Shown: piece by piece, positions 1 to 64,000 of the stretch
How the letters are laid out: each line of letters starts with the position of its first letter
Numbering within the stretch: the first letter of the stretch is position 1
From: Marine group II euryarchaeote REDSEA-S11_B3N4
Lineage (GTDB): Archaea; Thermoplasmatota; Poseidoniia; Poseidoniales; Thalassarchaeaceae
Reading direction: 5' to 3'
DNA: 64,000 nucleotides
Assembly (NCBI GenBank): GCA_001628485.1
Contig: LURR01000012.1
Location: 82,563-146,562 of the forward strand
Made by a program: the position numbers and the translations under genes
The notes under the pieces: generated by a model
Told to the model about the DNA's origin: nothing
Seen by the model: only the letters and a program-made list of their open reading frames with translations
Databases searched by the model: none

Positions 1-43
1 TAACCGAGCTTCTCAATTACCAAGACTCCCTCCCTGAACTGAA

Positions 44-118
44 GCGGACATGGTCTAGTGGTTATGACAGCAGGTTCCCAACCTGCTAACCCGGGTTCAA
101 CTCCCGGTGTTCGCACCA
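44..118 (+). tRNA. tRNA-Gly (anticodon CCC), CCA encoded
   Basis: Acceptor GCGGACA/TGTTCGC, anticodon arm GCAGG-TTCCCAA-CCTGC, T-arm CCGGGTTCAACTCCCGG, 3' ACCA. Confidence 0.95.
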
Positions 119-447
119 ATATCCAGTAAATGTCTGAAACATCACCGACACATGCCGCCAATTTGTTTAAATCACAGATGTCGATGTTAAGGTTTCATGG
201 ACCAAACACTGGACATGCAGGTCGCCGCGCTGATTTTCCTGGCCGGCACTAAGAGCCTCGTCACCAGTGAGCACCCTGGTGGCGTTGAAATGACGAGCGA
301 AGAAGAGGAGGATTCGGAAGATCCAGCACCGAGCAATATTTCTCAAATGCGTGAGCCATTGAATTACGGCTCAATAGGAATTTGAAACATGGTTGGTGTA
401 ACCTGGCCCACTACTGTATTGAAATAAGGAATCACGGAGGTAAGGAT

Positions 448-2886
448 ATGAGGAGGAAATCCATTCGAGCTTTCTCGATGATGCTTTTGATGATGACATC
501 CGGATGTCTACAGGCTGTAGATGGGGTCATCGAGGACATTGATAGGACCATAGATGCACTAGAGGGCGACTATCCCAAGCTAGATCTGCCAGAAAGAACT
601 AGATCTTCTCCCTCTCTTCAGACCTACGATGCATGCGAGACACTTCTGGAGGATCTAAAGACGGCAGTGTACGACGAGATGATAGTAAATCTGGACCAAC
701 AAAGCTACTGGCACTGGGTCACAGAGCCAATTATGATGAGGATGGATGGCGGTTCTATCTTCGCGGAACCAGAATTGGCTCTTGCTGATGACTCTGCTTC
801 TGATACTGGAGGGACTGGGTCCGGACAGACCACCGAATCCCGCGAGGGGGAGTTTTCGGGTACGAATAATCAGGAGGAGGGTGTAGATGAAGCGGACTTC
901 CTGAAGACTGACGGCTATCACATCTACATGCTGAACGGTCAATTGCTACTAATAATGGGAGTTCCTGAGTTCGGTGAACTCACATTGGAGTCCAACCTAA
1001 CAATAGAGGGAAACCCTACTCAGATGATGATCGAGGGGGACAGGCTGGTTATCTCCTCCTCCATATACTACTGGTCTCTACCCGAAGATAGCGAACTCAG
1101 GAAGCTGATGTCCGAGGAAGTCACGGCCACCGACCCGTTCAGTGACGTGACCTACAGCTACACGAAGGTTCAGAACCTCGTCAAGTACACCGTAGTCGAC
1201 ATAACGGATCGATCATCTCCAGTCGTAGAGAAGGAGATGTACATCGAGGGCAACTATCACACGGCAAGGATGGTTGATGGAACGGTTCGCTCAGTAACAC
1301 ACCTTTGGACATACTTCGACGGAATCAGAAACTGGGTCGAATTACCAGAGGAGTACTGGTCGGTAGAAGATACTGACGAGAGAATGGGTATCTGGAATGA
1401 TAGCGTAAAGCAGACCGTTCTAGACAATGAGCAGGTCATATCAGAGCTCACTCTGGATGACTTCGTCCCTCACATATACGAAATCAGGGAAGGGGAGATA
1501 TTCACACATCCTCTGACCTACGAGCAGTGTACAGAGTTCTCAGCGAGCTCGGATAGCGCAGGACGGGGATTCACTACCATAATGACAATGCAGATGCTCA
1601 ATGAAGAAGTATCTCTTGAGGTTGACCACATTACATCCTCGTGGGCCCATGTCTACTCCTCAGAGGACACTCTGGTTCTAGCCGAGCCAGCGAACGACGG
1701 CTGGTGGTTCTGGAGGAACTCTGAGTGGGAGGATGCCACGAACATCCACTCATTTGACATCAGCGATGCGAATCACACCACCTATCTCGCTTCCGGAAGG
1801 GTTGAGGGGACGGTAAACGACCAGTTCTCAATAAGTGAGCACAATGGCTCTGTCCGCGTAGCCTCGACTTCCGACAACTGGTGGTTGTGGTGGAGGTTGG
1901 CTGAAACAGACGAGAATGGCGAACCGGTCTGGACAGGACCCACAAACCAAGTCACTATCTTGATGGACGATGGAGAAGGGAAACTCGAACAAGTCGGTTT
2001 TCTTGGAGATATTGCAGAAGGAGAGACGATTTGGAGTGCTAGATTCGTCGGGGATAGAGGCTACCTGGTGACTTTCATGAACATTGACCCATTATGGGTC
2101 CTCGATCTCTCCGACCCCTACAACCCGGTTGTTCTGGGGGAACTGCACGTGCCCGGAGTGTCAACTTACATCCATCCAATTGACGATGACAACCTCCTCA
2201 CCATTGGAATAGCTGGAGGCGCAGACGGACTCGGTCTTGATTGGTCCATTACACAAGTCTCCCTTTTCAATGTCAGTGACACCAGTAATCCGAGTCTATC
2301 GGATACTCTTCCACTCACTCCTGCGTACGTCGATGATAACTGCGAGGACATCATGACCTGTGGCTGGTCTTGGTCCTACTCCGAAGCAACTTACGAGCAC
2401 AAGGCATTCACCTTCTGGGCTCCTGAGTCACTTTTGGCAGTCCCACTGTCCACTCACAGGTACGTCTACGACGAGATTGAGATCGAGGGTAAGGTCTACT
2501 CTCACTACGGGTATGAATACGTCTCGATGCTCAAGATGATTAACATAGACACCGAAAACGGGACCCTATCAAATCATGGCGAGGTTGAGCACTCTGAGTT
2601 CTACAACGAGGAGGGACTGTCAAGTTGGTGGTCAGGCTCGACGAACATCAGGAGATCGATGTTCATGGGGGACTACGTCTACGCCTTCTCAGCTGGCGGA
2701 GCTACAGTCCACAGGACGACCGACCTACAAATGATGGTTGAGTTGGAACTCCCTGGAAATGAGCCAGTAGAGTACAATTATGTCTCCGAGGAGCCTGATA
2801 GGGTCGATGAGGACTCAGAAGAGTCATCTGAAGATACAGAGACACACCCATGCAACGAGTCCGACGCAGAGGGTTGCGAGGATTAG
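448..2886 (+). CDS. Secreted lipoprotein with beta-propeller domain (WD40-distant 'Beta_propel' type)
   Basis: ORF 382..2886; start moved to ATG at 448 after GGAGGT; signal with lipobox MMTSGC; motifs FSGTNNQEEGVDEADFLKTDG and IHPIDDDNLLTIG typical of the family. Confidence 0.8.
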   Translation: MRRKSIRAFSMMLLMMTSGCLQAVDGVIEDIDRTIDALEGDYPKLDLPERTRSSPSLQTYDACETLLEDLKTAVYDEMIVNLDQQSYWHWVTEPIMMRMDGGSIFAEPELALADDSASDTGGTGSGQTTESREGEFSGTNNQEEGVDEADFLKTDGYHIYMLNGQLLLIMGVPEFGELTLESNLTIEGNPTQMMIEGDRLVISSSIYYWSLPEDSELRKLMSEEVTATDPFSDVTYSYTKVQNLVKYTVVDITDRSSPVVEKEMYIEGNYHTARMVDGTVRSVTHLWTYFDGIRNWVELPEEYWSVEDTDERMGIWNDSVKQTVLDNEQVISELTLDDFVPHIYEIREGEIFTHPLTYEQCTEFSASSDSAGRGFTTIMTMQMLNEEVSLEVDHITSSWAHVYSSEDTLVLAEPANDGWWFWRNSEWEDATNIHSFDISDANHTTYLASGRVEGTVNDQFSISEHNGSVRVASTSDNWWLWWRLAETDENGEPVWTGPTNQVTILMDDGEGKLEQVGFLGDIAEGETIWSARFVGDRGYLVTFMNIDPLWVLDLSDPYNPVVLGELHVPGVSTYIHPIDDDNLLTIGIAGGADGLGLDWSITQVSLFNVSDTSNPSLSDTLPLTPAYVDDNCEDIMTCGWSWSYSEATYEHKAFTFWAPESLLAVPLSTHRYVYDEIEIEGKVYSHYGYEYVSMLKMINIDTENGTLSNHGEVEHSEFYNEEGLSSWWSGSTNIRRSMFMGDYVYAFSAGGATVHRTTDLQMMVELELPGNEPVEYNYVSEEPDRVDEDSEESSEDTETHPCNESDAEGCED

Positions 2887-2895
2887 CTAGGGCTA

Positions 2896-4248
2896 CTAAC
2901 CGAACCTTAGTGCTCTACCAACTGAGCCTGGTAGTGCAACCGGCAACCCACGTAGTGCTCCGTTTTCCTCTCTTTTGTGGACTATCTCGCCATCCACTAT
3001 AGTGTATCTTGGCCATCCCGTGAGCTCCATGCCATCGTATGGAGTCCATCCAACCCTCGTCCATGTATCCGCATCGGTTATGGTTCGCTTAGTTTCCAAG
3101 TCGACCAAAGTCAAGTCGGCATCATATCCCTCAATTAAGGAGCCCTTATTCTGAATGCCGTATACCTTAGCAGGCCCCTCGCACATCCAACTAACTACTT
3201 CTGAGACACTACATTTACCATCCAATGCGTGAGTCAGCATTAGCGGTAAAGATGTCTCGACACCTGGCATTCCAGCCGGTGCTTTAGGGAAACCCACAGA
3301 TTTGGACTCCAGTGTGTGAGGGGCATGGTCGGTGACCACGCAATCTATGGTGCCATCCTTCAGACTCCTCCAAAGAGAATCTCGATCCTCAGTATAACGA
3401 ATTGGCGGGTTCATCAGAACCCTCTCTCCCAGACTCTCAACATCATCCTGATCGAAGGTCAGGTGCTGGGTGCACACCTCGGTAGTGATGAGATCGCCTT
3501 TGTTTTTCTGCAACCAGTCTGCTTCCTTCTGGCTTGTCAGATGGACGATGTGGAGACGATGATCGTGATCCTTGGCTAGTGAAGCCGCTCTTTTCGTGGC
3601 TAGGAAAGCGCATTCAACATCTCTGCACTCTGCATGAGAAGCAATGTCGGTTCGATGTTCAAACTCTGCAGTACGCTGCTGCAAGCGTTCCTCATCTTCC
3701 GCATGGGTCGCGATAATCCCCCCTGTGTTGGCGAAGATATTCTCCAGTTTCTTTTGCTCATGAACGAGCAGATCCCCAGTACTGCTGCCCATGAAAATCT
3801 TGATTCCACAAACACCATCCATTCCTTCCACGCTTTGCAAATCTGCGATATTGTCGTTTGTAGCACCAATGAAGAACCCATGATGGGTAACAGACTTCTT
3901 TGAAGCGATAGCAATTTTTCGTTCCAAAGTCGAACGATTTGTAGCATTGGGATTGTTGTTTGGCATGTCAAGGAATGAGGTTACTCCTCCTGCAGCAGCA
4001 GCTCTACTTCCGCTCTCTAGATCTTCCTTTTCGGTGCTTCCAGGCTCCCTGAAGTGAACATGAGGATCGATTGCTCCTGGAAGCAAGTGTAAGCCCGTTG
4101 CATCAATCACTGCCTCATTACTTCCAGCATCCAATCCCCCTCCGGGTGCTATGGTCGAGATTGAGGCACCAGAAACACGCAGGTCTCCCTCAACAACCCT
4201 ATCTGGCAAAATCAGGGTCGCATTCTGAATTAGTAAATGACCATCCAT
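2896..4248 (-). CDS. pyrC: Dihydroorotase (amidohydrolase family)
   Basis: GAIDPHVHFREPGSTEKEDLESGSRAAAAGGVTSFLDMPN; VVTDHAPHTLESK. Confidence 0.88.
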   Translation of the reverse strand: MDGHLLIQNATLILPDRVVEGDLRVSGASISTIAPGGGLDAGSNEAVIDATGLHLLPGAIDPHVHFREPGSTEKEDLESGSRAAAAGGVTSFLDMPNNNPNATNRSTLERKIAIASKKSVTHHGFFIGATNDNIADLQSVEGMDGVCGIKIFMGSSTGDLLVHEQKKLENIFANTGGIIATHAEDEERLQQRTAEFEHRTDIASHAECRDVECAFLATKRAASLAKDHDHRLHIVHLTSQKEADWLQKNKGDLITTEVCTQHLTFDQDDVESLGERVLMNPPIRYTEDRDSLWRSLKDGTIDCVVTDHAPHTLESKSVGFPKAPAGMPGVETSLPLMLTHALDGKCSVSEVVSWMCEGPAKVYGIQNKGSLIEGYDADLTLVDLETKRTITDADTWTRVGWTPYDGMELTGWPRYTIVDGEIVHKREENGALRGLPVALPGSVGRALRFG

Positions 4249-4355
4249 GGTGGGCTCCTATGTTGTCGGAACGCTGACATCACAATACTGTTGCCATCGT
4301 TGATCCATTTTCGTCCCCCGCTCGCTTCAAATAATCGAGGCCCCAGCGGGCAGGT

Positions 4356-4433
4356 AGCGGGTTGGAGTAGTCAGGTTATCTCGTCGGGCTCATAACCCGG
4401 AGACCGATGGTTCAAATCCATCACCCGCTACCA
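4356..4433 (+). tRNA. tRNA-Met (CAT), probably initiator
   Basis: AGCGGGT/ACCCGCT acceptor with A1-T72, anticodon loop CTCATAA, three GC pairs at the base of the anticodon stem, encoded CCA. Confidence 0.93.
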
Positions 4434-4554
4434 AAAAATAAAGTGAAAGTGAAAAATCGCTGTACTGCAACGATTCTCAAAGAATGACTACTTTCATAGA
4501 GCGACCAGGGGTCCTTCATTTGTTCATATACCCCCGATTAACAGTGGAGAAATA

Positions 4555-5568
4555 TTGGTGAACAGGATGAGCAAAGAAACAGCAAGTGAAAAAATGGAAG
4601 AAAAAGAAATTGTAATCGATGTGGACGATGCAGAGCCCACCATCGAGGATCTCCCAGGAGTGGGTCCTGCAACTGCGGAGAAGCTTCGAGAAGCAGGTTT
4701 CGAAGAACTTCTTGGGATAGCTGTGATGAGTCCATCTGAATTATCAGACCAAGCAGAACTGGGAGAGGCAGTTGCTGCCAAGATTATCGCAGGAGCAAAG
4801 AAGCTAGCGAATATTGGGGGTTTCGTTAGTGGGGTGGCACTTCTCGAGAAGAGGAAGAGAGTCCAGAAGTTGACCTCAGGAGCTTCATCTCTGGACGAAC
4901 TACTAGGTGGAGGTTTCGAGACTCAGTCAATAGTAGAGGTATTCGGAGAATTCGGAAGTGGAAAGACGCAAATTGGACATCAGTTAGCGGTGAACTGCAT
5001 TCTTTCTTTGGATCAGGGGGGACTAGATGGCGAGGTGGTTTACATTGACACTGAAGACACTTTCAGACCGGAGAGAATAGCCCAGATGGCAGAAGGAGTG
5101 GGCATGGATCCTCAAGATGCTCTGGACAGGATACACGTAGCAAGGGCTTACAATTCTGCTCACCAGATGTTACTTGTCGATGAGATCAAGAGGATGGCAA
5201 AGAGTATTGATGTGAAAGTGATCATCGTCGATTCTCTGACAAGTCACTTCAGAGCTGAGTACGTCGGCAGAGGGATGTTAGCTCCCAGACAGCAGAAGCT
5301 AAACCGACACATGAAGGAACTCAAGCAGGTCGCAGACGTTCAGAATGCGATCGTTTTGGTGACAAACCAGGTTCAGGCGAAACCAGACGCGATGTGGGGG
5401 GATCCCACCAGAGCAGTAGGAGGGCATATCGTCGGCCACGCCAGCACATTCCGCCTTTACCTCAGGAAGTCAAAGGGGGGCCGTAGAATTGCTCGCCTAA
5501 TTGACAGTCCTAATCTACCCGAGGGTGAGGCAGTCTTTACCGTGACATCCGAGGGCCTGCGTGACTAG
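4555..5568 (+). CDS. radA: DNA repair and recombination protein RadA
   Basis: HhH domain [18 protein letters not shown]; Walker [41 protein letters not shown]. Confidence 0.95.
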
Positions 5569-5592
5569 CGCGCAGGTCTCGGAGTCCGAAGA

Positions 5593-7302
5593 CTAAGCAG
5601 CCAATTCCGACAGCTCTGACTCGACCATCCCGAGTAGAGAGAGGAAGTGTTCCTCGTCGAATCCTAGTTTCAGATCCGCCGCTTCGAAGAGCTCTGGAAG
5701 AGTCTTTGTATTCCCTAGTGACATCGCATTCGCGTAGTCATCCAATGCCTTTTGTGGATCTCCCATTTGTGTCTTCCACAGCTGCAGTGATCCAAGTTGC
5801 GCTATTCCATATTCAATGTAATAGAATGGTACGCCGAAAAGATGGCCCTGCTGCTGCCAAGAAACCTCTCTGAAATCTGTATGTCCAGTCCAGTTCATGT
5901 CTGATCCGAATTTGTCCCTTATTGAGAGCCACACCTCTGCTCTTTCCTCCCTGGAATGACCCGGATTAGCGTAAATCCAATGCTGGAAAGAGTCTATCGT
6001 GGCTATCCAAGGAAGCAGGAAAACCACTCCTTCTAGATGCGTCCTCCTCGCCCTTGCGGCGTCTTCTTCATTCTCGTAGAATTTGTCCCACCATGGTTGT
6101 GTTAGTAATTCCATTGACATAGATGCGACCTCAGCGAACTCGATCGGATAGTCTCTCTCGTCAATCAGTTCCAGATGGCCACAGTACAATGAGTGGAAGG
6201 CATGGCCTGCTTCGTGGATCATAGTCTCCAAGTCACCTTGCAGACCAGCCGCATTCATGAAAATGAAAGGTACCCTGCTCTTCTCCAAGTAGTATTGGTA
6301 ACCACCTGGGGCCTTGCCCTTCCTGGTATCCAGATCAAGTGTATCCATTTCTACAAGTCTATCGAATTTTCCACCGAGGTCTTCTGAGATTTCATTGAAC
6401 ATCTCTGACAGTTTCTCTACCATTTCTTCAACTGTATGGAATGGCCTTAGCGGATCTTTGCCGTGTATATCGGGACCAGAACCTCCCTTTTCATTAACAT
6501 CCCACGGTCTCAATTCGCTAATTCCAAGACCCGCTTTCCTGTTCATGTTTATCTCATTGAGTATTGGGATACATACAGATTCTACCGAGTCATGAAATTC
6601 GAGACAGTCTTCGATGGTATAGTCGAACCTATGCATCGCCCTGAACATGTATTGTGTGTAACTTTCGAATCCCGCATTGAGAGCGATCTGGTGTCTTATT
6701 GAAATCAACTCATCGAAGATTTCCGATAGCCTCTCGTTATCCTCCATCCTTCTCCCTGCCATAGTGGTCCAAGCAGCCTGACGCTCCGTTCTATCGTTTG
6801 ATTCGAGGAATTTGCTCATCTGCGGGAAGGTCATCTCTTCTCCGTGGAAATCAACTGTCATAGCACCGTTTATTGACTGAGCCTCTGTTACTAGCTCAGT
6901 CTGCCTGACTCCAAGAGGGATGTTCTCTTTTCGGAATATCTCTATATCATTCCTCATCCCTCTAAGCATCAGGTCGTATCTTTCAGGGAGGTCATCAACG
7001 GATGGATGGTTCACAATCCTTCTATTGAGAGAATCCGAGAACTCAGACAGCTTGGGCCTTACATTGCTAACAAACTCTAGGAAACTACCTTTCTTCTCCT
7101 CGCTCTCTGTGTCACAAGTCATCCCAATGTACAACAGTGCTCCGGTCTCAGAAACATGTTCTGCTAGTTTGGATGAGTCTGAAATTAGATTTTCTAAGCA
7201 ACCTGAACAACTTAATTCCCTTTCCAAGAGGTCCCTAGTCAAGGGCTCTAGGTTTTCCCATTTTGATGCATCTAAGTCATCTGGAACGAAGTCATTCCCC
7301 AT
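5593..7302 (-). CDS. pepF: Oligoendopeptidase F-like M3 metallopeptidase
   Basis: HExxH motif in LETMIHEAGHAFHSLYC; M3 architecture. Confidence 0.85.
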   Translation of the reverse strand: MGNDFVPDDLDASKWENLEPLTRDLLERELSCSGCLENLISDSSKLAEHVSETGALLYIGMTCDTESEEKKGSFLEFVSNVRPKLSEFSDSLNRRIVNHPSVDDLPERYDLMLRGMRNDIEIFRKENIPLGVRQTELVTEAQSINGAMTVDFHGEEMTFPQMSKFLESNDRTERQAAWTTMAGRRMEDNERLSEIFDELISIRHQIALNAGFESYTQYMFRAMHRFDYTIEDCLEFHDSVESVCIPILNEINMNRKAGLGISELRPWDVNEKGGSGPDIHGKDPLRPFHTVEEMVEKLSEMFNEISEDLGGKFDRLVEMDTLDLDTRKGKAPGGYQYYLEKSRVPFIFMNAAGLQGDLETMIHEAGHAFHSLYCGHLELIDERDYPIEFAEVASMSMELLTQPWWDKFYENEEDAARARRTHLEGVVFLLPWIATIDSFQHWIYANPGHSREERAEVWLSIRDKFGSDMNWTGHTDFREVSWQQQGHLFGVPFYYIEYGIAQLGSLQLWKTQMGDPQKALDDYANAMSLGNTKTLPELFEAADLKLGFDEEHFLSLLGMVESELSELAA

Positions 7303-7310
7303 CTAAGACC

Positions 7311-7556
7311 TCACTTCTTTACCGACATAGGGCCCAGAGGCAATGGCCCCTCCTCTCTAGTCCACTTTGCGCACTTCCACTCTTTCACAGATGCCTGAAC
7401 CTTCTCCATTACCTCTTCCTTTTTCGGATGATCGGGGTTGTTCTTTTCTATCCAGCACGCAGTACAGTATCTCTTGGCATCGTGTATCAGGAAGTTTCCA
7501 GATGTGCACGCAATACCGCAAACTATGCATGAACCGTATCCGTAGTACTTTGGCAT
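7311..7556 (-). CDS. Small Cys-rich zinc-ribbon-like protein
   Basis: CIVCGIACTSG...YCTACW cysteine pairs; compact intergenic context. Confidence 0.5.
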   Translation of the reverse strand: MPKYYGYGSCIVCGIACTSGNFLIHDAKRYCTACWIEKNNPDHPKKEEVMEKVQASVKEWKCAKWTREEGPLPLGPMSVKK

Positions 7557-7610
7557 GTTATGTACTCCTGTCAGGACACCCGTCTATCAACATGACTGAT
7601 GAGAAACCAC

Positions 7611-8180
7611 TTACTTTAGGCTCGAAAGCGATAAATGTGTAAGAAACGCCTCTTCAATATCCGAAATCTTCGAGTTTATTCGATATTCACTCCCTATTCT
7701 CATGAGGCCCTCAATCGTAGGAATGGGCCTTTCAGGGACTAATGAACCCCTGAGATGCTCTATCAGCCTGATAGCATCTTCATTTGAATCATTGAACGTG
7801 TCCACTGGAATCGAAAACTCGCCGAAACCAACCCCTAGTTCTGAATCTGGTAGCATGATTATCCACGCCTTTTCGTCACCCACTGAGATTCCAGACCTCT
7901 CGAATGCCTTGTTTATCTGTCGAGTACCCGAGATTAGCCTTAGAAACTCCGTGTCTGCAGTTTTGGCAATCATTTCTCCGGAAATCTCATTTCTTCTAAG
8001 TGCGTACCATGCAGTCCAAAGGTGCATCTCGCTCGCAGCGGACTCGAATGACAGTAGCATCCATCTGTTGCTCGGTCTGAATTCATTGATGATTGAGACG
8101 ATAGAGAACACGTTGCTAATCGGTTCAGGAAACCTAACCCCCCATGCCGGGAACCAGGGAACTGGATGCTCCGAGTCCAT
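7611..8180 (-). CDS. KEOPS complex subunit Cgi121-like protein
   Basis: ASEMHLWTAWYALRRNEISGEMIAKTADTEFLRLISGTRQINKAFERSGIS resembles Cgi121 (residence in KEOPS families: ...E.L..ASG.RQI..A....G). Confidence 0.68.
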   Translation of the reverse strand: MDSEHPVPWFPAWGVRFPEPISNVFSIVSIINEFRPSNRWMLLSFESAASEMHLWTAWYALRRNEISGEMIAKTADTEFLRLISGTRQINKAFERSGISVGDEKAWIIMLPDSELGVGFGEFSIPVDTFNDSNEDAIRLIEHLRGSLVPERPIPTIEGLMRIGSEYRINSKISDIEEAFLTHLSLSSLK

Positions 8181-8212
8181 ATGCTCGGATGGGGTCCACT
8201 TGAAGAATTTGA

Positions 8213-10768
8213 TTAGCGCGACCTTCTCACTGACTTCCCGGCAGATCTAACCAGATTGTCAACGAGCTTCGGACTCCATCCCCTAAGGTCAGAGAGTCTT
8301 GCCATATCCCTCTCAGTGATTTCTGAAACGTCCAAAGCGGTCGAAACTCCTAGAGTTTCAGCCATCTCTCTAGCTCTAACTCTGCCTATACCTTTGATTG
8401 AGACAAGTCCTAGGATGTCAGCCTTGCATCCGAACCTAACCCTCCTATGTACCTCGTCTATTGAATCATACAGAATCTTGTGGGCATCACGTTCGAAATT
8501 TGCTAGGTTTTGGTCCTCTGAAAGAATTCTTCGCATCGCGAATAGCAGCCATTCCATCAACTCGACTCTGCTCCTGAGATCTCCGGGTTGAACTCCCCAC
8601 TCCTCTTCGATACTATCCAAGGAGGCTTCCTCCATCCATGATTGAACCACTAATGCACCCTTCATTCTTCGTTCCTGTTCAAGATCTATAGATTCCCCCA
8701 ATAACTCTCTTTCATGCCCATGCAAGACCCCTAGTATTGTATCATAATCACTCTTCCTTGGCCACAGAGGAAGGAAATCAGGAGTGCAAGAAGCCAGATG
8801 GAGGAGAGTTAAGGGGGACACCTGTCCAGTATTATCATGGCCCGAGACAATTTCCATCGCCCTATTCAGGCCATCATGGATAATCTTCCCTGAAATTGGA
8901 TTAAGGTAGAGTCTCGAGATTCTTGAGCCCAGAGAAGTGGGAGAGTATGTCATAGCTGCTGGTTCCGGTACCAAACCCTCTGAAACCTGGTAGGCACTAG
9001 CCTTGGTGAATCCAAATATTGCTGGCCCGGTTCTAGGGGTTAGAACCGATTTTCGCCCCTCTTCTTTCTTGAAAAGATCCAATCCTGGAATTGAGGTAGC
9101 AGAATTTGCCCAAGATGGCATCTCGTCTTCCCACATTTCTTCGTCACTAGAATCCGAAACTCTGCCTTTAATCGCCCTCTTGACTTCCTGAGACTCTCCA
9201 GTTCTTTCAATCATTGAGTTCTCGCAAAGCCAATGGAGAACGTCATCAGTTCTAGCTTCCAAGGTCTCTGCAGGCATCTGGCTGGCTAGGAAAGTCTTCG
9301 ATAGGAACCGCGATATTCCATCTCTGTCATTTATTCCAGCAGTTGCAACTACTGACAGAATGTGAGCTAGTAAGGCACCATCCTGTTCGGCACGTTGCGC
9401 GCTCGGATTTGCCAGCTTAGATGTCACTTGTTCTGATTCTCCTCTTAGGTATAGCTCTACTAGATTCGACTCATCCTGAATGTTTTTAGAAACTAGGAAA
9501 GACTCTCCAAAGTCATCAAAACCAGGCCTTCCGGCCCTTCCCATCATCTGCCTCACCTCCATTACTGGCAGGGGCATGCTCCTCGATGCAATTGTGCTCC
9601 ATCTTCTGGTATCTCTGACAACAACCCTGCTCGCTGGTAAGTTTACTCCTTGTGCTAGAGTTGGAGTTGCAACTATACACTGGAGATTTCCATCCCTGAA
9701 TCCATTCTCGATCACCTTTCTCTGGGAAGAGGTCAAACCAGCATGGTGGAAACCTACTCCTCCTCTAACTGAATTCGAAAGAGCCTTCACAGTGGCCGAA
9801 CCATCCTCCCCCCTCCACAATTCCTGTGACATAGAGGTCCAAGATTCAACCACTGACTCAGCGAAACCAAGATCCCCATTTTCTAGCCTAGTCTTCAAGT
9901 GACTAGAGAGCTCTCTGGCCTCTTTCTGTGCAGATGATCTTGAAGAAACGAAAACTAGCATCTGCTTCCCCATCCCAATAGTGTCGTCCATCACAGAATG
10001 GAGGTTCTTCTCCACACCTCCCTCGAGACGCTTGGGTTCTGGTAAAATGAAATCCGTTGCCGGGCTCTCTACTGAGTGATACTTCATGTCCAATCCGGTC
10101 AGAGTACCTGAGTAGAGGGCTATTGGCCTCCAGTTAGAGGTTACTAAATCTGCCTCCAGCCATTCGGACAGCTCCTGTGCATTTCCTACTGTGGCAGAAA
10201 GGGCCAAGATCTGTACTCTCGGTGAGCTATGTCTTATTCTGGACAGTAGAATCTCCAGAGTAGGGCCTCTGGAAGGATCTTGCAAAAGGTGAAACTCGTC
10301 TGCCACAACTATTCCAATATCATCCAGTAGTGAGGGCTTAGATCGCAGCATCGAGTCTAGTTTCTCGCTAGTACAAACTAGCACGTCTGAATTTTCCACT
10401 AGGCTTGTTTCACTACTTCTGTCTCCGATAGCCAGGCCAACTTTCAGTCCAACACTCGAGCACACCTGGTTCAATTCCTCGTATTTCTCCGATGCTAGAG
10501 CCTTAAGAGGAACGATGTAAATTCCTCTTTGTCCACTCAAATCTCCAATCAGCCTGTTTGCCAGTGTGATATGAGCAACTAGGGATTTTCCACTCGCAGT
10601 AGGGACCGCGAGCATCAGATTTCTACCCTTTAGGGAGTTTGGAAGTGCTTCCGCTTGTGGAGGAAATAAACTATTGATTCCCCATTTCTCCTGAAGCATT
10701 TTCTTCAGACGTACATCGAATTCGAACTCTTCTAGACCTAAGATAGATGCCTCATTCCCGTTGTCCAT
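8213..10768 (-). CDS. hel308: ATP-dependent DNA helicase Hel308 (Hjm)
   Basis: AVPTASGKSLVAHI, DEFHLL, LSATVGN, ATPTLAQGVNLPA, QMMGRAGRPGFD, C-terminal HhH. Confidence 0.93.
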   Translation of the reverse strand: MDNGNEASILGLEEFEFDVRLKKMLQEKWGINSLFPPQAEALPNSLKGRNLMLAVPTASGKSLVAHITLANRLIGDLSGQRGIYIVPLKALASEKYEELNQVCSSVGLKVGLAIGDRSSETSLVENSDVLVCTSEKLDSMLRSKPSLLDDIGIVVADEFHLLQDPSRGPTLEILLSRIRHSSPRVQILALSATVGNAQELSEWLEADLVTSNWRPIALYSGTLTGLDMKYHSVESPATDFILPEPKRLEGGVEKNLHSVMDDTIGMGKQMLVFVSSRSSAQKEARELSSHLKTRLENGDLGFAESVVESWTSMSQELWRGEDGSATVKALSNSVRGGVGFHHAGLTSSQRKVIENGFRDGNLQCIVATPTLAQGVNLPASRVVVRDTRRWSTIASRSMPLPVMEVRQMMGRAGRPGFDDFGESFLVSKNIQDESNLVELYLRGESEQVTSKLANPSAQRAEQDGALLAHILSVVATAGINDRDGISRFLSKTFLASQMPAETLEARTDDVLHWLCENSMIERTGESQEVKRAIKGRVSDSSDEEMWEDEMPSWANSATSIPGLDLFKKEEGRKSVLTPRTGPAIFGFTKASAYQVSEGLVPEPAAMTYSPTSLGSRISRLYLNPISGKIIHDGLNRAMEIVSGHDNTGQVSPLTLLHLASCTPDFLPLWPRKSDYDTILGVLHGHERELLGESIDLEQERRMKGALVVQSWMEEASLDSIEEEWGVQPGDLRSRVELMEWLLFAMRRILSEDQNLANFERDAHKILYDSIDEVHRRVRFGCKADILGLVSIKGIGRVRAREMAETLGVSTALDVSEITERDMARLSDLRGWSPKLVDNLVRSAGKSVRRSR

Positions 10769-10812
10769 GGGGGGACTCTAATTCGGCCGTTCTAAAGGAT
10801 GCCGAGTGAATA

Positions 10813-11289
10813 TTAACTCCATCTATGAAAGGCCGGATGACCCTCCTTTACTGCAACGAATAGCCCTTCTCCAGTTGCGCACACTTCTCCATCTGCAGAG
10901 AGGGACATTTTCACGTTGGCCCTGTCATCTCCAATCTCAGTTACTTCCCCTTTGACGATTAGAGTACTTCCCAGTGGGGTCGGACGCCTCAGTTTGATAC
11001 TGTATGATGCAGTTACAGTGCATGGAGGCTCGGTATCTCCTGCCTTGTCCATTAGTGCAATCGCCGCAGTCCAGTTTCCATGGCAGTCGAGAAGCGTCCC
11101 GATAATCCCTCCATTTATCATCCCGGGGAATGCCTGATGTCTCTCCTTAGGAGTAAATTCCATCTCCAGGCCATCTTCTGTCCTGAATGATCTGATTCTC
11201 AGACCATCCTGGTTAGATGGGCCGCAACCAAAGCAAATACTCGTCGGGGCATGAATCTCCTGAACGGAAAGCCCCTCTCGGTCGCCCAT
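10813..11289 (-). CDS. PaaI-like hotdog-fold thioesterase
   Basis: CFGCGPSNQDGLRIRSF...HQAFPGMINGGIIGTLLDCHGNWTA. Confidence 0.8.
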   Translation of the reverse strand: MGDREGLSVQEIHAPTSICFGCGPSNQDGLRIRSFRTEDGLEMEFTPKERHQAFPGMINGGIIGTLLDCHGNWTAAIALMDKAGDTEPPCTVTASYSIKLRRPTPLGSTLIVKGEVTEIGDDRANVKMSLSADGEVCATGEGLFVAVKEGHPAFHRWS

Positions 11290-12730
11290 GACCGCCGTTA
11301 GGGGTCATTCCGAATTGAATTTTCCCAAAACTTCACTCCGCATTGTATTAATTTACCAATCCCTCGGGCCAATAGTGCCAGAAGACGAACAGGCCAATTC
11401 GACACCAGCCGCAGATGCAGAGGAATCCAAACTCCCTCCGCGCGCTAAGAAGCGAAGATTCGCTCCAATCAAGATAGCTAATCAGATTCCCATGAAGCGA
11501 AGAAAGGAGATAGAGAAGGCTCTGGGAGAAGTGGGGGAGAGCCCTTCCAAATGGTCTCGAAATGAAGGAACGAAGAATCACGTATTCATGAGAAAGAGGA
11601 TAAAACCAGGAACAATTAGGCACATGGAGTACGAACTCCTAGATGTTGAAATTGGAGAATCTTGGCCAGTCCCGATAAGCATCGTTCACGGCTCAAGGCC
11701 TGGTCCTGTAGTGACTCTTCTAGGTGCAATACATGGAGACGAACTTGTGGGGCCACTGGCCCTAACCTACTTATGCGGACCCAACTTCATGGGAGAAGAC
11801 CGAGTCATAGACGCTAGTGTATTGGCTGGAACAATACGAATCGTACCCATAGTCAACCTTCCCGGATATCGGAGGATGATTCGAGACTTCCCGGATGGGA
11901 GGGATCTGAACAGATGCTTTCCAGGAAAATCTGACAGTAATACCACCTCAAGAGTAGCCTACAAGCTATGGAGCAATGTCATCAAAAGCAGTGATTATGT
12001 GGTTGATCTCCATTCCGCAGCAAAGGGAAGGACAAACATCCCCCAGATAAGAGCAAATCTAGCGCACGCAAGCAGTAATCGAATTGCAAGATCCTTTGGA
12101 ATAGAGACTATTCTAGATAGCGAGGGGCCAAGAGGATCCCTGAGGAGAGTTGCCAATCAAGAGGGAATAGCCTGCATCACTTACGAAGGAGGGGGTTCGG
12201 ACGAGGCAGATCCGGAGTCAGTTCAGATTTCCATGTATGGAATAATCAATCTTCTCAGGAGCCTCAGAATGCTTCCAGGTTATCCTAGCAAACCGAGGTT
12301 CAGGATTCTTGCATCGGGATCGGTCTGGATTCGTTCCGATCAAGGGGGCCTACTGGACGTCCTGGCACCCGCTGGAAGCTTCGTCGAGGAAGGGGAGATC
12401 GTCGCGACTATTACCGATCCAGAGCTTCCAGGTGTTCAGCATGACGTCCAGTCCCCCATAAGAGGACTCCTAATCAGCTCAGCAACACATCCGTTCGTGA
12501 ACTCAGGGTCTCCAATTGGCCATCTATTGCCAGTTAAGAGAGGAGTATCTACACTGAAGCGGAGGCTCGATGATGAAGGTTGCCTGATAATCAGTGGTTC
12601 CGATGGAGAGCCTCCATGGAGGGAGGACGATGACATCGAGGACATCGCAGTATTTGGAGAGTGGTCTGGAGGATCACCAGATGCAGAATGGGGTCCAGCA
12701 GGTTCGACGGACGAGGAGGAAGACAACTGA
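11288..12730 (+). CDS. Succinylglutamate desuccinylase/aspartoacylase-family zinc carboxypeptidase-like protein (start uncertain)
   Basis: VTLLGAIHGDELVGPLA (HxxE), DLNRCFPG, YVVDLHSA; biotin/lipoyl-like region near C-terminus. Confidence 0.78.
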   Translation: MTAVRGHSELNFPKTSLRIVLIYQSLGPIVPEDEQANSTPAADAEESKLPPRAKKRRFAPIKIANQIPMKRRKEIEKALGEVGESPSKWSRNEGTKNHVFMRKRIKPGTIRHMEYELLDVEIGESWPVPISIVHGSRPGPVVTLLGAIHGDELVGPLALTYLCGPNFMGEDRVIDASVLAGTIRIVPIVNLPGYRRMIRDFPDGRDLNRCFPGKSDSNTTSRVAYKLWSNVIKSSDYVVDLHSAAKGRTNIPQIRANLAHASSNRIARSFGIETILDSEGPRGSLRRVANQEGIACITYEGGGSDEADPESVQISMYGIINLLRSLRMLPGYPSKPRFRILASGSVWIRSDQGGLLDVLAPAGSFVEEGEIVATITDPELPGVQHDVQSPIRGLLISSATHPFVNSGSPIGHLLPVKRGVSTLKRRLDDEGCLIISGSDGEPPWREDDDIEDIAVFGEWSGGSPDAEWGPAGSTDEEEDN

Positions 12731-12753
12731 TGATCACTCTTTTGTCCTCTTGA

Positions 12754-15700
12754 CTACGAGTTTTCATCGTTCGACCAAGATACATCTGGAGCAGAAGGCA
12801 AAACCATACCCTTGTTCTCGGGACTGATGGCCAGTCTCTCTGGACTGACTCCGTATGCTTCGAGGGCATCTTGCAACTCTTTAGCCCTCGAAATTCTCAG
12901 TCCAATCAAGAATCCTCCTGCAGAGAGGGCAATAAGGAAAGTGACTATCCCAATCATGCCTGTTGGACTGGAGACAATCGAGAAAAGCCAATTCTCTGAT
13001 TGCGGCTCTACCCAAATAGTCACCATGATATTCCACTCGACCTCAGTGTAGTAAACGTCTTCTGAGACGACCGCTTTCAATTTCTGAATTGACGACCCCT
13101 CATCGCAGAATTGTATCTGCATATTCTCCTCTGTATCTCTGCAATGGATTGGCATCAGAATCACAGTCTTCCCATCTTGACTGGTGTTGGCTTCCAGAGA
13201 ATAACCACTCATAGACCAAGTGATTACCGCGTCAACCGATGACTGAATCCCAGATACTGAGATTTCGAAGGATTCATTCGCTGAATCCCAGGTAACCGGT
13301 ATCGAACTATAGGTCCTAGGACCATCGTATATGTTCCCGTTTTCCAGGAATACAGTGCCCGACGATTTGTCGTAATTTGACAAGATTAGCCCTAGCCTGT
13401 TCACAAACTCATCCTCTTCGCCGTCGCAGTCATCATCAACTCCATTCCACTGTTCGACAGCACCAGGGTATGTACTTCCGACTAGATCGTCACAATCGTC
13501 ATACTCGTAGAATCCGTCATTATCTCGGTCATAGTCCGTGAATACCGGACTGGAAAGGCCACGAGCAATCTCAGTTCCATCGTCTACTCCGTCTTGGTCC
13601 GTGTCTGCAGAATCGAATGATGTAGTATAGTTGTGATACTCGGAATAGTCACTTAGGCCATCACCATCAGTATCTCTTTCGTAGAAGTCCTCATCCACTA
13701 GATCGTCACAGTCGTTATCTTTTCCATCTAGCTCCTCAGGACGCTCAGGAGCCCTTTCGAAGTCATCATCATCACAGTCTTGGAAATGGTACCAGCCATC
13801 TAGGTCAGAGTCAGGATCCGCAGCAAGCGGATCAGACATGAACTCATTCAATTCAGTCCCATCGGGGAGTCCGTCCCCGTCAGAATCCCCGTCATTAGGA
13901 TCCGTGGAGTGTTGGTGATACTCTGCATAGTCAGTTAATCCATCCATATCTGTATCAATCCAGAAGAAGTCTTCGTCTATGTCTTCGTCACAATCGTTGT
14001 CTAGTCCGTCTAGGGACTCAGTCGCGTCTGGTGCAAAACTCGAATCGTTGTCATCACAGTCATCGAACCAGTAAGCTCCGTCACCATCCGCATCTACATC
14101 AACTAACAACGGGTTACTACCGAACTCCAACTCCTGCTGATCTGGTATTCCATCCCCATCTGAGTCAGAATCTTCTGGGTTTGTTCCATGGATGTGGAAT
14201 TCTTCCCAGTCCGACAGTCCATCTCCATCCGCATCTGAATCATTGAAACCCTCGTCCTCAAGACCGTCGCAATCGTCATCCTTTCCATTGAGGGCCTCTA
14301 ACATCCCAGGATTCACCTCGTGATCATCATCATCGCAGTCTTGGAAATGATAGTAATCGTCCGAGTCGTTGTCTGCGTCAAAGGTCAGGGGGTCTGAGAA
14401 CCAAACAACTATCTCATCATAATCGCTAATTCCGTCAGAATCCGAATCGTATGACAGTGGATTCGTGCTATGGACCATTATCTCTTGATAATCGTCAAGC
14501 CCGTCACCATCGGTGTCATTGTCAATTGCCTTGGTCCCGTAGATTACAATTTCCTGATAGTCATCCAATCCATCGTCGTCTGAGTCAGAATCTAGTGGAT
14601 CCGTCAGATGCACCGAAGTCTCGTTCTCATCACTCAGGCCATCACCATCATCGTCCGAGTCAAGGTAGTTGCAGACTCCGTCCGAGTCAGTGTCCGACGG
14701 AGTGGACGAGTTATCTAGAGGGTCAGTTGAACATGACAGCTCCATGGAGTCGTTCCAAGCATCATCATCGTCGTCCGAGTCAAGGTAGTTGCAGACTCCG
14801 TCCGAGTCAGTGTCAGACGGATTAGATGAGTTGTCCAGAGGGTCGGTAGAGCAAGCTTGCTCGGTAGAGTCATCGAATCCATCCCCATCGTCGTCCGAGT
14901 CAAGGTAGTTGCAGACTCCGTCAGAGTCAGTGTCCGACGGAGTGGATGAATTGTCCAGAGGGTCGGTAGAGCAAGATATCTCGTCTATGTCGACCCAACC
15001 ATCGTTGTCATCGTCTAAATCGTTGTAGTCGGGCCACCCATCGCCATCTGTGTCTGTAACATTCCCGACTCCATGGAAAATCAATTCCCATGAGTTCAGA
15101 GTCCCGGAGTTAGATCCCGTGACCGAATCTCGAACCTTCAGGGTCCAGTTCCCCTGAGAGGACTCGTCCCAGTGCTGGACCGTCCCGAACCTCCAATTCG
15201 AGTAGTCTGCATTGTTGTCATCATGAACTTCCGCAAGCCACGACTGATGGCCACTAGGTGACTCCAGAACGATGTCCAACTCGCCCCGGGCAGTGTGAGT
15301 GATATCGACAATTACGTCTACCGACTCTAGGCTCAAATCAATTGGAACAGAGAGGTTGAACTCGGTCCATGAGCTTGGTCCGTTGTCGATATCGAGATTC
15401 TCTGTGAAAGGCCCAAAAGTAGCGTTCACCTCCTCTCCACTGCTTGTCCAATTCTCAGCCAATGACACTGCTGCACCTGCATCCACTGCTCCGAATCCGT
15501 ACTTGTGAGAGACCGTGAGGCCCCCTCCATTCACGGACCAAGAAGAATCGTTTGCGTCGTTCTTCCTAGAGCTATGGACGAGGATATTCTGGACATCGCG
15601 CCATGTCAAATCGGGATTCGACTCCAGAATCAGAGCTATTACCCCAGAAACAAGGGGGGTGGCACTCGAGGTTCCTCCGAAGTCGTGGGTCACGTCACCT

Positions 15701-16890
15701 CCACTGTATCCTCCTGTTCCAGTGATATCCGTGGTTGTTATTCCCTCATAGTCGGGCGTCCCACCATTGGAGTGAGCGGTAACCAGAATGTTCGCCCCAG
15801 GTTCAGAGTACCACGATTGATCCCCGTAGTGTGTAATAGCTGCCACTGCAATCGCATATCTTAGGCTTGCATACCCGTCGTAGTTAGAATTGTCATTAGC
15901 TTCGAGTCCATTCCCAGCAGCCCATGTGTATATGTTTCCTAGCCCGGACCTTCCATTGTATATCGAATCCTCAATGGCTGCAACGGTTATTGGCCCAGGT
16001 CCTTCGAGCCTGTTCCCATCGTCGAAGGGGCCCCAGGAGTTTGAGTAGATGTCTATGTCTCCGTTATCATAACTAAGAGCATCTGCAGCGGTAGAGTCCG
16101 TGAAACCACACGCAATCAGTCTGTGGCCAGCTATATCTGCCCCGAATGCAGCACCTGTTACTCCGATTGAATTATTTCCGGTTCCTGCTGCTACTCCGGC
16201 TACTGCCGTTCCATGTCCGTCCCAGGAGTTCGGGTCCGGATCCGGATCATCTCCGCACCAGTCATAGGAGTGCTGAGAGAGGTAGTTGGTAGTAAGGTCA
16301 GGGTGGGAATGCTCCACGCCGTCGTCAATCACACTGATCACGACTCCCGAACCATTGTACGAGTTCCAGACTGCGGTTACATTAGCATCCTCGCCCGACG
16401 TCCCGCTGGTTTGTCCAGTGTTGTTTAGATGCCATTGATCGTCGTAGAATGGGTCATTTGGCTCGAATCTCGTAGAGACTGACCTATCCAATAGGGGGGA
16501 GAAAGACTCAATCTCTCCCTTCAGAAATGAACTCCTCAGTTGTTCGAGTCCTTTTGTAGAATCTTCGAAAGTCCATATGTAGGAACCCCTGAGATGCTCT
16601 ACTGGCTCGCTGTCCTCAGGCTCCGCTGCCGTCCATCGATGCTCCTCAATCGGGATTCCAGTCACGACCAGCCAGGAATCTACTAAGGCCAACTCTGCCT
16701 CTTCATACGAGTCGATATCAGAAACCCTCTCGAACGCAATCTGGACCGATCTTGAGTACGTCCCCAAGATATCTTCCAAAACTACAGTGGGTATTTCCTC
16801 AGGATCTTCCCCTCCTAGGGCATGCCCAGCAGGGGAGAAGGACACCATCAACAATACCAATATGGCGACTCTCACATGCAACCTCGACAA
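12754..16890 (-). CDS. Secreted subtilisin-like S8 peptidase with P (proprotein convertase) domain, thrombospondin type-3/MopE-like Asp-rich Ca-binding repeats and C-terminal TM
   Basis: Catalytic D VISVIDDGVEHSH, H WDGHGTAVAGVAAG, S GGTSSATPLVSG; DxDxDG repeats; DDDCDGxxDE motifs; TM near C-terminus. Confidence 0.9.
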   Translation of the reverse strand: MSRLHVRVAILVLLMVSFSPAGHALGGEDPEEIPTVVLEDILGTYSRSVQIAFERVSDIDSYEEAELALVDSWLVVTGIPIEEHRWTAAEPEDSEPVEHLRGSYIWTFEDSTKGLEQLRSSFLKGEIESFSPLLDRSVSTRFEPNDPFYDDQWHLNNTGQTSGTSGEDANVTAVWNSYNGSGVVISVIDDGVEHSHPDLTTNYLSQHSYDWCGDDPDPDPNSWDGHGTAVAGVAAGTGNNSIGVTGAAFGADIAGHRLIACGFTDSTAADALSYDNGDIDIYSNSWGPFDDGNRLEGPGPITVAAIEDSIYNGRSGLGNIYTWAAGNGLEANDNSNYDGYASLRYAIAVAAITHYGDQSWYSEPGANILVTAHSNGGTPDYEGITTTDITGTGGYSGGDVTHDFGGTSSATPLVSGVIALILESNPDLTWRDVQNILVHSSRKNDANDSSWSVNGGGLTVSHKYGFGAVDAGAAVSLAENWTSSGEEVNATFGPFTENLDIDNGPSSWTEFNLSVPIDLSLESVDVIVDITHTARGELDIVLESPSGHQSWLAEVHDDNNADYSNWRFGTVQHWDESSQGNWTLKVRDSVTGSNSGTLNSWELIFHGVGNVTDTDGDGWPDYNDLDDDNDGWVDIDEISCSTDPLDNSSTPSDTDSDGVCNYLDSDDDGDGFDDSTEQACSTDPLDNSSNPSDTDSDGVCNYLDSDDDDDAWNDSMELSCSTDPLDNSSTPSDTDSDGVCNYLDSDDDGDGLSDENETSVHLTDPLDSDSDDDGLDDYQEIVIYGTKAIDNDTDGDGLDDYQEIMVHSTNPLSYDSDSDGISDYDEIVVWFSDPLTFDADNDSDDYYHFQDCDDDDHEVNPGMLEALNGKDDDCDGLEDEGFNDSDADGDGLSDWEEFHIHGTNPEDSDSDGDGIPDQQELEFGSNPLLVDVDADGDGAYWFDDCDDNDSSFAPDATESLDGLDNDCDEDIDEDFFWIDTDMDGLTDYAEYHQHSTDPNDGDSDGDGLPDGTELNEFMSDPLAADPDSDLDGWYHFQDCDDDDFERAPERPEELDGKDNDCDDLVDEDFYERDTDGDGLSDYSEYHNYTTSFDSADTDQDGVDDGTEIARGLSSPVFTDYDRDNDGFYEYDDCDDLVGSTYPGAVEQWNGVDDDCDGEEDEFVNRLGLILSNYDKSSGTVFLENGNIYDGPRTYSSIPVTWDSANESFEISVSGIQSSVDAVITWSMSGYSLEANTSQDGKTVILMPIHCRDTEENMQIQFCDEGSSIQKLKAVVSEDVYYTEVEWNIMVTIWVEPQSENWLFSIVSSPTGMIGIVTFLIALSAGGFLIGLRISRAKELQDALEAYGVSPERLAISPENKGMVLPSAPDVSWSNDENS
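14641..15000. repeat. Three ~120-bp near-identical tandem repeats encoding CSTDPLDNSS(T/N)PSDTDSDGVCNYLDSDDD units
   Basis: The block TCGTCCGAGTCAAGGTAGTTGCAGACTCCGT recurs at ~14651, ~14771 and ~14891 (exact 120-bp period). Confidence 0.93.
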
Positions 16891-16924
16891 ACCAGAGAAT
16901 ATAGCCGTTCGTCTTTGTTGCTAT

Positions 16925-17899
16925 TCAGTTATCCGAGTTCTCAGAGTCTCCAGAAGAGGATATTCTGTGATACAAGAAGGGTGCTATGACGATATACATC
17001 AGAACCCCATATACTCCTGAAGGTAAGCTAAGAGTAGATAGGCCCCCACTCGGAGAAGCGAGAATCAGACCTCCCACGGTAATTCCTACAGTCGCATTCT
17101 GTATTCCACTCTCAATCGAAACAGTAGTAGCCCTTGAGGGCTCAAGATTGAGTAATTTCGCACTATGGTAACCAATAGTGAGCATAAGGGCGTTTAGTGC
17201 CACCACAGATGGCCCTAGGGTTCCGATGTTGTCCATCAGAGTATCCCATTCACTAGCTATTGCTGCTAGGACTATTATCACAAACAGAACCGCTGCGGTC
17301 AGGCTGACTCCCCTGTCGATAGATTCTGCTGTACTAGGCTTGGTAGCCCTGATGGACATTCCAATAGCCACGGGAAGAGTAGTTAGCAAGAACATGGTAA
17401 TTCCAAGACCAATGATGTCTATGCTCGGCGCCGACTCTCCCATGAAATGGTCCATTGAGAAGCCAACCACCAATGGCAACGTAATCACAGACACAACCGA
17501 AACAACTGCTGTGTAGGAAATTGAAAGCGCAGTATCTCCTTTTGCCAACTTCGTCAGAATGTTTGACGTGACCCCACCAGGGCAACATGCTAGAATCATC
17601 AAGCCCACAGCGAGCTCCCCGTCTAGATCGGCCAAGCTTGCAATAGAGAAACCCACAATTGGAAGCACCAGCATCTGATTCACTATCCCGATTGTAAATG
17701 CCCTCGGCTCGCTGAAAACCAAGGCGAAGTCACCTGTGGTTAGCCCCAAACCAAGTGAGAACATGATGAACGCGAGTGCGAGTGGTAGCACTACATCGAT
17801 AATCACGTTGTCCTCTTCTGTCTCCTCTTGTGCCTGAACTGATGATGAGACCATCACCAGTGCAATCAGTACCGTAATAGTAACTAGACTTCCTCTCAT
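16925..17899 (-). CDS. Bile acid:sodium symporter (BASS/SBF) family transporter
   Basis: Multi-TM; LALAFIMFSLGLGLTTGDF, CCPGGVTSNILTKLAKGDTALSIS. Confidence 0.88.
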   Translation of the reverse strand: MRGSLVTITVLIALVMVSSSVQAQEETEEDNVIIDVVLPLALAFIMFSLGLGLTTGDFALVFSEPRAFTIGIVNQMLVLPIVGFSIASLADLDGELAVGLMILACCPGGVTSNILTKLAKGDTALSISYTAVVSVVSVITLPLVVGFSMDHFMGESAPSIDIIGLGITMFLLTTLPVAIGMSIRATKPSTAESIDRGVSLTAAVLFVIIVLAAIASEWDTLMDNIGTLGPSVVALNALMLTIGYHSAKLLNLEPSRATTVSIESGIQNATVGITVGGLILASPSGGLSTLSLPSGVYGVLMYIVIAPFLYHRISSSGDSENSDN

Positions 17900-17940
17900 G
17901 CTCTTCGAGGAATTTACCCCCGTATAACTGTGCTCTCTAA

Positions 17941-19197
17941 CTACGTGGCTTTGAATTCAGAAATTGCATCGTGAACCTCTTCGTCGGTCATCATCCTTCT
18001 CTGACTCTTTGCCACATCGAACATGTGTGCAACCAGATCGTCTTCTGCTTCGTAACCATTTCTTTTCAGCCAGTGAATCACATTTGATCTCCCGCTCATA
18101 TGCCCGATCCTGATTACCTGCTGTAGTCCGAAGTCACCAGCAGGAACGCCGGAGTAGACTCTATCCGCCAACCAGTCATCTCCTTTGTCCATCGCCTTAA
18201 TCACCGCCGAAGCATGAACTCCAGTCCCTGTCTCAAAGGCATCCTCTCCGAAGACTGGATAGTTATGCGGAAGAGCCACTTCCACATACTGGTGAGCCTT
18301 TCTCGTATATTCGTTCAGCGCGGTGAGGTCGTTTTTGATAACTCCCATCAGGCTCAGATTCACAAGGGTCTGGTCCAAGGGTGCGTTACCTGCTCTCTCG
18401 CCTACTCCTAGCGCCGTTCCGTGAATCACATCAGCACCTGCCTCGTATGCAGCTAGGTTGTTCGCAACTCCTAGCCCCCTGTCTTGATGCCCATGCCAGT
18501 TTACCTCTATCTCTCTCCTTTTGACTCCTGAGTCGGGAATGACCTCTTCCTGGATGAATTCTAGGAGCTTTCTAACTCCGTTCGGGGTAACGTGTCCGCA
18601 CGTGTCACAAACACAAATTCTGTCTGCCCCCAATTCTATCGCCCTAGCGTACACCTGCTTGATTTCTTCCGGCTTGCTCCTCGTAGTATCCTCTGTTACG
18701 AACATCACTGGGATATCGTTGTCCACAGCGAAGGTGACCGCTTTCTCGGCGGTCTCCATTATTCTCCCCATAGTCCATCCTTCGGCAAACTGTCTAATCG
18801 GACTAGTTCCTAGAAATGCACTCGCCTGGATTTGCCTCTCATGCTTTGCTTGGAGCTCCACCAGTGGTTCGATATCTGAGACAACTGTCCTCACAGCACA
18901 TCCCGGTCTGAGATTATATCCATTTTCTCCCATATGACTTAGCATGGAATCAATATGGTCTATGTGGAAGGGTCCCGCACCGGGAAGACCTAGATCCACC
19001 TTCTGGATACCTAGTTTCTCCATGTAGTCGATTAATTCTATTTTCTGCTCGATTGTTGGGTTTCTCGCGCTAGGACTCTGCAAACCGTCTCGAAGAGTCT
19101 CATCGTCGAACCAAAGCTCATGCGGGTGATCCGACTCGTCCCGATCTATCGAGTAGTCGATATCATTCCAGTCGTAGATTAGGTCATGCTCTTCCAT
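17941..19197 (-). CDS. HMGL-like/2-isopropylmalate synthase-family protein (exact substrate undetermined)
   Basis: WFDDETLRDGLQSPSARNPTIEQKIELIDYMEKLGIQKVDLGLPGAG; HGHQDRGLGVANNLAAYEAGADVIHGTALGVGERAGN. Confidence 0.82.
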   Translation of the reverse strand: MEEHDLIYDWNDIDYSIDRDESDHPHELWFDDETLRDGLQSPSARNPTIEQKIELIDYMEKLGIQKVDLGLPGAGPFHIDHIDSMLSHMGENGYNLRPGCAVRTVVSDIEPLVELQAKHERQIQASAFLGTSPIRQFAEGWTMGRIMETAEKAVTFAVDNDIPVMFVTEDTTRSKPEEIKQVYARAIELGADRICVCDTCGHVTPNGVRKLLEFIQEEVIPDSGVKRREIEVNWHGHQDRGLGVANNLAAYEAGADVIHGTALGVGERAGNAPLDQTLVNLSLMGVIKNDLTALNEYTRKAHQYVEVALPHNYPVFGEDAFETGTGVHASAVIKAMDKGDDWLADRVYSGVPAGDFGLQQVIRIGHMSGRSNVIHWLKRNGYEAEDDLVAHMFDVAKSQRRMMTDEEVHDAISEFKAT

Positions 19198-19248
19198 TGT
19201 CTCACCCGTGTCCTCCCATGGTTCGTTAGGTGTTTCAAACCATCGGGA

Positions 19249-20298
19249 CTATGTGGCAGATTTCAACTCCGTCCTAGTCACGAAAACAGTGGCTATGATT
19301 GCTCCAATAACGACTCCGAATTGCCCAAAACTCCCAGTTACAAGAACTACGAACATCAGTGCAAGGTATAGCATCGAGACGAAGAAAGAAGTTGCAGCGC
19401 TGGAGATCCTACCGGTTTCATCGGGCTCCTCTGAAATGTCTATCCTCCAAACCGTGGAAGCGTACCAAAGACTCAATCCTAGAATTGTCCAACTCAGGAC
19501 GTGGTAACTCCAATCTTCAATTTTGATTGCCTCAAAAGTTCTGGGAGCCGCTAGTGACAAAAGGACCACCAGAATTGAGTAAATCTTCATCTCCAAAAGA
19601 GTTCGTTCAGGCCCTTTCACATTAGGCAGCATCGGGACTCCTACTTCTGCATATTCTTCGGATCTGTACAGAGCTAAGGCCCAGAAGTGCGGAGGAGTCC
19701 ACAGGAAGATAAGGACGAACATGAACCATGGCATTGGACTACCGAGTTCAATCACCGACTCTAGCAAAGATGCCATTGAATCGGTTGAGATAGACAGGTC
19801 CTCCGACGAAGCGGACCATCCTATTACGGGGGGGGTCGAACCAGCAATTCCTCCAATAACGATATTCTGCGGAGTCCTTCTTTTCAGCCAAATGCTGTAA
19901 ATCAAGACGTAGAATAGAACGCTGAAAGCCGACCAGAAGGCCGCTACTTCATTCGACGTTTCATAGAACCACCAGACTCCTAGAATGGAAATAAGAATCC
20001 CGAAGAATAAAGCGGACCCCGCCTCAACCCTACCAGATGGAATGGCTCTTCCGGAGGTTCGGGCCATCTTGGGATCTATGTCTCTATCGTACCACATATT
20101 GATCGCATTGGCGCCCCCCGCGGTTAGATATCCTCCAATCAGAACTACCAGCATTGTCTGAATCGAGTTAGAACCAAAATCTCCTTGCATTGAATCATGA
20201 ATTATCACTGAACATATCGCTGTAATTTGTAGAAGGACCACCACTCTTGGCTTAGTCAATGAGAAGTAGTCTTTGATGGAGTGAAGAATCTGAATCAC
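19249..20298 (-). CDS. ctaB: Protoheme IX farnesyltransferase (heme O synthase)
   Basis: TKPRVVVLLQIT, GGANAINMWYDRDIDPKMARTSGRAIPSGR. Confidence 0.92.
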   Translation of the reverse strand: MIQILHSIKDYFSLTKPRVVVLLQITAICSVIIHDSMQGDFGSNSIQTMLVVLIGGYLTAGGANAINMWYDRDIDPKMARTSGRAIPSGRVEAGSALFFGILISILGVWWFYETSNEVAAFWSAFSVLFYVLIYSIWLKRRTPQNIVIGGIAGSTPPVIGWSASSEDLSISTDSMASLLESVIELGSPMPWFMFVLIFLWTPPHFWALALYRSEEYAEVGVPMLPNVKGPERTLLEMKIYSILVVLLSLAAPRTFEAIKIEDWSYHVLSWTILGLSLWYASTVWRIDISEEPDETGRISSAATSFFVSMLYLALMFVVLVTGSFGQFGVVIGAIIATVFVTRTELKSAT

Positions 20299-21314
20299 CC
20301 ATCCTCAGCGATCGAGCATCCGATCCAAGATATGGCCATAGTGACGAAAGTCAGTGAAGCCATCATGAGGTGTACTAAAGAGAGGAATTCAAAGAATCCT
20401 TCTTCCAAATCCCAGGATAGAACGTAAATCGCACCAATGGAGGTATTGACGAAGAATAAGAAAGTTGAGCCCCAAATCCAGTTCCTAAGGACATTATTCC
20501 CTGTCTGCTCGTTGGAAATCGAGTATGATGCGAAAATCAGTGCGATTAGCATCAGACCGACAAACCATCTGTGTATGATCTGTGACTGAGCGACAATATC
20601 CTCTATCGAATCTACTATTTTTCCATTACAGAGGGGCCATGAATCGGGCAAGCCGTCCACTCCGCATCCGAAATTTGCACCGGGAGTCGTAGAAACGAAG
20701 GTCCCAGAGAAAATTGAGACGAACGCCCCTAATGACAACAATCCTACTCTGACCTTCCATTTCTTAGAGATCGAGTAATCAAACCTTAACCACTCAGGAA
20801 GCCCATCCTCCGATCTAGTGAGAGTTAACCACAACCAAAACATGCTCATGGTAAAAGCCAATGCAGAGCTTAGGTGAAGAGCCACGCTCCAATGTAGATT
20901 GTCCATTTCGACTGTCAGCCACCCAATGGCACCTTGCCAGACAATCAGGACAACAGTCAATGTGGATGCGAACTTGACTTTCTCCTCGCCTCCCCTCAGC
21001 ATGTACCAGTTGAGAATAACCAGAGGTCCCAGAACTAGACCTGCAAGAATCCTGTGGAACCACTCTGTGAATATCTGGAAAGTAGTGTATCTATGACCTG
21101 ATCCCCTAGAATCTACCTCATCTGGATTCTCAATGTACCAAGCCTCTTGCTCTTCCTCGGAAATATCGAAACCGATGGTCCCGAAACACAATGGCCAATC
21201 CGGGCACGACTCTCCTGCATCGTAGATTCGAATTAGACCGCCGAGTCCGATCACTATCACAGTCAAGCCTATCAGACAAGCTGTCAGGCCCTTAGAGTAC
21301 TTCCAGTTAGTCAA
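20295..21314 (-). CDS. ctaA: Heme A synthase (COX15/CtaA family)
   Basis: GLGGLIRIYDAGESCPDWPLCFG, EWFHRILAGLV, IIHRWFVGL; 4-bp overlap with ctaB. Confidence 0.88.
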   Translation of the reverse strand: MTNWKYSKGLTACLIGLTVIVIGLGGLIRIYDAGESCPDWPLCFGTIGFDISEEEQEAWYIENPDEVDSRGSGHRYTTFQIFTEWFHRILAGLVLGPLVILNWYMLRGGEEKVKFASTLTVVLIVWQGAIGWLTVEMDNLHWSVALHLSSALAFTMSMFWLWLTLTRSEDGLPEWLRFDYSISKKWKVRVGLLSLGAFVSIFSGTFVSTTPGANFGCGVDGLPDSWPLCNGKIVDSIEDIVAQSQIIHRWFVGLMLIALIFASYSISNEQTGNNVLRNWIWGSTFLFFVNTSIGAIYVLSWDLEEGFFEFLSLVHLMMASLTFVTMAISWIGCSIAEDG

Positions 21315-21347
21315 TTGCTATCGCTCCGGGTAAGGGGCCGTAACGCT

Positions 21348-21608
21348 TCATTCTTCCCCGAAGTGAGGGTCAATGTCAATGGGGATCTTGTTCTGCTCGT
21401 ACTCCAGTGTGGCTATCTTCATTGGGTCCAGAACGACTTTCTCCTTTGCATCGTCTACACCGTAGAGTTGAATCAACTCCCCGCTGTACTTCTCACGTAA
21501 CTCGTCCTCTGTCACGAAGAGAGGGGCTCCCATGCTAATCTGGAGCGCTCGGGCACCTATTATTCTGGCCTTTTCGAAGCGTGTATGAGTGCGAGCTGGC
21601 TCAACCAT
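21348..21608 (-). CDS. rpoK: DNA-directed RNA polymerase subunit K (omega/RPB6 homologue)
   Basis: [26 protein letters not shown]-terminal [19 protein letters not shown]. Confidence 0.85.
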
Positions 21609-21672
21609 CGAGGCGCTCGACCGGAGACCCCCAAATAAGGTCTATGACTGGTAAGGGAGAACCAAAACCTGG

Positions 21673-22833
21673 CTAAGGGCACTCTACCATCATCGCTACT
21701 GCGTTTCCACCACCAAGACAAACCGTCACAATCCCCCTCTTCGATCCTCTCCTTCTCATGGCATTAACCAAAGTCATCAGGCACCTAGCTCCAGTAGCCC
21801 CGAGTGGGTGCCCGATGGCAATTGCCCCTCCATGCGGGTTGAATGACTCATCGGGAATTCCTAATGAGCCCCTAATCGCGCATGAAGCTGAAGCGAAAGC
21901 CTCGTTATGCTCCAGAATGTCCACATCTTCCAATCCCATACCAGTGATTTTCAACAACTTCTTGACAGTAGGTATTGGTGCGGACATCACTCTGCTGGAC
22001 TCCACTCCGGATGTGGCATAATCCACAATTCTTGCCAAGATCGGCCATCCTTCTCTTCTTGCCTTCTCTTCTGAAGCAATCAATACTGCAGAGGCTCCAT
22101 CCGAGACTTGACTGGCGTTTCCTGCGGTGACTTGACCGTCTTCTGAGAAAACAGTCCTGAGTGATGATAGAACCTCTTCATTCGTCTCTGGACGAATTCC
22201 TTCATCAATAGATAGAGAACCGACAGGAAAAACCTCTTCGCTAATCCATCCCTTCTCCCACGCTTCGTTGGCCATGGAGTGTGAGCGGACTGCAAATTTA
22301 TCAGATTCTTCTCTGGTAATTCCATGCTCCTCTGCTACCGTCTCCCCAGTATTGCCCATTGACTCTCCAGTGAATGCGTCCTTCAGTCCGTCTCCAATCA
22401 GTACAGACTCAAGAGAACCAAAGGGGACGTCTTGTCCTTTGGCTACATTCCGAGCAATGTGTGGTGCATTGGTCATTGACTCCATCCCTCCTACAATCAC
22501 AACTTCTGATACTCCTGCCCTAATCTCTGTGGCAGCAATCATTGCAGCCTTCAGGCTTGAGCCGCACACTTTGTTGATTGTAGTGCAGGGAGTAGTTACC
22601 GGCAACCCCGCTCCTATAGCCACTTGACGAGCCGGTGCCTGCCCGCATCCTGCTTGCAGAACTTGGCCCATATACACTTGATCCACCACTCCTCCGGCAG
22701 GATCTATTCCCGATCTAATACAGAGTTCCTTTACAGCCATGATGCCCAGCTCAACAGCACTGAACTGTGAAAGCGAACCCCGAAACTTTCCAACCGGGGT
22801 TCGTGCATAAGCACAGATTACTGGGACGGACAT
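21673..22833 (-). CDS. Acetyl-CoA C-acetyltransferase (thiolase)
   Basis: NKVCGSSLKAAMIA, GGMESMTNAPH, NPHGGAIAIGHPLGATGAR, CLGGGNAVAM. Confidence 0.92.
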   Translation of the reverse strand: MSVPVICAYARTPVGKFRGSLSQFSAVELGIMAVKELCIRSGIDPAGGVVDQVYMGQVLQAGCGQAPARQVAIGAGLPVTTPCTTINKVCGSSLKAAMIAATEIRAGVSEVVIVGGMESMTNAPHIARNVAKGQDVPFGSLESVLIGDGLKDAFTGESMGNTGETVAEEHGITREESDKFAVRSHSMANEAWEKGWISEEVFPVGSLSIDEGIRPETNEEVLSSLRTVFSEDGQVTAGNASQVSDGASAVLIASEEKARREGWPILARIVDYATSGVESSRVMSAPIPTVKKLLKITGMGLEDVDILEHNEAFASASCAIRGSLGIPDESFNPHGGAIAIGHPLGATGARCLMTLVNAMRRRGSKRGIVTVCLGGGNAVAMMVECP

Positions 22834-22890
22834 GAACCGCCCACTGACGACCTAGCCTTCAATGGCACGATGCAATTCCGTCCTCAGGAC

Positions 22891-23973
22891 TCACGAATCG
22901 ACAGTGTAACCGTAGAATTCTGCATTAACCAGATCCGGTCTATTCTGAGGTTTAACGAGTATCGTCCTAACTTCCCACAGGTCCTTGAAGATTCGGTATC
23001 TGGCTGTGGCATCTAAGTAGTCCACTCCACTTGTCCCACCTGTGCCAGTCCTCTTTCCAATGATTCTCTCTACCATTCGTGCATGGTCATGCCTCCACTT
23101 CGCCATTGACTCCTCCAACTCGACAAACGCGTCGATGAGCTTTCTCGGCCAGGTCAGAAGTGGCAACTCTCGATATGACTCAATGAAAAGAAGACCTGCT
23201 CTAGATCGACTAATCTCCCCATCAGGAATCAAGAAAGACACTGCAGACTGATGTGATGAGTCTATTCTTTCTCTCATCCTATCTGCTCCTTCCGTGTCCA
23301 AATCGGACATTCTCTCCAAGGCATCTTGCCCCATCTTGAGATGAGATTCCAGATGCGCCTCCACATAGGCCCTCACCACATCTTTGTCATCATCACCGTC
23401 GAAAGAAGAACCCATGATGGGCGTCCGTTCAATCCATTTGATGAGCGACTCGAAAAGGGAGGATTTCTGCATCTGCTCTTCTAGCCTTTTCAGCACCTCC
23501 TCGTCCTTCCCCCCTCTCTCGGATAGCTTTCTGAATGTCTTAATCGGGTCCATGCCGAACAATCGGTCTTCCGTTTCAAGACCTAGGAGTGCCTCGAACT
23601 CACGCATCTGAAAAGACTCGAACCCCGATGCGGTCCCCAATCCGTCTCTGAAGGCTAGGAATCCCTGTGGGGTCAGAGTCTCGAGAACCGTCCATTGGTT
23701 TGCCATTAGTCGAAAAATCTCAGTTGTCCTCTCCAGGTGACTTACGGCCCTTGGAATATCATCCTCAGGAACGGGGACCTGATCCAAAATCTCTCTGGTT
23801 TCTGAGAGTTCCCGAATTATTTGCTTGAACCAGAGCTCGAAAGTCTGGTGAACGATGATGAAGTGCATCTCATCTGCAGAAATTCCCCTTTCGTCTCCTT
23901 GCAGTTCCAGTAACTCGTGAAGCCTTAGGTAGTCCCCGTATGTCCAGTTACCGGACTCTCCGTTTCCGCCCAT
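22891..23973 (-). CDS. kynA: Tryptophan 2,3-dioxygenase
   Basis: TYGDYLRLHELLELQ, HFIIVHQTFELWFKQIIRELSE, GTGGTSGVDYLDAT; ORF 22891..24024, start probably at internal Met (MGGNGES). Confidence 0.9.
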   Translation of the reverse strand: MGGNGESGNWTYGDYLRLHELLELQGDERGISADEMHFIIVHQTFELWFKQIIRELSETREILDQVPVPEDDIPRAVSHLERTTEIFRLMANQWTVLETLTPQGFLAFRDGLGTASGFESFQMREFEALLGLETEDRLFGMDPIKTFRKLSERGGKDEEVLKRLEEQMQKSSLFESLIKWIERTPIMGSSFDGDDDKDVVRAYVEAHLESHLKMGQDALERMSDLDTEGADRMRERIDSSHQSAVSFLIPDGEISRSRAGLLFIESYRELPLLTWPRKLIDAFVELEESMAKWRHDHARMVERIIGKRTGTGGTSGVDYLDATARYRIFKDLWEVRTILVKPQNRPDLVNAEFYGYTVDS

Positions 23974-24049
23974 GGCCTCGCATGAGGCAGTCCACTTGAA
24001 GCGTTGCCGCTGAATTAGAACCACTAAAACGCCCGGTTCATTCCGGTGC

Positions 24050-24658
24050 TTGATGCCTGAGCCAATCGGATGGCCTGATGACCCTCATTCCCCGCCTCCT
24101 CTACCTTCCAGCTCATTGATGGTCGAGGACGGGCTAGAATTGCTTGCTCCAATTGAGGGAGACGCCAGAGAACTCTTCGTTACTGTCGATGAGAATCGAG
24201 AATATCTCAGGGAGTGGCTTCCATGGCTGGATGACGTCAATTCAGTGGATGACGAGTTAGCGATGATTCGTCGGATAAGAGATGACAAGAACTTCAACTG
24301 GATTTACTTGATTCGTAAATACGGCGAACTCGTCGGCGTAGTCAGTCTAAATTGGGTAGACTGGGACAATAGGAGCTTCGGATTGGGATATTGGGTTTCC
24401 GAGTCCTCATCTGGCAGGGGAATCATTACCAAGTCATGCAGGAGGGTCATAGAACACTGCTTTGTTGATTTGAAACTACACAGATCGGTTATCGAGGTTG
24501 CAGTTGACAATCATCCTAGTCGAGCAGTAGCAGAGAGGCTGGGTTTGCGCTTGGAGGGAATTTCAAAGGACAGAGAATGGTTGTATGATCGCTTCACTGA
24601 CTCCGTAATGTTCGCAATCACTGCGCCAGAGTGGAATGTCCAGTCAGGGGCTAATTAG
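24050..24658 (+). CDS. GNAT-family N-acetyltransferase (RimJ/RimL-like)
   Basis: FGLGYWVSESSSGRGIITKSCRRVIEHCF...NHPSRAVAERLGLRLEG. Confidence 0.85.
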   Translation: MMPEPIGWPDDPHSPPPLPSSSLMVEDGLELLAPIEGDARELFVTVDENREYLREWLPWLDDVNSVDDELAMIRRIRDDKNFNWIYLIRKYGELVGVVSLNWVDWDNRSFGLGYWVSESSSGRGIITKSCRRVIEHCFVDLKLHRSVIEVAVDNHPSRAVAERLGLRLEGISKDREWLYDRFTDSVMFAITAPEWNVQSGAN

Positions 24659-26785
24659 CCCGTTATCGTCTACTGAACAGCCCCCTGGCGGAAGACAGGA
24701 CAGTACATCCTCCTGGGATAGCCCTGTTGATTTGGAGATTTTATTCGCCACTGCTTCCTTTTTCTCTCTCCCCGGAGATATTCTGGCCCATCTTTCGCAG
24801 ATTTCTGAGATGGTACTTGGAACTCCTGAAACCGGCATCGGGACTCCATTCACTACGGCCAGGCCTATTGCTACCTCAAGGGGGACGTCTTTGTGCCAGC
24901 TCCTCTCACCCCTTACAACGAACGACCCTCTTGCCAATGACTCCCCAGTCTCCGTGGTTTTGGAAACCTGGCTGGATCTGGCATGGAATGCAGTTGCTGC
25001 AGCTCCACCGCTCCCCCATGCTCTAGACCAGCAAACAGCCATTTGAGCAGCCTCGGAAATCACTGAATCGTCCAATTCGCGCGCGTCATCCAAACCCTCT
25101 CCCAGTGTCTGGGAGATTTGCATGGAAGCGACTCCCTTGGGAATGAGCCCCTCTTGAGAATTGCTTGGAACCAAACCGTCCCTCAGCTTTAGTGAGCACG
25201 AGGGAGCACCGTGGAGATCTGCATGGAAGTACAGGTCACTCGCGGAGAGATGCTTCCTCACTAGCACGTCGTTTCCCTTAGCATCCTTCCCCCCGATAAG
25301 CAGGTGCCCACCAGATAGTATTGCCCAGCGATACTTCTCGAACCAGAACCTCCTCGCTCTCTTCCTACCTCTGAGCTTCCCCGAAGCAGCTTCCTTCGCA
25401 GCCTTCTTGTCTGCAGTTTCCTTCGCCCTCTCGGTCTTCTCAAGTGCTTCCACAGCTCCCTTGATTTTGTTCTTCTGAGCTCGGGCCTCCTCGAAGTACC
25501 TCTGTGCGTTCTGATGTACAGTCTTTGATGCCTCTAGAGTCACACTGGCACCGGGCTCTCCATCCTCATCCGGAAGGAAGGCTACCACCGTGTGTTTAGC
25601 CGGATTCACGCTATCCAGCCACTCAACCTCGTGAGCGATGTCTGCGATGTCCAGCCATCCCCTTTCCTCGACGGCATTGTTTAGTTGGGTCAGGATGCTG
25701 TCAACATGGCCCCAGTTATCCTGAATAGACTTCCCTAGTTCCTGGGTTATCGTGGCCCTCTGATTGAACTTCTCAATTGCCTTCCTCTGCTGAGATGCTC
25801 TCCTCGAAAGCTTGGAACTCTCGTCCTCTGCTCTATCGCCCGCTTCTACTAGCTTCTCTTCTTCCCTTCGAATGAATGCTGCAGCGTCATGTGAGCCGAA
25901 TATGAAGTCGTATGCATCTGACAACCTAGTAGTCGACTCCCTCATACTTTCATCCATCGAGGGTAGTTCTATTGGAGAGAATTCGATTATTCCAGCCGCT
26001 GCTGAGTCTCTATCTGACTCGTTCTCTGCTGAGTTCCATGCATCCTTTGACTCATGGTCGGATAGCCAGATGTTACCTCCCTCTCCCTGATCCAGATTAT
26101 CGAGCATCTCGGAGAGAGCGATGTTCAGTGAAGACTTCTGTTGCTCAGTAAGGGAATTGGACCCCGAATCCTCGTCAATTCCAGCTATTGAGCATACTGC
26201 ACTTCCATAGATTCTTCCAAGATTCACTCTCGACGCAAGGGTCCTAATCAAGGCATGATCGCTGCTCGAAAGGATCTCGTTCAGGGACTCTCCCGAGAGC
26301 TCCCTTGGATCTATTGCCTCCGGAGGGGGCGCGTAAGCCACGCCCTTCTTTAGAGACCGACTGGCATACTTGGCATGAGTCAGGGGTCTGATGATCACGC
26401 CTTCCTGATCTAGAAGGAGTACGTTGCCATCTCGGAATAACTCGATAATTAGACTCAATCGTCCTCCTCCATGCTCGAAGTCCATCTGAATCACCCTATC
26501 GAATCCAAATTGCCTGACCCCGACCAACCTGGAGTTGTTCAGATGCTTCCTCAGGATCATTGCAAATTGGGAAGGCTGCGTGGGCATCGGCCTATCTCGA
26601 TTCGAGCAGTAAGCCCTGAGCCCCCTTACGATAACTAGGTCAGTAGATGGCATTCCCTTCCGGTTCAGCCTGACTACAATCTGCTCGTAGTGCGGCTGGT
26701 ATGACTTTCTGACCCTCGCTCCGACCATTTCGGACAGTTCTCGCACAATGCGTGCGATTTCGAACGAAGACGACTGTTCTCGCAT
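24644..26785 (-). CDS. NFACT-family protein (Rqc2/RqcH/FbpA-like, NFACT-R domain)
   Basis: KYRWAILSGGHLLIGGKDAKGNDVLVRKHLSASDLYFHADLHGAPSCSLK; coiled coil; converges with GNAT gene with 15-bp overlap. Confidence 0.85.
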   Translation of the reverse strand: MREQSSSFEIARIVRELSEMVGARVRKSYQPHYEQIVVRLNRKGMPSTDLVIVRGLRAYCSNRDRPMPTQPSQFAMILRKHLNNSRLVGVRQFGFDRVIQMDFEHGGGRLSLIIELFRDGNVLLLDQEGVIIRPLTHAKYASRSLKKGVAYAPPPEAIDPRELSGESLNEILSSSDHALIRTLASRVNLGRIYGSAVCSIAGIDEDSGSNSLTEQQKSSLNIALSEMLDNLDQGEGGNIWLSDHESKDAWNSAENESDRDSAAAGIIEFSPIELPSMDESMRESTTRLSDAYDFIFGSHDAAAFIRREEEKLVEAGDRAEDESSKLSRRASQQRKAIEKFNQRATITQELGKSIQDNWGHVDSILTQLNNAVEERGWLDIADIAHEVEWLDSVNPAKHTVVAFLPDEDGEPGASVTLEASKTVHQNAQRYFEEARAQKNKIKGAVEALEKTERAKETADKKAAKEAASGKLRGRKRARRFWFEKYRWAILSGGHLLIGGKDAKGNDVLVRKHLSASDLYFHADLHGAPSCSLKLRDGLVPSNSQEGLIPKGVASMQISQTLGEGLDDARELDDSVISEAAQMAVCWSRAWGSGGAAATAFHARSSQVSKTTETGESLARGSFVVRGERSWHKDVPLEVAIGLAVVNGVPMPVSGVPSTISEICERWARISPGREKKEAVANKISKSTGLSQEDVLSCLPPGGCSVDDNGLISP

Positions 26786-26846
26786 GTTACTCGATACCGC
26801 CCGGACCGGCCCCCTTCATCAGGCAATCGATGGAAGAAGTGGCGAT

Positions 26847-27758
26847 TCACTCTAACGAAGAATGGAAGTTTTGTATCTCTTGGAGGACTTCTGACTCATG
26901 TGCATACTGGTTTGAGGGGACCTCTATCATCTCGCAATTTGGAATCGAGTCAGCGATCCTCTGTACCTTGCTGAAGTCGTGTAGGGTGTCTGAACTGGCA
27001 GTCATCACAGCGCATGGAATCTCTATCCCAGAGAGATCCTCGGGCAGGCTGTATTTCAGGTTCCATCTCGCTGAAAGCAGCATCCTAGGCACGTCCTGGG
27101 CCAGTAGTGCCCTGCGATAACGTACCTTCTGTCCCTCCTCCTTAGTCCGCTTGTCTACTACCCAGGCTACGAAGCCCACCATCTTCCTGAATGCAAACAT
27201 GGGGAGGGGGGAGTAGATTATCGCTCGGGACCACAGTGGGAATTTGAAATCGGTGTTCGGAGCCAGCAGCACAGAGCTCCTGCCACCCAACTCGCCTCTC
27301 TGATATGCGTCGATTAACAGAGTCGAACCAAGAGAAGAGGAGTACCAGTCGATACTAGAATGATCGATATCCAGTATCTCTAGGACTGTTGCTATATCCT
27401 TGGAGTGCCTTTCTATCGAGAAGTCAGACTTTGAAATCTTCCTGCTGATTCTAGAGCTAGCCTTCTCTCTTGTCTCTATGTAGACCAGATGCCTAGTCTT
27501 CACCCACTCTGAGACAAGGGGGCGCCATCCCTCGAACATTGAACCCCACCCGGGGACCATCACGATTGTTCCATTGGACGAATCGCCCACCCCTTTAGGT
27601 TTCCAAATCATTACTCTGATTGAAACCTCTGGCTCTACTGCAAACCAATGTTCCTCAGCATTGGCCCCATGCAGTTCAGTAACGCCACTCCAGTACTCAT
27701 TCACGCACCTCACACCCAGAGATTCAATTTCAATTGTCCGGGCTAACCTAAATCTCAT
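26847..27758 (-). CDS. Alpha/beta hydrolase
   Basis: VMVPGWGSMFEGWRPL, DWYSSSLGSTLLIDAY (nucleophile-elbow-like), late His. Confidence 0.7.
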   Translation of the reverse strand: MRFRLARTIEIESLGVRCVNEYWSGVTELHGANAEEHWFAVEPEVSIRVMIWKPKGVGDSSNGTIVMVPGWGSMFEGWRPLVSEWVKTRHLVYIETREKASSRISRKISKSDFSIERHSKDIATVLEILDIDHSSIDWYSSSLGSTLLIDAYQRGELGGRSSVLLAPNTDFKFPLWSRAIIYSPLPMFAFRKMVGFVAWVVDKRTKEEGQKVRYRRALLAQDVPRMLLSARWNLKYSLPEDLSGIEIPCAVMTASSDTLHDFSKVQRIADSIPNCEMIEVPSNQYAHESEVLQEIQNFHSSLE

Positions 27759-27761
27759 TCT

Positions 27762-29366
27762 CTATGGTGACATTAATCCATCAGAACCATCGGAACTGTC
27801 ATCAACCCGAGGGGGGGGATTTTCAGAATGGAAGCGTTCTCCCGTCTTCCTGACGTCTCCCGTTCGGACCAGTTCATTCAGGTGAGAAAGAGTCTGGTCC
27901 TGCGCTAAAGCTGGATTGGCACTGGGCGAGTCAGAGTATGCAGATATTGCAATATCCGAGAGGTTCGAGCATCCGGATTTGACCGCCTGCAGGACCTTTG
28001 CGTGCCTAGCCTTCCTATGCTCGATATACTGTGTGAGCATCCTCTCGGGGTTTGGAATCAGAGGACCATGACCTGCGAAGAGAGTATGCGGCCTGAGGTC
28101 TCTCAGCCTCTCCAGGCCAGAGATGTAGGCCCCCATGTCCCCATCTCTCGATGGCACCAGTATGGTGCCCACCATCGTGCAGTTGTCCGCTGCCACGACT
28201 CCTGGCTCACCAACTAGGCAAATCTGCCCGGGGCAGTGACCTGGAGTCTCTAGAATCTCCCAGTCCACCCTCCCACTAGGCCCATCAATAGAGATCTTAT
28301 CGCCCTCCCTTAATTTCCTAGTTTCCTGAATCTCTGGAAGGGCAGACAGGGTCTCCTCACTCGCCCAAACAGGCGCCTGGTAAATCTGGGAAATCATATC
28401 CATGTCCCCTATGTGGTCTTGATGCCTGTGGGTGAAAATAGTGCAAACGATATCGCTTCCGTCTCCTAGTATCTCCTCTACCTTGTCCTTCAGAAGCTTG
28501 TACCCATCTTCGTCTCTGATTGCCGGATCGATTATCACCCTCTGTCCGCCCCTCTCTCCTAGAACGAAGCAATTGGTGTGTGTAGACGGAGGAAGGGTCA
28601 TGGTGGGAATTAGGATGCACTCCACCCCTGGGCCGTATTCGAACCTATGAGGGCCTGAGGGGGGGTCGTCGGCCATCACATTACAGGCAGCGATAAGGTC
28701 CCTACCTTCCATAGCATCCATCAAGTCCCTGAAGATAGTAAGTATCGGGGGCGGGAGGTGCAGCTGGTTACTCTCCCAAGCCTCGATTACTTCCTCTGGC
28801 CTCCACCATTCGAATCTATCGAATTCGCTTCTTCCTGGCGGGAAGGTCGCCTCCACCCCCGATTCCCCCAATGCAACGTGGAAGAATGTGTTTTGGAATC
28901 TGGTCGGAGACTGTGGCGGGGTTATCCTCTCAGTGATGACCTGACAATCGAACTTCTCGATGGAGATATCTCCAGACTCTGCCACCTCTAGCCATCCGGA
29001 CTTGTCCTTGCAGACGATCCTTCTTATTTCGTCACTCACCTCCATGAAACCGCCATTACCATCAGGGGTTACCCCTATCTCTTCCAGCATCTCCCTCAGG
29101 AGAGTGAAAACTGACAGTCTATCTCCGGTCCTATCTGCCAACCATTCTGGATGGGAGTCAGCAGCCTTTCTATCGACTCTGCTAACGCCCCCTCCGGGAA
29201 AGGACCAGAGGTCAGGGAAGGCTGGCAGCTCCGGACTCCTGTGCCCCAGTAGGATCTCATGCCCATCTCCGGAAACCCTACTCAGCATCACCGACGCGGA
29301 TGGGATGTGAGGCCGGGGCTCTAACTTGGCAATATCTACCCCTTCCGGTAACTCGTCCACAGCCAC
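27762..29366 (-). CDS. NUDIX hydrolase - metallo-beta-lactamase (LACTB2-like) fusion
   Basis: NUDIX-like region LWSFPGGGV...LLREMLEEIGV (N-half); MBL signature FTHRHQDHIGD ... ETPGHCPGQI ... FAGHGP (C-half). Confidence 0.82.
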   Translation of the reverse strand: MAVDELPEGVDIAKLEPRPHIPSASVMLSRVSGDGHEILLGHRSPELPAFPDLWSFPGGGVSRVDRKAADSHPEWLADRTGDRLSVFTLLREMLEEIGVTPDGNGGFMEVSDEIRRIVCKDKSGWLEVAESGDISIEKFDCQVITERITPPQSPTRFQNTFFHVALGESGVEATFPPGRSEFDRFEWWRPEEVIEAWESNQLHLPPPILTIFRDLMDAMEGRDLIAACNVMADDPPSGPHRFEYGPGVECILIPTMTLPPSTHTNCFVLGERGGQRVIIDPAIRDEDGYKLLKDKVEEILGDGSDIVCTIFTHRHQDHIGDMDMISQIYQAPVWASEETLSALPEIQETRKLREGDKISIDGPSGRVDWEILETPGHCPGQICLVGEPGVVAADNCTMVGTILVPSRDGDMGAYISGLERLRDLRPHTLFAGHGPLIPNPERMLTQYIEHRKARHAKVLQAVKSGCSNLSDIAISAYSDSPSANPALAQDQTLSHLNELVRTGDVRKTGERFHSENPPPRVDDSSDGSDGLMSP

Positions 29367-29434
29367 TCGAGGGGATTCGGGGCTTCAACCTCGCTACGAT
29401 AACGATTGAATATGTATGCTGGCCTTCAGAATGC

Positions 29435-29620
29435 ATGGACATCAGGCCCCCGGAGACTATCGAGGAGGAACTGGAGATAATCTCCCAAGCACTGGAGGCG
29501 GGAATAGACCCCTTCCCGCCGAAGAAGGAGCCTACGAGATGGGTCAAACTGGCACTGGGATGGTTCATGATCATCATGATGGTCAGCTGGGTATCTCAAC
29601 TTCTGTTCCAGTATGTTTAG
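29435..29620 (+). CDS. Small single-TM protein
   Basis: MDIRPPETIEEELEIISQALEAGIDPFPPKKEPTRWVKLALGWFMIIMMVSWVSQLLFQYV; start chosen inside ORF 29300..29620. Confidence 0.45.
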   Translation: MDIRPPETIEEELEIISQALEAGIDPFPPKKEPTRWVKLALGWFMIIMMVSWVSQLLFQYV

Positions 29621-29625
29621 TGAAG

Positions 29626-29701
29626 TGGTAGTCCCTCCCGGATTCGAACCAGGGTCATGGCATCCAGAGTGCCATATGATGGACCGCTACACCAAGGGAC
29701 T
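29626..29701 (-). tRNA. tRNA-Gln (CTG), CCA encoded
   Basis: Reverse strand AGTCCCT...AGGGACT acceptor; anticodon arm TGGCA-CTCTGGA-TGCCA; T-arm CTGGTTCGAATCCGG. Confidence 0.93.
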
Positions 29702-29760
29702 GACGTGGTACGGACTAGGCCCGGATATTTCAAGAAAACCGAGCAATCCAGTTTTTCAAC

Positions 29761-30789
29761 TCATGACCTGAAGCCTGAGTTTACCTTCTCTAGGCTATCT
29801 GGGCTAGGTCGAAGCAGGTCTTCGGTGAGTTCCACCAGTGGTGTTTCAGAAAGCCCTAGGGTGTCTGTAGCCGTGGGAACGTTATCGTTGTAGTAAAGCA
29901 GCCCGGTTACGTGCCTTTCTGCCTTCTCGGACTGGTGAATCGCACTTAGGGCAGAAACTGCATCTGTGTAGTCATGATCCGCGGCCAGTGTCTCAAGCCT
30001 GAGGGTAGAGCCATCGAAGAGACTCACCTCTTGATATTCCCCTTCTGGAACCTCTACCTCCTCAATTGGGGAGAAGTGAGGGATATAATCCAGAATATGC
30101 AGGACTTCATCGTTGGCCTTCACGTAGTTGTAGGACTTGTACGACTCGTCGTTGTTGGCGAAGGTCACGCAGGGAGAGATAACGTCGATGAATGCCATCC
30201 CTCTGTGGCTCATGGCTGCTCTGATAAGCGCGGTAAGCTGCTTCTTGCTTCCAGAGAAGGATCGTGCGACGAAGCTGCAGCCGAGGTTAATTGCCATTGC
30301 ACAGAGGTCTATCGGTGCCTGTTGATTTGCAACCCCTTTCTTCTTCTTGGACCCCTTCTCAACGGTGGCGCTGTATTGTCCCTTGGTAAGGCCGTAGACC
30401 CCGTTGTTCTCGACGATGTAAACCATGTCCAGGTTCCTCCTGATGGCATGTACGAACTGACCGATTCCAATGCTCGCCGTGTCGCCGTCGCCGGAGACTG
30501 CTAGGAAGCTCAGGTCCTTGTTTACCAAGTTCGCCCCAGTGGTTACAGAGGGCATCCTGCCATGGACTGTGTTGAAGCCATGGCTCTTCCCCAGAAAGTA
30601 CGCTGGAGTCTTCGAGGAGCACCCTATCCCGCTCATCTTCGCGATCTTCTCGGGCTGGATTCCGTTCTCCCATGCCGCTTGGATAATGTTGTTCGAAATC
30701 TGGTCATGCCCGCAACCGGGGCAGAGCGAGGACTTACCTCCGGTGTATTCGGATTTCTCAAGTTCGAGGACGTTAAGCTTCAGCATCAT
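29761..30789 (-). CDS. korB: 2-oxoacid:ferredoxin oxidoreductase beta subunit
   Basis: LCPGCGHDQISNNI, GIGCSSKTPAYF, VSGDGDTASIGIGQFVHAIRRNLDMVYIVENNGVYGLTKGQYS. Confidence 0.88.
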   Translation of the reverse strand: MMLKLNVLELEKSEYTGGKSSLCPGCGHDQISNNIIQAAWENGIQPEKIAKMSGIGCSSKTPAYFLGKSHGFNTVHGRMPSVTTGANLVNKDLSFLAVSGDGDTASIGIGQFVHAIRRNLDMVYIVENNGVYGLTKGQYSATVEKGSKKKKGVANQQAPIDLCAMAINLGCSFVARSFSGSKKQLTALIRAAMSHRGMAFIDVISPCVTFANNDESYKSYNYVKANDEVLHILDYIPHFSPIEEVEVPEGEYQEVSLFDGSTLRLETLAADHDYTDAVSALSAIHQSEKAERHVTGLLYYNDNVPTATDTLGLSETPLVELTEDLLRPSPDSLEKVNSGFRS

Positions 30790-32567
30790 AAGCCCTCCAG
30801 AACTTCTAGAATCATATCAGAATACACCCTTGCCCTCGGTGGCATGCCGTCACTGTAGGAAACGCTGTGTATCTTGGGTATCAACTCAGCGGGGAACTCC
30901 TTTCGGATTATGCCGAATAGCTGCCCATCCCGATTGATTTCTAGAACAATGGTCCTGTCGTGCCTTCTAACGAATTCCTCCACGCCTGAATGCAGTGGGA
31001 GCGCCCTTACCCTGCATGTGCTGACAGAAAGTCCGGACTCCTCTAGCATGTCGTCTATCTCAACAATGGTATTCTCCATTGAGCCATAGAATATGACTCC
31101 AAGATCCTTCTTTTCTTCCTCCCTTATCACAGGAGCAGGAAGGTGGTCTCTAGCACCGTCGATCTTCCTCTTCAGCCTAGCCATGGTATCGTGGTATACC
31201 TGGGGGTCCTCTGAGTATATGCCATCCTCATCATGGCCTGTTCCCCTGTAGAGGATTGGGTCGAGGCCGCTCCCAGGAAGTGTCCTGTATGCTATACCGT
31301 CTCCATCCACGTCTCGGTATCTGCCATACTCGGGCATGGAGTCCATCTCTTCCTGGCTCCTGACCACCTTGCCCCTATCCATGGGAGAATCCGGGTAGGT
31401 GAATCCGGATGTCTTCCAGCGGTTCATTCCCAGATCAAGGTCGTTGAACCCGAAAACCATAGTTTGGAACCTCTCGGCATAGTCGAAAACTCGCCACCCG
31501 AACTCGAAGCATTCGTCTACAGTCCCCGGGATTAGTACGATGTGCTGTGTGTCCCCGTGACTAGCCTCGTAAAGCATCGAGAGGTCCCCTTGCTGTGTTC
31601 TAGTAGGCAACCCTGTGGACGGTCCAACTCTGTTGACGTCCCATATTACGCCGGGGACTTCAGAGAAGTAGAATAATCCAATGAACTCAGACATCAGGGA
31701 GATCCCCGGCCCACTAGTGCAGGTCATCCCCCTTCCTCCTGCCCATCCAGCACCTAGAACCATCCCAGCAGCTGCTAGCTCGTCCTCTGCTTGAATCACG
31801 GCACAGGTACTCCCTCCGTCACCGTCACTTCGAAGCTCTGGAAGCCAGTTGATTACCGATTCGGCAAGAGACGAAGAAGGGGTAATGGGATACCACGAGA
31901 GCATACTTATCCCACCGTATATAGAACCTAGAGCGATGGCCTCGTTGCCCTCAATCAGAAACGTATTGGGATCCTTATCCCTCGACTCTACGCTGAACTG
32001 GCAATCGAAGTCCCAGTTCTCATTGGCGTACTCTCTTCCCTCCGATATGGCTTGAATATTGAGCTCGACAGCCTTCTCCTTTCCCTTGAACTGGGCTTTA
32101 ACCGCCTTTTCTATCGCATCTTCTTCTACTCCAAGGAGGTGTGCCACGGCTCCTACATAGTACATATTTGCTATTAGCCTCCCAAGCTTTGGGTTTATCT
32201 TCCTGGCCATCTTTGTCATTGGCATTCCTAATAGGACGCAATCATCCCTCTCGACAGGCATTTTCACATCCTCGTTGTATACCACTATCGTGCCAGGCTC
32301 AAGTCCTTCGAGATCCTTAATCCATGTGTCTTTGTTCATCAGAATCTGAATGTTCGTCCCATCGCCCGGAGCCTGATATCCCCTGTCACTAGCCCTGATT
32401 ATGAACCATGTCGGTAAGCCGGATATGTTGCTAGGGAAGAGGTTCTTACCACTGACGGGCACCCCCATCTCGAACATTGAATGTAGAATTATGAGATTGG
32501 ACGACTGAGACCCCGTTCCGTTGGCGGTTGCGACGTTTACTACGAAATCATTGACGATTTTTTCCAT
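30786..32567 (-). CDS. korA: 2-oxoacid:ferredoxin oxidoreductase gamma-alpha fused subunit
   Basis: WYPITPSSSLAESV, GAGWAGGRGMTCTSGPGISLMSEFIGL; N-terminal gamma domain; ORF to 32663, start at internal MEKIVND. Confidence 0.87.
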   Translation of the reverse strand: MEKIVNDFVVNVATANGTGSQSSNLIILHSMFEMGVPVSGKNLFPSNISGLPTWFIIRASDRGYQAPGDGTNIQILMNKDTWIKDLEGLEPGTIVVYNEDVKMPVERDDCVLLGMPMTKMARKINPKLGRLIANMYYVGAVAHLLGVEEDAIEKAVKAQFKGKEKAVELNIQAISEGREYANENWDFDCQFSVESRDKDPNTFLIEGNEAIALGSIYGGISMLSWYPITPSSSLAESVINWLPELRSDGDGGSTCAVIQAEDELAAAGMVLGAGWAGGRGMTCTSGPGISLMSEFIGLFYFSEVPGVIWDVNRVGPSTGLPTRTQQGDLSMLYEASHGDTQHIVLIPGTVDECFEFGWRVFDYAERFQTMVFGFNDLDLGMNRWKTSGFTYPDSPMDRGKVVRSQEEMDSMPEYGRYRDVDGDGIAYRTLPGSGLDPILYRGTGHDEDGIYSEDPQVYHDTMARLKRKIDGARDHLPAPVIREEEKKDLGVIFYGSMENTIVEIDDMLEESGLSVSTCRVRALPLHSGVEEFVRRHDRTIVLEINRDGQLFGIIRKEFPAELIPKIHSVSYSDGMPPRARVYSDMILEVLEGL

Positions 32568-32718
32568 TGTTCTCTTGGTCCCCAGTGCTCTCACAAAACG
32601 ACTACTCGCAAGGTCTCGGCGATGACTCTGGGTCTTATGCATTACCATCGAAGAATCAACCAATCTGCCGCAGAAGTCCTTCCGCTGGAGTTTTCAATGA
32701 GAGGGTTTTCGCCGGCTC

Positions 32719-33753
32719 GTGCCTATACCATCAGAACTACAGAAGGCTTGGGACGACGCAGCGGCCCTTGTCGAGGAAAAGAAAGACCCAGAAGGAGCTC
32801 TAGAAGCACTAAGAGCCGCATGGGGGAGTATCGAAAACGAGACTCAGAGGGCTAAGACACTAGCATTGGCCGCAGACGCAGGGACCGAATTAGGACTGAT
32901 AGACAGCAAGAACCGGAAGTCCCACTGGCAGAAGGCGTACCGAAACTACAACAATTCACTGTCAATCAACTCAAAGAACAAAGAAACGCGCATAAAGATG
33001 AACAAGCTTGCTTCAATGATGGACGAGGAGTCAATTTCACTAGGGCTCGGGTTTCAGATGTTTGACCAGGGAAATCCCACCCCTTTGGGATTGCTAGTAA
33101 TGATTCTCACTCTTGCGGGACTACTGGTCTCAGTGAAGCTGGTCTCTGAATTCTTTGACGATACCAACAATCCTCTGGTTTCAATGGAGGTGCAGTACGT
33201 CCAAAACGGTCAGACAATTACGGGTGAGATACAAATCGAGCTTTATCAGGATGAGGCGCCTATGCACGTTGAGAGCTTCCTGACCCATGTTGAGAGCGGC
33301 GCATATGTCGGAATAGAGTTCCATAGAGTGATATCAGAATTCATGATTCAGGGAGGGGATATCGAGAGTATGGGAGGGTCCGGAGGATATGCTGCGCACT
33401 ACTATGGTTGGTGCAACGGCGAGCAAATGCCCGAGTCACAATGCCCCGATAAGACGGACTACACCATACCACAAGAACACGAGAACGGTCTGAAGCACAC
33501 CGTTGGAGCGCTGGCTGCTGCTCACGCAGGTGTAAACACAGACGGCAGCCAATTCTACATCGTACCATCTGATGGATCTGCTGGCCATCTCGATTGGGAG
33601 GCCGGAAAGGATTGCAGCAGGGAGAGTTGCCATACAGTGTATGGTTACGTTACCGACGGACAGAACCACGTTGACGCTATCAGCAAGGTGGAAACAAACT
33701 CTAATCGACCAGTGGATCCAGTCAGGATCCTATCTGCTAGCGTGATCAACTGA
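32719..33753 (+). CDS. Membrane-anchored cyclophilin-type peptidyl-prolyl cis-trans isomerase
   Basis: TM segment then IELYQDEAPMHVESFLTHVESGAYVGIEFHRVISEFMIQGGD ... DGSQFYIVP. Confidence 0.88.
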   Translation: MPIPSELQKAWDDAAALVEEKKDPEGALEALRAAWGSIENETQRAKTLALAADAGTELGLIDSKNRKSHWQKAYRNYNNSLSINSKNKETRIKMNKLASMMDEESISLGLGFQMFDQGNPTPLGLLVMILTLAGLLVSVKLVSEFFDDTNNPLVSMEVQYVQNGQTITGEIQIELYQDEAPMHVESFLTHVESGAYVGIEFHRVISEFMIQGGDIESMGGSGGYAAHYYGWCNGEQMPESQCPDKTDYTIPQEHENGLKHTVGALAAAHAGVNTDGSQFYIVPSDGSAGHLDWEAGKDCSRESCHTVYGYVTDGQNHVDAISKVETNSNRPVDPVRILSASVIN

Positions 33754-33790
33754 TTCACTTCACTTAGTGAACTTCATGTACTCCTGACTT

Positions 33791-36499
33791 TTGGTTTGGT
33801 TTGGTGAGTTTGTGGGGGGTGACAATCCATTCGGTGCCAAGTCACAGTTCGAGAAGTCCGATGGTACGATGGCCAGATTCATGGACCTGCATTCCCTTGA
33901 GGAAAGGGGATTGTGCAAATTGGATGAGATACCATTCTCCATCAGGATACTTCTTGAGTCCGCTCTGAGAAAATGCGATGGATTCCTCGTGAACGAGGAT
34001 GATGTCAGGAGAATAGCCTCCTGGTCACCAGAAATGAAGCCAGAGGAGATTCCTTTCAGTCCCAGTAGGGTCATTCTACAGGACTTCACTGGAGTCCCTG
34101 CAATAGTGGATATCGCAGCACTCAGGGATGCAATGAAGGATCTCGGTGGCGATCCGGCGAAGGTGAACCCTCAGGTTCCTGTAGACCTAGTAATCGATCA
34201 CTCCGTCCAAGTGGATGTATCTGGACTATTTCCGGATGCCAGAGAGCGTAACTTGGAGATAGAATATGAGAGGAACTCAGAGAGGTACAAGTTCTTGAAA
34301 TGGGGGCAATTGAGCCTTGACAACTTCCGGGCAGTCCCACCCGGAAGGGGAATAGTGCACCAGGTGAATCTCGAATGGATCGCTAGCGTAGCCAGGGAGG
34401 AAGATGGAACTTGGATTCCAGACTCCCTAGTGGGAACCGACTCCCATACTACCATGATCAACGGATTGGGGGTCCTTGGTTGGGGTGTCGGTGGAATAGA
34501 GGCAGAAGCCGTGATGCTAGGGCAGCCGATCTACATGCTGCTTCCAGAGGTTGTAGGCTTCGAACTAAGAGGAGAACTACAACCAGGAGTTACAGCGACT
34601 GATATGACTCTGAGAATAGTTGAGATGCTCAGGGAGCATGGCTGCGTCGGAAAATTCGTAGAGTTCCATGGCCAAGGACTCTCTAGCCTTAGTCTACCAG
34701 ATAGGGCCACTATTGCAAATATGGCACCTGAGTACGGGGCAACATGCGGCTTCTTCCCCGTCGACCAGACCACTCTTGACTACCTGATACTCTCAGGAAG
34801 AGACACTGATCACGTGGAGGATGTGAAGAGATTCATGTCGGCTCAGGGACTATTCTACGAACAATCATCGACTACCCCCAAATTCACATCGAATCTCGAA
34901 TTGGACCTGAGAACTGTAGAACCCTCACTTTCCGGACCAAAGAGGCCTCAGGACAGAGTCTCACTGTCAGAAATGAAATCTCACTGGAGAGCCAGCCTAA
35001 ATGCTGAGACGGGCCATCAGGGCCATGGAATTGACCCCAGTAGGAACTCAGACTCGTCACCGATAGAGGGAAGAGGGTGTGATTTGAATCACGGAGACGT
35101 AGTTATCGCAGCCATAACTAGCTGCACCAACACCAGCAATCCAAGTGTGATGATCGCAGCAGGACTGATGGCTAGGAACGCCAGATCAAGAGGATTGCAG
35201 ATCAAGCCTTGGGTTAAGCCCAGCCTAGCTCCTGGCAGCAGAGTCGTTACCGAGTACTACGATGCCTCGGGTCTTACCGATGACCTGGACTCTCTGGGAT
35301 TCAGCGTAGTTGGCTATGGATGCACCACATGCATAGGAAACTCCGGACCCCTGGATCCTGAGATAGAGGCAGCAATAGACGATGGGGATCTGGTTGTGGG
35401 AAGCGTCCTCTCCGGGAATCGTAATTTCGAAGGAAGGATACACCAGAAGATCAAGGCGAACTACCTAGCTAGCCCACCTTTGGTAGTGGCCTACGCTCTG
35501 GCGGGAACATTGGACATAGACTTCAGCAAGGAACCCCTCGGCATGGATGGTGCCGGAGAGCCTGTGATGCTGTCAGACATCTGGCCCAGTGATGATGAGA
35601 TTCGCAGAACCGTAGAAGCTGCCATTGGTCCGGAGATGTTCATCAGGCGATACTCAGACGTCCTAAGTGAGCCCAGATGGGACTCGATTCCTAGTGAAGC
35701 AAGCGAACTTTTCCCGTGGGACGAGGATTCCACGTACGTGCGACTACCCTCTTTCTTCCAGGGAATCGAACCCGAACCGTCTCCCGTAGAGCCGATAGAG
35801 GATGCGAGGGTCCTGGTGAAGGTCGGCGACTCGGTTACTACGGATCACATCAGTCCTGCGGGGGCCTTCCCCAGCAGCGGCCCAGCGGGCAAGTACCTGA
35901 TCAGCAAGGGAGTCGAACCCCGGGACTTCAACTCCTTCGGGAGCCGTCGAGGCAATCATGAGGTAATGATCAGGGGGACATTCGCCAACATCAGGATGAG
36001 GAACCAGACCGCACCCGGAACCGAGGGCGGACTCACAACACATTTCCCAACCAACGAGGTAGTTTCAATACACGAAGCCAGTGAAAGGTACCAATCAGAA
36101 TCCACGCAACTAGTGGTATTGGCAGGCTCTCAGTATGGCTCTGGAAGCAGCAGGGACTGGGCTGCAAAAGGTACCTTACTTCTTGGCGTCAGGGCCGTTA
36201 TAGCCAAGTCATACGAGCGGATCCATAGGTCCAACTTGGTGGGAATGGGAGTTCTCCCACTAGCATTCCCCGATGGGAGCGATGCAGAATCATTGGGCCT
36301 CGATGGCACCGAGCTCTACAGCATCCCTGCATCCGGTAATCTCGATCCGTTCTCTGAGATAATCGTAACAGCGAAGAAGGGGGACGGGACAGTGATCAGC
36401 TTCCCAGTCATTGTCAGATTGGAGACGCCAGTAGAAGTCGAGTACTACAGAAACGGAGGAATCCTGCAAACGGTCCTCAGGAATCTGGCAAAAGGTTGA
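33791..36499 (+). CDS. acnA: Aconitate hydratase (AcnA type; true start may be an upstream GTG/ATG or internal)
   Basis: VDLVIDHSVQVD, VGTDSHTTMINGLGVLGWGVGGIEAEAVMLGQP, AAITSCTNTSNPSVM, YGCTTCIGNSGPL, AGSQYGSGSSRDWAAKG. Confidence 0.95.
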   Translation: MVWFGEFVGGDNPFGAKSQFEKSDGTMARFMDLHSLEERGLCKLDEIPFSIRILLESALRKCDGFLVNEDDVRRIASWSPEMKPEEIPFSPSRVILQDFTGVPAIVDIAALRDAMKDLGGDPAKVNPQVPVDLVIDHSVQVDVSGLFPDARERNLEIEYERNSERYKFLKWGQLSLDNFRAVPPGRGIVHQVNLEWIASVAREEDGTWIPDSLVGTDSHTTMINGLGVLGWGVGGIEAEAVMLGQPIYMLLPEVVGFELRGELQPGVTATDMTLRIVEMLREHGCVGKFVEFHGQGLSSLSLPDRATIANMAPEYGATCGFFPVDQTTLDYLILSGRDTDHVEDVKRFMSAQGLFYEQSSTTPKFTSNLELDLRTVEPSLSGPKRPQDRVSLSEMKSHWRASLNAETGHQGHGIDPSRNSDSSPIEGRGCDLNHGDVVIAAITSCTNTSNPSVMIAAGLMARNARSRGLQIKPWVKPSLAPGSRVVTEYYDASGLTDDLDSLGFSVVGYGCTTCIGNSGPLDPEIEAAIDDGDLVVGSVLSGNRNFEGRIHQKIKANYLASPPLVVAYALAGTLDIDFSKEPLGMDGAGEPVMLSDIWPSDDEIRRTVEAAIGPEMFIRRYSDVLSEPRWDSIPSEASELFPWDEDSTYVRLPSFFQGIEPEPSPVEPIEDARVLVKVGDSVTTDHISPAGAFPSSGPAGKYLISKGVEPRDFNSFGSRRGNHEVMIRGTFANIRMRNQTAPGTEGGLTTHFPTNEVVSIHEASERYQSESTQLVVLAGSQYGSGSSRDWAAKGTLLLGVRAVIAKSYERIHRSNLVGMGVLPLAFPDGSDAESLGLDGTELYSIPASGNLDPFSEIIVTAKKGDGTVISFPVIVRLETPVEVEYYRNGGILQTVLRNLAKG

Positions 36500-36530
36500 A
36501 TTCGCTCACGTAAAGCATCGAGGTCATAGA

Positions 36531-36986
36531 ATGGCAGAAGACGAATCCGAATCGGAAAATGGACTTCCCGGACCCCCACCTGATCCGTCCAGAATTCCAT
36601 CCATAGTGAGGAAGGTCGGTGACCTCAACCTAGCATCGAAGGCCGAAGAGCACGGAATCTCAAAGAAGACTGAGCCGGACATCAAGGCGATCATGGAATT
36701 CCTGGACGAGATTGAGGACCCTCAACCCCTCAATAACAATCTCTCCGGGGACCCAATGGCAGAGTCCTGGCTCCAAATTCTCCTGACGTTAATCGTAAGG
36801 GAGCATGGACACTCATCGTTGGATGTGGGGACCATAGAGCTCCTTGTGGGAGAGAGAATGAACAGAGAGAGAATCGATCTGGAGATTTTCCTAGACAGGC
36901 TATGGCTAATGGGGAGGCTCGAGAAGGTCTACGGCGGCGAAGAAGTAAGTTATTCGCCTAATCCAAGTTGGCTCGAGATGAAGTAA
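36531..36986 (+). CDS. Hypothetical protein
   Basis: ORF with intergenic position and acidic N-terminus; no family recognised. Confidence 0.5.
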   Translation: MAEDESESENGLPGPPPDPSRIPSIVRKVGDLNLASKAEEHGISKKTEPDIKAIMEFLDEIEDPQPLNNNLSGDPMAESWLQILLTLIVREHGHSSLDVGTIELLVGERMNRERIDLEIFLDRLWLMGRLEKVYGGEEVSYSPNPSWLEMK

Positions 36987-37029
36987 TTCGGCGACATTCC
37001 TTAATGCACCAAAAAAACACGTCTCGGTA

Positions 37030-40000
37030 ATGCATAAGAGTGGTCGGAAAGTCCGAACTACCATGATGAACGTAAGTATGAATGGAAACCGTAAGCATGG
37101 AAGCGGCAGGAGGGCAGTAGGACTGGTGTTCCTCATGCTGACTTCGCTGTTCGTCTCGGCAGTGCCCTATGCTTCTGCTTCCCACACTACTCAATACGCA
37201 GTACAGAGAGATCCTCTCTACATCACGATTGGAGATCTGGACTGCGATGGGGATAATGACATAGGCTCCGGCAGCGGCTTTGGACACTTCATTAGCTTCC
37301 TATACAACGACGGAAACGGCGGCTTCGCAGATAGGCAGGATGTCCAGATATCCAACAACGACTCGTACAGGGCAGGTTTCAGAGACGTCGCCGACGGAAA
37401 TCGCGTGGAGATAGCCGATGTCGACGGTGACGATGTTAACGACATCATCTACTACCAACAGAACGTTAGGTTCGTCGGTGAATCGTTCATCAGGCCAGCG
37501 AACCTTACTGTACTCAAGGGAGAATGCGACAAGAGGGTCAACGAATGGGAGGAAATGTTCGATACGATCACGGTAATCAACCCCTATCTGGCAGATTTCG
37601 ATGTAGGAGATATCAACGATGACGGTTATGTGGACGTAGTATTCTCATCGACCGACTCAACCTTCGCGAACCAGTTCATACAGATATACAAGGGGCCTGA
37701 CTACAGCCTCCCCTCCAATCAACACGCACCCATTTCGGTCCCTCTTACCAGTGGCTACTATCAGTATCTCAAGCTAGGTAATTGGAACGAGGACCTCCTG
37801 GAGAACCCACTTACCGGGGAACCTGTCCCAGGAGAGTGCGAGGATCTGGACATCTGGCTACTCAGGACCCCGCCATACAATGCAGGTGTGGGCTACTCTG
37901 CGGGGACCTATGACAACGTGACCGTGCTCGAGTACGATTGCGTTACCGGACAGTTCCCCAACCCGATGGACCCAACCGGCTCCGGGACCATCCACGAGTT
38001 CAAACTCGATGCGGAGCACGACTACCCACTGTACGGTTTCGATATCGCAGACTCCACCCCTGATGATGACGTCAATGAGATTGATATCATCGCAGCAGTA
38101 GATGGAATCACAGGAAACGTGTCATATGCCACCAAGACATCCTCTGGATGGGACAAGCAGAACTACGTCGACTTCGGAGACTTCCTCGGAGCATCAGTAA
38201 CTATTGCAGACGTTAACCAGGATGGAGAGCTGGACTTCTTCGTCCCAACATCCCTCACCCTCTTGGATACCCAGGAGTCGACAGTTCAGAATCAGACGTT
38301 CCTCCTGAGACCCAACCTCAGAGCCCTGAACACCGTACAGATTCTGCTAGCAGATCCAGATACTAACGGGTACCTCCCACCTCTGTCATTCGACGTAGGT
38401 AGGAGGCCGACCATGGCCATGCCAGGTCAGCTCCAAGGAGGCGAGAACAGCGCACTAGAGGTTGTAATCGGACAGGAGGACTACACATACAGATTCTCAA
38501 ACAACGCCATGTGGTTGGATACCCAAGGTTATGCTGGCCAGGGCGATTACCTGTCCGTACTAGTACTGGATAACTACGACCTAGGAATTACCAGGGTCGA
38601 GATCGAACCCTCGGTAACCGATCCTGCGACGTTCCAGAGCATTGTCGGCGAAGGTAATCGATGGGTCAACGTCACCGTGAAGAACACTGGTTTGATGCCC
38701 ATTTCGAGTGGCAGCTTCGACGTCGACCTTGAGGTCAGGGAGGTACTTGGCGGTACTGACACGGTCGTCTACTTCAACGACTTCGAGACCGACTCTCCCA
38801 ACATTAACTCCGCAGGTGCTACCCTGAGCAAGTACTCGTACACAGGAGAGTACGATCTTGGCAATTCCTCTTGGCACATAGACGAGGATAGGTATTGGAT
38901 TAGTCAAGACTACGACGAGTATGATGTTGTCCATTTCAACAACAGTGACTACCAGTGCATGCCAAACGGGACTGACACTTGCCTGGCTGCAGACGGCAAC
39001 CCCGAGGAAAACAACGAATCCTGGGACGGACCCGTTGCATACCCGTACTGGGAGGCCGAGGCCAACCCAACGAACTACTTCTGGTCCGGAGTAACTCACA
39101 CATACGAGTTAGAAGATGGAAACACCACGGATGACACCGGCTACTACAACCACATGGACGAGGCTCTGATATTGGAGGGAATCGACCTATCTGGGGCCGA
39201 TGCAGCATTCTTGGACATGGATGCAATATGCAGTGCGGGATTCTTCGAACTCTTCTTGGCGGAGCCATACGACGTCATAGAGAGATGGCTGTACGAGGAC
39301 TCCTGCAGCATCGAGGTATGGAGCGACGGTAGTGGATGGGAGACCGTTTGGAGATTCGGAGGATGGGACAACGAGAGGAAGTACAAAATCGAGGAGAGGG
39401 TCTCGAGCGCACCCGACCCCGAGTACAACGATTACAATTCCAACTTCTTTGGAGACTGGCACACCACGATGTGGAACAACTACACTGAATCCGGTGGAAT
39501 CAGAGATTCCTGCGCCATCACTTACGGAATTTGTTGGGAAGACGGCGGCCAAGATCAGATGGCGGACTCAATCGATCTCACTCCATACGCCGGACAGACG
39601 ATTGACATTAGATTCCGCTTCAGGAGCGGCTTGGAGGGAACTGCGGGCCCCGAGGGGTCTCTCGACTACTCAGGATTGGACGGTTTCGCGATAGACAACA
39701 TTTCCGTCAGGACAAGGGACGTCAATTTCGGTGCCTCAACTTTCGAGAGCCAACAGCTGGAGAATCTGGATCTTCTCGCTGGCGAGTCCCTTCAGGTCCA
39801 ACTGACGGCCGACTTCGTGGACAACACCACGTACTATATCTCGACCGTTCTTTCTAACTTCGACTTGGGTTCGGGGCAGGCAGACCAAGACAGCACCAAT
39901 GACGAGACTCGGTTCCAGCTGACAGTCAGGAACCTGTACGACCCAGGACTCTTCGAGGAGCCATGGCTCAATCTTCTGAACGGAGAGCGATACGCATCGG

Positions 40001-43000
40001 GGGAGATGCCCATCACCGTTGGTGTGCAGAACTGGGGCAACACCTTCGTCGACTTCGACGTCGAGGCGAAGGTTCGGAATGCTCTACCCGAGCTGATCGC
40101 TGCCGAGGACTTCTCCGGATTCCAGCCTATCTGGGAGGACGATGGAAACGAAAACGGGAGCAGGTTGGACGACTCCACTGGGTCAAATGAGATGCTGCCA
40201 CAGAATCAGGGCGTGTTCAAGAACCAGGCATATTGGCTCGGGCACCCCTCGGACGGTTATGGGGACAGTTGGAACGAGACTCTGACACTCGAGCCGATAG
40301 AACTCACAGACAGCGGAGCGGACTTCACGTTCCTAAGCTTCGACTACTTCGCAGAGGGGGACCATATCTCTGACAGAAACGGGAACGTCCAAGCAGTTCG
40401 AGACTTTTCATACTTGGAGGTGACCTGGGTCAAGGAAGGCGAGGTCTTCGATGGAACCATCTACGGTAGCTGGACCGACCTGAACGATAACGGCCTCAGG
40501 TATGCGTTCAACCCCTACACCGAGACTGTCTACAACTATTGCGAGGATTTCGACCAGAACGGCCTCTACGAGGAGGTCGAGTATGCAGGTGACCACTCTG
40601 GCGGAATCGGTGAGGATGGATTCGTCACATGGTTCGACTCGGACAACCTCGTGAACACTGCTAGGATAGACCTGACCCACGTTCATCTCCTGAATCAAAC
40701 TGCAGAGGACTCGATCGCTTGGACCGACGAGTGCACATCACTGGCAGGAGCGGAGGTGACCTTCACATGGAGGTTCTACTCCAATGACGATGGGGTCAAC
40801 GGAAATGCAGGTTACGCCGGATTCGGCATAGACAACATAAGGGTGGACGATTACACCTTCAATGACGATGGTACGTACATCGAGACAGTAACTGGAATGG
40901 ACGCTGCTCAGAAGAGAGTCATTGAGATGGGGGTCCATGACTTCGAGAGCGGACTCTACAGGATAGACCTCATGACCATCTACAACAACACAGACAACAC
41001 TACGAACTGGTTCGACAAGCCTGAAATTAGCCAAGCCAACAACGTATCTACCATCCTGTTCGAGATCGCCAACGCTGACATCACGCTACTACAGGCAGAT
41101 GTTCTCGACTGCGTCGCCGATGCGGTCTACTCCTGCGTATACTCGACCAACCCACAGGGTCAGCAGTCGCACAACTTCGCGGTTCCGATGCTAAATGGTG
41201 TCATCGAGGGGATATACGAGGTGACGATGAAGATCGTTGACGAGGACACGGGGCAGACCGTATTCGAGCAGACATCCGATAACGGCCCCTTCGTTCTAGA
41301 CCCGCACCAGCGGTCTCAGGCGAACTGGACCTCTCCCTACGACCTGTGGTTCGACTCCCACACGTACAACATCAGCTTCCAATCCACATTGATCGGGACT
41401 GGAGAGGACTCCGGTAACGAGAGGTACTTCTCAATCGAGTTCCTCGACAACATCGACGTCGCGATCCTCTCCAACCCCACCGACCAGAACAGGCTGCAGA
41501 GGGTTAAGCAGGACCTATCCTCGATGAACAAGACATACACCCAGCTAGAGGTGGAGGACTGGAACGTTTACGGAATGGAGGACTGGCTCGAGCACTACTC
41601 CAAGGTCCTGCTGCCTTGGCAGACGGACTACAGCGTGGAGTATGGCGACTACTACGAGCTCCTCGGAACCCCAAACCCCGACAACGCCGACATCACCCTG
41701 ACTGAGACTCTAATCGAGTTCATGAGGGAGGGAGGGACTCTTCAGGTCCATCTGGGACCATACTACTCTGACTACGACGACATACAGAATCCGAACTCAC
41801 CAGACAGGCTACCCTTCGGAATGAACGTAGTGATGAGGGACCACCACAACGATACCGTGGACCACAGGGTCCTCTCAGAGAACGTGAGCCTGATAGACCC
41901 CTATCACCCTCTAATGTCCGGAATCGACCCATCTTCCCTGTCCGGAATAAACGGTGGGACGCACGTGGCACTATCGGCACTCGACCTGAATCAGGTCAAA
42001 TCGGAGAACATCCCCCAGGTATGTAGCGATGGAGCCCCCGGTGGGACCGAAGGCGGGAAGATAAGCGACGGTGGCACGTTCCACACGGTCATCCGTGACT
42101 TGGAGAATCCGAGCCAGGCCCTTTTGTCAACCTGCAATGTTGAGCAGGGCGGGATGATCGTCACGACAATAGACGTGGAGAATCCAGCCGTCTCACAGCC
42201 ATTCGGAGATCCAAACTTCGCCATGCTGTCTAACCTCCTTGACTTCCACCTGACTCCATACCCAGATGGATTCGAAATAGCCGGAGAGGGCTTCGAGCTG
42301 ACTATTGGCGGTGCAGTTCAGTCCATCGACGTACTCACCGGGGCCTACGCCAGGAAGGCAATCAAGAGCTCTGCGGAACTGCAGTTCGGATTTGAGACGG
42401 ACGTGCCAGGGATTCATGCAGACTGGTTGATCGAGTCTGCCGACGGTGAGGCAGTAACTGGTTGGGACGGACAGCCCTTGGGAAGCGAAAACAACCACGT
42501 GCACAGCCCAGACTCCTCGCAGCCTGCGACAGCCATATTCTGCGTCCCAGACGAGAATGCCGAACTAGGGTGCAAGATCGATGCAGAGTGGAGGATCTGG
42601 TTGTTCCTGCACGACTCCTACGGGAATACACGGATAACCAACATCTCCGTGTACACTAACGACATCAACGCCGACAGCACGCCTCCAGAAGCGCATATCG
42701 AGATAGTGGAGGACTCATCTTTCGCCGATTTCGTCGAGTTCGTCGGATATCAGCAGACACCGACAGGAAAGCAGGACGAAAACGGCAACTGGATAATGGT
42801 CGACTCCCCCAAGTACCGAGTCAGGCTATCAGACACCGGAGACACTAGCATTCGATTCTCCTCTGCCAACAGTAGCGATATCGGAACTGGAATTGGAAAG
42901 TTCACTTGGTCAGTAAATGGAGACGGTGACAACGTGCAGTCTTACGAGTTGCCTGGTAGCCAAGTAGAGTGGACCTACACATTCAGGAATCTGACTGCTG

Positions 43001-43788
43001 GAGAGAACACCATAATGGTTGAACTGACTGTGTACGACAAGAGGGACCAGAGGAACGAGGAACCGACTAGAGTCTTCTTCGAGGTAGTTGGCGAGATGTT
43101 CGGGGATGCGGCCCCGGAGGTTCAGTTCGATAGCATTGCAACGGCAGACGGAGAGTCATTCAACGGATTGGAGTCTGACATAATCAACATCACAGGAACC
43201 GTAGTCGACAACGACGCAAGCGCGGATTGTGACGTCAAGGTAGAGGCCTCATTGGATGATCTCACGATATTCGATAAGAGCGATGGAATCAAGACAGCCC
43301 AGAAGGCGTTGGGGAGGTTCGACTGGCAGGAAGGCTTGTGCGACGGCGATCAGTACTTCCTAACACTCAACATATCCCACAAGTATCTGGAAACAGAAGG
43401 GAACGTGGGCGTCATCCACATCAGGCTTACAGAGGGGGCTTACGTCGTCGATGACCAGATCACTCTCTACACGGTCCCCAGGTCCAATGAGGAGCAGGGC
43501 GGCAATGAGGAAGGTAGTGGTGACACTTCCACTCTGATGTTCGCTGGAATAGGGGCACTACTGCTAATTGCCGTTCTTGGAGTCACTATGATGTTCATGA
43601 GAGGGCGCGGTGGGTCCGATCAGCAGGACTCCGTAGAGTCATTCGGCGGAGTGGAGCAGATGGACCCAGTCGAGGCTTACGTGCAGCAGCTTGTGGCACA
43701 GGGCTATGATGAGCAGATGGCCAGGCAGTACGCTACGCAATACTATGCGCAGTACTACTCGCAGCAGAACAAGGGCGGCGGTGGCTGA
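37030..43788 (+). CDS. Giant (~2250 aa) secreted/membrane-anchored surface protein with FG-GAP/VCBS-like repeats, C-terminal TM and Gln/Tyr-rich cytoplasmic tail
   Basis: Signal peptide; DLDCDGDNDIGSGSG, IADVDGDDVNDIIYY, DINDDGYVDVVF, DVNQDGELDFFVPT repeats; TM MFAGIGALLLIAVLGVTMMF; start may be internal Met. Confidence 0.8.
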   Translation: MHKSGRKVRTTMMNVSMNGNRKHGSGRRAVGLVFLMLTSLFVSAVPYASASHTTQYAVQRDPLYITIGDLDCDGDNDIGSGSGFGHFISFLYNDGNGGFADRQDVQISNNDSYRAGFRDVADGNRVEIADVDGDDVNDIIYYQQNVRFVGESFIRPANLTVLKGECDKRVNEWEEMFDTITVINPYLADFDVGDINDDGYVDVVFSSTDSTFANQFIQIYKGPDYSLPSNQHAPISVPLTSGYYQYLKLGNWNEDLLENPLTGEPVPGECEDLDIWLLRTPPYNAGVGYSAGTYDNVTVLEYDCVTGQFPNPMDPTGSGTIHEFKLDAEHDYPLYGFDIADSTPDDDVNEIDIIAAVDGITGNVSYATKTSSGWDKQNYVDFGDFLGASVTIADVNQDGELDFFVPTSLTLLDTQESTVQNQTFLLRPNLRALNTVQILLADPDTNGYLPPLSFDVGRRPTMAMPGQLQGGENSALEVVIGQEDYTYRFSNNAMWLDTQGYAGQGDYLSVLVLDNYDLGITRVEIEPSVTDPATFQSIVGEGNRWVNVTVKNTGLMPISSGSFDVDLEVREVLGGTDTVVYFNDFETDSPNINSAGATLSKYSYTGEYDLGNSSWHIDEDRYWISQDYDEYDVVHFNNSDYQCMPNGTDTCLAADGNPEENNESWDGPVAYPYWEAEANPTNYFWSGVTHTYELEDGNTTDDTGYYNHMDEALILEGIDLSGADAAFLDMDAICSAGFFELFLAEPYDVIERWLYEDSCSIEVWSDGSGWETVWRFGGWDNERKYKIEERVSSAPDPEYNDYNSNFFGDWHTTMWNNYTESGGIRDSCAITYGICWEDGGQDQMADSIDLTPYAGQTIDIRFRFRSGLEGTAGPEGSLDYSGLDGFAIDNISVRTRDVNFGASTFESQQLENLDLLAGESLQVQLTADFVDNTTYYISTVLSNFDLGSGQADQDSTNDETRFQLTVRNLYDPGLFEEPWLNLLNGERYASGEMPITVGVQNWGNTFVDFDVEAKVRNALPELIAAEDFSGFQPIWEDDGNENGSRLDDSTGSNEMLPQNQGVFKNQAYWLGHPSDGYGDSWNETLTLEPIELTDSGADFTFLSFDYFAEGDHISDRNGNVQAVRDFSYLEVTWVKEGEVFDGTIYGSWTDLNDNGLRYAFNPYTETVYNYCEDFDQNGLYEEVEYAGDHSGGIGEDGFVTWFDSDNLVNTARIDLTHVHLLNQTAEDSIAWTDECTSLAGAEVTFTWRFYSNDDGVNGNAGYAGFGIDNIRVDDYTFNDDGTYIETVTGMDAAQKRVIEMGVHDFESGLYRIDLMTIYNNTDNTTNWFDKPEISQANNVSTILFEIANADITLLQADVLDCVADAVYSCVYSTNPQGQQSHNFAVPMLNGVIEGIYEVTMKIVDEDTGQTVFEQTSDNGPFVLDPHQRSQANWTSPYDLWFDSHTYNISFQSTLIGTGEDSGNERYFSIEFLDNIDVAILSNPTDQNRLQRVKQDLSSMNKTYTQLEVEDWNVYGMEDWLEHYSKVLLPWQTDYSVEYGDYYELLGTPNPDNADITLTETLIEFMREGGTLQVHLGPYYSDYDDIQNPNSPDRLPFGMNVVMRDHHNDTVDHRVLSENVSLIDPYHPLMSGIDPSSLSGINGGTHVALSALDLNQVKSENIPQVCSDGAPGGTEGGKISDGGTFHTVIRDLENPSQALLSTCNVEQGGMIVTTIDVENPAVSQPFGDPNFAMLSNLLDFHLTPYPDGFEIAGEGFELTIGGAVQSIDVLTGAYARKAIKSSAELQFGFETDVPGIHADWLIESADGEAVTGWDGQPLGSENNHVHSPDSSQPATAIFCVPDENAELGCKIDAEWRIWLFLHDSYGNTRITNISVYTNDINADSTPPEAHIEIVEDSSFADFVEFVGYQQTPTGKQDENGNWIMVDSPKYRVRLSDTGDTSIRFSSANSSDIGTGIGKFTWSVNGDGDNVQSYELPGSQVEWTYTFRNLTAGENTIMVELTVYDKRDQRNEEPTRVFFEVVGEMFGDAAPEVQFDSIATADGESFNGLESDIINITGTVVDNDASADCDVKVEASLDDLTIFDKSDGIKTAQKALGRFDWQEGLCDGDQYFLTLNISHKYLETEGNVGVIHIRLTEGAYVVDDQITLYTVPRSNEEQGGNEEGSGDTSTLMFAGIGALLLIAVLGVTMMFMRGRGGSDQQDSVESFGGVEQMDPVEAYVQQLVAQGYDEQMARQYATQYYAQYYSQQNKGGGG

Positions 43789-44772
43789 TCAGAGTTCGGG
43801 CACCGAGGGCCTCCACTTCCGTGGTAGGGCCTCCCCCGACTCCTCGATTAGCCCCAGCCTCTCTTGGAAGGCAGGGGTCCTCTTTCCTATGACGTACGTA
43901 TAGAGCTTGGATGACCTGATCTCTTCGGGTACGCAGACCTTCCCGCTGGAGGCCTCCGTGTCTATGGCCCTGTTGAGGAAGGACTCCGGGCGGTTCAGCT
44001 TCAGCAAGAGCCTCCTAGAGAGGTTAATCACAACGAAGTACAGAGCGACAATAATCAGCATCACAATCACAGTGGCATATGGTATCCCTGCGAACAAATA
44101 AGACGCAAGTGACCCCAACAAGAACACTATTGGCATGACGAACATCAGCAGGAAGTAAGTCTCAGTTAGTGGCTTCTTCTTCCTCATTCTGCTGATTAGG
44201 CCCCACGATTCATCGTTGCTGTTCTGTGGCTCGAAAGACAACTCCTCCTCCATAGAACTCTGCTCCTCGTAGATTATTCTGAGCCTCTTTGCCCTAGTCT
44301 CGAGAGACTTGCTGGGTTGCCTTTCCACCATTCTATCCAGGACATCCAGAAATTCCCCAGCTTGCTCGAAGCATCCCATCCTTATGAGAATGGAAATCTG
44401 CTCGAAGTAGGGAAGAACATCACTTGGAGCAACTTCCTTCCTGTCTTCCCACCATTTTAGTCCGTGTTCCAGCATTCCTAGGTGAGCGACAATGATTTCT
44501 CCCCCAATCCTCCATGCATGCTCGTTATCGGGATCTAGCTCGACAGCCTTCCTGCTTGCGGCCATGGACTTGGATGACTGAATCATGTCAGGCATCTGCT
44601 GCTTCCCCCTAGAATCTACTGGCAGCACCCACTGAGCGATAGCAAACCAAGCATCTGCGTGACTCTCGTCAATAGAAACCACTTCTTCAGCGAGAGATAG
44701 AGCAGTCGCCCTATCTCCTGCCTCATTGGCTTCTATGGCATCCAGCCATATCATCTCGGCACTCTTCGTCAT
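43789..44772 (-). CDS. TPR-like protein with two TM segments
   Basis: AEEVVSIDESHADAWFAIAQWV...AVELDPDNEHAWRIGGE; TMs LLMFVMPIVFLLGSLASYLF and TVIVMLIIVALYFVVI. Confidence 0.65.
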   Translation of the reverse strand: MTKSAEMIWLDAIEANEAGDRATALSLAEEVVSIDESHADAWFAIAQWVLPVDSRGKQQMPDMIQSSKSMAASRKAVELDPDNEHAWRIGGEIIVAHLGMLEHGLKWWEDRKEVAPSDVLPYFEQISILIRMGCFEQAGEFLDVLDRMVERQPSKSLETRAKRLRIIYEEQSSMEEELSFEPQNSNDESWGLISRMRKKKPLTETYFLLMFVMPIVFLLGSLASYLFAGIPYATVIVMLIIVALYFVVINLSRRLLLKLNRPESFLNRAIDTEASSGKVCVPEEIRSSKLYTYVIGKRTPAFQERLGLIEESGEALPRKWRPSVPEL

Positions 44773-44816
44773 GAGATTCGCAGAATACCCTCGATGAAGA
44801 ATGCTCGGGTGCTAGG

Positions 44817-45311
44817 CTAACGCCTCTTGCCCCTGCCTTCCCTACTGGGTCCTCTCCTTCTGCCGGGACCGTGTGACCTCCGTCCTGATTTACCGGAAGT
44901 CCTCGGTTTGCCCTTACTCCCCCTTCTGTAGTGATTATTCCCTCTTCCGGAATTCCCTCCCCTCTTGCTATACCTTGAATCATGTCTACCTCGTCCTACA
45001 GATTTACCCCTGGGGCTCTTATTGTTCCTGCTTCCTCTACCATAGTGTCCCCTTGGGCGACTCTTCCGTGAATTTTCACGAGGGGCTATCTCGACAGGGG
45101 AACCTACAGATGCCCTCGAGTCTATTCCATCGTAAAGGGGATGTACGTGAATCAGAGGGGACTCAATGGGGCCTAGGACAGTCTCCACCTTTCCCAATAT
45201 CTTACCGCCTCTAACTCTCATTCTGGCACCGAGACGAGGGGGCCTTCCTTCGAAGGAAATAAGCAGGCCTCCCTCATGAGACTCACGATCCACTCTTCCC
45301 GAGAAACTCAT
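44817..45311 (-). CDS. Gar1-like H/ACA RNP protein with Arg/Gly/Ser-rich C-terminal tail
   Basis: ATG at 45311 directly abutting upstream stop; GGLLISFEGRPPRLGARMRVRGGKILGKVETVLGPIESPLIHVHP resembles Gar1 barrel (IG..V.D.....IGKV.DVFGPV..PY..V.P). Confidence 0.65.
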   Translation of the reverse strand: MSFSGRVDRESHEGGLLISFEGRPPRLGARMRVRGGKILGKVETVLGPIESPLIHVHPLYDGIDSRASVGSPVEIAPRENSRKSRPRGHYGRGSRNNKSPRGKSVGRGRHDSRYSKRGGNSGRGNNHYRRGSKGKPRTSGKSGRRSHGPGRRRGPSREGRGKRR

Positions 45312-45312
45312 T

Positions 45313-46641
45313 CTAAGATCTCCTTCTGAAGAAAATAGCAATCGAGAATGCGGCCAACAGTGAGGGGATGCCTGACGCTGGAAGACTGGTTTCAGAAGAA
45401 CCACCTTCAGATGGGTCCGTAACTTCTGGGATTTCGATCATTGAAGTATCTATAGATGTCTGAATATTGGTACATTTCCCAGACTGATCACAACCGGTAA
45501 TCTCCACGTCAATAATCACCTGACCATACTCTCCGCCCGATGCGAGAGGCGTGAGGTCCACCCATTCAGTCTCCCAAGTATTTCCCATGACCTCGACTTG
45601 GTGAACGGTATCTGCAATCTCGATTGTGAAAGTTACCTCCTCTCCGTCTGGATCGCTGTATTGACCTTCCACCTTCCACATCCATCCATCGAAAGAGGCC
45701 ATTCCCAGTGTGAGTAACGGGGGTTCGCTTTCCTTAACAATCCCAAGATCGAACGTTCTTTCGAGAGACTGATCGCCAACCACTACTTCAATCCAAACCT
45801 GTACTGGACCAGGGACAATACCTTGGGACGGCATTAGTACTTCGTGAGTTCCCAAGCTCTGTCCACTATACTCTATTACCTGTCTTGATTGGCCATCTTG
45901 CGACAAAGCCAGACGAACGGTAGTTTCCGGTTCCCATGACTCGGAGCGGGTAATTGTCAGGGGGTGCTCTTCATCTAGAAGCAGGCTTGTTGTGGAAATT
46001 GACACAGGCACTCCGATCATCCAAGTCCTGTTACCGGAAGTCTTTCCTGAGGAGTCTGAGGCTTGGCAGGTAACCTGAGTGATCCCATCAACGTTAATCC
46101 ATAATGACCCATCAATACTTGGGGATACCTCACTCTGTCCGGAGGTGCATGAAATCTCCAGGCTCGCTACTCCGGATTCGTCATCAAACCAAGATGCGAT
46201 TTCTTCCCATGTTGACAACTTGTTGGGACCATCTTCGAAGACAGGTAACCAGCTTCCGTTAGCAGGTGCATTCAGGGTCCATTCAGGGGCTTCATTAGTT
46301 GGGACCGGAGAAGTGGTGAAGTCAGCGAAAACGTCTTCGCCCAAGGGCCAATTCTCCCTTGAGAAGTTCGAATCTAGTGTGTATGTGAGGCTCCCGTCAT
46401 CATTGGTTCTAAGATCGTAACTTGCAGACCCGTCTCCTATGCAACTCCCTCTGATCGGTGCGGCATCGGTTTGTGGGTTGTCCTCGTCTGCGCCTACGAA
46501 TCTCCCCTCGCACTCCTCCCACATGTCCATCCTCAATTCGGGCATGACCGGGAAGGTGAAGTCCAGTCTAGCATTACTCATGTTGGATGAGTTGAATGCT
46601 ACAGTGAAGTCATTGGGGTCCGAGACCCCCCCTATCACCAT
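45313..46641 (-). pseudogene. Surface protein, C-terminal part; downstream half of a gene probably interrupted by a frameshift (frame open to ~46773)
   Basis: Coding-like sequence DCDIEIDQSAADDECRIELWLNAT continues upstream of the apparent ATG until a stop at 46774-46776; C-terminal PASGIPSLLAAFSIAIFFRRRS anchor. Confidence 0.6.
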
Positions 46642-46714
46642 AGTCGCATTGAGCCATAACTCGATCCTGCACTCATCATCTGCTGCCGACTGATCAATCT
46701 CTATGTCACAGTCT

Positions 46715-47323
46715 CTAGTGCTCGACGGAACAACTGGGACCTCGAAACAACTCGGGAACTCCGTTGAAGTGACCTATGTTGGTTTGGTCACTCTCCCATG
46801 AAGTGTTCATCCAGTCCACGCCAACTCCTCCTCTGTGGGGGGACCCGTCCCTAATCCCAATACGAGTGATACTGTATTCAAGACAGTCCGCGGCAATTGA
46901 GACCATGGCCTCAATCTCATCCGATGACAACCAGCCATCACCTCCAGAGGGCACAATCCCCTCTAGGAATGAATCTAGATCGGATCTGATGTCATCGGCT
47001 AGGGACCAGTTAATCCATGCTCTGGCATCCACTTCAGCAGTCTGCCAGTCATCGTTCACACGAACCTCGAAAATTGCTTGATTGTAAATGAAAATATCCT
47101 CGAACGTTATCGAGCCACATTGCTCTTCCAGAGATCCCCCTCCGCCGAACTGTTCCATTTTTGTTTTGTCATTGGAGAGATGTTCGAAAGGGAGATGCGT
47201 CGAGGAAATGAACATCGCAATACACGCGAAAATCAATCCTGCAGACCTAAACGCCTTGCCGTCCACAGTCATCATCCGGAAACCATAGGACATCAGGGTT
47301 GGCATTAAAAATTGGCTTCTCAA
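46715..47323 (-). pseudogene. Surface protein, N-terminal part of the same probable frameshifted gene
   Basis: Signal/TM-like N-terminus LIFACIAMFISS; ORF ends shortly after sequence overlaps the downstream frame. Confidence 0.55.
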
Positions 47324-48501
47324 CCAATCTGGACAATTTCTCCTGTCCAGTGGAGTGAAAGAAGCTCACCGTCCAAGCCCTGGCCAAATCCGACAATCAT
47401 CCCGCCGCTTGAGCCGATGTAATTCTGAGACCATTGGCCGCTCTCTTCCTTCAGAATCCAGATAGAACCACTGCAAAAGTCACCGTAAAGATATCCGCCT
47501 CTGAGCTCTTCAGGACCCCAGTCCATCCAGAATCCACCAGTTATGGAGCAGTTCCCTCCCGTATGGGCGTAAGTTGCAACTGGCATTGTGTATCCCAAAT
47601 CGTTGCTGTAATTTTCATTGGATGATTCACAGGGAGCACTGTCGTCGACTGGTTGGAAACCCTCCATCTCTGCCCATCCGAGGTTCGCCTGATTGTCCAT
47701 GGTTACCAGATTAATCTCTTCCCAGCAGCTCTGGCCCACATCTGCAATCCAGAGTCTGTCGTTGCTGTCCAAATCAAATCTCCATGGATTCCTCAATCCG
47801 TAATGCAATACGAAGGGACTCCCTGAATCTCCTTGTAGGATAGGACTAACCTCTCCTCCAGAGAAGGTGAAGTAGAGGATAGAACCCAGTACAGTATGCG
47901 GGTCCTGTCCATTTCCATCGGGGTCATAACCGCTTCCACCGTCTCCTAAACCCCAAAGATACTCGTTATTCCCTATGTTGAGAAGATGGCCTCCGTTATG
48001 ATTTCTGAACGGTTGTTCCACGGTCTTCAGAACGGTGATGCTGGACATGTCAATTGTTCCATCAGAATTAACGGTGGCAGAGGAGAGCAACAGATCTGAA
48101 TCGTTCGGCCCATCGCAACTTCCCTCCTCGATGTAAGATAGAAGTACGGTCTGGCTGCCATTGGAGGTATCCGCGAATGCCATGCCCAGTAGTCCCTGTT
48201 CTACATGGCAGTTGCTGACAATTGGGCTAAGGTCTGCCACTTGCGAAACTACTTCTCCATTCCATGAGGTGATTTGACCAGACAACTCTACTATCCATAG
48301 CTCCTCATTTTCTGGATGCTCTAGTGTGACTATTGGGCTAGCAAGACCTCCAAGATAGACAGAGCAGGATAAATTGTAACTTAGATCAATGGAGCAATCC
48401 CAACTCTCTGGCTCTGGCCAAACGTACCCATTATCATCCGAAAGACATCCAGCAAATGGGCAAGTTACCACTAGTAGCGAGATTATCGCCCAAATTCTCA
48501 T
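47320..48501 (-). CDS. PQQ-dependent glucose/sorbosone dehydrogenase-like lipoprotein
   Basis: Lipobox CPFAGC; EQGLLGMAFAD, NHNGGHLLNIG, GLRNPWRFDLD, WIADVGQSCWEEINLV. Confidence 0.85.
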   Translation of the reverse strand: MRIWAIISLLVVTCPFAGCLSDDNGYVWPEPESWDCSIDLSYNLSCSVYLGGLASPIVTLEHPENEELWIVELSGQITSWNGEVVSQVADLSPIVSNCHVEQGLLGMAFADTSNGSQTVLLSYIEEGSCDGPNDSDLLLSSATVNSDGTIDMSSITVLKTVEQPFRNHNGGHLLNIGNNEYLWGLGDGGSGYDPDGNGQDPHTVLGSILYFTFSGGEVSPILQGDSGSPFVLHYGLRNPWRFDLDSNDRLWIADVGQSCWEEINLVTMDNQANLGWAEMEGFQPVDDSAPCESSNENYSNDLGYTMPVATYAHTGGNCSITGGFWMDWGPEELRGGYLYGDFCSGSIWILKEESGQWSQNYIGSSGGMIVGFGQGLDGELLSLHWTGEIVQIG

Positions 48502-48510
48502 CTCTAGTCC

Positions 48511-49587
48511 CTACCTTTCTAGATAGGCTTGGATACCGGGTACATTTGAAACTGCTTCTGAGTAAGTTCCCAGATGCTCTTCCCCAGTGCTAGCTACCAT
48601 TCCAGCCGTGTTGAGGACGTCGTTCAGGATTTCACGCCCCTCGCTATCGTCATCAAGTGCTAGCAGAGCCTCTTGAATTACCAGCATAGTCTCGTCGTCC
48701 ATACTTGCTGGGTCATACATTACCGGGTGACTGGGTGCCTGTCCAAAAGAGGGTAGCATGACAATCTCATCACGCTCCAAGCACCAGTCTGGACCATCGG
48801 CCACACCATCCTCATTCTCATCGCAATATAGCCGATATGCCGTGTCCTTCACTAGAGCCACGTCTCCGTGCCCAGTCATCATGCACTTCATTGCCCCGCT
48901 GTATCCGGAGTATTGTGTGCCACCCTCAGGGATTTCAGAGTCCGCATGGAAGAAAGTCGTCACAGTGGCTCTCAACGATTCGATCTCGTTTGGATCGCCT
49001 TGCACTTCTGCGTATCCGTTTCCAATCAGGTAACCCATGGGAATGAGCATCCCAGCGCTCTTCAACCAGCCAGTATGGCATGACTTCTTTCCTTGCATAA
49101 GTGCAAATGGATCGGTATCGGGGTCGTCATCCAGGTGTGCTGCTGCAATCTCTGAATCAGCTCTAACCCATGCTGCTGCGTTGTAGAATACCCTTCCGTC
49201 AGGCTTCTTCTCAACGGCTACTACATCCAGATCGTAAACCTGGTAACCCAACCATCCTGCAGCCCCGTCCACCATGGCGATCTCAGCATTTCCATTGGCG
49301 ACGGCCTCTATCGCGGCAACCTCGTCCGATACGGGATAGACCACTACCTTCATCCCTGTCAGTTCGCTTAACTTGTCTGCCATCTCCTGGGGATTCGCTT
49401 CCCAGAAAAGGTATGTATCCTTGACTTCGTAAGCTATTCTTACGCAGTCCTCGTCATCTCCGCATTCGTCATAGTTCACCGTGAACAATGCCCACAAAAC
49501 TGCAGCCGAGAGAATAATTCCGGCTATTGCAATTGGCACAGTCCTGCCCTGTGAAGCATCCCTAATGCTATTCGCAATCGTGCTCAT
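48511..49587 (-). CDS. Transferrin-like periplasmic/exported substrate-binding protein of an ABC importer (PhnD-like annotation expected)
   Basis: N-terminal TM anchor; [76 protein letters not shown]; divergent to ABC ATPase/permease. Confidence 0.78.
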   Translation of the reverse strand: [358 protein letters not shown]

Positions 49588-49617
49588 GTTTCGTCCGAAT
49601 TGAATGTAGATGATAAA

Positions 49618-49633
49618 TTTAGGGCTACCTAAA
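49618..49633. promoter_or_regulatory. Palindromic operator TTTAGG-GCTA-CCTAAA in the divergent promoter of the transferrin-like/ABC genes
   Basis: Perfect 6-bp inverted half-sites with 4-bp spacer; on the minus strand it abuts TATA-like AAATTTATC; same architecture at 53704. Confidence 0.72.
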
Positions 49634-49634
49634 C

Positions 49635-50351
49635 ATGACTAAACATGAAAAGAGGAATCACGTCCCCAAGCACGTGTCAGAGGTAGTTAGGATTAGGAAC
49701 CTAGAAGTTGGTTTTCAAAAACAACCTCTACTCTCCATAGAAAGTCTGATTGTAAATTCCGGCGAGGTACTGGCAATTACAGGACCGTCCGGAATAGGAA
49801 AGACCTCGTTACTCAAAACGATCGCAGGCCTTCTGACACCACTATCCGGATTAGTTCAGGTTTGCGAGGCTACATCTCCGCAGAAGCCACCGAGAGGTAC
49901 GATTGGATATATCCCTCAGAAGCTGGGACTGGTCAGGCACTCGAGCGTTTGGGCCAATGTAATGCTAGGCTCTAGAGCAGGGAACACAAAATCACACTCT
50001 AGAGAACAGTCAAACAATGCAATTCTGGCAATGGGGTTGGAAGAAAAAAGAAATGAACCAATCAAAAGGCTCTCCGGGGGGCAACAGAGGCGAGTTGCGA
50101 TAGCCAGGACTCTGGCACAGCGTCCCAAGCTAATATTGGCAGATGAATTTCTGAGCGAACTAGATGAAGAAACATCTGATAGAGTGGTAGAGGCAGTGAT
50201 GCAATACGTCTCATCAAGCGGCGCTGCAATGGTTCTGGTTGAACACGACATCTCTAGAGCGCGGGAGATCTCTGATAGACTTCTAGTCATAGACGATGGA
50301 CGTCTGAACCCCTTCATCACAGATACTTCGATCATGGAGGTGAGATCTTGA
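49635..50351 (+). CDS. ABC transporter ATP-binding protein (PhnC-like)
   Basis: Walker A GPSGIGKTS, LSGGQQRRVAIARTLAQRPKLILADE, VEHD switch. Confidence 0.93.
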   Translation: MTKHEKRNHVPKHVSEVVRIRNLEVGFQKQPLLSIESLIVNSGEVLAITGPSGIGKTSLLKTIAGLLTPLSGLVQVCEATSPQKPPRGTIGYIPQKLGLVRHSSVWANVMLGSRAGNTKSHSREQSNNAILAMGLEEKRNEPIKRLSGGQQRRVAIARTLAQRPKLILADEFLSELDEETSDRVVEAVMQYVSSSGAAMVLVEHDISRAREISDRLLVIDDGRLNPFITDTSIMEVRS

Positions 50352-51274
50352 TCAGGATCAATAGAGAACTGAGGGAGCTGCTAGTTTCAGTTACCGTCCT
50401 GATTCTTGGATTCTGGATAATCCTCACTCTCACGTCAGGTCTTGTCTGGGACTGGAATGGATGGAGGGTTATCGAACCCCAGTCTTATCCTCCGTGCGAG
50501 GCAAACATGTTCCTTCAGTTCACATGCTCCACTGCTTGGATTGGGATGGTTGAAACGATAAAGATAGCAATTCTTGCAACCTTCTTCGGGATGATACTCT
50601 CTCTACCGATGGGACTCTTGAGTTCAAGGAATCTATTCCCCCAGTACGTTACCTATCCTTCTAGGGCCGTTGTCTCAGCCTGTCGAAGCCTTCCAAGTCT
50701 GATTTGGGCGATTATCTTCGTGATAATTGTCGGATTGGGGCCAACAGCAGGAATATTAGCAATGACGATCTACACAGTCGGATATCTGGGCAAGATGCAG
50801 TATGAGGCGATAGAGGGGATGAACAGCGCACCTCTGGAGGCTGCCAACGCAATGGGGCTCACGAAGGCAGAAGTATCATTCTGGGTCGTTATCCCAGAAA
50901 CTGCAAACCACCTAATAGCTCAGATGATTTTCATGTTTGAATACAATGTCAGGTCAGGGACCGTTATTGGGATAGTCGGAGCCGGTGGAATTGGGTACTA
51001 CATCAATCTCTATCTGAAGTTCCTACAATACGAAAGAGTTGCAGCGTATCTGCTAATCATATTCCTGGTGGTTTTGCTTATCGATTTAGTCTCCATCTAC
51101 CTTCGCTCATTCTTCACAGACGAGTCCGAGAATACCAAGCCAACCTGGTCAGGCGTGTTCCTCCCCCCGAAAGATGATCCACCAGAAGTAGTCAATATTC
51201 GAGACCGGATTGATCCGGTCACCGGCGTCAAGATGGGCGAGGATAATCAGGCTAGTAATCCGCAACAATCCTGA
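50348..51274 (+). CDS. ABC transporter permease (PhnE-like)
   Basis: Multi-TM; MQYEAIEGMNSAPLEAANAMGLTKAEVSFWVVIPETANHL; overlaps ATPase stop. Confidence 0.9.
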   Translation: MIRINRELRELLVSVTVLILGFWIILTLTSGLVWDWNGWRVIEPQSYPPCEANMFLQFTCSTAWIGMVETIKIAILATFFGMILSLPMGLLSSRNLFPQYVTYPSRAVVSACRSLPSLIWAIIFVIIVGLGPTAGILAMTIYTVGYLGKMQYEAIEGMNSAPLEAANAMGLTKAEVSFWVVIPETANHLIAQMIFMFEYNVRSGTVIGIVGAGGIGYYINLYLKFLQYERVAAYLLIIFLVVLLIDLVSIYLRSFFTDESENTKPTWSGVFLPPKDDPPEVVNIRDRIDPVTGVKMGEDNQASNPQQS

Positions 51275-51473
51275 TTGCTCCGCCATCATAGAATATCTGA
51301 ATGTGGTCCTTGGCCTTGATCGTCAGAGCCGCCAATGCCTCGTAGACTTCCTTTTCTTGAACGTTGAATGCGTCTGCTGCTCTCTTTGTAGACCAGGCTA
51401 CTTCAACGAAGTCTGATGCAGAAATCCACTTCAGAAGCCTCGCCTCGAAATCCGTTAAATCGACTAGTGCCAT
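51252..51473 (-). CDS. Small winged-helix-like protein
   Basis: FEARLLKWISASDFVEVAWSTKRAADAFNVQEKEVYEALAAL; converges on permease. Confidence 0.5.
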   Translation of the reverse strand: MALVDLTDFEARLLKWISASDFVEVAWSTKRAADAFNVQEKEVYEALAALTIKAKDHIQIFYDGGAIRIVADY

Positions 51474-51593
51474 GTTTCTCGCATGAGAAGGGGGAAATCA
51501 AGACTGCCCCTCTATCTGGTGATTTCTATCCTAAATATCCTAGTGAGGAGATAACTCACAGGAATTTATATGTTCAATTGAAGTGGTTTTTTT

Positions 51594-53690
51594 GTGCCTA
51601 GAAGCGAAAACGCTCTTCGAACTATACTCTGTGTGCTAATGTTGCTGCTCGTATTAGTTTCCGGTTGCCTGGACAACACTTCGAACGAAACAGATACAGA
51701 AGCAGTTGATCAAGAGAATGAGAGAGATGAAATCCCCCTTTCAGTCGCTTTCATCGTGGATCAGCAGTTTTTCGGAACAGAAAATGATCCTTCCTACATG
51801 GCACAGAAATTCTCAGAAGAGACAATATTCGAAATTACCCCATATCCCGTAGAATCCGAAGAAGCGATGATTGAGTCACTCAGGTTTGGCCATGTTGACC
51901 TTGCAATGATGGATGCAGCATCATCCTGGATGAGTTGGAAGAATTACGGATTAGAAGCACTTCTCGCCGACGAAGAGAATTATGGAAGAACATACTACAA
52001 TTCCAATGCATGGGTCAAATCAGACAGCGATATCGCAACTTACCAAATCGATGATGATCCGTTGACAGATCCATTTTCACTCTTCGAGGGTAAGAAAACC
52101 TGTCACACGGGATGGTTTGACTCCGTGGGGATGCTTCTTCCTATGGGGTTCTTGCTCGGTCTTGGATACGCAAATGTAGCTGGAAACCCAAACGACGTGG
52201 AGTCATTGTTGTTCACAATTCAGGAGTTCTTTGACGACGAACCAACTATTCCTGAGGCCGGTACAAAGTACTACGGCTACTCAGGAGCTCTTAGGTGCCT
52301 CTCAGACGGAACAGGCGACATAGCATTTCTCCAGGACTCCTCAGTGGAGGATTACTGTCCAGATGACGACTCGATAAGGCCCTCGTGGTGTCTCGAGGAG
52401 GATGAATACACCATGCTCCCCACATTCGGCAGGTCCCCCAGTAACGCCCTGATGTATAATCCAAGTTTTCTTGACTCGGAAGTTTCAGAAAGAATTTCCA
52501 AAGAACTGGTCGATCTGAGTGGAATAAATGAAATGGACCAGACCCTAAGCTCACTATTCGGAACCCCCGGTTTCGTCCCCACCACATCCCAACAGCACTT
52601 GGAGGGATACTCATCCTTAGTCTATAACATCCCAGGAATGCAGGCATATTTCGAGGATCCAAGTAATACTGGACAGGTAAATCTCAGTGTACAAGAAATC
52701 AATATCGGCGTAGTAGGACCTCTTTCAAACTCTACATCCTCATCTTTCGGATTCCTTGCCGACTCAATAAGCAACGATATCGGCATAGGCGTGAATATTT
52801 CCGAATTTGAAAATCACTTCAGTCTAGTAGAAAATTTATCCAATGGAGTCGTAAATATCGCAATTACAGATGCGATTCCCTCTTGGAAGGCATGGAAGCA
52901 CGATGGAATGTCCGTATTGGCATCATTGTTGGATGAACAAGAGAAGGTCTTCTCGGACTCATTCACCATAGTGAGATCCGATAGCGAATTTACAAATTCC
53001 ACCGATCCTCTTTCTTTGATGGATGGAATTTCTCCCTGCTTCTCGGGAAGAGACAATCCAAGTACACTATTGGTTGCAGGAAGCTTGGTCGGAAGGGGCC
53101 TAACAACCCATCTAGGAGATTTGCAAAATTCTTCAATCCCTGAGATTATCCATTCACTATTCAATTCATCTTACTCTTTCCCAGAAGAAAACTCAGAATT
53201 CCACGGTACCAATGGGGCCCTTAGATGCCTTTCTCATGGAGGGGGGGATATTGCGTTTGTAGAAGGCAATGAACAGGAGATATTCTGTCAGGATGGCTCA
53301 CAACCAAGTGATGAAAATTGGTGCTTAGATAGCGCAGATTATTCCTTGCTTCCACCCATAGGTTCTCTGCCGTATAAATCTGTAATTTACGATCCTTCAG
53401 TCTTGGACATGGTTTCTCGCACAGCTGTCCTAAACTCCTTGCTATCTCTGAACTACGAAATGTTCCTGGACAATTTCACAACTATGGGAAGGGAGTATAC
53501 CGGATGCTATGATATTTCGATCCATAAAATCGACGAGGACTCCCCTAGGGAAGCCTGTGGTTCTGAGATTCTTTCCAATTCACTCTATTCTTCTGGAGTA
53601 TCCAGGGCAACCTCTCAAAGCCTTCTAGGACAAATCTCCGAAATAATCGGCATCCTCCCTGTTCAGCTGATTAACAACTCCTTCACATAA
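51594..53690 (+). CDS. Bilobed transferrin-like lipoprotein (two tandem substrate-binding lobes)
   Basis: GTG start; lipobox LVSGC; lobe 1 FEGKKTCHTGWFDSVGMLLPMG and KYYGYSGALRCLSDGTGDIAFLQD; lobe 2 degenerate counterpart SPCFSGRDNPSTLLVAG and EFHGTNGALRCLSHGGGDIAFVEG. Confidence 0.78.
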   Translation: MPRSENALRTILCVLMLLLVLVSGCLDNTSNETDTEAVDQENERDEIPLSVAFIVDQQFFGTENDPSYMAQKFSEETIFEITPYPVESEEAMIESLRFGHVDLAMMDAASSWMSWKNYGLEALLADEENYGRTYYNSNAWVKSDSDIATYQIDDDPLTDPFSLFEGKKTCHTGWFDSVGMLLPMGFLLGLGYANVAGNPNDVESLLFTIQEFFDDEPTIPEAGTKYYGYSGALRCLSDGTGDIAFLQDSSVEDYCPDDDSIRPSWCLEEDEYTMLPTFGRSPSNALMYNPSFLDSEVSERISKELVDLSGINEMDQTLSSLFGTPGFVPTTSQQHLEGYSSLVYNIPGMQAYFEDPSNTGQVNLSVQEINIGVVGPLSNSTSSSFGFLADSISNDIGIGVNISEFENHFSLVENLSNGVVNIAITDAIPSWKAWKHDGMSVLASLLDEQEKVFSDSFTIVRSDSEFTNSTDPLSLMDGISPCFSGRDNPSTLLVAGSLVGRGLTTHLGDLQNSSIPEIIHSLFNSSYSFPEENSEFHGTNGALRCLSHGGGDIAFVEGNEQEIFCQDGSQPSDENWCLDSADYSLLPPIGSLPYKSVIYDPSVLDMVSRTAVLNSLLSLNYEMFLDNFTTMGREYTGCYDISIHKIDEDSPREACGSEILSNSLYSSGVSRATSQSLLGQISEIIGILPVQLINNSFT

Positions 53691-53703
53691 AATAAAACAG
53701 AGA

Positions 53704-53719
53704 TTTAGGGTAACCTAAA
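53704..53719. promoter_or_regulatory. Palindromic operator TTTAGG-GTAA-CCTAAA upstream of flavodoxin
   Basis: Same half-sites and 4-bp spacing as 49618-49633; abuts TATA-like AAATTATAA. Confidence 0.72.
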
Positions 53720-53771
53720 AATTATAAGATACACTTCTAGACGATATTGGGACACTCCAGTAGATGGATAC

Positions 53772-53836
53772 GTTGGCGGGGGGAAGCATCACCCCCAGCA
53801 TCATTTTCGGTTTCCGTAAACCGTCCCCCCGTCAAC
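53772..53836 (+). ncRNA. Candidate structured 5' leader of the flavodoxin mRNA
   Basis: 12-bp helix GTTGGCGGGGGG (53772-53783) / CCCCCCGTCAAC (53825-53836, one G-U) enclosing hairpin CGGTTT-CCGT-AAACCG (53808-53823). Confidence 0.5.
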
Positions 53837-53907
53837 AACTTAAGTTTGTAAGTGAGGAAAATCTGGAGGATACAGTTCCGAGACGAACTCTGACTAGGAG
53901 AGGGGCA

Positions 53908-54363
53908 ATGACCGATCGAAACTTACTCCTGATATTCGGTACCGAGACAGGAAATGCCGAAGAACTCGCAGAAGACGCAGCTCACATGGCGAAAAAATAC
54001 GATCTTAATCCAACAGTAATAGACATGGAGGACATCACGCCAGAAGGAATCTCCGATTCCAAGAGGCTGATTGTAATTTGTAGCACATGGGGGGAAGGTG
54101 AACAACCCGTAAATGCCCAAGACCTGTATGATGCTGTCTCAGAATCAGAAGATGGCTGCATGATTGGAGTAAATTTCGCAGTCCTCGCACTAGGAGACAC
54201 TGCATTCGAATTCTTCTGCGAATCAGGAAAGGAATGGGACTCTGTACTGGAAGAGAAAGGTGGAAAAAGAACCAACAAAAGAATAGATTGCGACACAGAT
54301 TACGACGATTATGCAGAGGAATGGATCGAGGAAACACTCTCATTGATGAAAGACATCGCATAG
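53908..54363 (+). CDS. Flavodoxin-family protein
   Basis: LLLIFGTETGNAEELAEDAAHMAKK, STWGEGEQPVNAQDLYDAV, VLALGDTAFEFFCESGKEWDSVLEEKG; start at ATG 53908 after AGGAG. Confidence 0.9.
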   Translation: MTDRNLLLIFGTETGNAEELAEDAAHMAKKYDLNPTVIDMEDITPEGISDSKRLIVICSTWGEGEQPVNAQDLYDAVSESEDGCMIGVNFAVLALGDTAFEFFCESGKEWDSVLEEKGGKRTNKRIDCDTDYDDYAEEWIEETLSLMKDIA

Positions 54364-54402
54364 AATCACTAATTATTTGTCCCAATGTCTTTCGGGAGGT
54401 GT

Positions 54403-56187
54403 ATGAGGGCTTCCTCCGTCACAGTAGTGTTGCTACTCCTGAGCTGTGCTCTCTCAGGGTGCATGGGCTCAAGTGAAAATGAGGAACGGTCCTACCCGAG
54501 CATCTGGGATCGTAGCGATGTCGAATGGGATACCAGTGGAACCTTCAGCCGAGTTCTGGAAGCAGGACCATACTACGCATTGGAAGTCAAAGAGGCTATG
54601 ATAGAGGTAGATACGTCATCTGTGTGGGAGACGGGCCCAAGCACCGCAGAGGTTCACCTATCGTACTGGCTGCCTAGCAACACTCTGGATGGGGAGCAGG
54701 TTCCTGTAATCGCAGTAATTTCCCCCTACTTCTCCTATGGCTCCCCGGGCGACGAATCCACTCCGACAAATATCGTTGGAGGGGGGAGAGGAGAGTTCAT
54801 CTTCGAGAATTTCGTACCCCATGGGTATGCATTCGCACAGGTCGCAGTTTTCGGAACAGAGGAGAGTAGCGGGTGTTTCGATTACAGGGGTGCAGGAGAG
54901 GGACTCGGCATTCACTCCGCAGTAGAGTGGCTCGGTGAACAGGACTGGAGCAATGGAAATGTGGGCCTCTACGGGAAATCGTACGAGGGGGCTACACAAT
55001 GGGAGGCAGCCGCTATGGGGAGTCAGTATCTGAAGACAATCGTCCCAATTTCGGGGACTACCGCACTCCATCCATTGCTGTACAAGAATGGAAGCGCCGA
55101 AGCAAGGTCGCAGATTATGCATATGAATTACTTCTCAAGCACCGTTGACTACAATTCTGATGACCTTGACAATATTTGTCCGGACATCGCAGAGGGTCTT
55201 TTTGCCGGACCTGTGACATATATCGGGGGTGAGATGGACCCATACATGCAGAACTACTACGATGAGAGAAGCCACATCGACAAGGCATTCGGAAAGTGGA
55301 ATGGAAGTATTTACTGGGTGCAAGGTATGCAAGATTGGAACGTTGATCCGCATCAGGTCTTCGGTGGCCCTCCTGGAACAAACTGGTACTCCGACTATGT
55401 GGAATCCGGTTACGAGGTACGCGGTATTTTGGGACAATGGGGGCACGACTACCCAGACCAGTGGGAGAAGCACGACGATAGTGAGAGCGGTTACGGGCTA
55501 GAAGCGCTAGGAAATATGACTAGATGGGACTGGGCGCAGGATCTTTTCGAGTGGTTCGAATACTATCTACAAGGTAGAGGGACGCAGCCCGAGCAATTCG
55601 CACAGATACAAAGAAGCGACGGGCAATGGAGGATTGAGGAAACTTGGCCTCCCAGTGACTCAGAGGACTACGTGGTGGATCTTGGCGATTGTGGAAATGA
55701 CGGATCCTTTACTGGAGGATTTCCCGTAATCGGAGGGGGTCCCGCGGTGGTCGGCGGAGGTCAGTCTATCACAGTAGAATGCCCAGAAATAAATCCCGAT
55801 TTCCCGATGCATATCTCCGGACTGGTCACTTTGCATCTTTCCGTTGTTCCATCCTTCGACGGGGGTCAGGTTTTCGTTGAGATGCAAAATATGGAGACTG
55901 GAACAAGGATAGGGCATGCCACCATGGATGTCAGATACCACGAGGGGGGGTACGAGCCCCAAACCGTAATTCCCGGCCAAGAGATAACCATGATGATGGA
56001 ATTCCAGGCAATTGACGCGATAGTCCAGGCAGGCCAGGGAATACGACTCATTCTTTCGGATACCGGTGAGGACTACCTCGCACCAGCCTGCGGGAATGCG
56101 TGCACGTTGCACGTCTTGACGTCTCTTTCCGAGGCTAGCTTTCCACTTATTGATAGGGGAGGGTCAGCCGTTCTAGTAGTCCCATAG
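54403..56187 (+). CDS. CocE/NonD-family (X-Pro dipeptidyl-peptidase-like) secreted hydrolase, lipoprotein
   Basis: Lipobox LSGC; VEWLGEQDWSNGNVGLYGKSYEGATQWEAAA; jelly-roll C-terminal domain; RBS GGGAGGT. Confidence 0.88.
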   Translation: MRASSVTVVLLLLSCALSGCMGSSENEERSYPSIWDRSDVEWDTSGTFSRVLEAGPYYALEVKEAMIEVDTSSVWETGPSTAEVHLSYWLPSNTLDGEQVPVIAVISPYFSYGSPGDESTPTNIVGGGRGEFIFENFVPHGYAFAQVAVFGTEESSGCFDYRGAGEGLGIHSAVEWLGEQDWSNGNVGLYGKSYEGATQWEAAAMGSQYLKTIVPISGTTALHPLLYKNGSAEARSQIMHMNYFSSTVDYNSDDLDNICPDIAEGLFAGPVTYIGGEMDPYMQNYYDERSHIDKAFGKWNGSIYWVQGMQDWNVDPHQVFGGPPGTNWYSDYVESGYEVRGILGQWGHDYPDQWEKHDDSESGYGLEALGNMTRWDWAQDLFEWFEYYLQGRGTQPEQFAQIQRSDGQWRIEETWPPSDSEDYVVDLGDCGNDGSFTGGFPVIGGGPAVVGGGQSITVECPEINPDFPMHISGLVTLHLSVVPSFDGGQVFVEMQNMETGTRIGHATMDVRYHEGGYEPQTVIPGQEITMMMEFQAIDAIVQAGQGIRLILSDTGEDYLAPACGNACTLHVLTSLSEASFPLIDRGGSAVLVVP

Positions 56188-56188
56188 G

Positions 56189-57202
56189 CTACTTTACTTC
56201 GTATGCCCCAGCCATTTCCCTGACTGCATCCTCGACTGCGATATCCCCATCGAGAAGCATCCCTAGTGTGGTCAGGAATGGAGTTTGATGCCCCATCCTC
56301 TCTGACCTGTTCAGGAACATCCTGGTAGCTCGAACCCCCTCTGCGACCATATGCATCTCCTGCAGGGATTCCTCTAGGCTCTTCCCTGAACCTAGCATCT
56401 CCCCCAGGGTTCTATTCCTGCTCCTCGGGCTCGTTGCTGTCACGTACAGATCGCCAATTCCGGCTGGTCCGAAGGCCGTATTCGGGTCTGCTCCCATCTC
56501 CCCCAGAAGACGCAGTCCTTCGCTGTAGCCCGAAAGTACCATTGCGGCCTTCAGATTGTCTCCCCCGATTGTGTCTTTGAGGCCGTCAACGAGTCCGCAC
56601 GCTAGAGCTACGCAGTTCTTGTAGGCGCCCCATAGTTCTGCTCCAACAGGATCGCCGGCGGGGGTCAGAATCAGAGAATCTGTCGAAAGCCTCTCCGCCA
56701 CTCTCTTCGCCACTACCGTGTCATGGCAAGCCACGAGGGCGTTGGTTATCACTCCCCTGGCTACTTCTGGCGCGATGGTTGGCCCCGTCATGACAACGAC
56801 CTGATTCGACATGCCAGCGTCAGACAGCCTCCTCTCTATTGCATCAGAAATCATTCCCGAGCCTCCTTCGGAGGAGGGGGCAAGGCCCTTGGCGAGGTCG
56901 ACAAGGAGATGGGACGGTCTGAGGCTTGGGATGAGCAAGTCTACTACTTCCAGAATCACGGAGCTGGGGAGTGCCAGTACCAGAATCTCACAAGACTCGG
57001 TGACATCGGCAATCTCCATGGTACAGTCCATACCTGGAATCTTGTATCCAGGCAGGTACTTCTCGTTCTCCTGCGAGCTCATGACCGACTCGTATACTTC
57101 TTGCTCCACGGTCCAGCCTAGCACGTTGTGTCCGTCCTTGCACCATACTAGGGCCAGGGCGGTCCCCCAGTTGCCTAGTCCTAGAACCCCTATTCTCGCC
57201 AT
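56189..57202 (-). CDS. gpsA: NAD(P)-dependent glycerol-3-phosphate dehydrogenase
   Basis: IGVLGLGNWGTALA, GPTIAPEVARG, GAYKNCVALACGLVDGLKDTIGGDNLKAAM, FGPAGIGDLYVTATSPRSRNRTLGEMLG. Confidence 0.92.
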   Translation of the reverse strand: MARIGVLGLGNWGTALALVWCKDGHNVLGWTVEQEVYESVMSSQENEKYLPGYKIPGMDCTMEIADVTESCEILVLALPSSVILEVVDLLIPSLRPSHLLVDLAKGLAPSSEGGSGMISDAIERRLSDAGMSNQVVVMTGPTIAPEVARGVITNALVACHDTVVAKRVAERLSTDSLILTPAGDPVGAELWGAYKNCVALACGLVDGLKDTIGGDNLKAAMVLSGYSEGLRLLGEMGADPNTAFGPAGIGDLYVTATSPRSRNRTLGEMLGSGKSLEESLQEMHMVAEGVRATRMFLNRSERMGHQTPFLTTLGMLLDGDIAVEDAVREMAGAYEVK

Positions 57203-57304
57203 TTTTGCCAGTTTGGGGGGCGCATAGACCCTGTTATGACCCTATGGGGGGCAGAGGCGTCCATGCGCTGCCTTCTTGGTGGGTAATTATTCGCACGAGT
57301 CGGA

Positions 57305-57389
57305 GCAGGGGTACCCGAGCGGTCAAAGGGGCTGGGTTTAGGTCCCAGTGCGTAGTGCTTCGCAGGTTCGAATCCTGCCCCCTGCACCA
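57305..57389 (+). tRNA. tRNA-Leu (TAG), CCA encoded
   Basis: Acceptor GCAGGGG/CCCCTGC, anticodon arm CTGGG-TTTAGGT-CCCAG, long variable arm. Confidence 0.94.
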
Positions 57390-57439
57390 AAAAACCACAT
57401 TCGCTGCATTGAAGTCAGATCTAGCAGGGCGGAACCCAA

Positions 57440-57524
57440 GCAGGGGTACCCGAGCGGTCAAAGGGGCAGCGTTCAGGTCGCTGTGCGTAGTGCTTCGCAG
57501 GTTCGAATCCTGCCCCCTGCACCA
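57440..57524 (+). tRNA. tRNA-Leu (CAG), CCA encoded
   Basis: Acceptor GCAGGGG/CCCCTGC, anticodon arm CAGCG-TTCAGGT-CGCTG, otherwise near-identical to upstream tRNA-Leu. Confidence 0.94.
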
Positions 57525-60500
57525 TCACTGAATTCTTATCCTTCTTGAGCGGATGTTGGCCATCCCCCTCTTCTTCCAACCAGCGGCTCGGTAGGCGATA
57601 ACTCCAATGAAAGCTACCGAAACAGCCAGAATTGCCCAGGTTTCGCCACTGAAGGGCCTGAATGGGTCTTTGGACCACTTCTCATCGCCTAGAACCCCAT
57701 CCTCCAAATCTGGAATTCCATCACCATCATCGTCATCGTCTTCGACATCGGATATCCCGTCGCCATCAAAGTCCAGAGAGTCGCCCCCTCCTTCGAATGC
57801 GCCATCCTCAGTTTCCTCTACGCCGTCTTCGATTATCTCATCTCCGATAAGGGTCTGAATCGGACAACCGAGGTCATTTCCGGGCAAGGCAAGAGTCTGC
57901 ATGAAGTCCGCATCTTGCGAGCTGATACCGAACTCGTATGGGCACTCATCGGCATTGTTCCCAACGCTATCGCCGTCGGTATCCAACCACTCACTAGGGT
58001 CATCGGGGAAGGCGTCCAAGTTGCTCCCTTGGTCAGCGAAGCCATCTCCATCTGAGTCGGACCACTTATCGGCTTCTAGTGGGAAGGCATCCGTTCCATT
58101 TTCTCCGCTCCCTTGTCTGTTGCATGGCACCGGATTGAGCCAGCCATCTCCGTCGCAATCAGTGTCCTGGTTGTTTCCGATGCTGTCGCCGTCTGTGTCA
58201 TCGGTCTCATTCGCATCCAGTGGGAACTCGTCCCCTTTCGCAGAAGTGAGGCAATCTGGAGCACCATCGCCATCTAGGTCAGGCCCCCTATTGCTCACCA
58301 ATGCGCCATATTGATCTGTGATGTGGTAAGTGGTATCGTCGCACCTTCCGTCATTGTCGTCGTCAGGGTCTACGTTGTTCCCCCAACCGTCACCGTCTGC
58401 GTCAGCCCACTCGTTGGGATCGTTCGGGAAAACGTCGAACGAGTCCGGCCTCCCATCGCCGTCATCGTCATCGTCCGAGTTGTCTCCAACTCCGTCTCCA
58501 TCGAAGTCCTCCCACTCGTTCTGGTCATTTGGGAATGGATCTTCGGTGTCGTTCACTCCGTCGTTGTCGTCATCGGTGTCGATGCTGTCTGGGATCCTAT
58601 CCCCATCCGAGTCGAAGGATACTTCGGGGTCAAGGGGGTCGTAGTCATTCACATCCGGGACTCCATCGTTGTCGTCGTCCTCATCTATCTGATCGGGAAC
58701 CCCATCACCATCGAAGTCTGCGAAGCAGTCATCGAAGAATGTGGAGGCCTCGCTAAGCGTAGATTGCCCAGCTGGGCACTGCGTCTGCGATGTGGCCTGA
58801 TTCTCTGAAACATAGAACCCCCTAGCAGCTGGAACGCATGCACGTTGCCCCTTCAGACTTGAGTAGTATCCCGGTGAGCATCCAGTCTGCTCCGTCTGGC
58901 CCGAATCGGGAACCATGAAACCCCTTGATGCTAGAATACAGGTAGTCTTCTCAGGCAGTGGCTGGTATGTCCCCCTCTCGCAAGGGACTTGGTCTTTGGA
59001 ACCGTGCCCGAGATCGATATCCTGCGGGGTGTTGGAATTAGTGGATCCACCATCGCCAACCTGTCCGTATTCATTCGCCCCCCAGCATTTCAGGCTGGCA
59101 TCGTCCAAAATCATACAGGTGTGCCTGTGGCCGACTGTGATCGAGGTTGCATTGGTGCTCAGGATGATGACCTCCGGGGTTGAATGTGCAGTCTGGGTAC
59201 CGTCACCGAGTTGCCCGTAGCTGTTATCTCCCCAGCAGGCGACTTCACCTGAATCGAATAGACCGCAACTGTGGAAGAGGCCAACCTCTACTTCCATCAG
59301 AAGTAGGTCCGGACTCAATGCTGAAGCGAGAGGGCTATTAGAGTCCAAAGTCCCTCCATTGCCCAGTTGTCCATGGGCGTTGTAACCCCAACAGAACATC
59401 GTACCATCATTCATCCCTAGGCAGGTGTGGAAAGCACCCGAGTCAATCGATACAGCGCTGCTGTTGCTCGGGATAGAAACCTCAACTGGTGTGTCCCTAT
59501 CGACATTGCTGGAGTCTCCGAGTTGCCCGTTCCAATTCTCCCCCCAGCACATCACATTTCGGTCTACAGTTATCGCACATGTGTGGAACGATCCCGCGGA
59601 GACCCTCAGTGCACCCGTCCCTCCCAGTGAGGAATATGCCGGAATATGCCGGTCAGTCGTCGTCCCGTCACCTATCTGTCCGTTAGCATTCAGGCCCCAA
59701 CACTTCACTCTGTTGTCAGTAAGTACTGCACAAGTGTGCGACTCTCCAGATGAAACCCCGATTGCTGATACTCCAGAGCCGAGGTCAACGGTAATCGGGG
59801 TCGTTCTTTCGATGGTCGTACCGTCACCTAGCTGCCCGAATGAGTTTGAACCCCAGCAACGAACCGACCCATCATCAAGCAGGGTACAGGTATGGTATGA
59901 TCCCGCAGAAATCTCAATCGCATTCCTTCCCATCGGCATTGAGGCCTTTTGTGGTTCTAGGCTTGAGTCTCTTGTCCCGTCACCTAGCTGCCCGTTGTCA
60001 TTCATCCCCCAGCAGCTAACCGAGCCGTCATCCAGTATGGCACATGAGTGGTAAGCACCCGAAGACACCTTTGTCAGAACTGGGACGCTATGACCGGCTT
60101 CTGCCCACTGACAAGCCAGATCCGAGGTCATTCCGTACTGGTTGTTGTACTTGCCAGCTGGGCAGGGAGTGCCTTCGGAAGCTCCGAGCCCGGGGACGTA
60201 GTAGCCTGGCCTGGCCTCTTCGCAGGTGGTTTGCCCTGAAAGCTCCTGGAACTTTCCAATTGGACATTGAGTTTCTGAGGTCGCCCCGTTGACGTCTACG
60301 TAGTGTCCAGGGCTGGCGGGAGTCATCACTGTACTTCCACTCCCACTGACGTAGTATCCAGGAGTGGCCTCTCTACAGGAAAATCTGCCATAATTTCCGG
60401 GACTACAATTTGCAGCAACCGTGGGGTTGCTGTCATCGCTATCCGATCCAGATGGAAAACCATCGTTATCATCGTCATTGCTGACTCCCACTTCGAAAAT

Positions 60501-63500
60501 ATTCAGGTCTCCATTGTTGTTCCAATCTCTCTCCGAAGAACCAATGTAAGTCCATCTGGAAATGCCGGAGAACTCTGATGGTGCGTTCCCGAGAGACTCC
60601 TCGGACCCAACTCCCCCCCAGCATTTCGGAAGGTCGTTACTAGCGACCACGCAAGTATACGATTCTCCAGAGGTTACAGAGACGGCTCCAAGATTTTGAC
60701 CGAGTGCAATCTCAGTCGGCGAAGTAATCTGGGTCGAGGTACTTCCATCGCCAACTTGCCCCTTCCCGCTTCCTCCCCAGCAATGTAGGGAATCGCTGGA
60801 ACTCACTATACAGGTGTGTCTTCTTCCTACGTCGATACTGATTGCACCAGATACCGAGGCCGCAACGATAGACGCGTCGTTCTGCTGGTTGGCAGTTCCG
60901 TCACCTAGCTGCCCGAATGCATTGTCGCCCCAGCATTTCACATCCCCACTGCCCGATCCATCAAGGATGACGCAGGTATGGGCCCCACCGGCAGATACTG
61001 CGACGACACTCCCTCCGAGAGTGACAGTTGAGGGTGAGTTGGATGGCGTCGTCGTCCCAGTCCCCAATTGCCCGTTTTGATTCGCCCCCCAGCACTTCAG
61101 TGACCAACTGTCCGAAATCGCGCATGTATGATTCGAGCCTGCAGATACTGCGAGGAACTTCTCTCCAGGGAGGTTCACGGATACTGGAGCGCTGCTATCC
61201 GAATTTGTGCCATCTCCCAGTTGACCATGGGTATTTCTGCCCCAGCACTTCAGACTCGCATCGTCTAGAATTGCACAGGTATGCCAATCTCCTGAAGACA
61301 ATTGAACCGGCACTCCTCCTATGCTCGCCTCCACAGGAGAGTTGGAGTGTGAATTCGTTCCATCACCTAGTTGACCGAAGTTATTTCTCCCCCAGCACTG
61401 GATTTCTCCGTTATCAAGTACTGCACATGTGTGGTCCTGGCCGGAGCTAATCGAAACTGCTGTTCTTGCCGAGTCCAAACCAACCGATGTCAGAACCTGC
61501 CTGTCAGCAGTGGTCCCGTCACCTAGCTGCCCGAATGTGTTGTCACCCCAGCATTGGAGGTCAGAGTCATCTAGTATGGCGCAAATATGGGCTCCTCCAC
61601 TGGAGATCGTTGTCTCGGTGAATATAGAACCAGATTGGAATCCAGGAGAGTTGAATCCGTCGGAAACCGGGCTCCTCATGTCTGTTATTACCCCGTCGCT
61701 GGATGCCAAGTAATACTTCTGGGGGCCCGTTGGTACGTTTTCTCCGGTCACAATGATTTCCCAATCCCCAACCTCCGGATTACCTTCTACCGAGATTCCA
61801 ACTAGGTTGTTCAAATCGTCATTCGTGTAGGTCTCAATTGTCCCACTGGGACTCTTAAGGAGGATGTCCAGGTCATTGACCAACTGCTTTCCTGCGCTGG
61901 GGCCGTTCGCTGGGTCATTCCATGAGAGAACGACTCTGAAATCCTCTATACCCGTGTCCGGAACGGTGAGTTTGAATGAATGGCTATCGGATGTGGATAT
62001 CTCGATCCCTTCAGTGAACCCGGAATGGACCAGCTGTTCTAGATCGGCCCTCCCCCATCCTTCATGGCTGTTGGGCGCCTTCTCCTCGGCTCCATTCCCA
62101 TTCGGATCTCCTCCCGTTGTGTATTGTCCTCCTAAGTCGTGGGCCCCGGAAGCGAGTATCGCCTTAATCAGGGCAGATTCTGGACAATGATTGCTGGAAG
62201 GGTTACTTGCTAGGTCGCAGTTGTAGGCCCCTATGTTATTCAAATGCTCAATCACCAATGCAGCCGAACCTGCCACGATAGGGGTCGCCATCGAGGTCCC
62301 TCTTTTGTGAGTGTAGAACCCACCGGGGTCGTCTGTCATCGTATTCGAGGACGCCAATTCTGACCTAGTTGAGAGAATCCAACCTCCCGGTGCCACAATA
62401 TCCGGCTTGATTCGCCCGTCATTCGTAGGTCCCCTATTGGAAAACGCACTCATTCCCTCTGGGTCGTCATTAGGCGTGTCCATCCTGATGGGGTCGGTGC
62501 CATGCCTCTCATTGGAATACGGGAGTGGGCAACCACCAACATTGCAAAGATTGCTGTATGGAATATCGTATAATGATAAACCCACACGATAGTTCTCCGA
62601 TGATCCTACGGACAAGATATTCTTCGCAGTTGCCTGTCGATTCATGGCACCCTTGTTTATCTCACCATCTTTCCCCCCGTAGCAGTTTGGCTGGTTGTAG
62701 GAGTTGTAGGTGCAGTCCATGGCATCGTTCCCCATGGCGAAAAGGATCGTCAGGTCAGTCAGTGAATTAGCTTCGGCATCAATCTCATACGATGCGGAGC
62801 TATAGTATGCCAGACAGCTACCGCTTGAGGAGCCAGACTGGGCGCAATTAGTGCTCGTGCTCGGGCCAGAGCCCCAAGAATTCGTGTGGACTCTTGCACC
62901 CTCATCGTAAGCCTCTGTGAAGAAGGCATTGTATGAGGGCTGACAAAGCGAACTGCCGTTACATGTGCCACCTACCGCCAGAACCGCCTGCATGAAGAGG
63001 TGGGCACCTGGGGCCATCCCGCTGTTGTCTGTTCCTGTAGGTGAGTTCGTACCATCTCCCAAGACAGACCCTATCACGTGGGTCCCATGGCCATTAGGAT
63101 CCTGCGGACCATCCGTACAGGTGTTACAAGTGTACGATTTGACTCCGACTATTCTGCCAACGAAGTCTGCATGGATGCCGCTGTTCACGGAGTTGCAATG
63201 GGACAGGCTAAAGCACTCTACTGCAGTATCTAGTCCAGAGTCCATTACCCCAACTATTACCCCAGAACCCGTCAGAGCACCACCGAAAGGCGCCATATTA
63301 GTAGACTCCCCCACCCAATCAACGCCGATGATTTCAGCTGCCGCTTCGTTATCAAGATGAACTGGATACTTGGGCTCGACCCATTCTACGAAATCAAGAT
63401 TTATCAGTCCGGCCAAACCCTTCTCATCTACTACGACTTCGGCTACCCTGTCTATTCTGTAGTCAATTAATTCGACTCCAGTTTGGATAAGATTTTCTAT

Positions 63501-63974
63501 TTCATTAGAACCGCTCAGTACGACGTTTATTACGTACCTGTCCCCTTGCATTATAGCGCCACTGTCCATCCCTTCTACCAATGGAATCACGTCAGGGGCC
63601 AGCTTGTCCGCCGAGTCAAGTCGGAAAGCACCCATGACTCCGATATCGTATAGCTCCATTGGGGCTATCTTCGGCACCTTACAATGGAATCCCTGCGGCG
63701 AATAGAATGTCCTGCATTCCAAACCCAGATCCGTCAGTTGAGATTTCCAATCAGAGGGTATGGGATAATCGTGCCCCAAAACGAACCAACCAGACAGGTA
63801 CTCCTCACCAGTTGTTTCCTCCCACTTCTCAATCGGTACAAAGGTAGCGGTCCTATAGAATAGCGAAGCTTCTCCGATATTTGCAGAGTCCCCCTTCCAC
63901 CCATGTGAGGGATCATCAGACTCCGTTTCTCCTAGGGAGTATTGGTCGTCTAGAACGTAATCTATCGCGTTCAT
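57525..63974 (-). CDS. Giant secreted subtilisin (S8) with RCC1-like repeats, Cys-rich GCC2/GCC3-like repeats, TSP3-like Asp-rich repeats and C-terminal TM; N-terminus probably continues past the window edge
   Basis: Catalytic IVGVMDSGLD, GHGTHVIGSVLGDG, GTSMATPIVAGSAAL; repeated SAGxxHTCAILDDxSxxCWGxNxxGQLGDGT; ARPGYYVPGLGASEGTPCPAGKYNN; no signal peptide at 63974 and frame open to 64000. Confidence 0.88.
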   Translation of the reverse strand: MNAIDYVLDDQYSLGETESDDPSHGWKGDSANIGEASLFYRTATFVPIEKWEETTGEEYLSGWFVLGHDYPIPSDWKSQLTDLGLECRTFYSPQGFHCKVPKIAPMELYDIGVMGAFRLDSADKLAPDVIPLVEGMDSGAIMQGDRYVINVVLSGSNEIENLIQTGVELIDYRIDRVAEVVVDEKGLAGLINLDFVEWVEPKYPVHLDNEAAAEIIGVDWVGESTNMAPFGGALTGSGVIVGVMDSGLDTAVECFSLSHCNSVNSGIHADFVGRIVGVKSYTCNTCTDGPQDPNGHGTHVIGSVLGDGTNSPTGTDNSGMAPGAHLFMQAVLAVGGTCNGSSLCQPSYNAFFTEAYDEGARVHTNSWGSGPSTSTNCAQSGSSSGSCLAYYSSASYEIDAEANSLTDLTILFAMGNDAMDCTYNSYNQPNCYGGKDGEINKGAMNRQATAKNILSVGSSENYRVGLSLYDIPYSNLCNVGGCPLPYSNERHGTDPIRMDTPNDDPEGMSAFSNRGPTNDGRIKPDIVAPGGWILSTRSELASSNTMTDDPGGFYTHKRGTSMATPIVAGSAALVIEHLNNIGAYNCDLASNPSSNHCPESALIKAILASGAHDLGGQYTTGGDPNGNGAEEKAPNSHEGWGRADLEQLVHSGFTEGIEISTSDSHSFKLTVPDTGIEDFRVVLSWNDPANGPSAGKQLVNDLDILLKSPSGTIETYTNDDLNNLVGISVEGNPEVGDWEIIVTGENVPTGPQKYYLASSDGVITDMRSPVSDGFNSPGFQSGSIFTETTISSGGAHICAILDDSDLQCWGDNTFGQLGDGTTADRQVLTSVGLDSARTAVSISSGQDHTCAVLDNGEIQCWGRNNFGQLGDGTNSHSNSPVEASIGGVPVQLSSGDWHTCAILDDASLKCWGRNTHGQLGDGTNSDSSAPVSVNLPGEKFLAVSAGSNHTCAISDSWSLKCWGANQNGQLGTGTTTPSNSPSTVTLGGSVVAVSAGGAHTCVILDGSGSGDVKCWGDNAFGQLGDGTANQQNDASIVAASVSGAISIDVGRRHTCIVSSSDSLHCWGGSGKGQVGDGSTSTQITSPTEIALGQNLGAVSVTSGESYTCVVASNDLPKCWGGVGSEESLGNAPSEFSGISRWTYIGSSERDWNNNGDLNIFEVGVSNDDDNDGFPSGSDSDDSNPTVAANCSPGNYGRFSCREATPGYYVSGSGSTVMTPASPGHYVDVNGATSETQCPIGKFQELSGQTTCEEARPGYYVPGLGASEGTPCPAGKYNNQYGMTSDLACQWAEAGHSVPVLTKVSSGAYHSCAILDDGSVSCWGMNDNGQLGDGTRDSSLEPQKASMPMGRNAIEISAGSYHTCTLLDDGSVRCWGSNSFGQLGDGTTIERTTPITVDLGSGVSAIGVSSGESHTCAVLTDNRVKCWGLNANGQIGDGTTTDRHIPAYSSLGGTGALRVSAGSFHTCAITVDRNVMCWGENWNGQLGDSSNVDRDTPVEVSIPSNSSAVSIDSGAFHTCLGMNDGTMFCWGYNAHGQLGNGGTLDSNSPLASALSPDLLLMEVEVGLFHSCGLFDSGEVACWGDNSYGQLGDGTQTAHSTPEVIILSTNATSITVGHRHTCMILDDASLKCWGANEYGQVGDGGSTNSNTPQDIDLGHGSKDQVPCERGTYQPLPEKTTCILASRGFMVPDSGQTEQTGCSPGYYSSLKGQRACVPAARGFYVSENQATSQTQCPAGQSTLSEASTFFDDCFADFDGDGVPDQIDEDDDNDGVPDVNDYDPLDPEVSFDSDGDRIPDSIDTDDDNDGVNDTEDPFPNDQNEWEDFDGDGVGDNSDDDDDGDGRPDSFDVFPNDPNEWADADGDGWGNNVDPDDDNDGRCDDTTYHITDQYGALVSNRGPDLDGDGAPDCLTSAKGDEFPLDANETDDTDGDSIGNNQDTDCDGDGWLNPVPCNRQGSGENGTDAFPLEADKWSDSDGDGFADQGSNLDAFPDDPSEWLDTDGDSVGNNADECPYEFGISSQDADFMQTLALPGNDLGCPIQTLIGDEIIEDGVEETEDGAFEGGGDSLDFDGDGISDVEDDDDDGDGIPDLEDGVLGDEKWSKDPFRPFSGETWAILAVSVAFIGVIAYRAAGWKKRGMANIRSRRIRIQ

Positions 63975-64000
63975 CCTACTTTCGTCAGACAGATGTCCAT

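Follow-up and report, generated by a model that had tools for sequence, protein, structure and literature searches.

Transferrin is usually presented as an animal invention, with some algal cases, and the ferric-binding proteins of prokaryotes are presented as look-alikes in fold. FbpA, the 'bacterial transferrin', delivers Fe(III) to an ABC importer, which is also the role that we propose for SBP1, the archaeal protein described here; FbpA resembles transferrin by fold only, whereas SBP1 does so at the level of sequence. SBP1 comes from the Poseidoniales/Marine Group II, archaea that are abundant in the surface ocean and uncultured. Its sequence match is to the family of the animal transferrins (serum transferrin, lactoferrin, ovotransferrin and melanotransferrin; PF00405), with which it has in common the four Fe ligands, T120, the C118/C194 cysteines and the GKKSCHTG and GYSGA motifs; the archaeal family also has two-lobed members, apparently from a separate duplication. 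In contrast to the animal proteins, SBP1 has Lys in place of Arg124, is without the other disulfides, and is a membrane-anchored ABC binding protein from an archaeon. With PhnD and the oxyanion-binding proteins AioX and ArrX (PF12974), SBP1 shares fold, size, ABC partners of the PhnC/PhnE type and a PF12974 score above the cut-off, while PhnD has neither the Asp/Tyr/Tyr/His set nor the cysteine pair and stays below the transferrin cut-off.

Two further systems bear on the comparison. Phytotransferrin (ISIP2a/FEA1) is a surface protein for iron acquisition in marine organisms and is induced when iron is low (PMC7883536), and a survey of Marine Group II counts phosphonate transport as core (PMC6336850). 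In the literature searched, which left out most subscription journals, we found no account of archaeal transferrins, although protein databases may already list some of them under Transferrin, since they score above the Pfam cut-off. The novelty lies in the functional and regulatory picture of an archaeal transferrin-family importer.

SBP1 and its importer locus

The features discussed below lie in one window, by which we mean the whole stretch of 64,000 nucleotides that was analysed (Table 1). An earlier note on this DNA had read the SBP1 frame as a transferrin-type iron-binding protein of an ABC importer. The open reading frame has exactly the boundaries given there and contains every peptide quoted from it; its strand, which had not been named, is minus.

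Table 1. Features of the SBP1 locus, in window coordinates
Feature	Position	Strand	Details
SBP1, single-lobe transferrin-family substrate-binding protein	48511..49587	-	358 aa; read from 49587 to 48511, ATG start; N-terminal membrane anchor; intact predicted Fe ligands
16-bp palindrome TTTAGGGCTACCTAAA, putative DtxR-type iron box	49618..49633		Divergent SBP1/ATPase promoter
ABC transporter ATPase	49635..50351	+	238 aa; PF00005, 6.4e-30
PhnE-type ABC permease	50348..51274	+	308 aa; TTG start; PF00528, 7.6e-17
SBP2, two-lobed transferrin-family lipoprotein	51594..53690	+	698 aa; GTG start; second family member in the cluster
Second palindrome, core TTAGGGTAACCTAA	53704..53719		Between SBP2 and flavodoxin
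Flavodoxin	53764..54363	+	Likely start at internal Met ~53908; PF00258, 1.4e-27

The earlier note had named the lack of a significant match to Transferrin (PF00405) as grounds for dropping its reading; SBP1 matches that family at 63.0 bits (E=3.5e-17, cut-off 20.3), and a two-lobed relative reaches 137.9 bits. None of five annotated PhnD controls reached the Transferrin cut-off, the nearest stopping at 15.4 of 20.3 bits, while the same five scored 134-250 bits against Phosphonate-bd (PF12974), and no PF00405 match was found in any of 14 control genomes. In a phmmer search of the PDB with SBP1, the best 60 chains listed were all transferrins or lactoferrins (best 4.2e-19). A profile built from 10 Poseidoniales lobes retrieved bovine lactoferrin at 3.3e-42, in an alignment that runs unbroken across all four Fe ligands. 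SBP1 also passes the Phosphonate-bd cut-off, and by more (83.9 bits, 1.5e-23, cut-off 27). With two Pfam families matched above their cut-offs, and PF12974 with the higher score, we regard SBP1 as an intermediate and not as a clean transferrin. SBP1 fell below both the NCBIfam PhnD model (24.9 of 261.1 bits) and TIGR01098 (42.5 of 112.05 bits) and had no Pfam match to bacterial solute-binding families.

Pfam and TIGR matches agree with the importer setting described in the earlier note: an ATPase and a PhnE-type permease adjoin SBP1, and the SBP1 and ATPase genes are transcribed divergently from a common promoter region. Apart from SBP1 and SBP2, no Phosphonate-bd proteins were found in the genome. 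SBP1 is followed by a glucose/sorbosone dehydrogenase-like lipoprotein gene (PF07995; 47320-48501 of the window), which is kept beside the SBP1-type gene in 47 of 80 loci. SBP2 is separated from the permease by a 73-aa ORF (51252-51473, minus strand) that is small and winged-helix-like and has no Pfam match.

The permease passes the PhnE model (TIGR01097) by 0.1 bit, at 216.8 against a cut-off of 216.7. This match, PF12974 as the best Pfam match of SBP1 and the phosphonate transport listed for Marine Group II (PMC6336850) would all suit a PhnCDE importer of phosphonate, phosphite or phosphate whose binding protein shares transferrin motifs by chance, as current annotation would say; the permease match and the survey also fit the expectation in the earlier note that the locus would be mis-annotated as phosphonate uptake. 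However, the cut-offs of the two PhnD models are missed widely, and PhnJ, the C-P lyase gene of phosphonate breakdown, was found in none of the 60 Poseidoniales genomes searched. Together with the regulatory setting described below, which is one of an iron-type box and DtxR regulators and not a phosphate context, these results disfavor phosphonate uptake, and we consider it very improbable.

Ligand residues, cysteines and predicted fold

Residues of transferrin are given here in the human numbering (D63, Y95, Y188, H249, T120, R124, C118, C194). The earlier note had aligned the two proteins by hand, placing D107, Y135, Y229 and H287 of SBP1 on the Fe ligands D63, Y95, Y188 and H249, T172 on anion-site T120, and C170/C235 on C118/C194, and we recovered each of these pairings in a profile alignment and in a 53-row multiple alignment. 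In the latter, K176 likewise stands opposite Arg124, a position occupied by Arg in all transferrin lobes used. Across 45 aligned sequences, D107, Y135, T172, K176 and Y229 show no variation, and at least 90% have H287. This near-invariance of the ligands within the family, and their absence as a set from PhnD, also argue against a phosphonate importer. The C170/C235 pair is aligned in every Poseidoniales lobe of the 53-row alignment and is predicted to form a disulfide.

The second proposed disulfide, C255/C269 as the equivalent of C227/C241, did not hold up: the profile sets C269, the WCL cysteine, on C227, and the multiple alignment has no Cys opposite C255. On these two results the match was rejected. 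Family members differ in the distance between C255 and C269 (14 residues in SBP1, 6 in the relative L005), so that the equal 14-residue spacing in SBP1 and transferrin is a coincidence. SBP1 has only six cysteines (C42, C48, C170, C235, C255 and C269), and the remaining disulfides of the vertebrate lobe, C227-C241 included, are absent from it. We therefore limit the claim to membership of the transferrin family and do not speak of a vertebrate-type transferrin; we do not take the further vertebrate disulfides as defining for the family as a whole.

SBP2, which the earlier note missed, is added by the present analysis. In the 53-row alignment its N-lobe retains the Asp, both Tyr and the Thr, with Asn in place of His and Asp in place of Lys, and its C-lobe has a degenerate or lost ligand set; the four-ligand Asp/Tyr/Tyr/His set is thus incomplete in SBP2. 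Its cysteines are retained despite the degenerate metal site. In two-lobed proteins from other genomes both sites are intact. Another paralogue of the SBP2 type with degenerate sites is L151b (L151:6438-8531).

An AlphaFold2 model of SBP1 made from 45 sequences (pLDDT 87.0, pTM 0.79) was compared with the PDB by fold search, in which melanotransferrin (2.3e-14) and serum transferrin lead, interleaved with AioX/ArrX. TM-scores over the target are 0.67-0.75 for AioX/ArrX versus 0.53-0.60 for transferrin lobes. For a model of the two-lobed protein (pLDDT 77.8), the best 50 PDB matches are all transferrins, aligned over both lobes; given TM-scores of only 0.3-0.4 to these transferrins, the lobes are either packed otherwise or their packing is poorly predicted. 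The AioX/ArrX structures among the top fold matches, like the replacement of Arg124 by Lys, would also be compatible with an ABC importer that has a transferrin-type site but carries other cargo, be it Mn or another metal, a metal-oxyanion or an iron-chelate complex. Against such cargo stands the Asp/Tyr/Tyr/His set, the classic hard site for Fe(III).

The palindromic box and the genes behind it

The 14-bp core TTAGGNNNNCCTAA has exactly two sites in the 1.296-Mb genome, both in the SBP1-flavodoxin locus, and is found upstream of nearly all of the first 30 homologues fetched. Upstream of the homologues, 99% conservation of the flanking T and A extends the core to a 16-bp box, TTTAGGNNNNCCTAAA. 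Full upstream sequence was available for 84 homologues; 74 of them have the box, and the ten without it consist of eight SBP2-type paralogues and two genes with mis-set starts. Intact homologues across the whole order are thus preceded by the box. Box loss thus tracks the degenerate two-lobed type, the residue-level check of box-less SBP2-type paralogues having covered L151b and the window's SBP2, both degenerate and the latter with no box in its promoter. The loss in SBP2-type paralogues was perhaps a single event.

The box matches the core of the iron operator of DtxR: the published operator TTAGGTTAGCCTAACCTAA begins TTAGG-4-CCTAA (PMC7762939), and the consensus is given likewise in PMC1382209. 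We inspected 20 regions around box sites in four relatives, the only genomes from which the non-SBP genes of the regulon were drawn. There, the genes after the box encode transferrin-like proteins, an ABC ATPase, flavodoxins, Fea1 lipoproteins (PF07692, up to 9e-28), a glutamyl-tRNA reductase of the HemA type (GlutR) and RNR R2. The box also lies upstream of a fusion of an M28 peptidase with a ZIP metal transporter domain (L067:3916-6183), and L082:1679-3994 is a comparable M28-type gene that also has the box. In 60 genomes, the box had 133 sites versus 63 for a reversed control, about 2:1; individual box sites elsewhere may therefore be due to chance, the box being only about twice as common as the control.

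Fea1, the phytotransferrin family, is separate in Pfam from the family of SBP1, and in relatives it has the same box and often the same neighborhood. Ten Fea1 genes from a family search have the box just upstream, among the matches listed and compared by position. Fea1 lipoproteins of this phytotransferrin type, among them L070:2429-3577, L077:2215-4068, L078:2835-3983 and L083:2732-4003, have the box upstream and occur in 17 of 60 Poseidoniales genomes, the family being already named 'FEA1-related lipoprotein' at NCBI, and in several genomes Fea1 and transferrin-like genes lie on the same contig stretch. The family search found no Fea1 (PF07692) in the window's own genome.

A candidate regulator for the box is widespread, the DtxR DNA-binding domain (PF01325) being present in 59 of 60 Poseidoniales genomes, G000 included. 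No DtxR C-terminal domain was found in the window's own genome, which we attribute to the assembly, since the DtxR gene, with its match to the N-terminal domain, runs off the end of contig 7. In L189, from a relative in the same class, a two-lobed transferrin gene and a DtxR-type regulator are transcribed divergently, three boxes separate them, and a flavodoxin is nearby; in L188 the gene immediately before a transferrin-like gene is of the DtxR type. On a plasmid of Natronococcus occultus, a relative of SBP1 is flanked by a DtxR-type regulator on one side and an ATPase-PhnE pair on the other, and this regulator scores best with an MntR model, though below its cut-off. As far as sequence can tell, the switch of the SBP1 gene looks like the iron-starvation sensing switch of bacteria.

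The case for iron, once drawn from the ligand residues alone, is now independently backed by the DtxR-type box and regulator and by the flavodoxin and Fea1 genes under the box. Flavodoxin is an iron-sparing substitute for ferredoxin. DtxR-family regulators can sense Mn as well, and the MntR-like score of the Natronococcus neighbor would fit an importer of other cargo; however, the iron-starvation markers flavodoxin and Fea1 have the same box, and we judge other cargo unlikely. The ligands, importer, box, regulator and flavodoxin are explained most simply by an iron-repressed Fe(III) ABC importer with a transferrin as its substrate-binding protein, a reading that we consider very probable from the sequence evidence. 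The transferrin-type importer of the earlier note thus survives in its family match and importer setting and gains regulatory support for iron, whereas the clean transferrin and the second disulfide are given up.

In such an importer, the membrane-anchored SBP1 would most likely bind Fe(III) outside the membrane, in the cleft between its two subdomains. An Asp, a His and two Tyr are the predicted protein ligands, and Thr172, Lys176 and the N-terminus of a helix would probably hold a carbonate-like anion. Loaded SBP1 would dock on the PhnE-type permease, and permease and ATPase would carry the iron into the cell. At plentiful iron, a DtxR-family regulator bound to TTTAGGNNNNCCTAAA would most likely repress both the importer and flavodoxin.

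Distribution and descent of the family

A PF00405 match is present in 129 of 146 Poseidoniales genomes, and a phylum-wide draw found further matches in three of six sampled members of the other family of the same class and in three of about 208 other Thermoplasmatota. Outside the Thermoplasmatota, the spread was followed in the best 80 of 278 loci and in a plasmid search. The relative on the Natronococcus plasmid (L170:5839-6863; 35% identity) has no annotation and a broken frame; the Asp ligand and the two cysteines of the C118-C194 pair are missing from it, but the Tyr, Thr, Tyr and His are retained. Among the best 80 of 278 loci, L112 (Rhodobacteraceae), L127 (Pedosphaera) and L150 (Deltaproteobacteria) are Poseidoniales-like loci under bacterial names, and their identities of 50-65% and Poseidoniales-like boxes suggest that they are probably misfiled contigs. 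A viral origin of the SBP1 family was also checked and rejected, as a search of 2.9 million viral contigs found no related protein.

The tree separates PhnD at 100/99 from the transferrins, the Poseidoniales lobes and the haloarchaeal relative, and the transferrin lobes form one clade (100/100). The Poseidoniales lobes fall on one side of a branch at only 83/62, with several long branches, so that transferrins may be either sister to the archaeal family or nested in it. N- and C-lobes of the archaeal proteins group within the archaeal set and those of the animal proteins within the animal set, and the two lobe duplications therefore appear independent. We tentatively suggest, as a possibility at somewhat less than even confidence, that eukaryotic transferrins have their ancestral lineage, or else their closest prokaryotic sister, in the archaeal ABC binding proteins, with transferrin starting out as the iron binder of a prokaryotic PhnD-type importer, later leaving the membrane and doubling to two lobes at least twice, in archaea and in animals.

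An archaeal transferrin recognizable by sequence within an importer is a candidate link between PhnD-type binding proteins and transferrin. If the proposed function is true, Marine Group II would gain an explicit route of iron uptake together with an iron regulon, and the 'phosphonate transport' reported for these archaea would be largely iron transport.

Follow-up and report, generated by a model that had tools for sequence, protein, structure and literature searches.

A two-lobed transferrin-family lipoprotein with decayed metal sites beside an ABC importer in a marine archaeon

The window analysed here, a stretch of 64,000 nucleotides from a genome of the archaeal order Poseidoniales, carries the genes of an ABC importer flanked on both sides by transferrin-family genes. 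On the minus strand lie a gene for a glucose/sorbosone-dehydrogenase-family lipoprotein (47320..48501; PF07995 and synteny) and one for a one-lobe transferrin-family protein (48511..49587; Pfam and alignment), hereafter the 48511 protein, whose site D107/Y135/T172/K176/Y229/H287 is complete and which is likely the substrate-binding protein of the importer. The importer operon is divergent from it and consists of plus-strand genes for an ABC transporter ATPase (49635..50351; PF00005, kept beside transferrin-family genes) and a PhnE-type ABC permease (50348..51274), the latter assigned by synteny and by TIGR01097 with 216.8 bits against a cut-off of 216.7. Positioned 3′ of the permease gene is the subject of this work, a two-lobed transferrin-family lipoprotein, or pseudo-transferrin (51594..53690, plus strand), characterized by its open reading frame, Pfam and PDB searches, an AF2 model and Foldseek.

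The open reading frame starts with GTG and encodes 698 residues, with a lipobox LVSGC ending at Cys25. It comprises an N-lobe (residues 47-362; 51732..52679, plus strand) and a C-lobe (residues 363-698; 52680..53687, plus strand), which align with each other at 31% identity (123 bits, E=4e-37); the 48511 protein aligns with lobe 1 at 44% identity (295 bits) and with lobe 2 at 26% identity (119 bits, E=2e-35), so that the bilobality and homology of the lobes proposed in the initial annotation of this DNA are borne out. All residues named there are likewise in place, namely D107, Y135, C170, T172, D176, Y229, C235 and N284 in lobe 1 and D426, C482, C545, C565, C577, GTNGA and LPYKS in lobe 2. 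The second metal site had been called degenerate, in agreement with the C-lobe site string DSSDTK, in which substitutions have removed both Tyr as well as Thr, Lys and His, leaving only the Asp (D426) of six residues along with the four cysteines. The description of the first site as near-intact stands only in part: D107, Y135, T172 and Y229 are kept in the N-lobe, but two of the six residues are changed (site string DYTDYN), with D176 at the Lys/Arg anion position and N284 at the His position, and the wording is too generous because both substitutions occur in 5/5 members of the genus clade. Thus the ferric Asp/Tyr/Tyr/His set is complete in neither lobe, and the synergistic carbonate site of Thr and Arg is incomplete too, Thr172 being kept while the Arg position, occupied by Lys in intact relatives, holds Asp176. 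Lacking a complete ferric site in either lobe, the protein is therefore a transferrin homologue by sequence and fold, a pseudo-transferrin, and not a functional transferrin.

Assignment to the family follows from several lines of search. Pfam Transferrin PF00405 matches the 698-aa protein with 64.2 bits (cut-off 20.3) and its relatives with up to 146 bits, and gave no match with a PhnD-like homologue taken as control from a bacterial operon of this type. Pfam Phosphonate-bd PF12974 scores slightly higher, 69.8 bits against a cut-off of 27, while the curated PhnD models TIGR01098 and TIGR03431 remain below their cut-offs (58 vs 112 and 44 vs 261). Neither the SBP_bac families (FbpA-type ferric binding; E<=1 in Pfam) nor PF07692 (FEA1/phytotransferrin) matched the protein, the PF07692 match belonging to a neighbouring gene of its relatives. 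Single-sequence phmmer against the PDB placed melanotransferrin and lactoferrins on top (E=3e-21), the top matches being transferrins only, and a profile of 28 archaeal lobes reached lactoferrin with E=5e-45 across both lobes, all 60 of the 60 PDB matches listed being transferrins or relatives such as carbonic-anhydrase inhibitor. An AF2 model built from a 54-sequence alignment (pLDDT 82.2, pTM 0.77; a single-sequence model with pLDDT 33 was discarded) had transferrins as all of its best 50 Foldseek matches in the PDB (best E=9.5e-29), with global TM scores of merely 0.3-0.4, so that the placement of domains or lobes differs or is unreliable. The 698-aa protein is a transferrin-family homologue in sequence and predicted fold. 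Eukaryotic transferrins (PF00405; melanotransferrin 6xr0, lactoferrin 1blf, ovotransferrin) likewise have two homologous lobes of ~330 residues with the same fold, share the motifs KxCHTG..SAG.L.PMG and GYSGA.(K/R)C(L).G.GD(V/I)AF, and possess the Asp, Tyr, Tyr, His and Thr also kept by relatives of the 698-aa protein; melanotransferrin and carbonic-anhydrase inhibitor have each lost the site of a lobe, as it has. Unlike them, it is a prokaryotic lipoprotein adjoining an ABC importer, with its sites decayed, and the anion position, Arg in animal transferrins, is Lys in intact archaeal relatives.

A survey of the order, proposed in the initial annotation, was carried out and found PF00405 matches, in both one- and two-lobe proteins, in 253 of 319 Poseidoniales genomes and in 0 of 14 control genomes. 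Outside the order, matches occur in the same class and in three other families of the phylum, the spread beyond Thermoplasmatota being known from plasmids only. A plasmid of Natronococcus occultus (L109, 5833-6857) carries an unannotated, frameshifted one-lobe homologue between genes for a DtxR-type regulator and ABC-PhnE. The four ferric ligands together with Thr and Lys are nearly invariant across the archaeal family: the D/Y/T/K/Y/H site is complete in 51/58 one-lobe proteins and, among 35 two-lobe proteins, in 27 N-lobes and 19 C-lobes, a further 9 C-lobes having Glu for Asp as the sole site difference. Complete two-lobed transferrin homologues are therefore ordinary in this order, and since intact two-lobe relatives are so common, the 698-aa protein is to be regarded as a decayed descendant and not as an early stage.

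The surrounding genes form a conserved operon, TF-ABC ATPase-PhnE-type permease, where a one- or two-lobe gene occupies the same slot and gpsA mostly stands next, on the opposite strand; a second, one-lobe paralogue type, to which the 48511 protein belongs, is paired with a glucose/sorbosone-dehydrogenase gene. DtxR-type (iron-dependent) repressor genes were found adjacent to the operon in several places: in three related genomes (f3), whose repressors combine Fe_dep_repress, Fe_dep_repr_C and FeoA domains, in one genome of another order (G435) and in the haloarchaeon Natronococcus. Genus g4 has an intact two-lobe gene located between FEA1 and Peripla_BP_2-FecCD-ABC genes. At two loci of this genus (L140, L141), FEA1, the intact two-lobe homologue and a carboxypeptidase-regulatory-domain protein are encoded in a row, with Peripla_BP_2-FecCD-ABC added in L141.

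Relatives of the window genome mostly have a gene for a FEA1-related “low-iron-inducible” lipoprotein adjoining the decayed two-lobe gene, recognized by PF07692 with up to 91 bits and by NF038033 with 375 bits against a cut-off of 250. The FEA1/ISIP2a phytotransferrin family (PF07692, NF038033) is an algal iron-starvation family, the phytotransferrins having been grouped with FEA proteins (PMC7972479), and is separate from that of the 698-aa protein, to which its archaeal members stand as neighbours. Comparison of the window with the locus of its nearest relative (L005; protein 96% identical) revealed that 1.26 kb with the FEA1 gene is missing: the junction falls at 53738|53739, and a 25-nt scar (53739..53763, plus strand) corresponds, by comparison with relatives, to the 3′ end of the lost gene. 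PF07692 has no match anywhere in the window genome, which is 92% complete. Directly after the scar begins the open reading frame of a flavodoxin (53764..54363, plus strand; PF00258), which appears 48 residues longer than its homologues because an upstream ATG sits just behind the scar; homologues begin near 53908, which is probably the true start.

Two palindromes of the form TTTAGGNNNNCCTAAA, which resemble DtxR/IdeR operators, were detected, one (TTTAGGGCTACCTAAA, 49618..49633) in the interval that separates the one-lobe gene from the ABC operon and the other (TTTAGGGTAACCTAAA, 53704..53719) at the position that lies upstream of the FEA1 gene in relatives. They are the only two TTAGGNNNNCCTAA sites of the genome; since a reversed control pattern is found there equally often, two times, it is the position and conservation of the sites that carry the argument. 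The loci compared, 1.36 Mb in total, contain 192 such sites against 1.3 expected from composition, although the sites are not independent because related genomes are over-represented; 187 of them are situated no more than 300 bp from one of these genes or from a divergent neighbour, and the palindrome is present at 80/118 transferrin-family genes and at 28/30 FEA1 genes. These observations suggest a putative operator of an iron regulator. The DtxR C-domain PF02742 was not found in the window genome, and a 97-aa open reading frame (G000:C7:14451-14672), matching the DtxR N-terminal DNA-binding domain only, is a candidate regulator. Elsewhere (L107, 11106) the palindrome was seen upstream of a gene that encodes an M28 peptidase and a ZIP metal transporter as one fused protein. 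The intact one-lobe paralogue, the ABC importer, the FEA1 lipoprotein of relatives and the DtxR-like palindrome together agree with the iron-type setting assumed in the initial annotation, and the cargo would be Fe(III).

Two other identities of the cargo have to be weighed. Import of phosphonate, phosphite or another oxyanion by the whole system, with the transferrin likeness reflecting shared PhnD ancestry only, would accord with features held in common with the phosphate-phosphite-phosphonate binding proteins (PF12974, TIGR01098), that is, the PF12974 score above its cut-off and slightly above that of PF00405, and the PhnE-type permease and ATPase as partners. We consider this highly improbable, given the missed cut-offs of the curated PhnD models, the near invariance of the four ferric ligands with Thr and Lys, the presence of metal-regulator, FEA1 and FecCD genes nearby, and, unlike in PhnD, the transferrin CHTG and metal-ligand motifs and two lobes per chain. 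Bacterial counterparts exist: on plasmids of Roseovarius (L110), Dysgonomonadaceae (L158) and Roseibium (L160) we noticed the cassette mntR - large ORF (cytochrome c peroxidase) - PhnD-like - ABC - PhnE, which is annotated as phosphonate uptake and probably serves a metal. Its PhnD-like proteins (Roseovarius WP_057796571.1 and others) share the operon type with the archaeal family and keep the Tyr/Tyr/PSH-His positions; unlike that family, they have one lobe and lack the CHTG motif, the Asp ligand and a PF00405 match. The linkage to mntR in these cassettes, where a cytochrome c peroxidase or hypothetical gene stands second, makes manganese, or iron and manganese together, conceivable as the cargo of the archaeal system also, yet this appears unlikely: the Roseovarius protein is without the Asp and the CHTG motif, the combination of Tyr/Tyr/His/Asp, Thr and Lys is that of ferric transferrins, and iron is indicated by the FEA1 and FecCD genes near the archaeal loci.

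Decayed two-lobe copies were encountered in 27 genomes, with the C-lobe site lost and the N-lobe usually altered too, and those sampled constitute one clade (SH-aLRT 100 for C-lobes and 82 for N-lobes); G214 and G222 represent stepwise intermediates, having a complete N-site and no C-site. Another intact transferrin homologue is present in 26/27 genomes with a decayed copy and in 1/11 with an intact two-lobe gene (Fisher p=2e-7), and FEA1 in 23/27 and 2/11, respectively, although these counts are not independent events since the decayed copies form one clade. One genome with both an intact two-lobe and an intact one-lobe gene (G211) was dismissed as a counterexample, being probably a binning error, as the contig with its second gene (L144, G211:C32) is short and bears DtxR and transferrin genes resembling those of the f3 family. 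Within the genus of the window, dN/dS amounts to 0.04-0.10 for the N-lobe, 0.06-0.21 for the C-lobe and 0.02-0.05 for the one-lobe protein. Because many deeper pairs are saturated at synonymous sites, the values from near pairs are safer, namely 0.08-0.10 (N) and 0.20 (C). Both lobes are under purifying selection, though it is slack. Against this background we hold it to be improbable that the protein is a functionless relic awaiting loss. Such a fate would suit the loss of both sites, the absence of the two-lobe protein from a near relative (G318) and the splitting or interruption of two decayed copies (G176, G304), but reading frames are open in the large majority of decayed copies, dN/dS is far below 1 in both lobes, and the cysteines, the lipobox and the predicted fold are kept.

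What appears probable instead, though well short of certain, is that the 698-aa protein is an accessory pseudo-transferrin of a ferric-iron ABC importer, descended from an intact two-lobed binding protein. The ancestor would have served the TF-ABC-PhnE importer as a two-lobed substrate-binding protein with both sites intact, a state that many Poseidoniales retain; a single clade would then have lost the metal site of the C-lobe first and altered the N-lobe afterwards, while the 48511-type one-lobe homologue kept its full site and may have become the protein that supplies this importer with ferric iron. The two-lobe protein would then be maintained by selection as a non-chelating or weakly chelating accessory subunit of the surface, most likely holding or passing ferric cargo between surface binders, such as the FEA1-related lipoprotein of relatives, and the one-lobe protein or the permease. 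Gene context is consistent with such an accessory or hand-off role. Surface iron capture, suggested for the protein in the initial annotation, is weakened because neither lobe holds a full ferric site, and would better fit the 48511 protein and those two-lobe relatives whose sites are intact. Several observations count against the accessory role in iron import: FEA1, the proposed partner, is gone from the window genome with the two-lobe gene retained, that genome gave no match to the DtxR C-domain, the co-occurrence reflects in essence the history of one clade, the palindrome is no commoner in the whole genome than its reversed control, and the PF12974 score exceeds that of PF00405, if slightly.

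The N-lobe deserves separate attention, as it might bind a metal or other cargo (a ferric chelate, a trivalent metal other than iron or a small organic ligand, for instance) via a re-tuned site of Asp, Tyr, Tyr and Asn with Asp at the anion position, the protein having then changed its specificity and not become a scaffold. Saxiphilin and the inhibitor of carbonic anhydrase, members of the transferrin family in eukaryotes that have lost iron sites and do other work, offer a precedent, the latter being among the phmmer PDB matches; D, Y, T and Y are kept, the K-to-D and H-to-N changes are fixed throughout the five genus-clade members, and N-lobe dN/dS is lower than that of the C-lobe. Sister lineages, however, vary at these positions (THFD, TKFD, TNHN, TELD, with Tyr229 itself lost), so that no single new N-lobe site is conserved, and we give a re-tuned site perhaps one chance against several.

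The initial annotation left open whether the parallel with eukaryotic transferrins reflects convergent duplication or the origin of the family. In the lobe phylogeny, the N- and C-lobes of eukaryotes form a group of their own (98) that contains no archaeal lobe, and AU tests rejected the grouping of eukaryotic N with archaeal N (p=0.0026) or C with C (p=1.07e-6). A duplication shared with animal transferrins is thereby rejected and the convergent alternative upheld: the archaeal two-lobe form is a duplication separate from the eukaryotic one, with eukaryotic sampling thin because the rows are fragments, single lobes of three vertebrate proteins taken from PDB alignments. Archaeal and eukaryotic transferrins are joined with SH-aLRT 100, but the AU test does not reject the alternative of archaea with mntR-linked bacterial proteins (p=0.27), and branches are long; a closer affinity of eukaryotic transferrins to the archaeal proteins than that of the mntR-linked bacterial proteins is favoured, though not firmly. 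Transferrins are generally regarded as eukaryotic proteins. The literature searched, which has few subscription-journal papers, yielded no paper on archaeal transferrins. Descent of transferrins from phosphonate-binding proteins is itself not a new idea: PMC7676907 credits McQuaid et al. 2018 with tracing ISIP2a and transferrin to phosphonate-binding periplasmic proteins, and that study may already include archaeal sequences.

With intact ferric ligands and still in the service of ABC importers, the archaeal branch would provide living intermediates between solute-binding proteins and transferrins, and it would show that the two-lobe form evolved twice; it would also point to a candidate system of iron uptake in a group that ranks among the most abundant archaea of the surface ocean, and the pseudo-transferrin clade offers a natural experiment on the use of a transferrin lobe after metal-site loss. 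A broader picture, to which we would grant slightly less than an even chance, is that marine archaea may run an iron economy from transferrin and FEA1, two families thought typical of eukaryotes, with an ABC importer, a metal-responsive palindrome and an independent origin of the two-lobe form, the copy of one clade having become a non-chelating accessory that works with the FEA1 lipoprotein and the one-lobe transferrin. Further along the window, at 57525-63974, a 2149-aa protein has the look of a subtilase that carries two sorts of repeat, CWG..G.LGDG units resembling RCC1 and D-rich units of calcium type.
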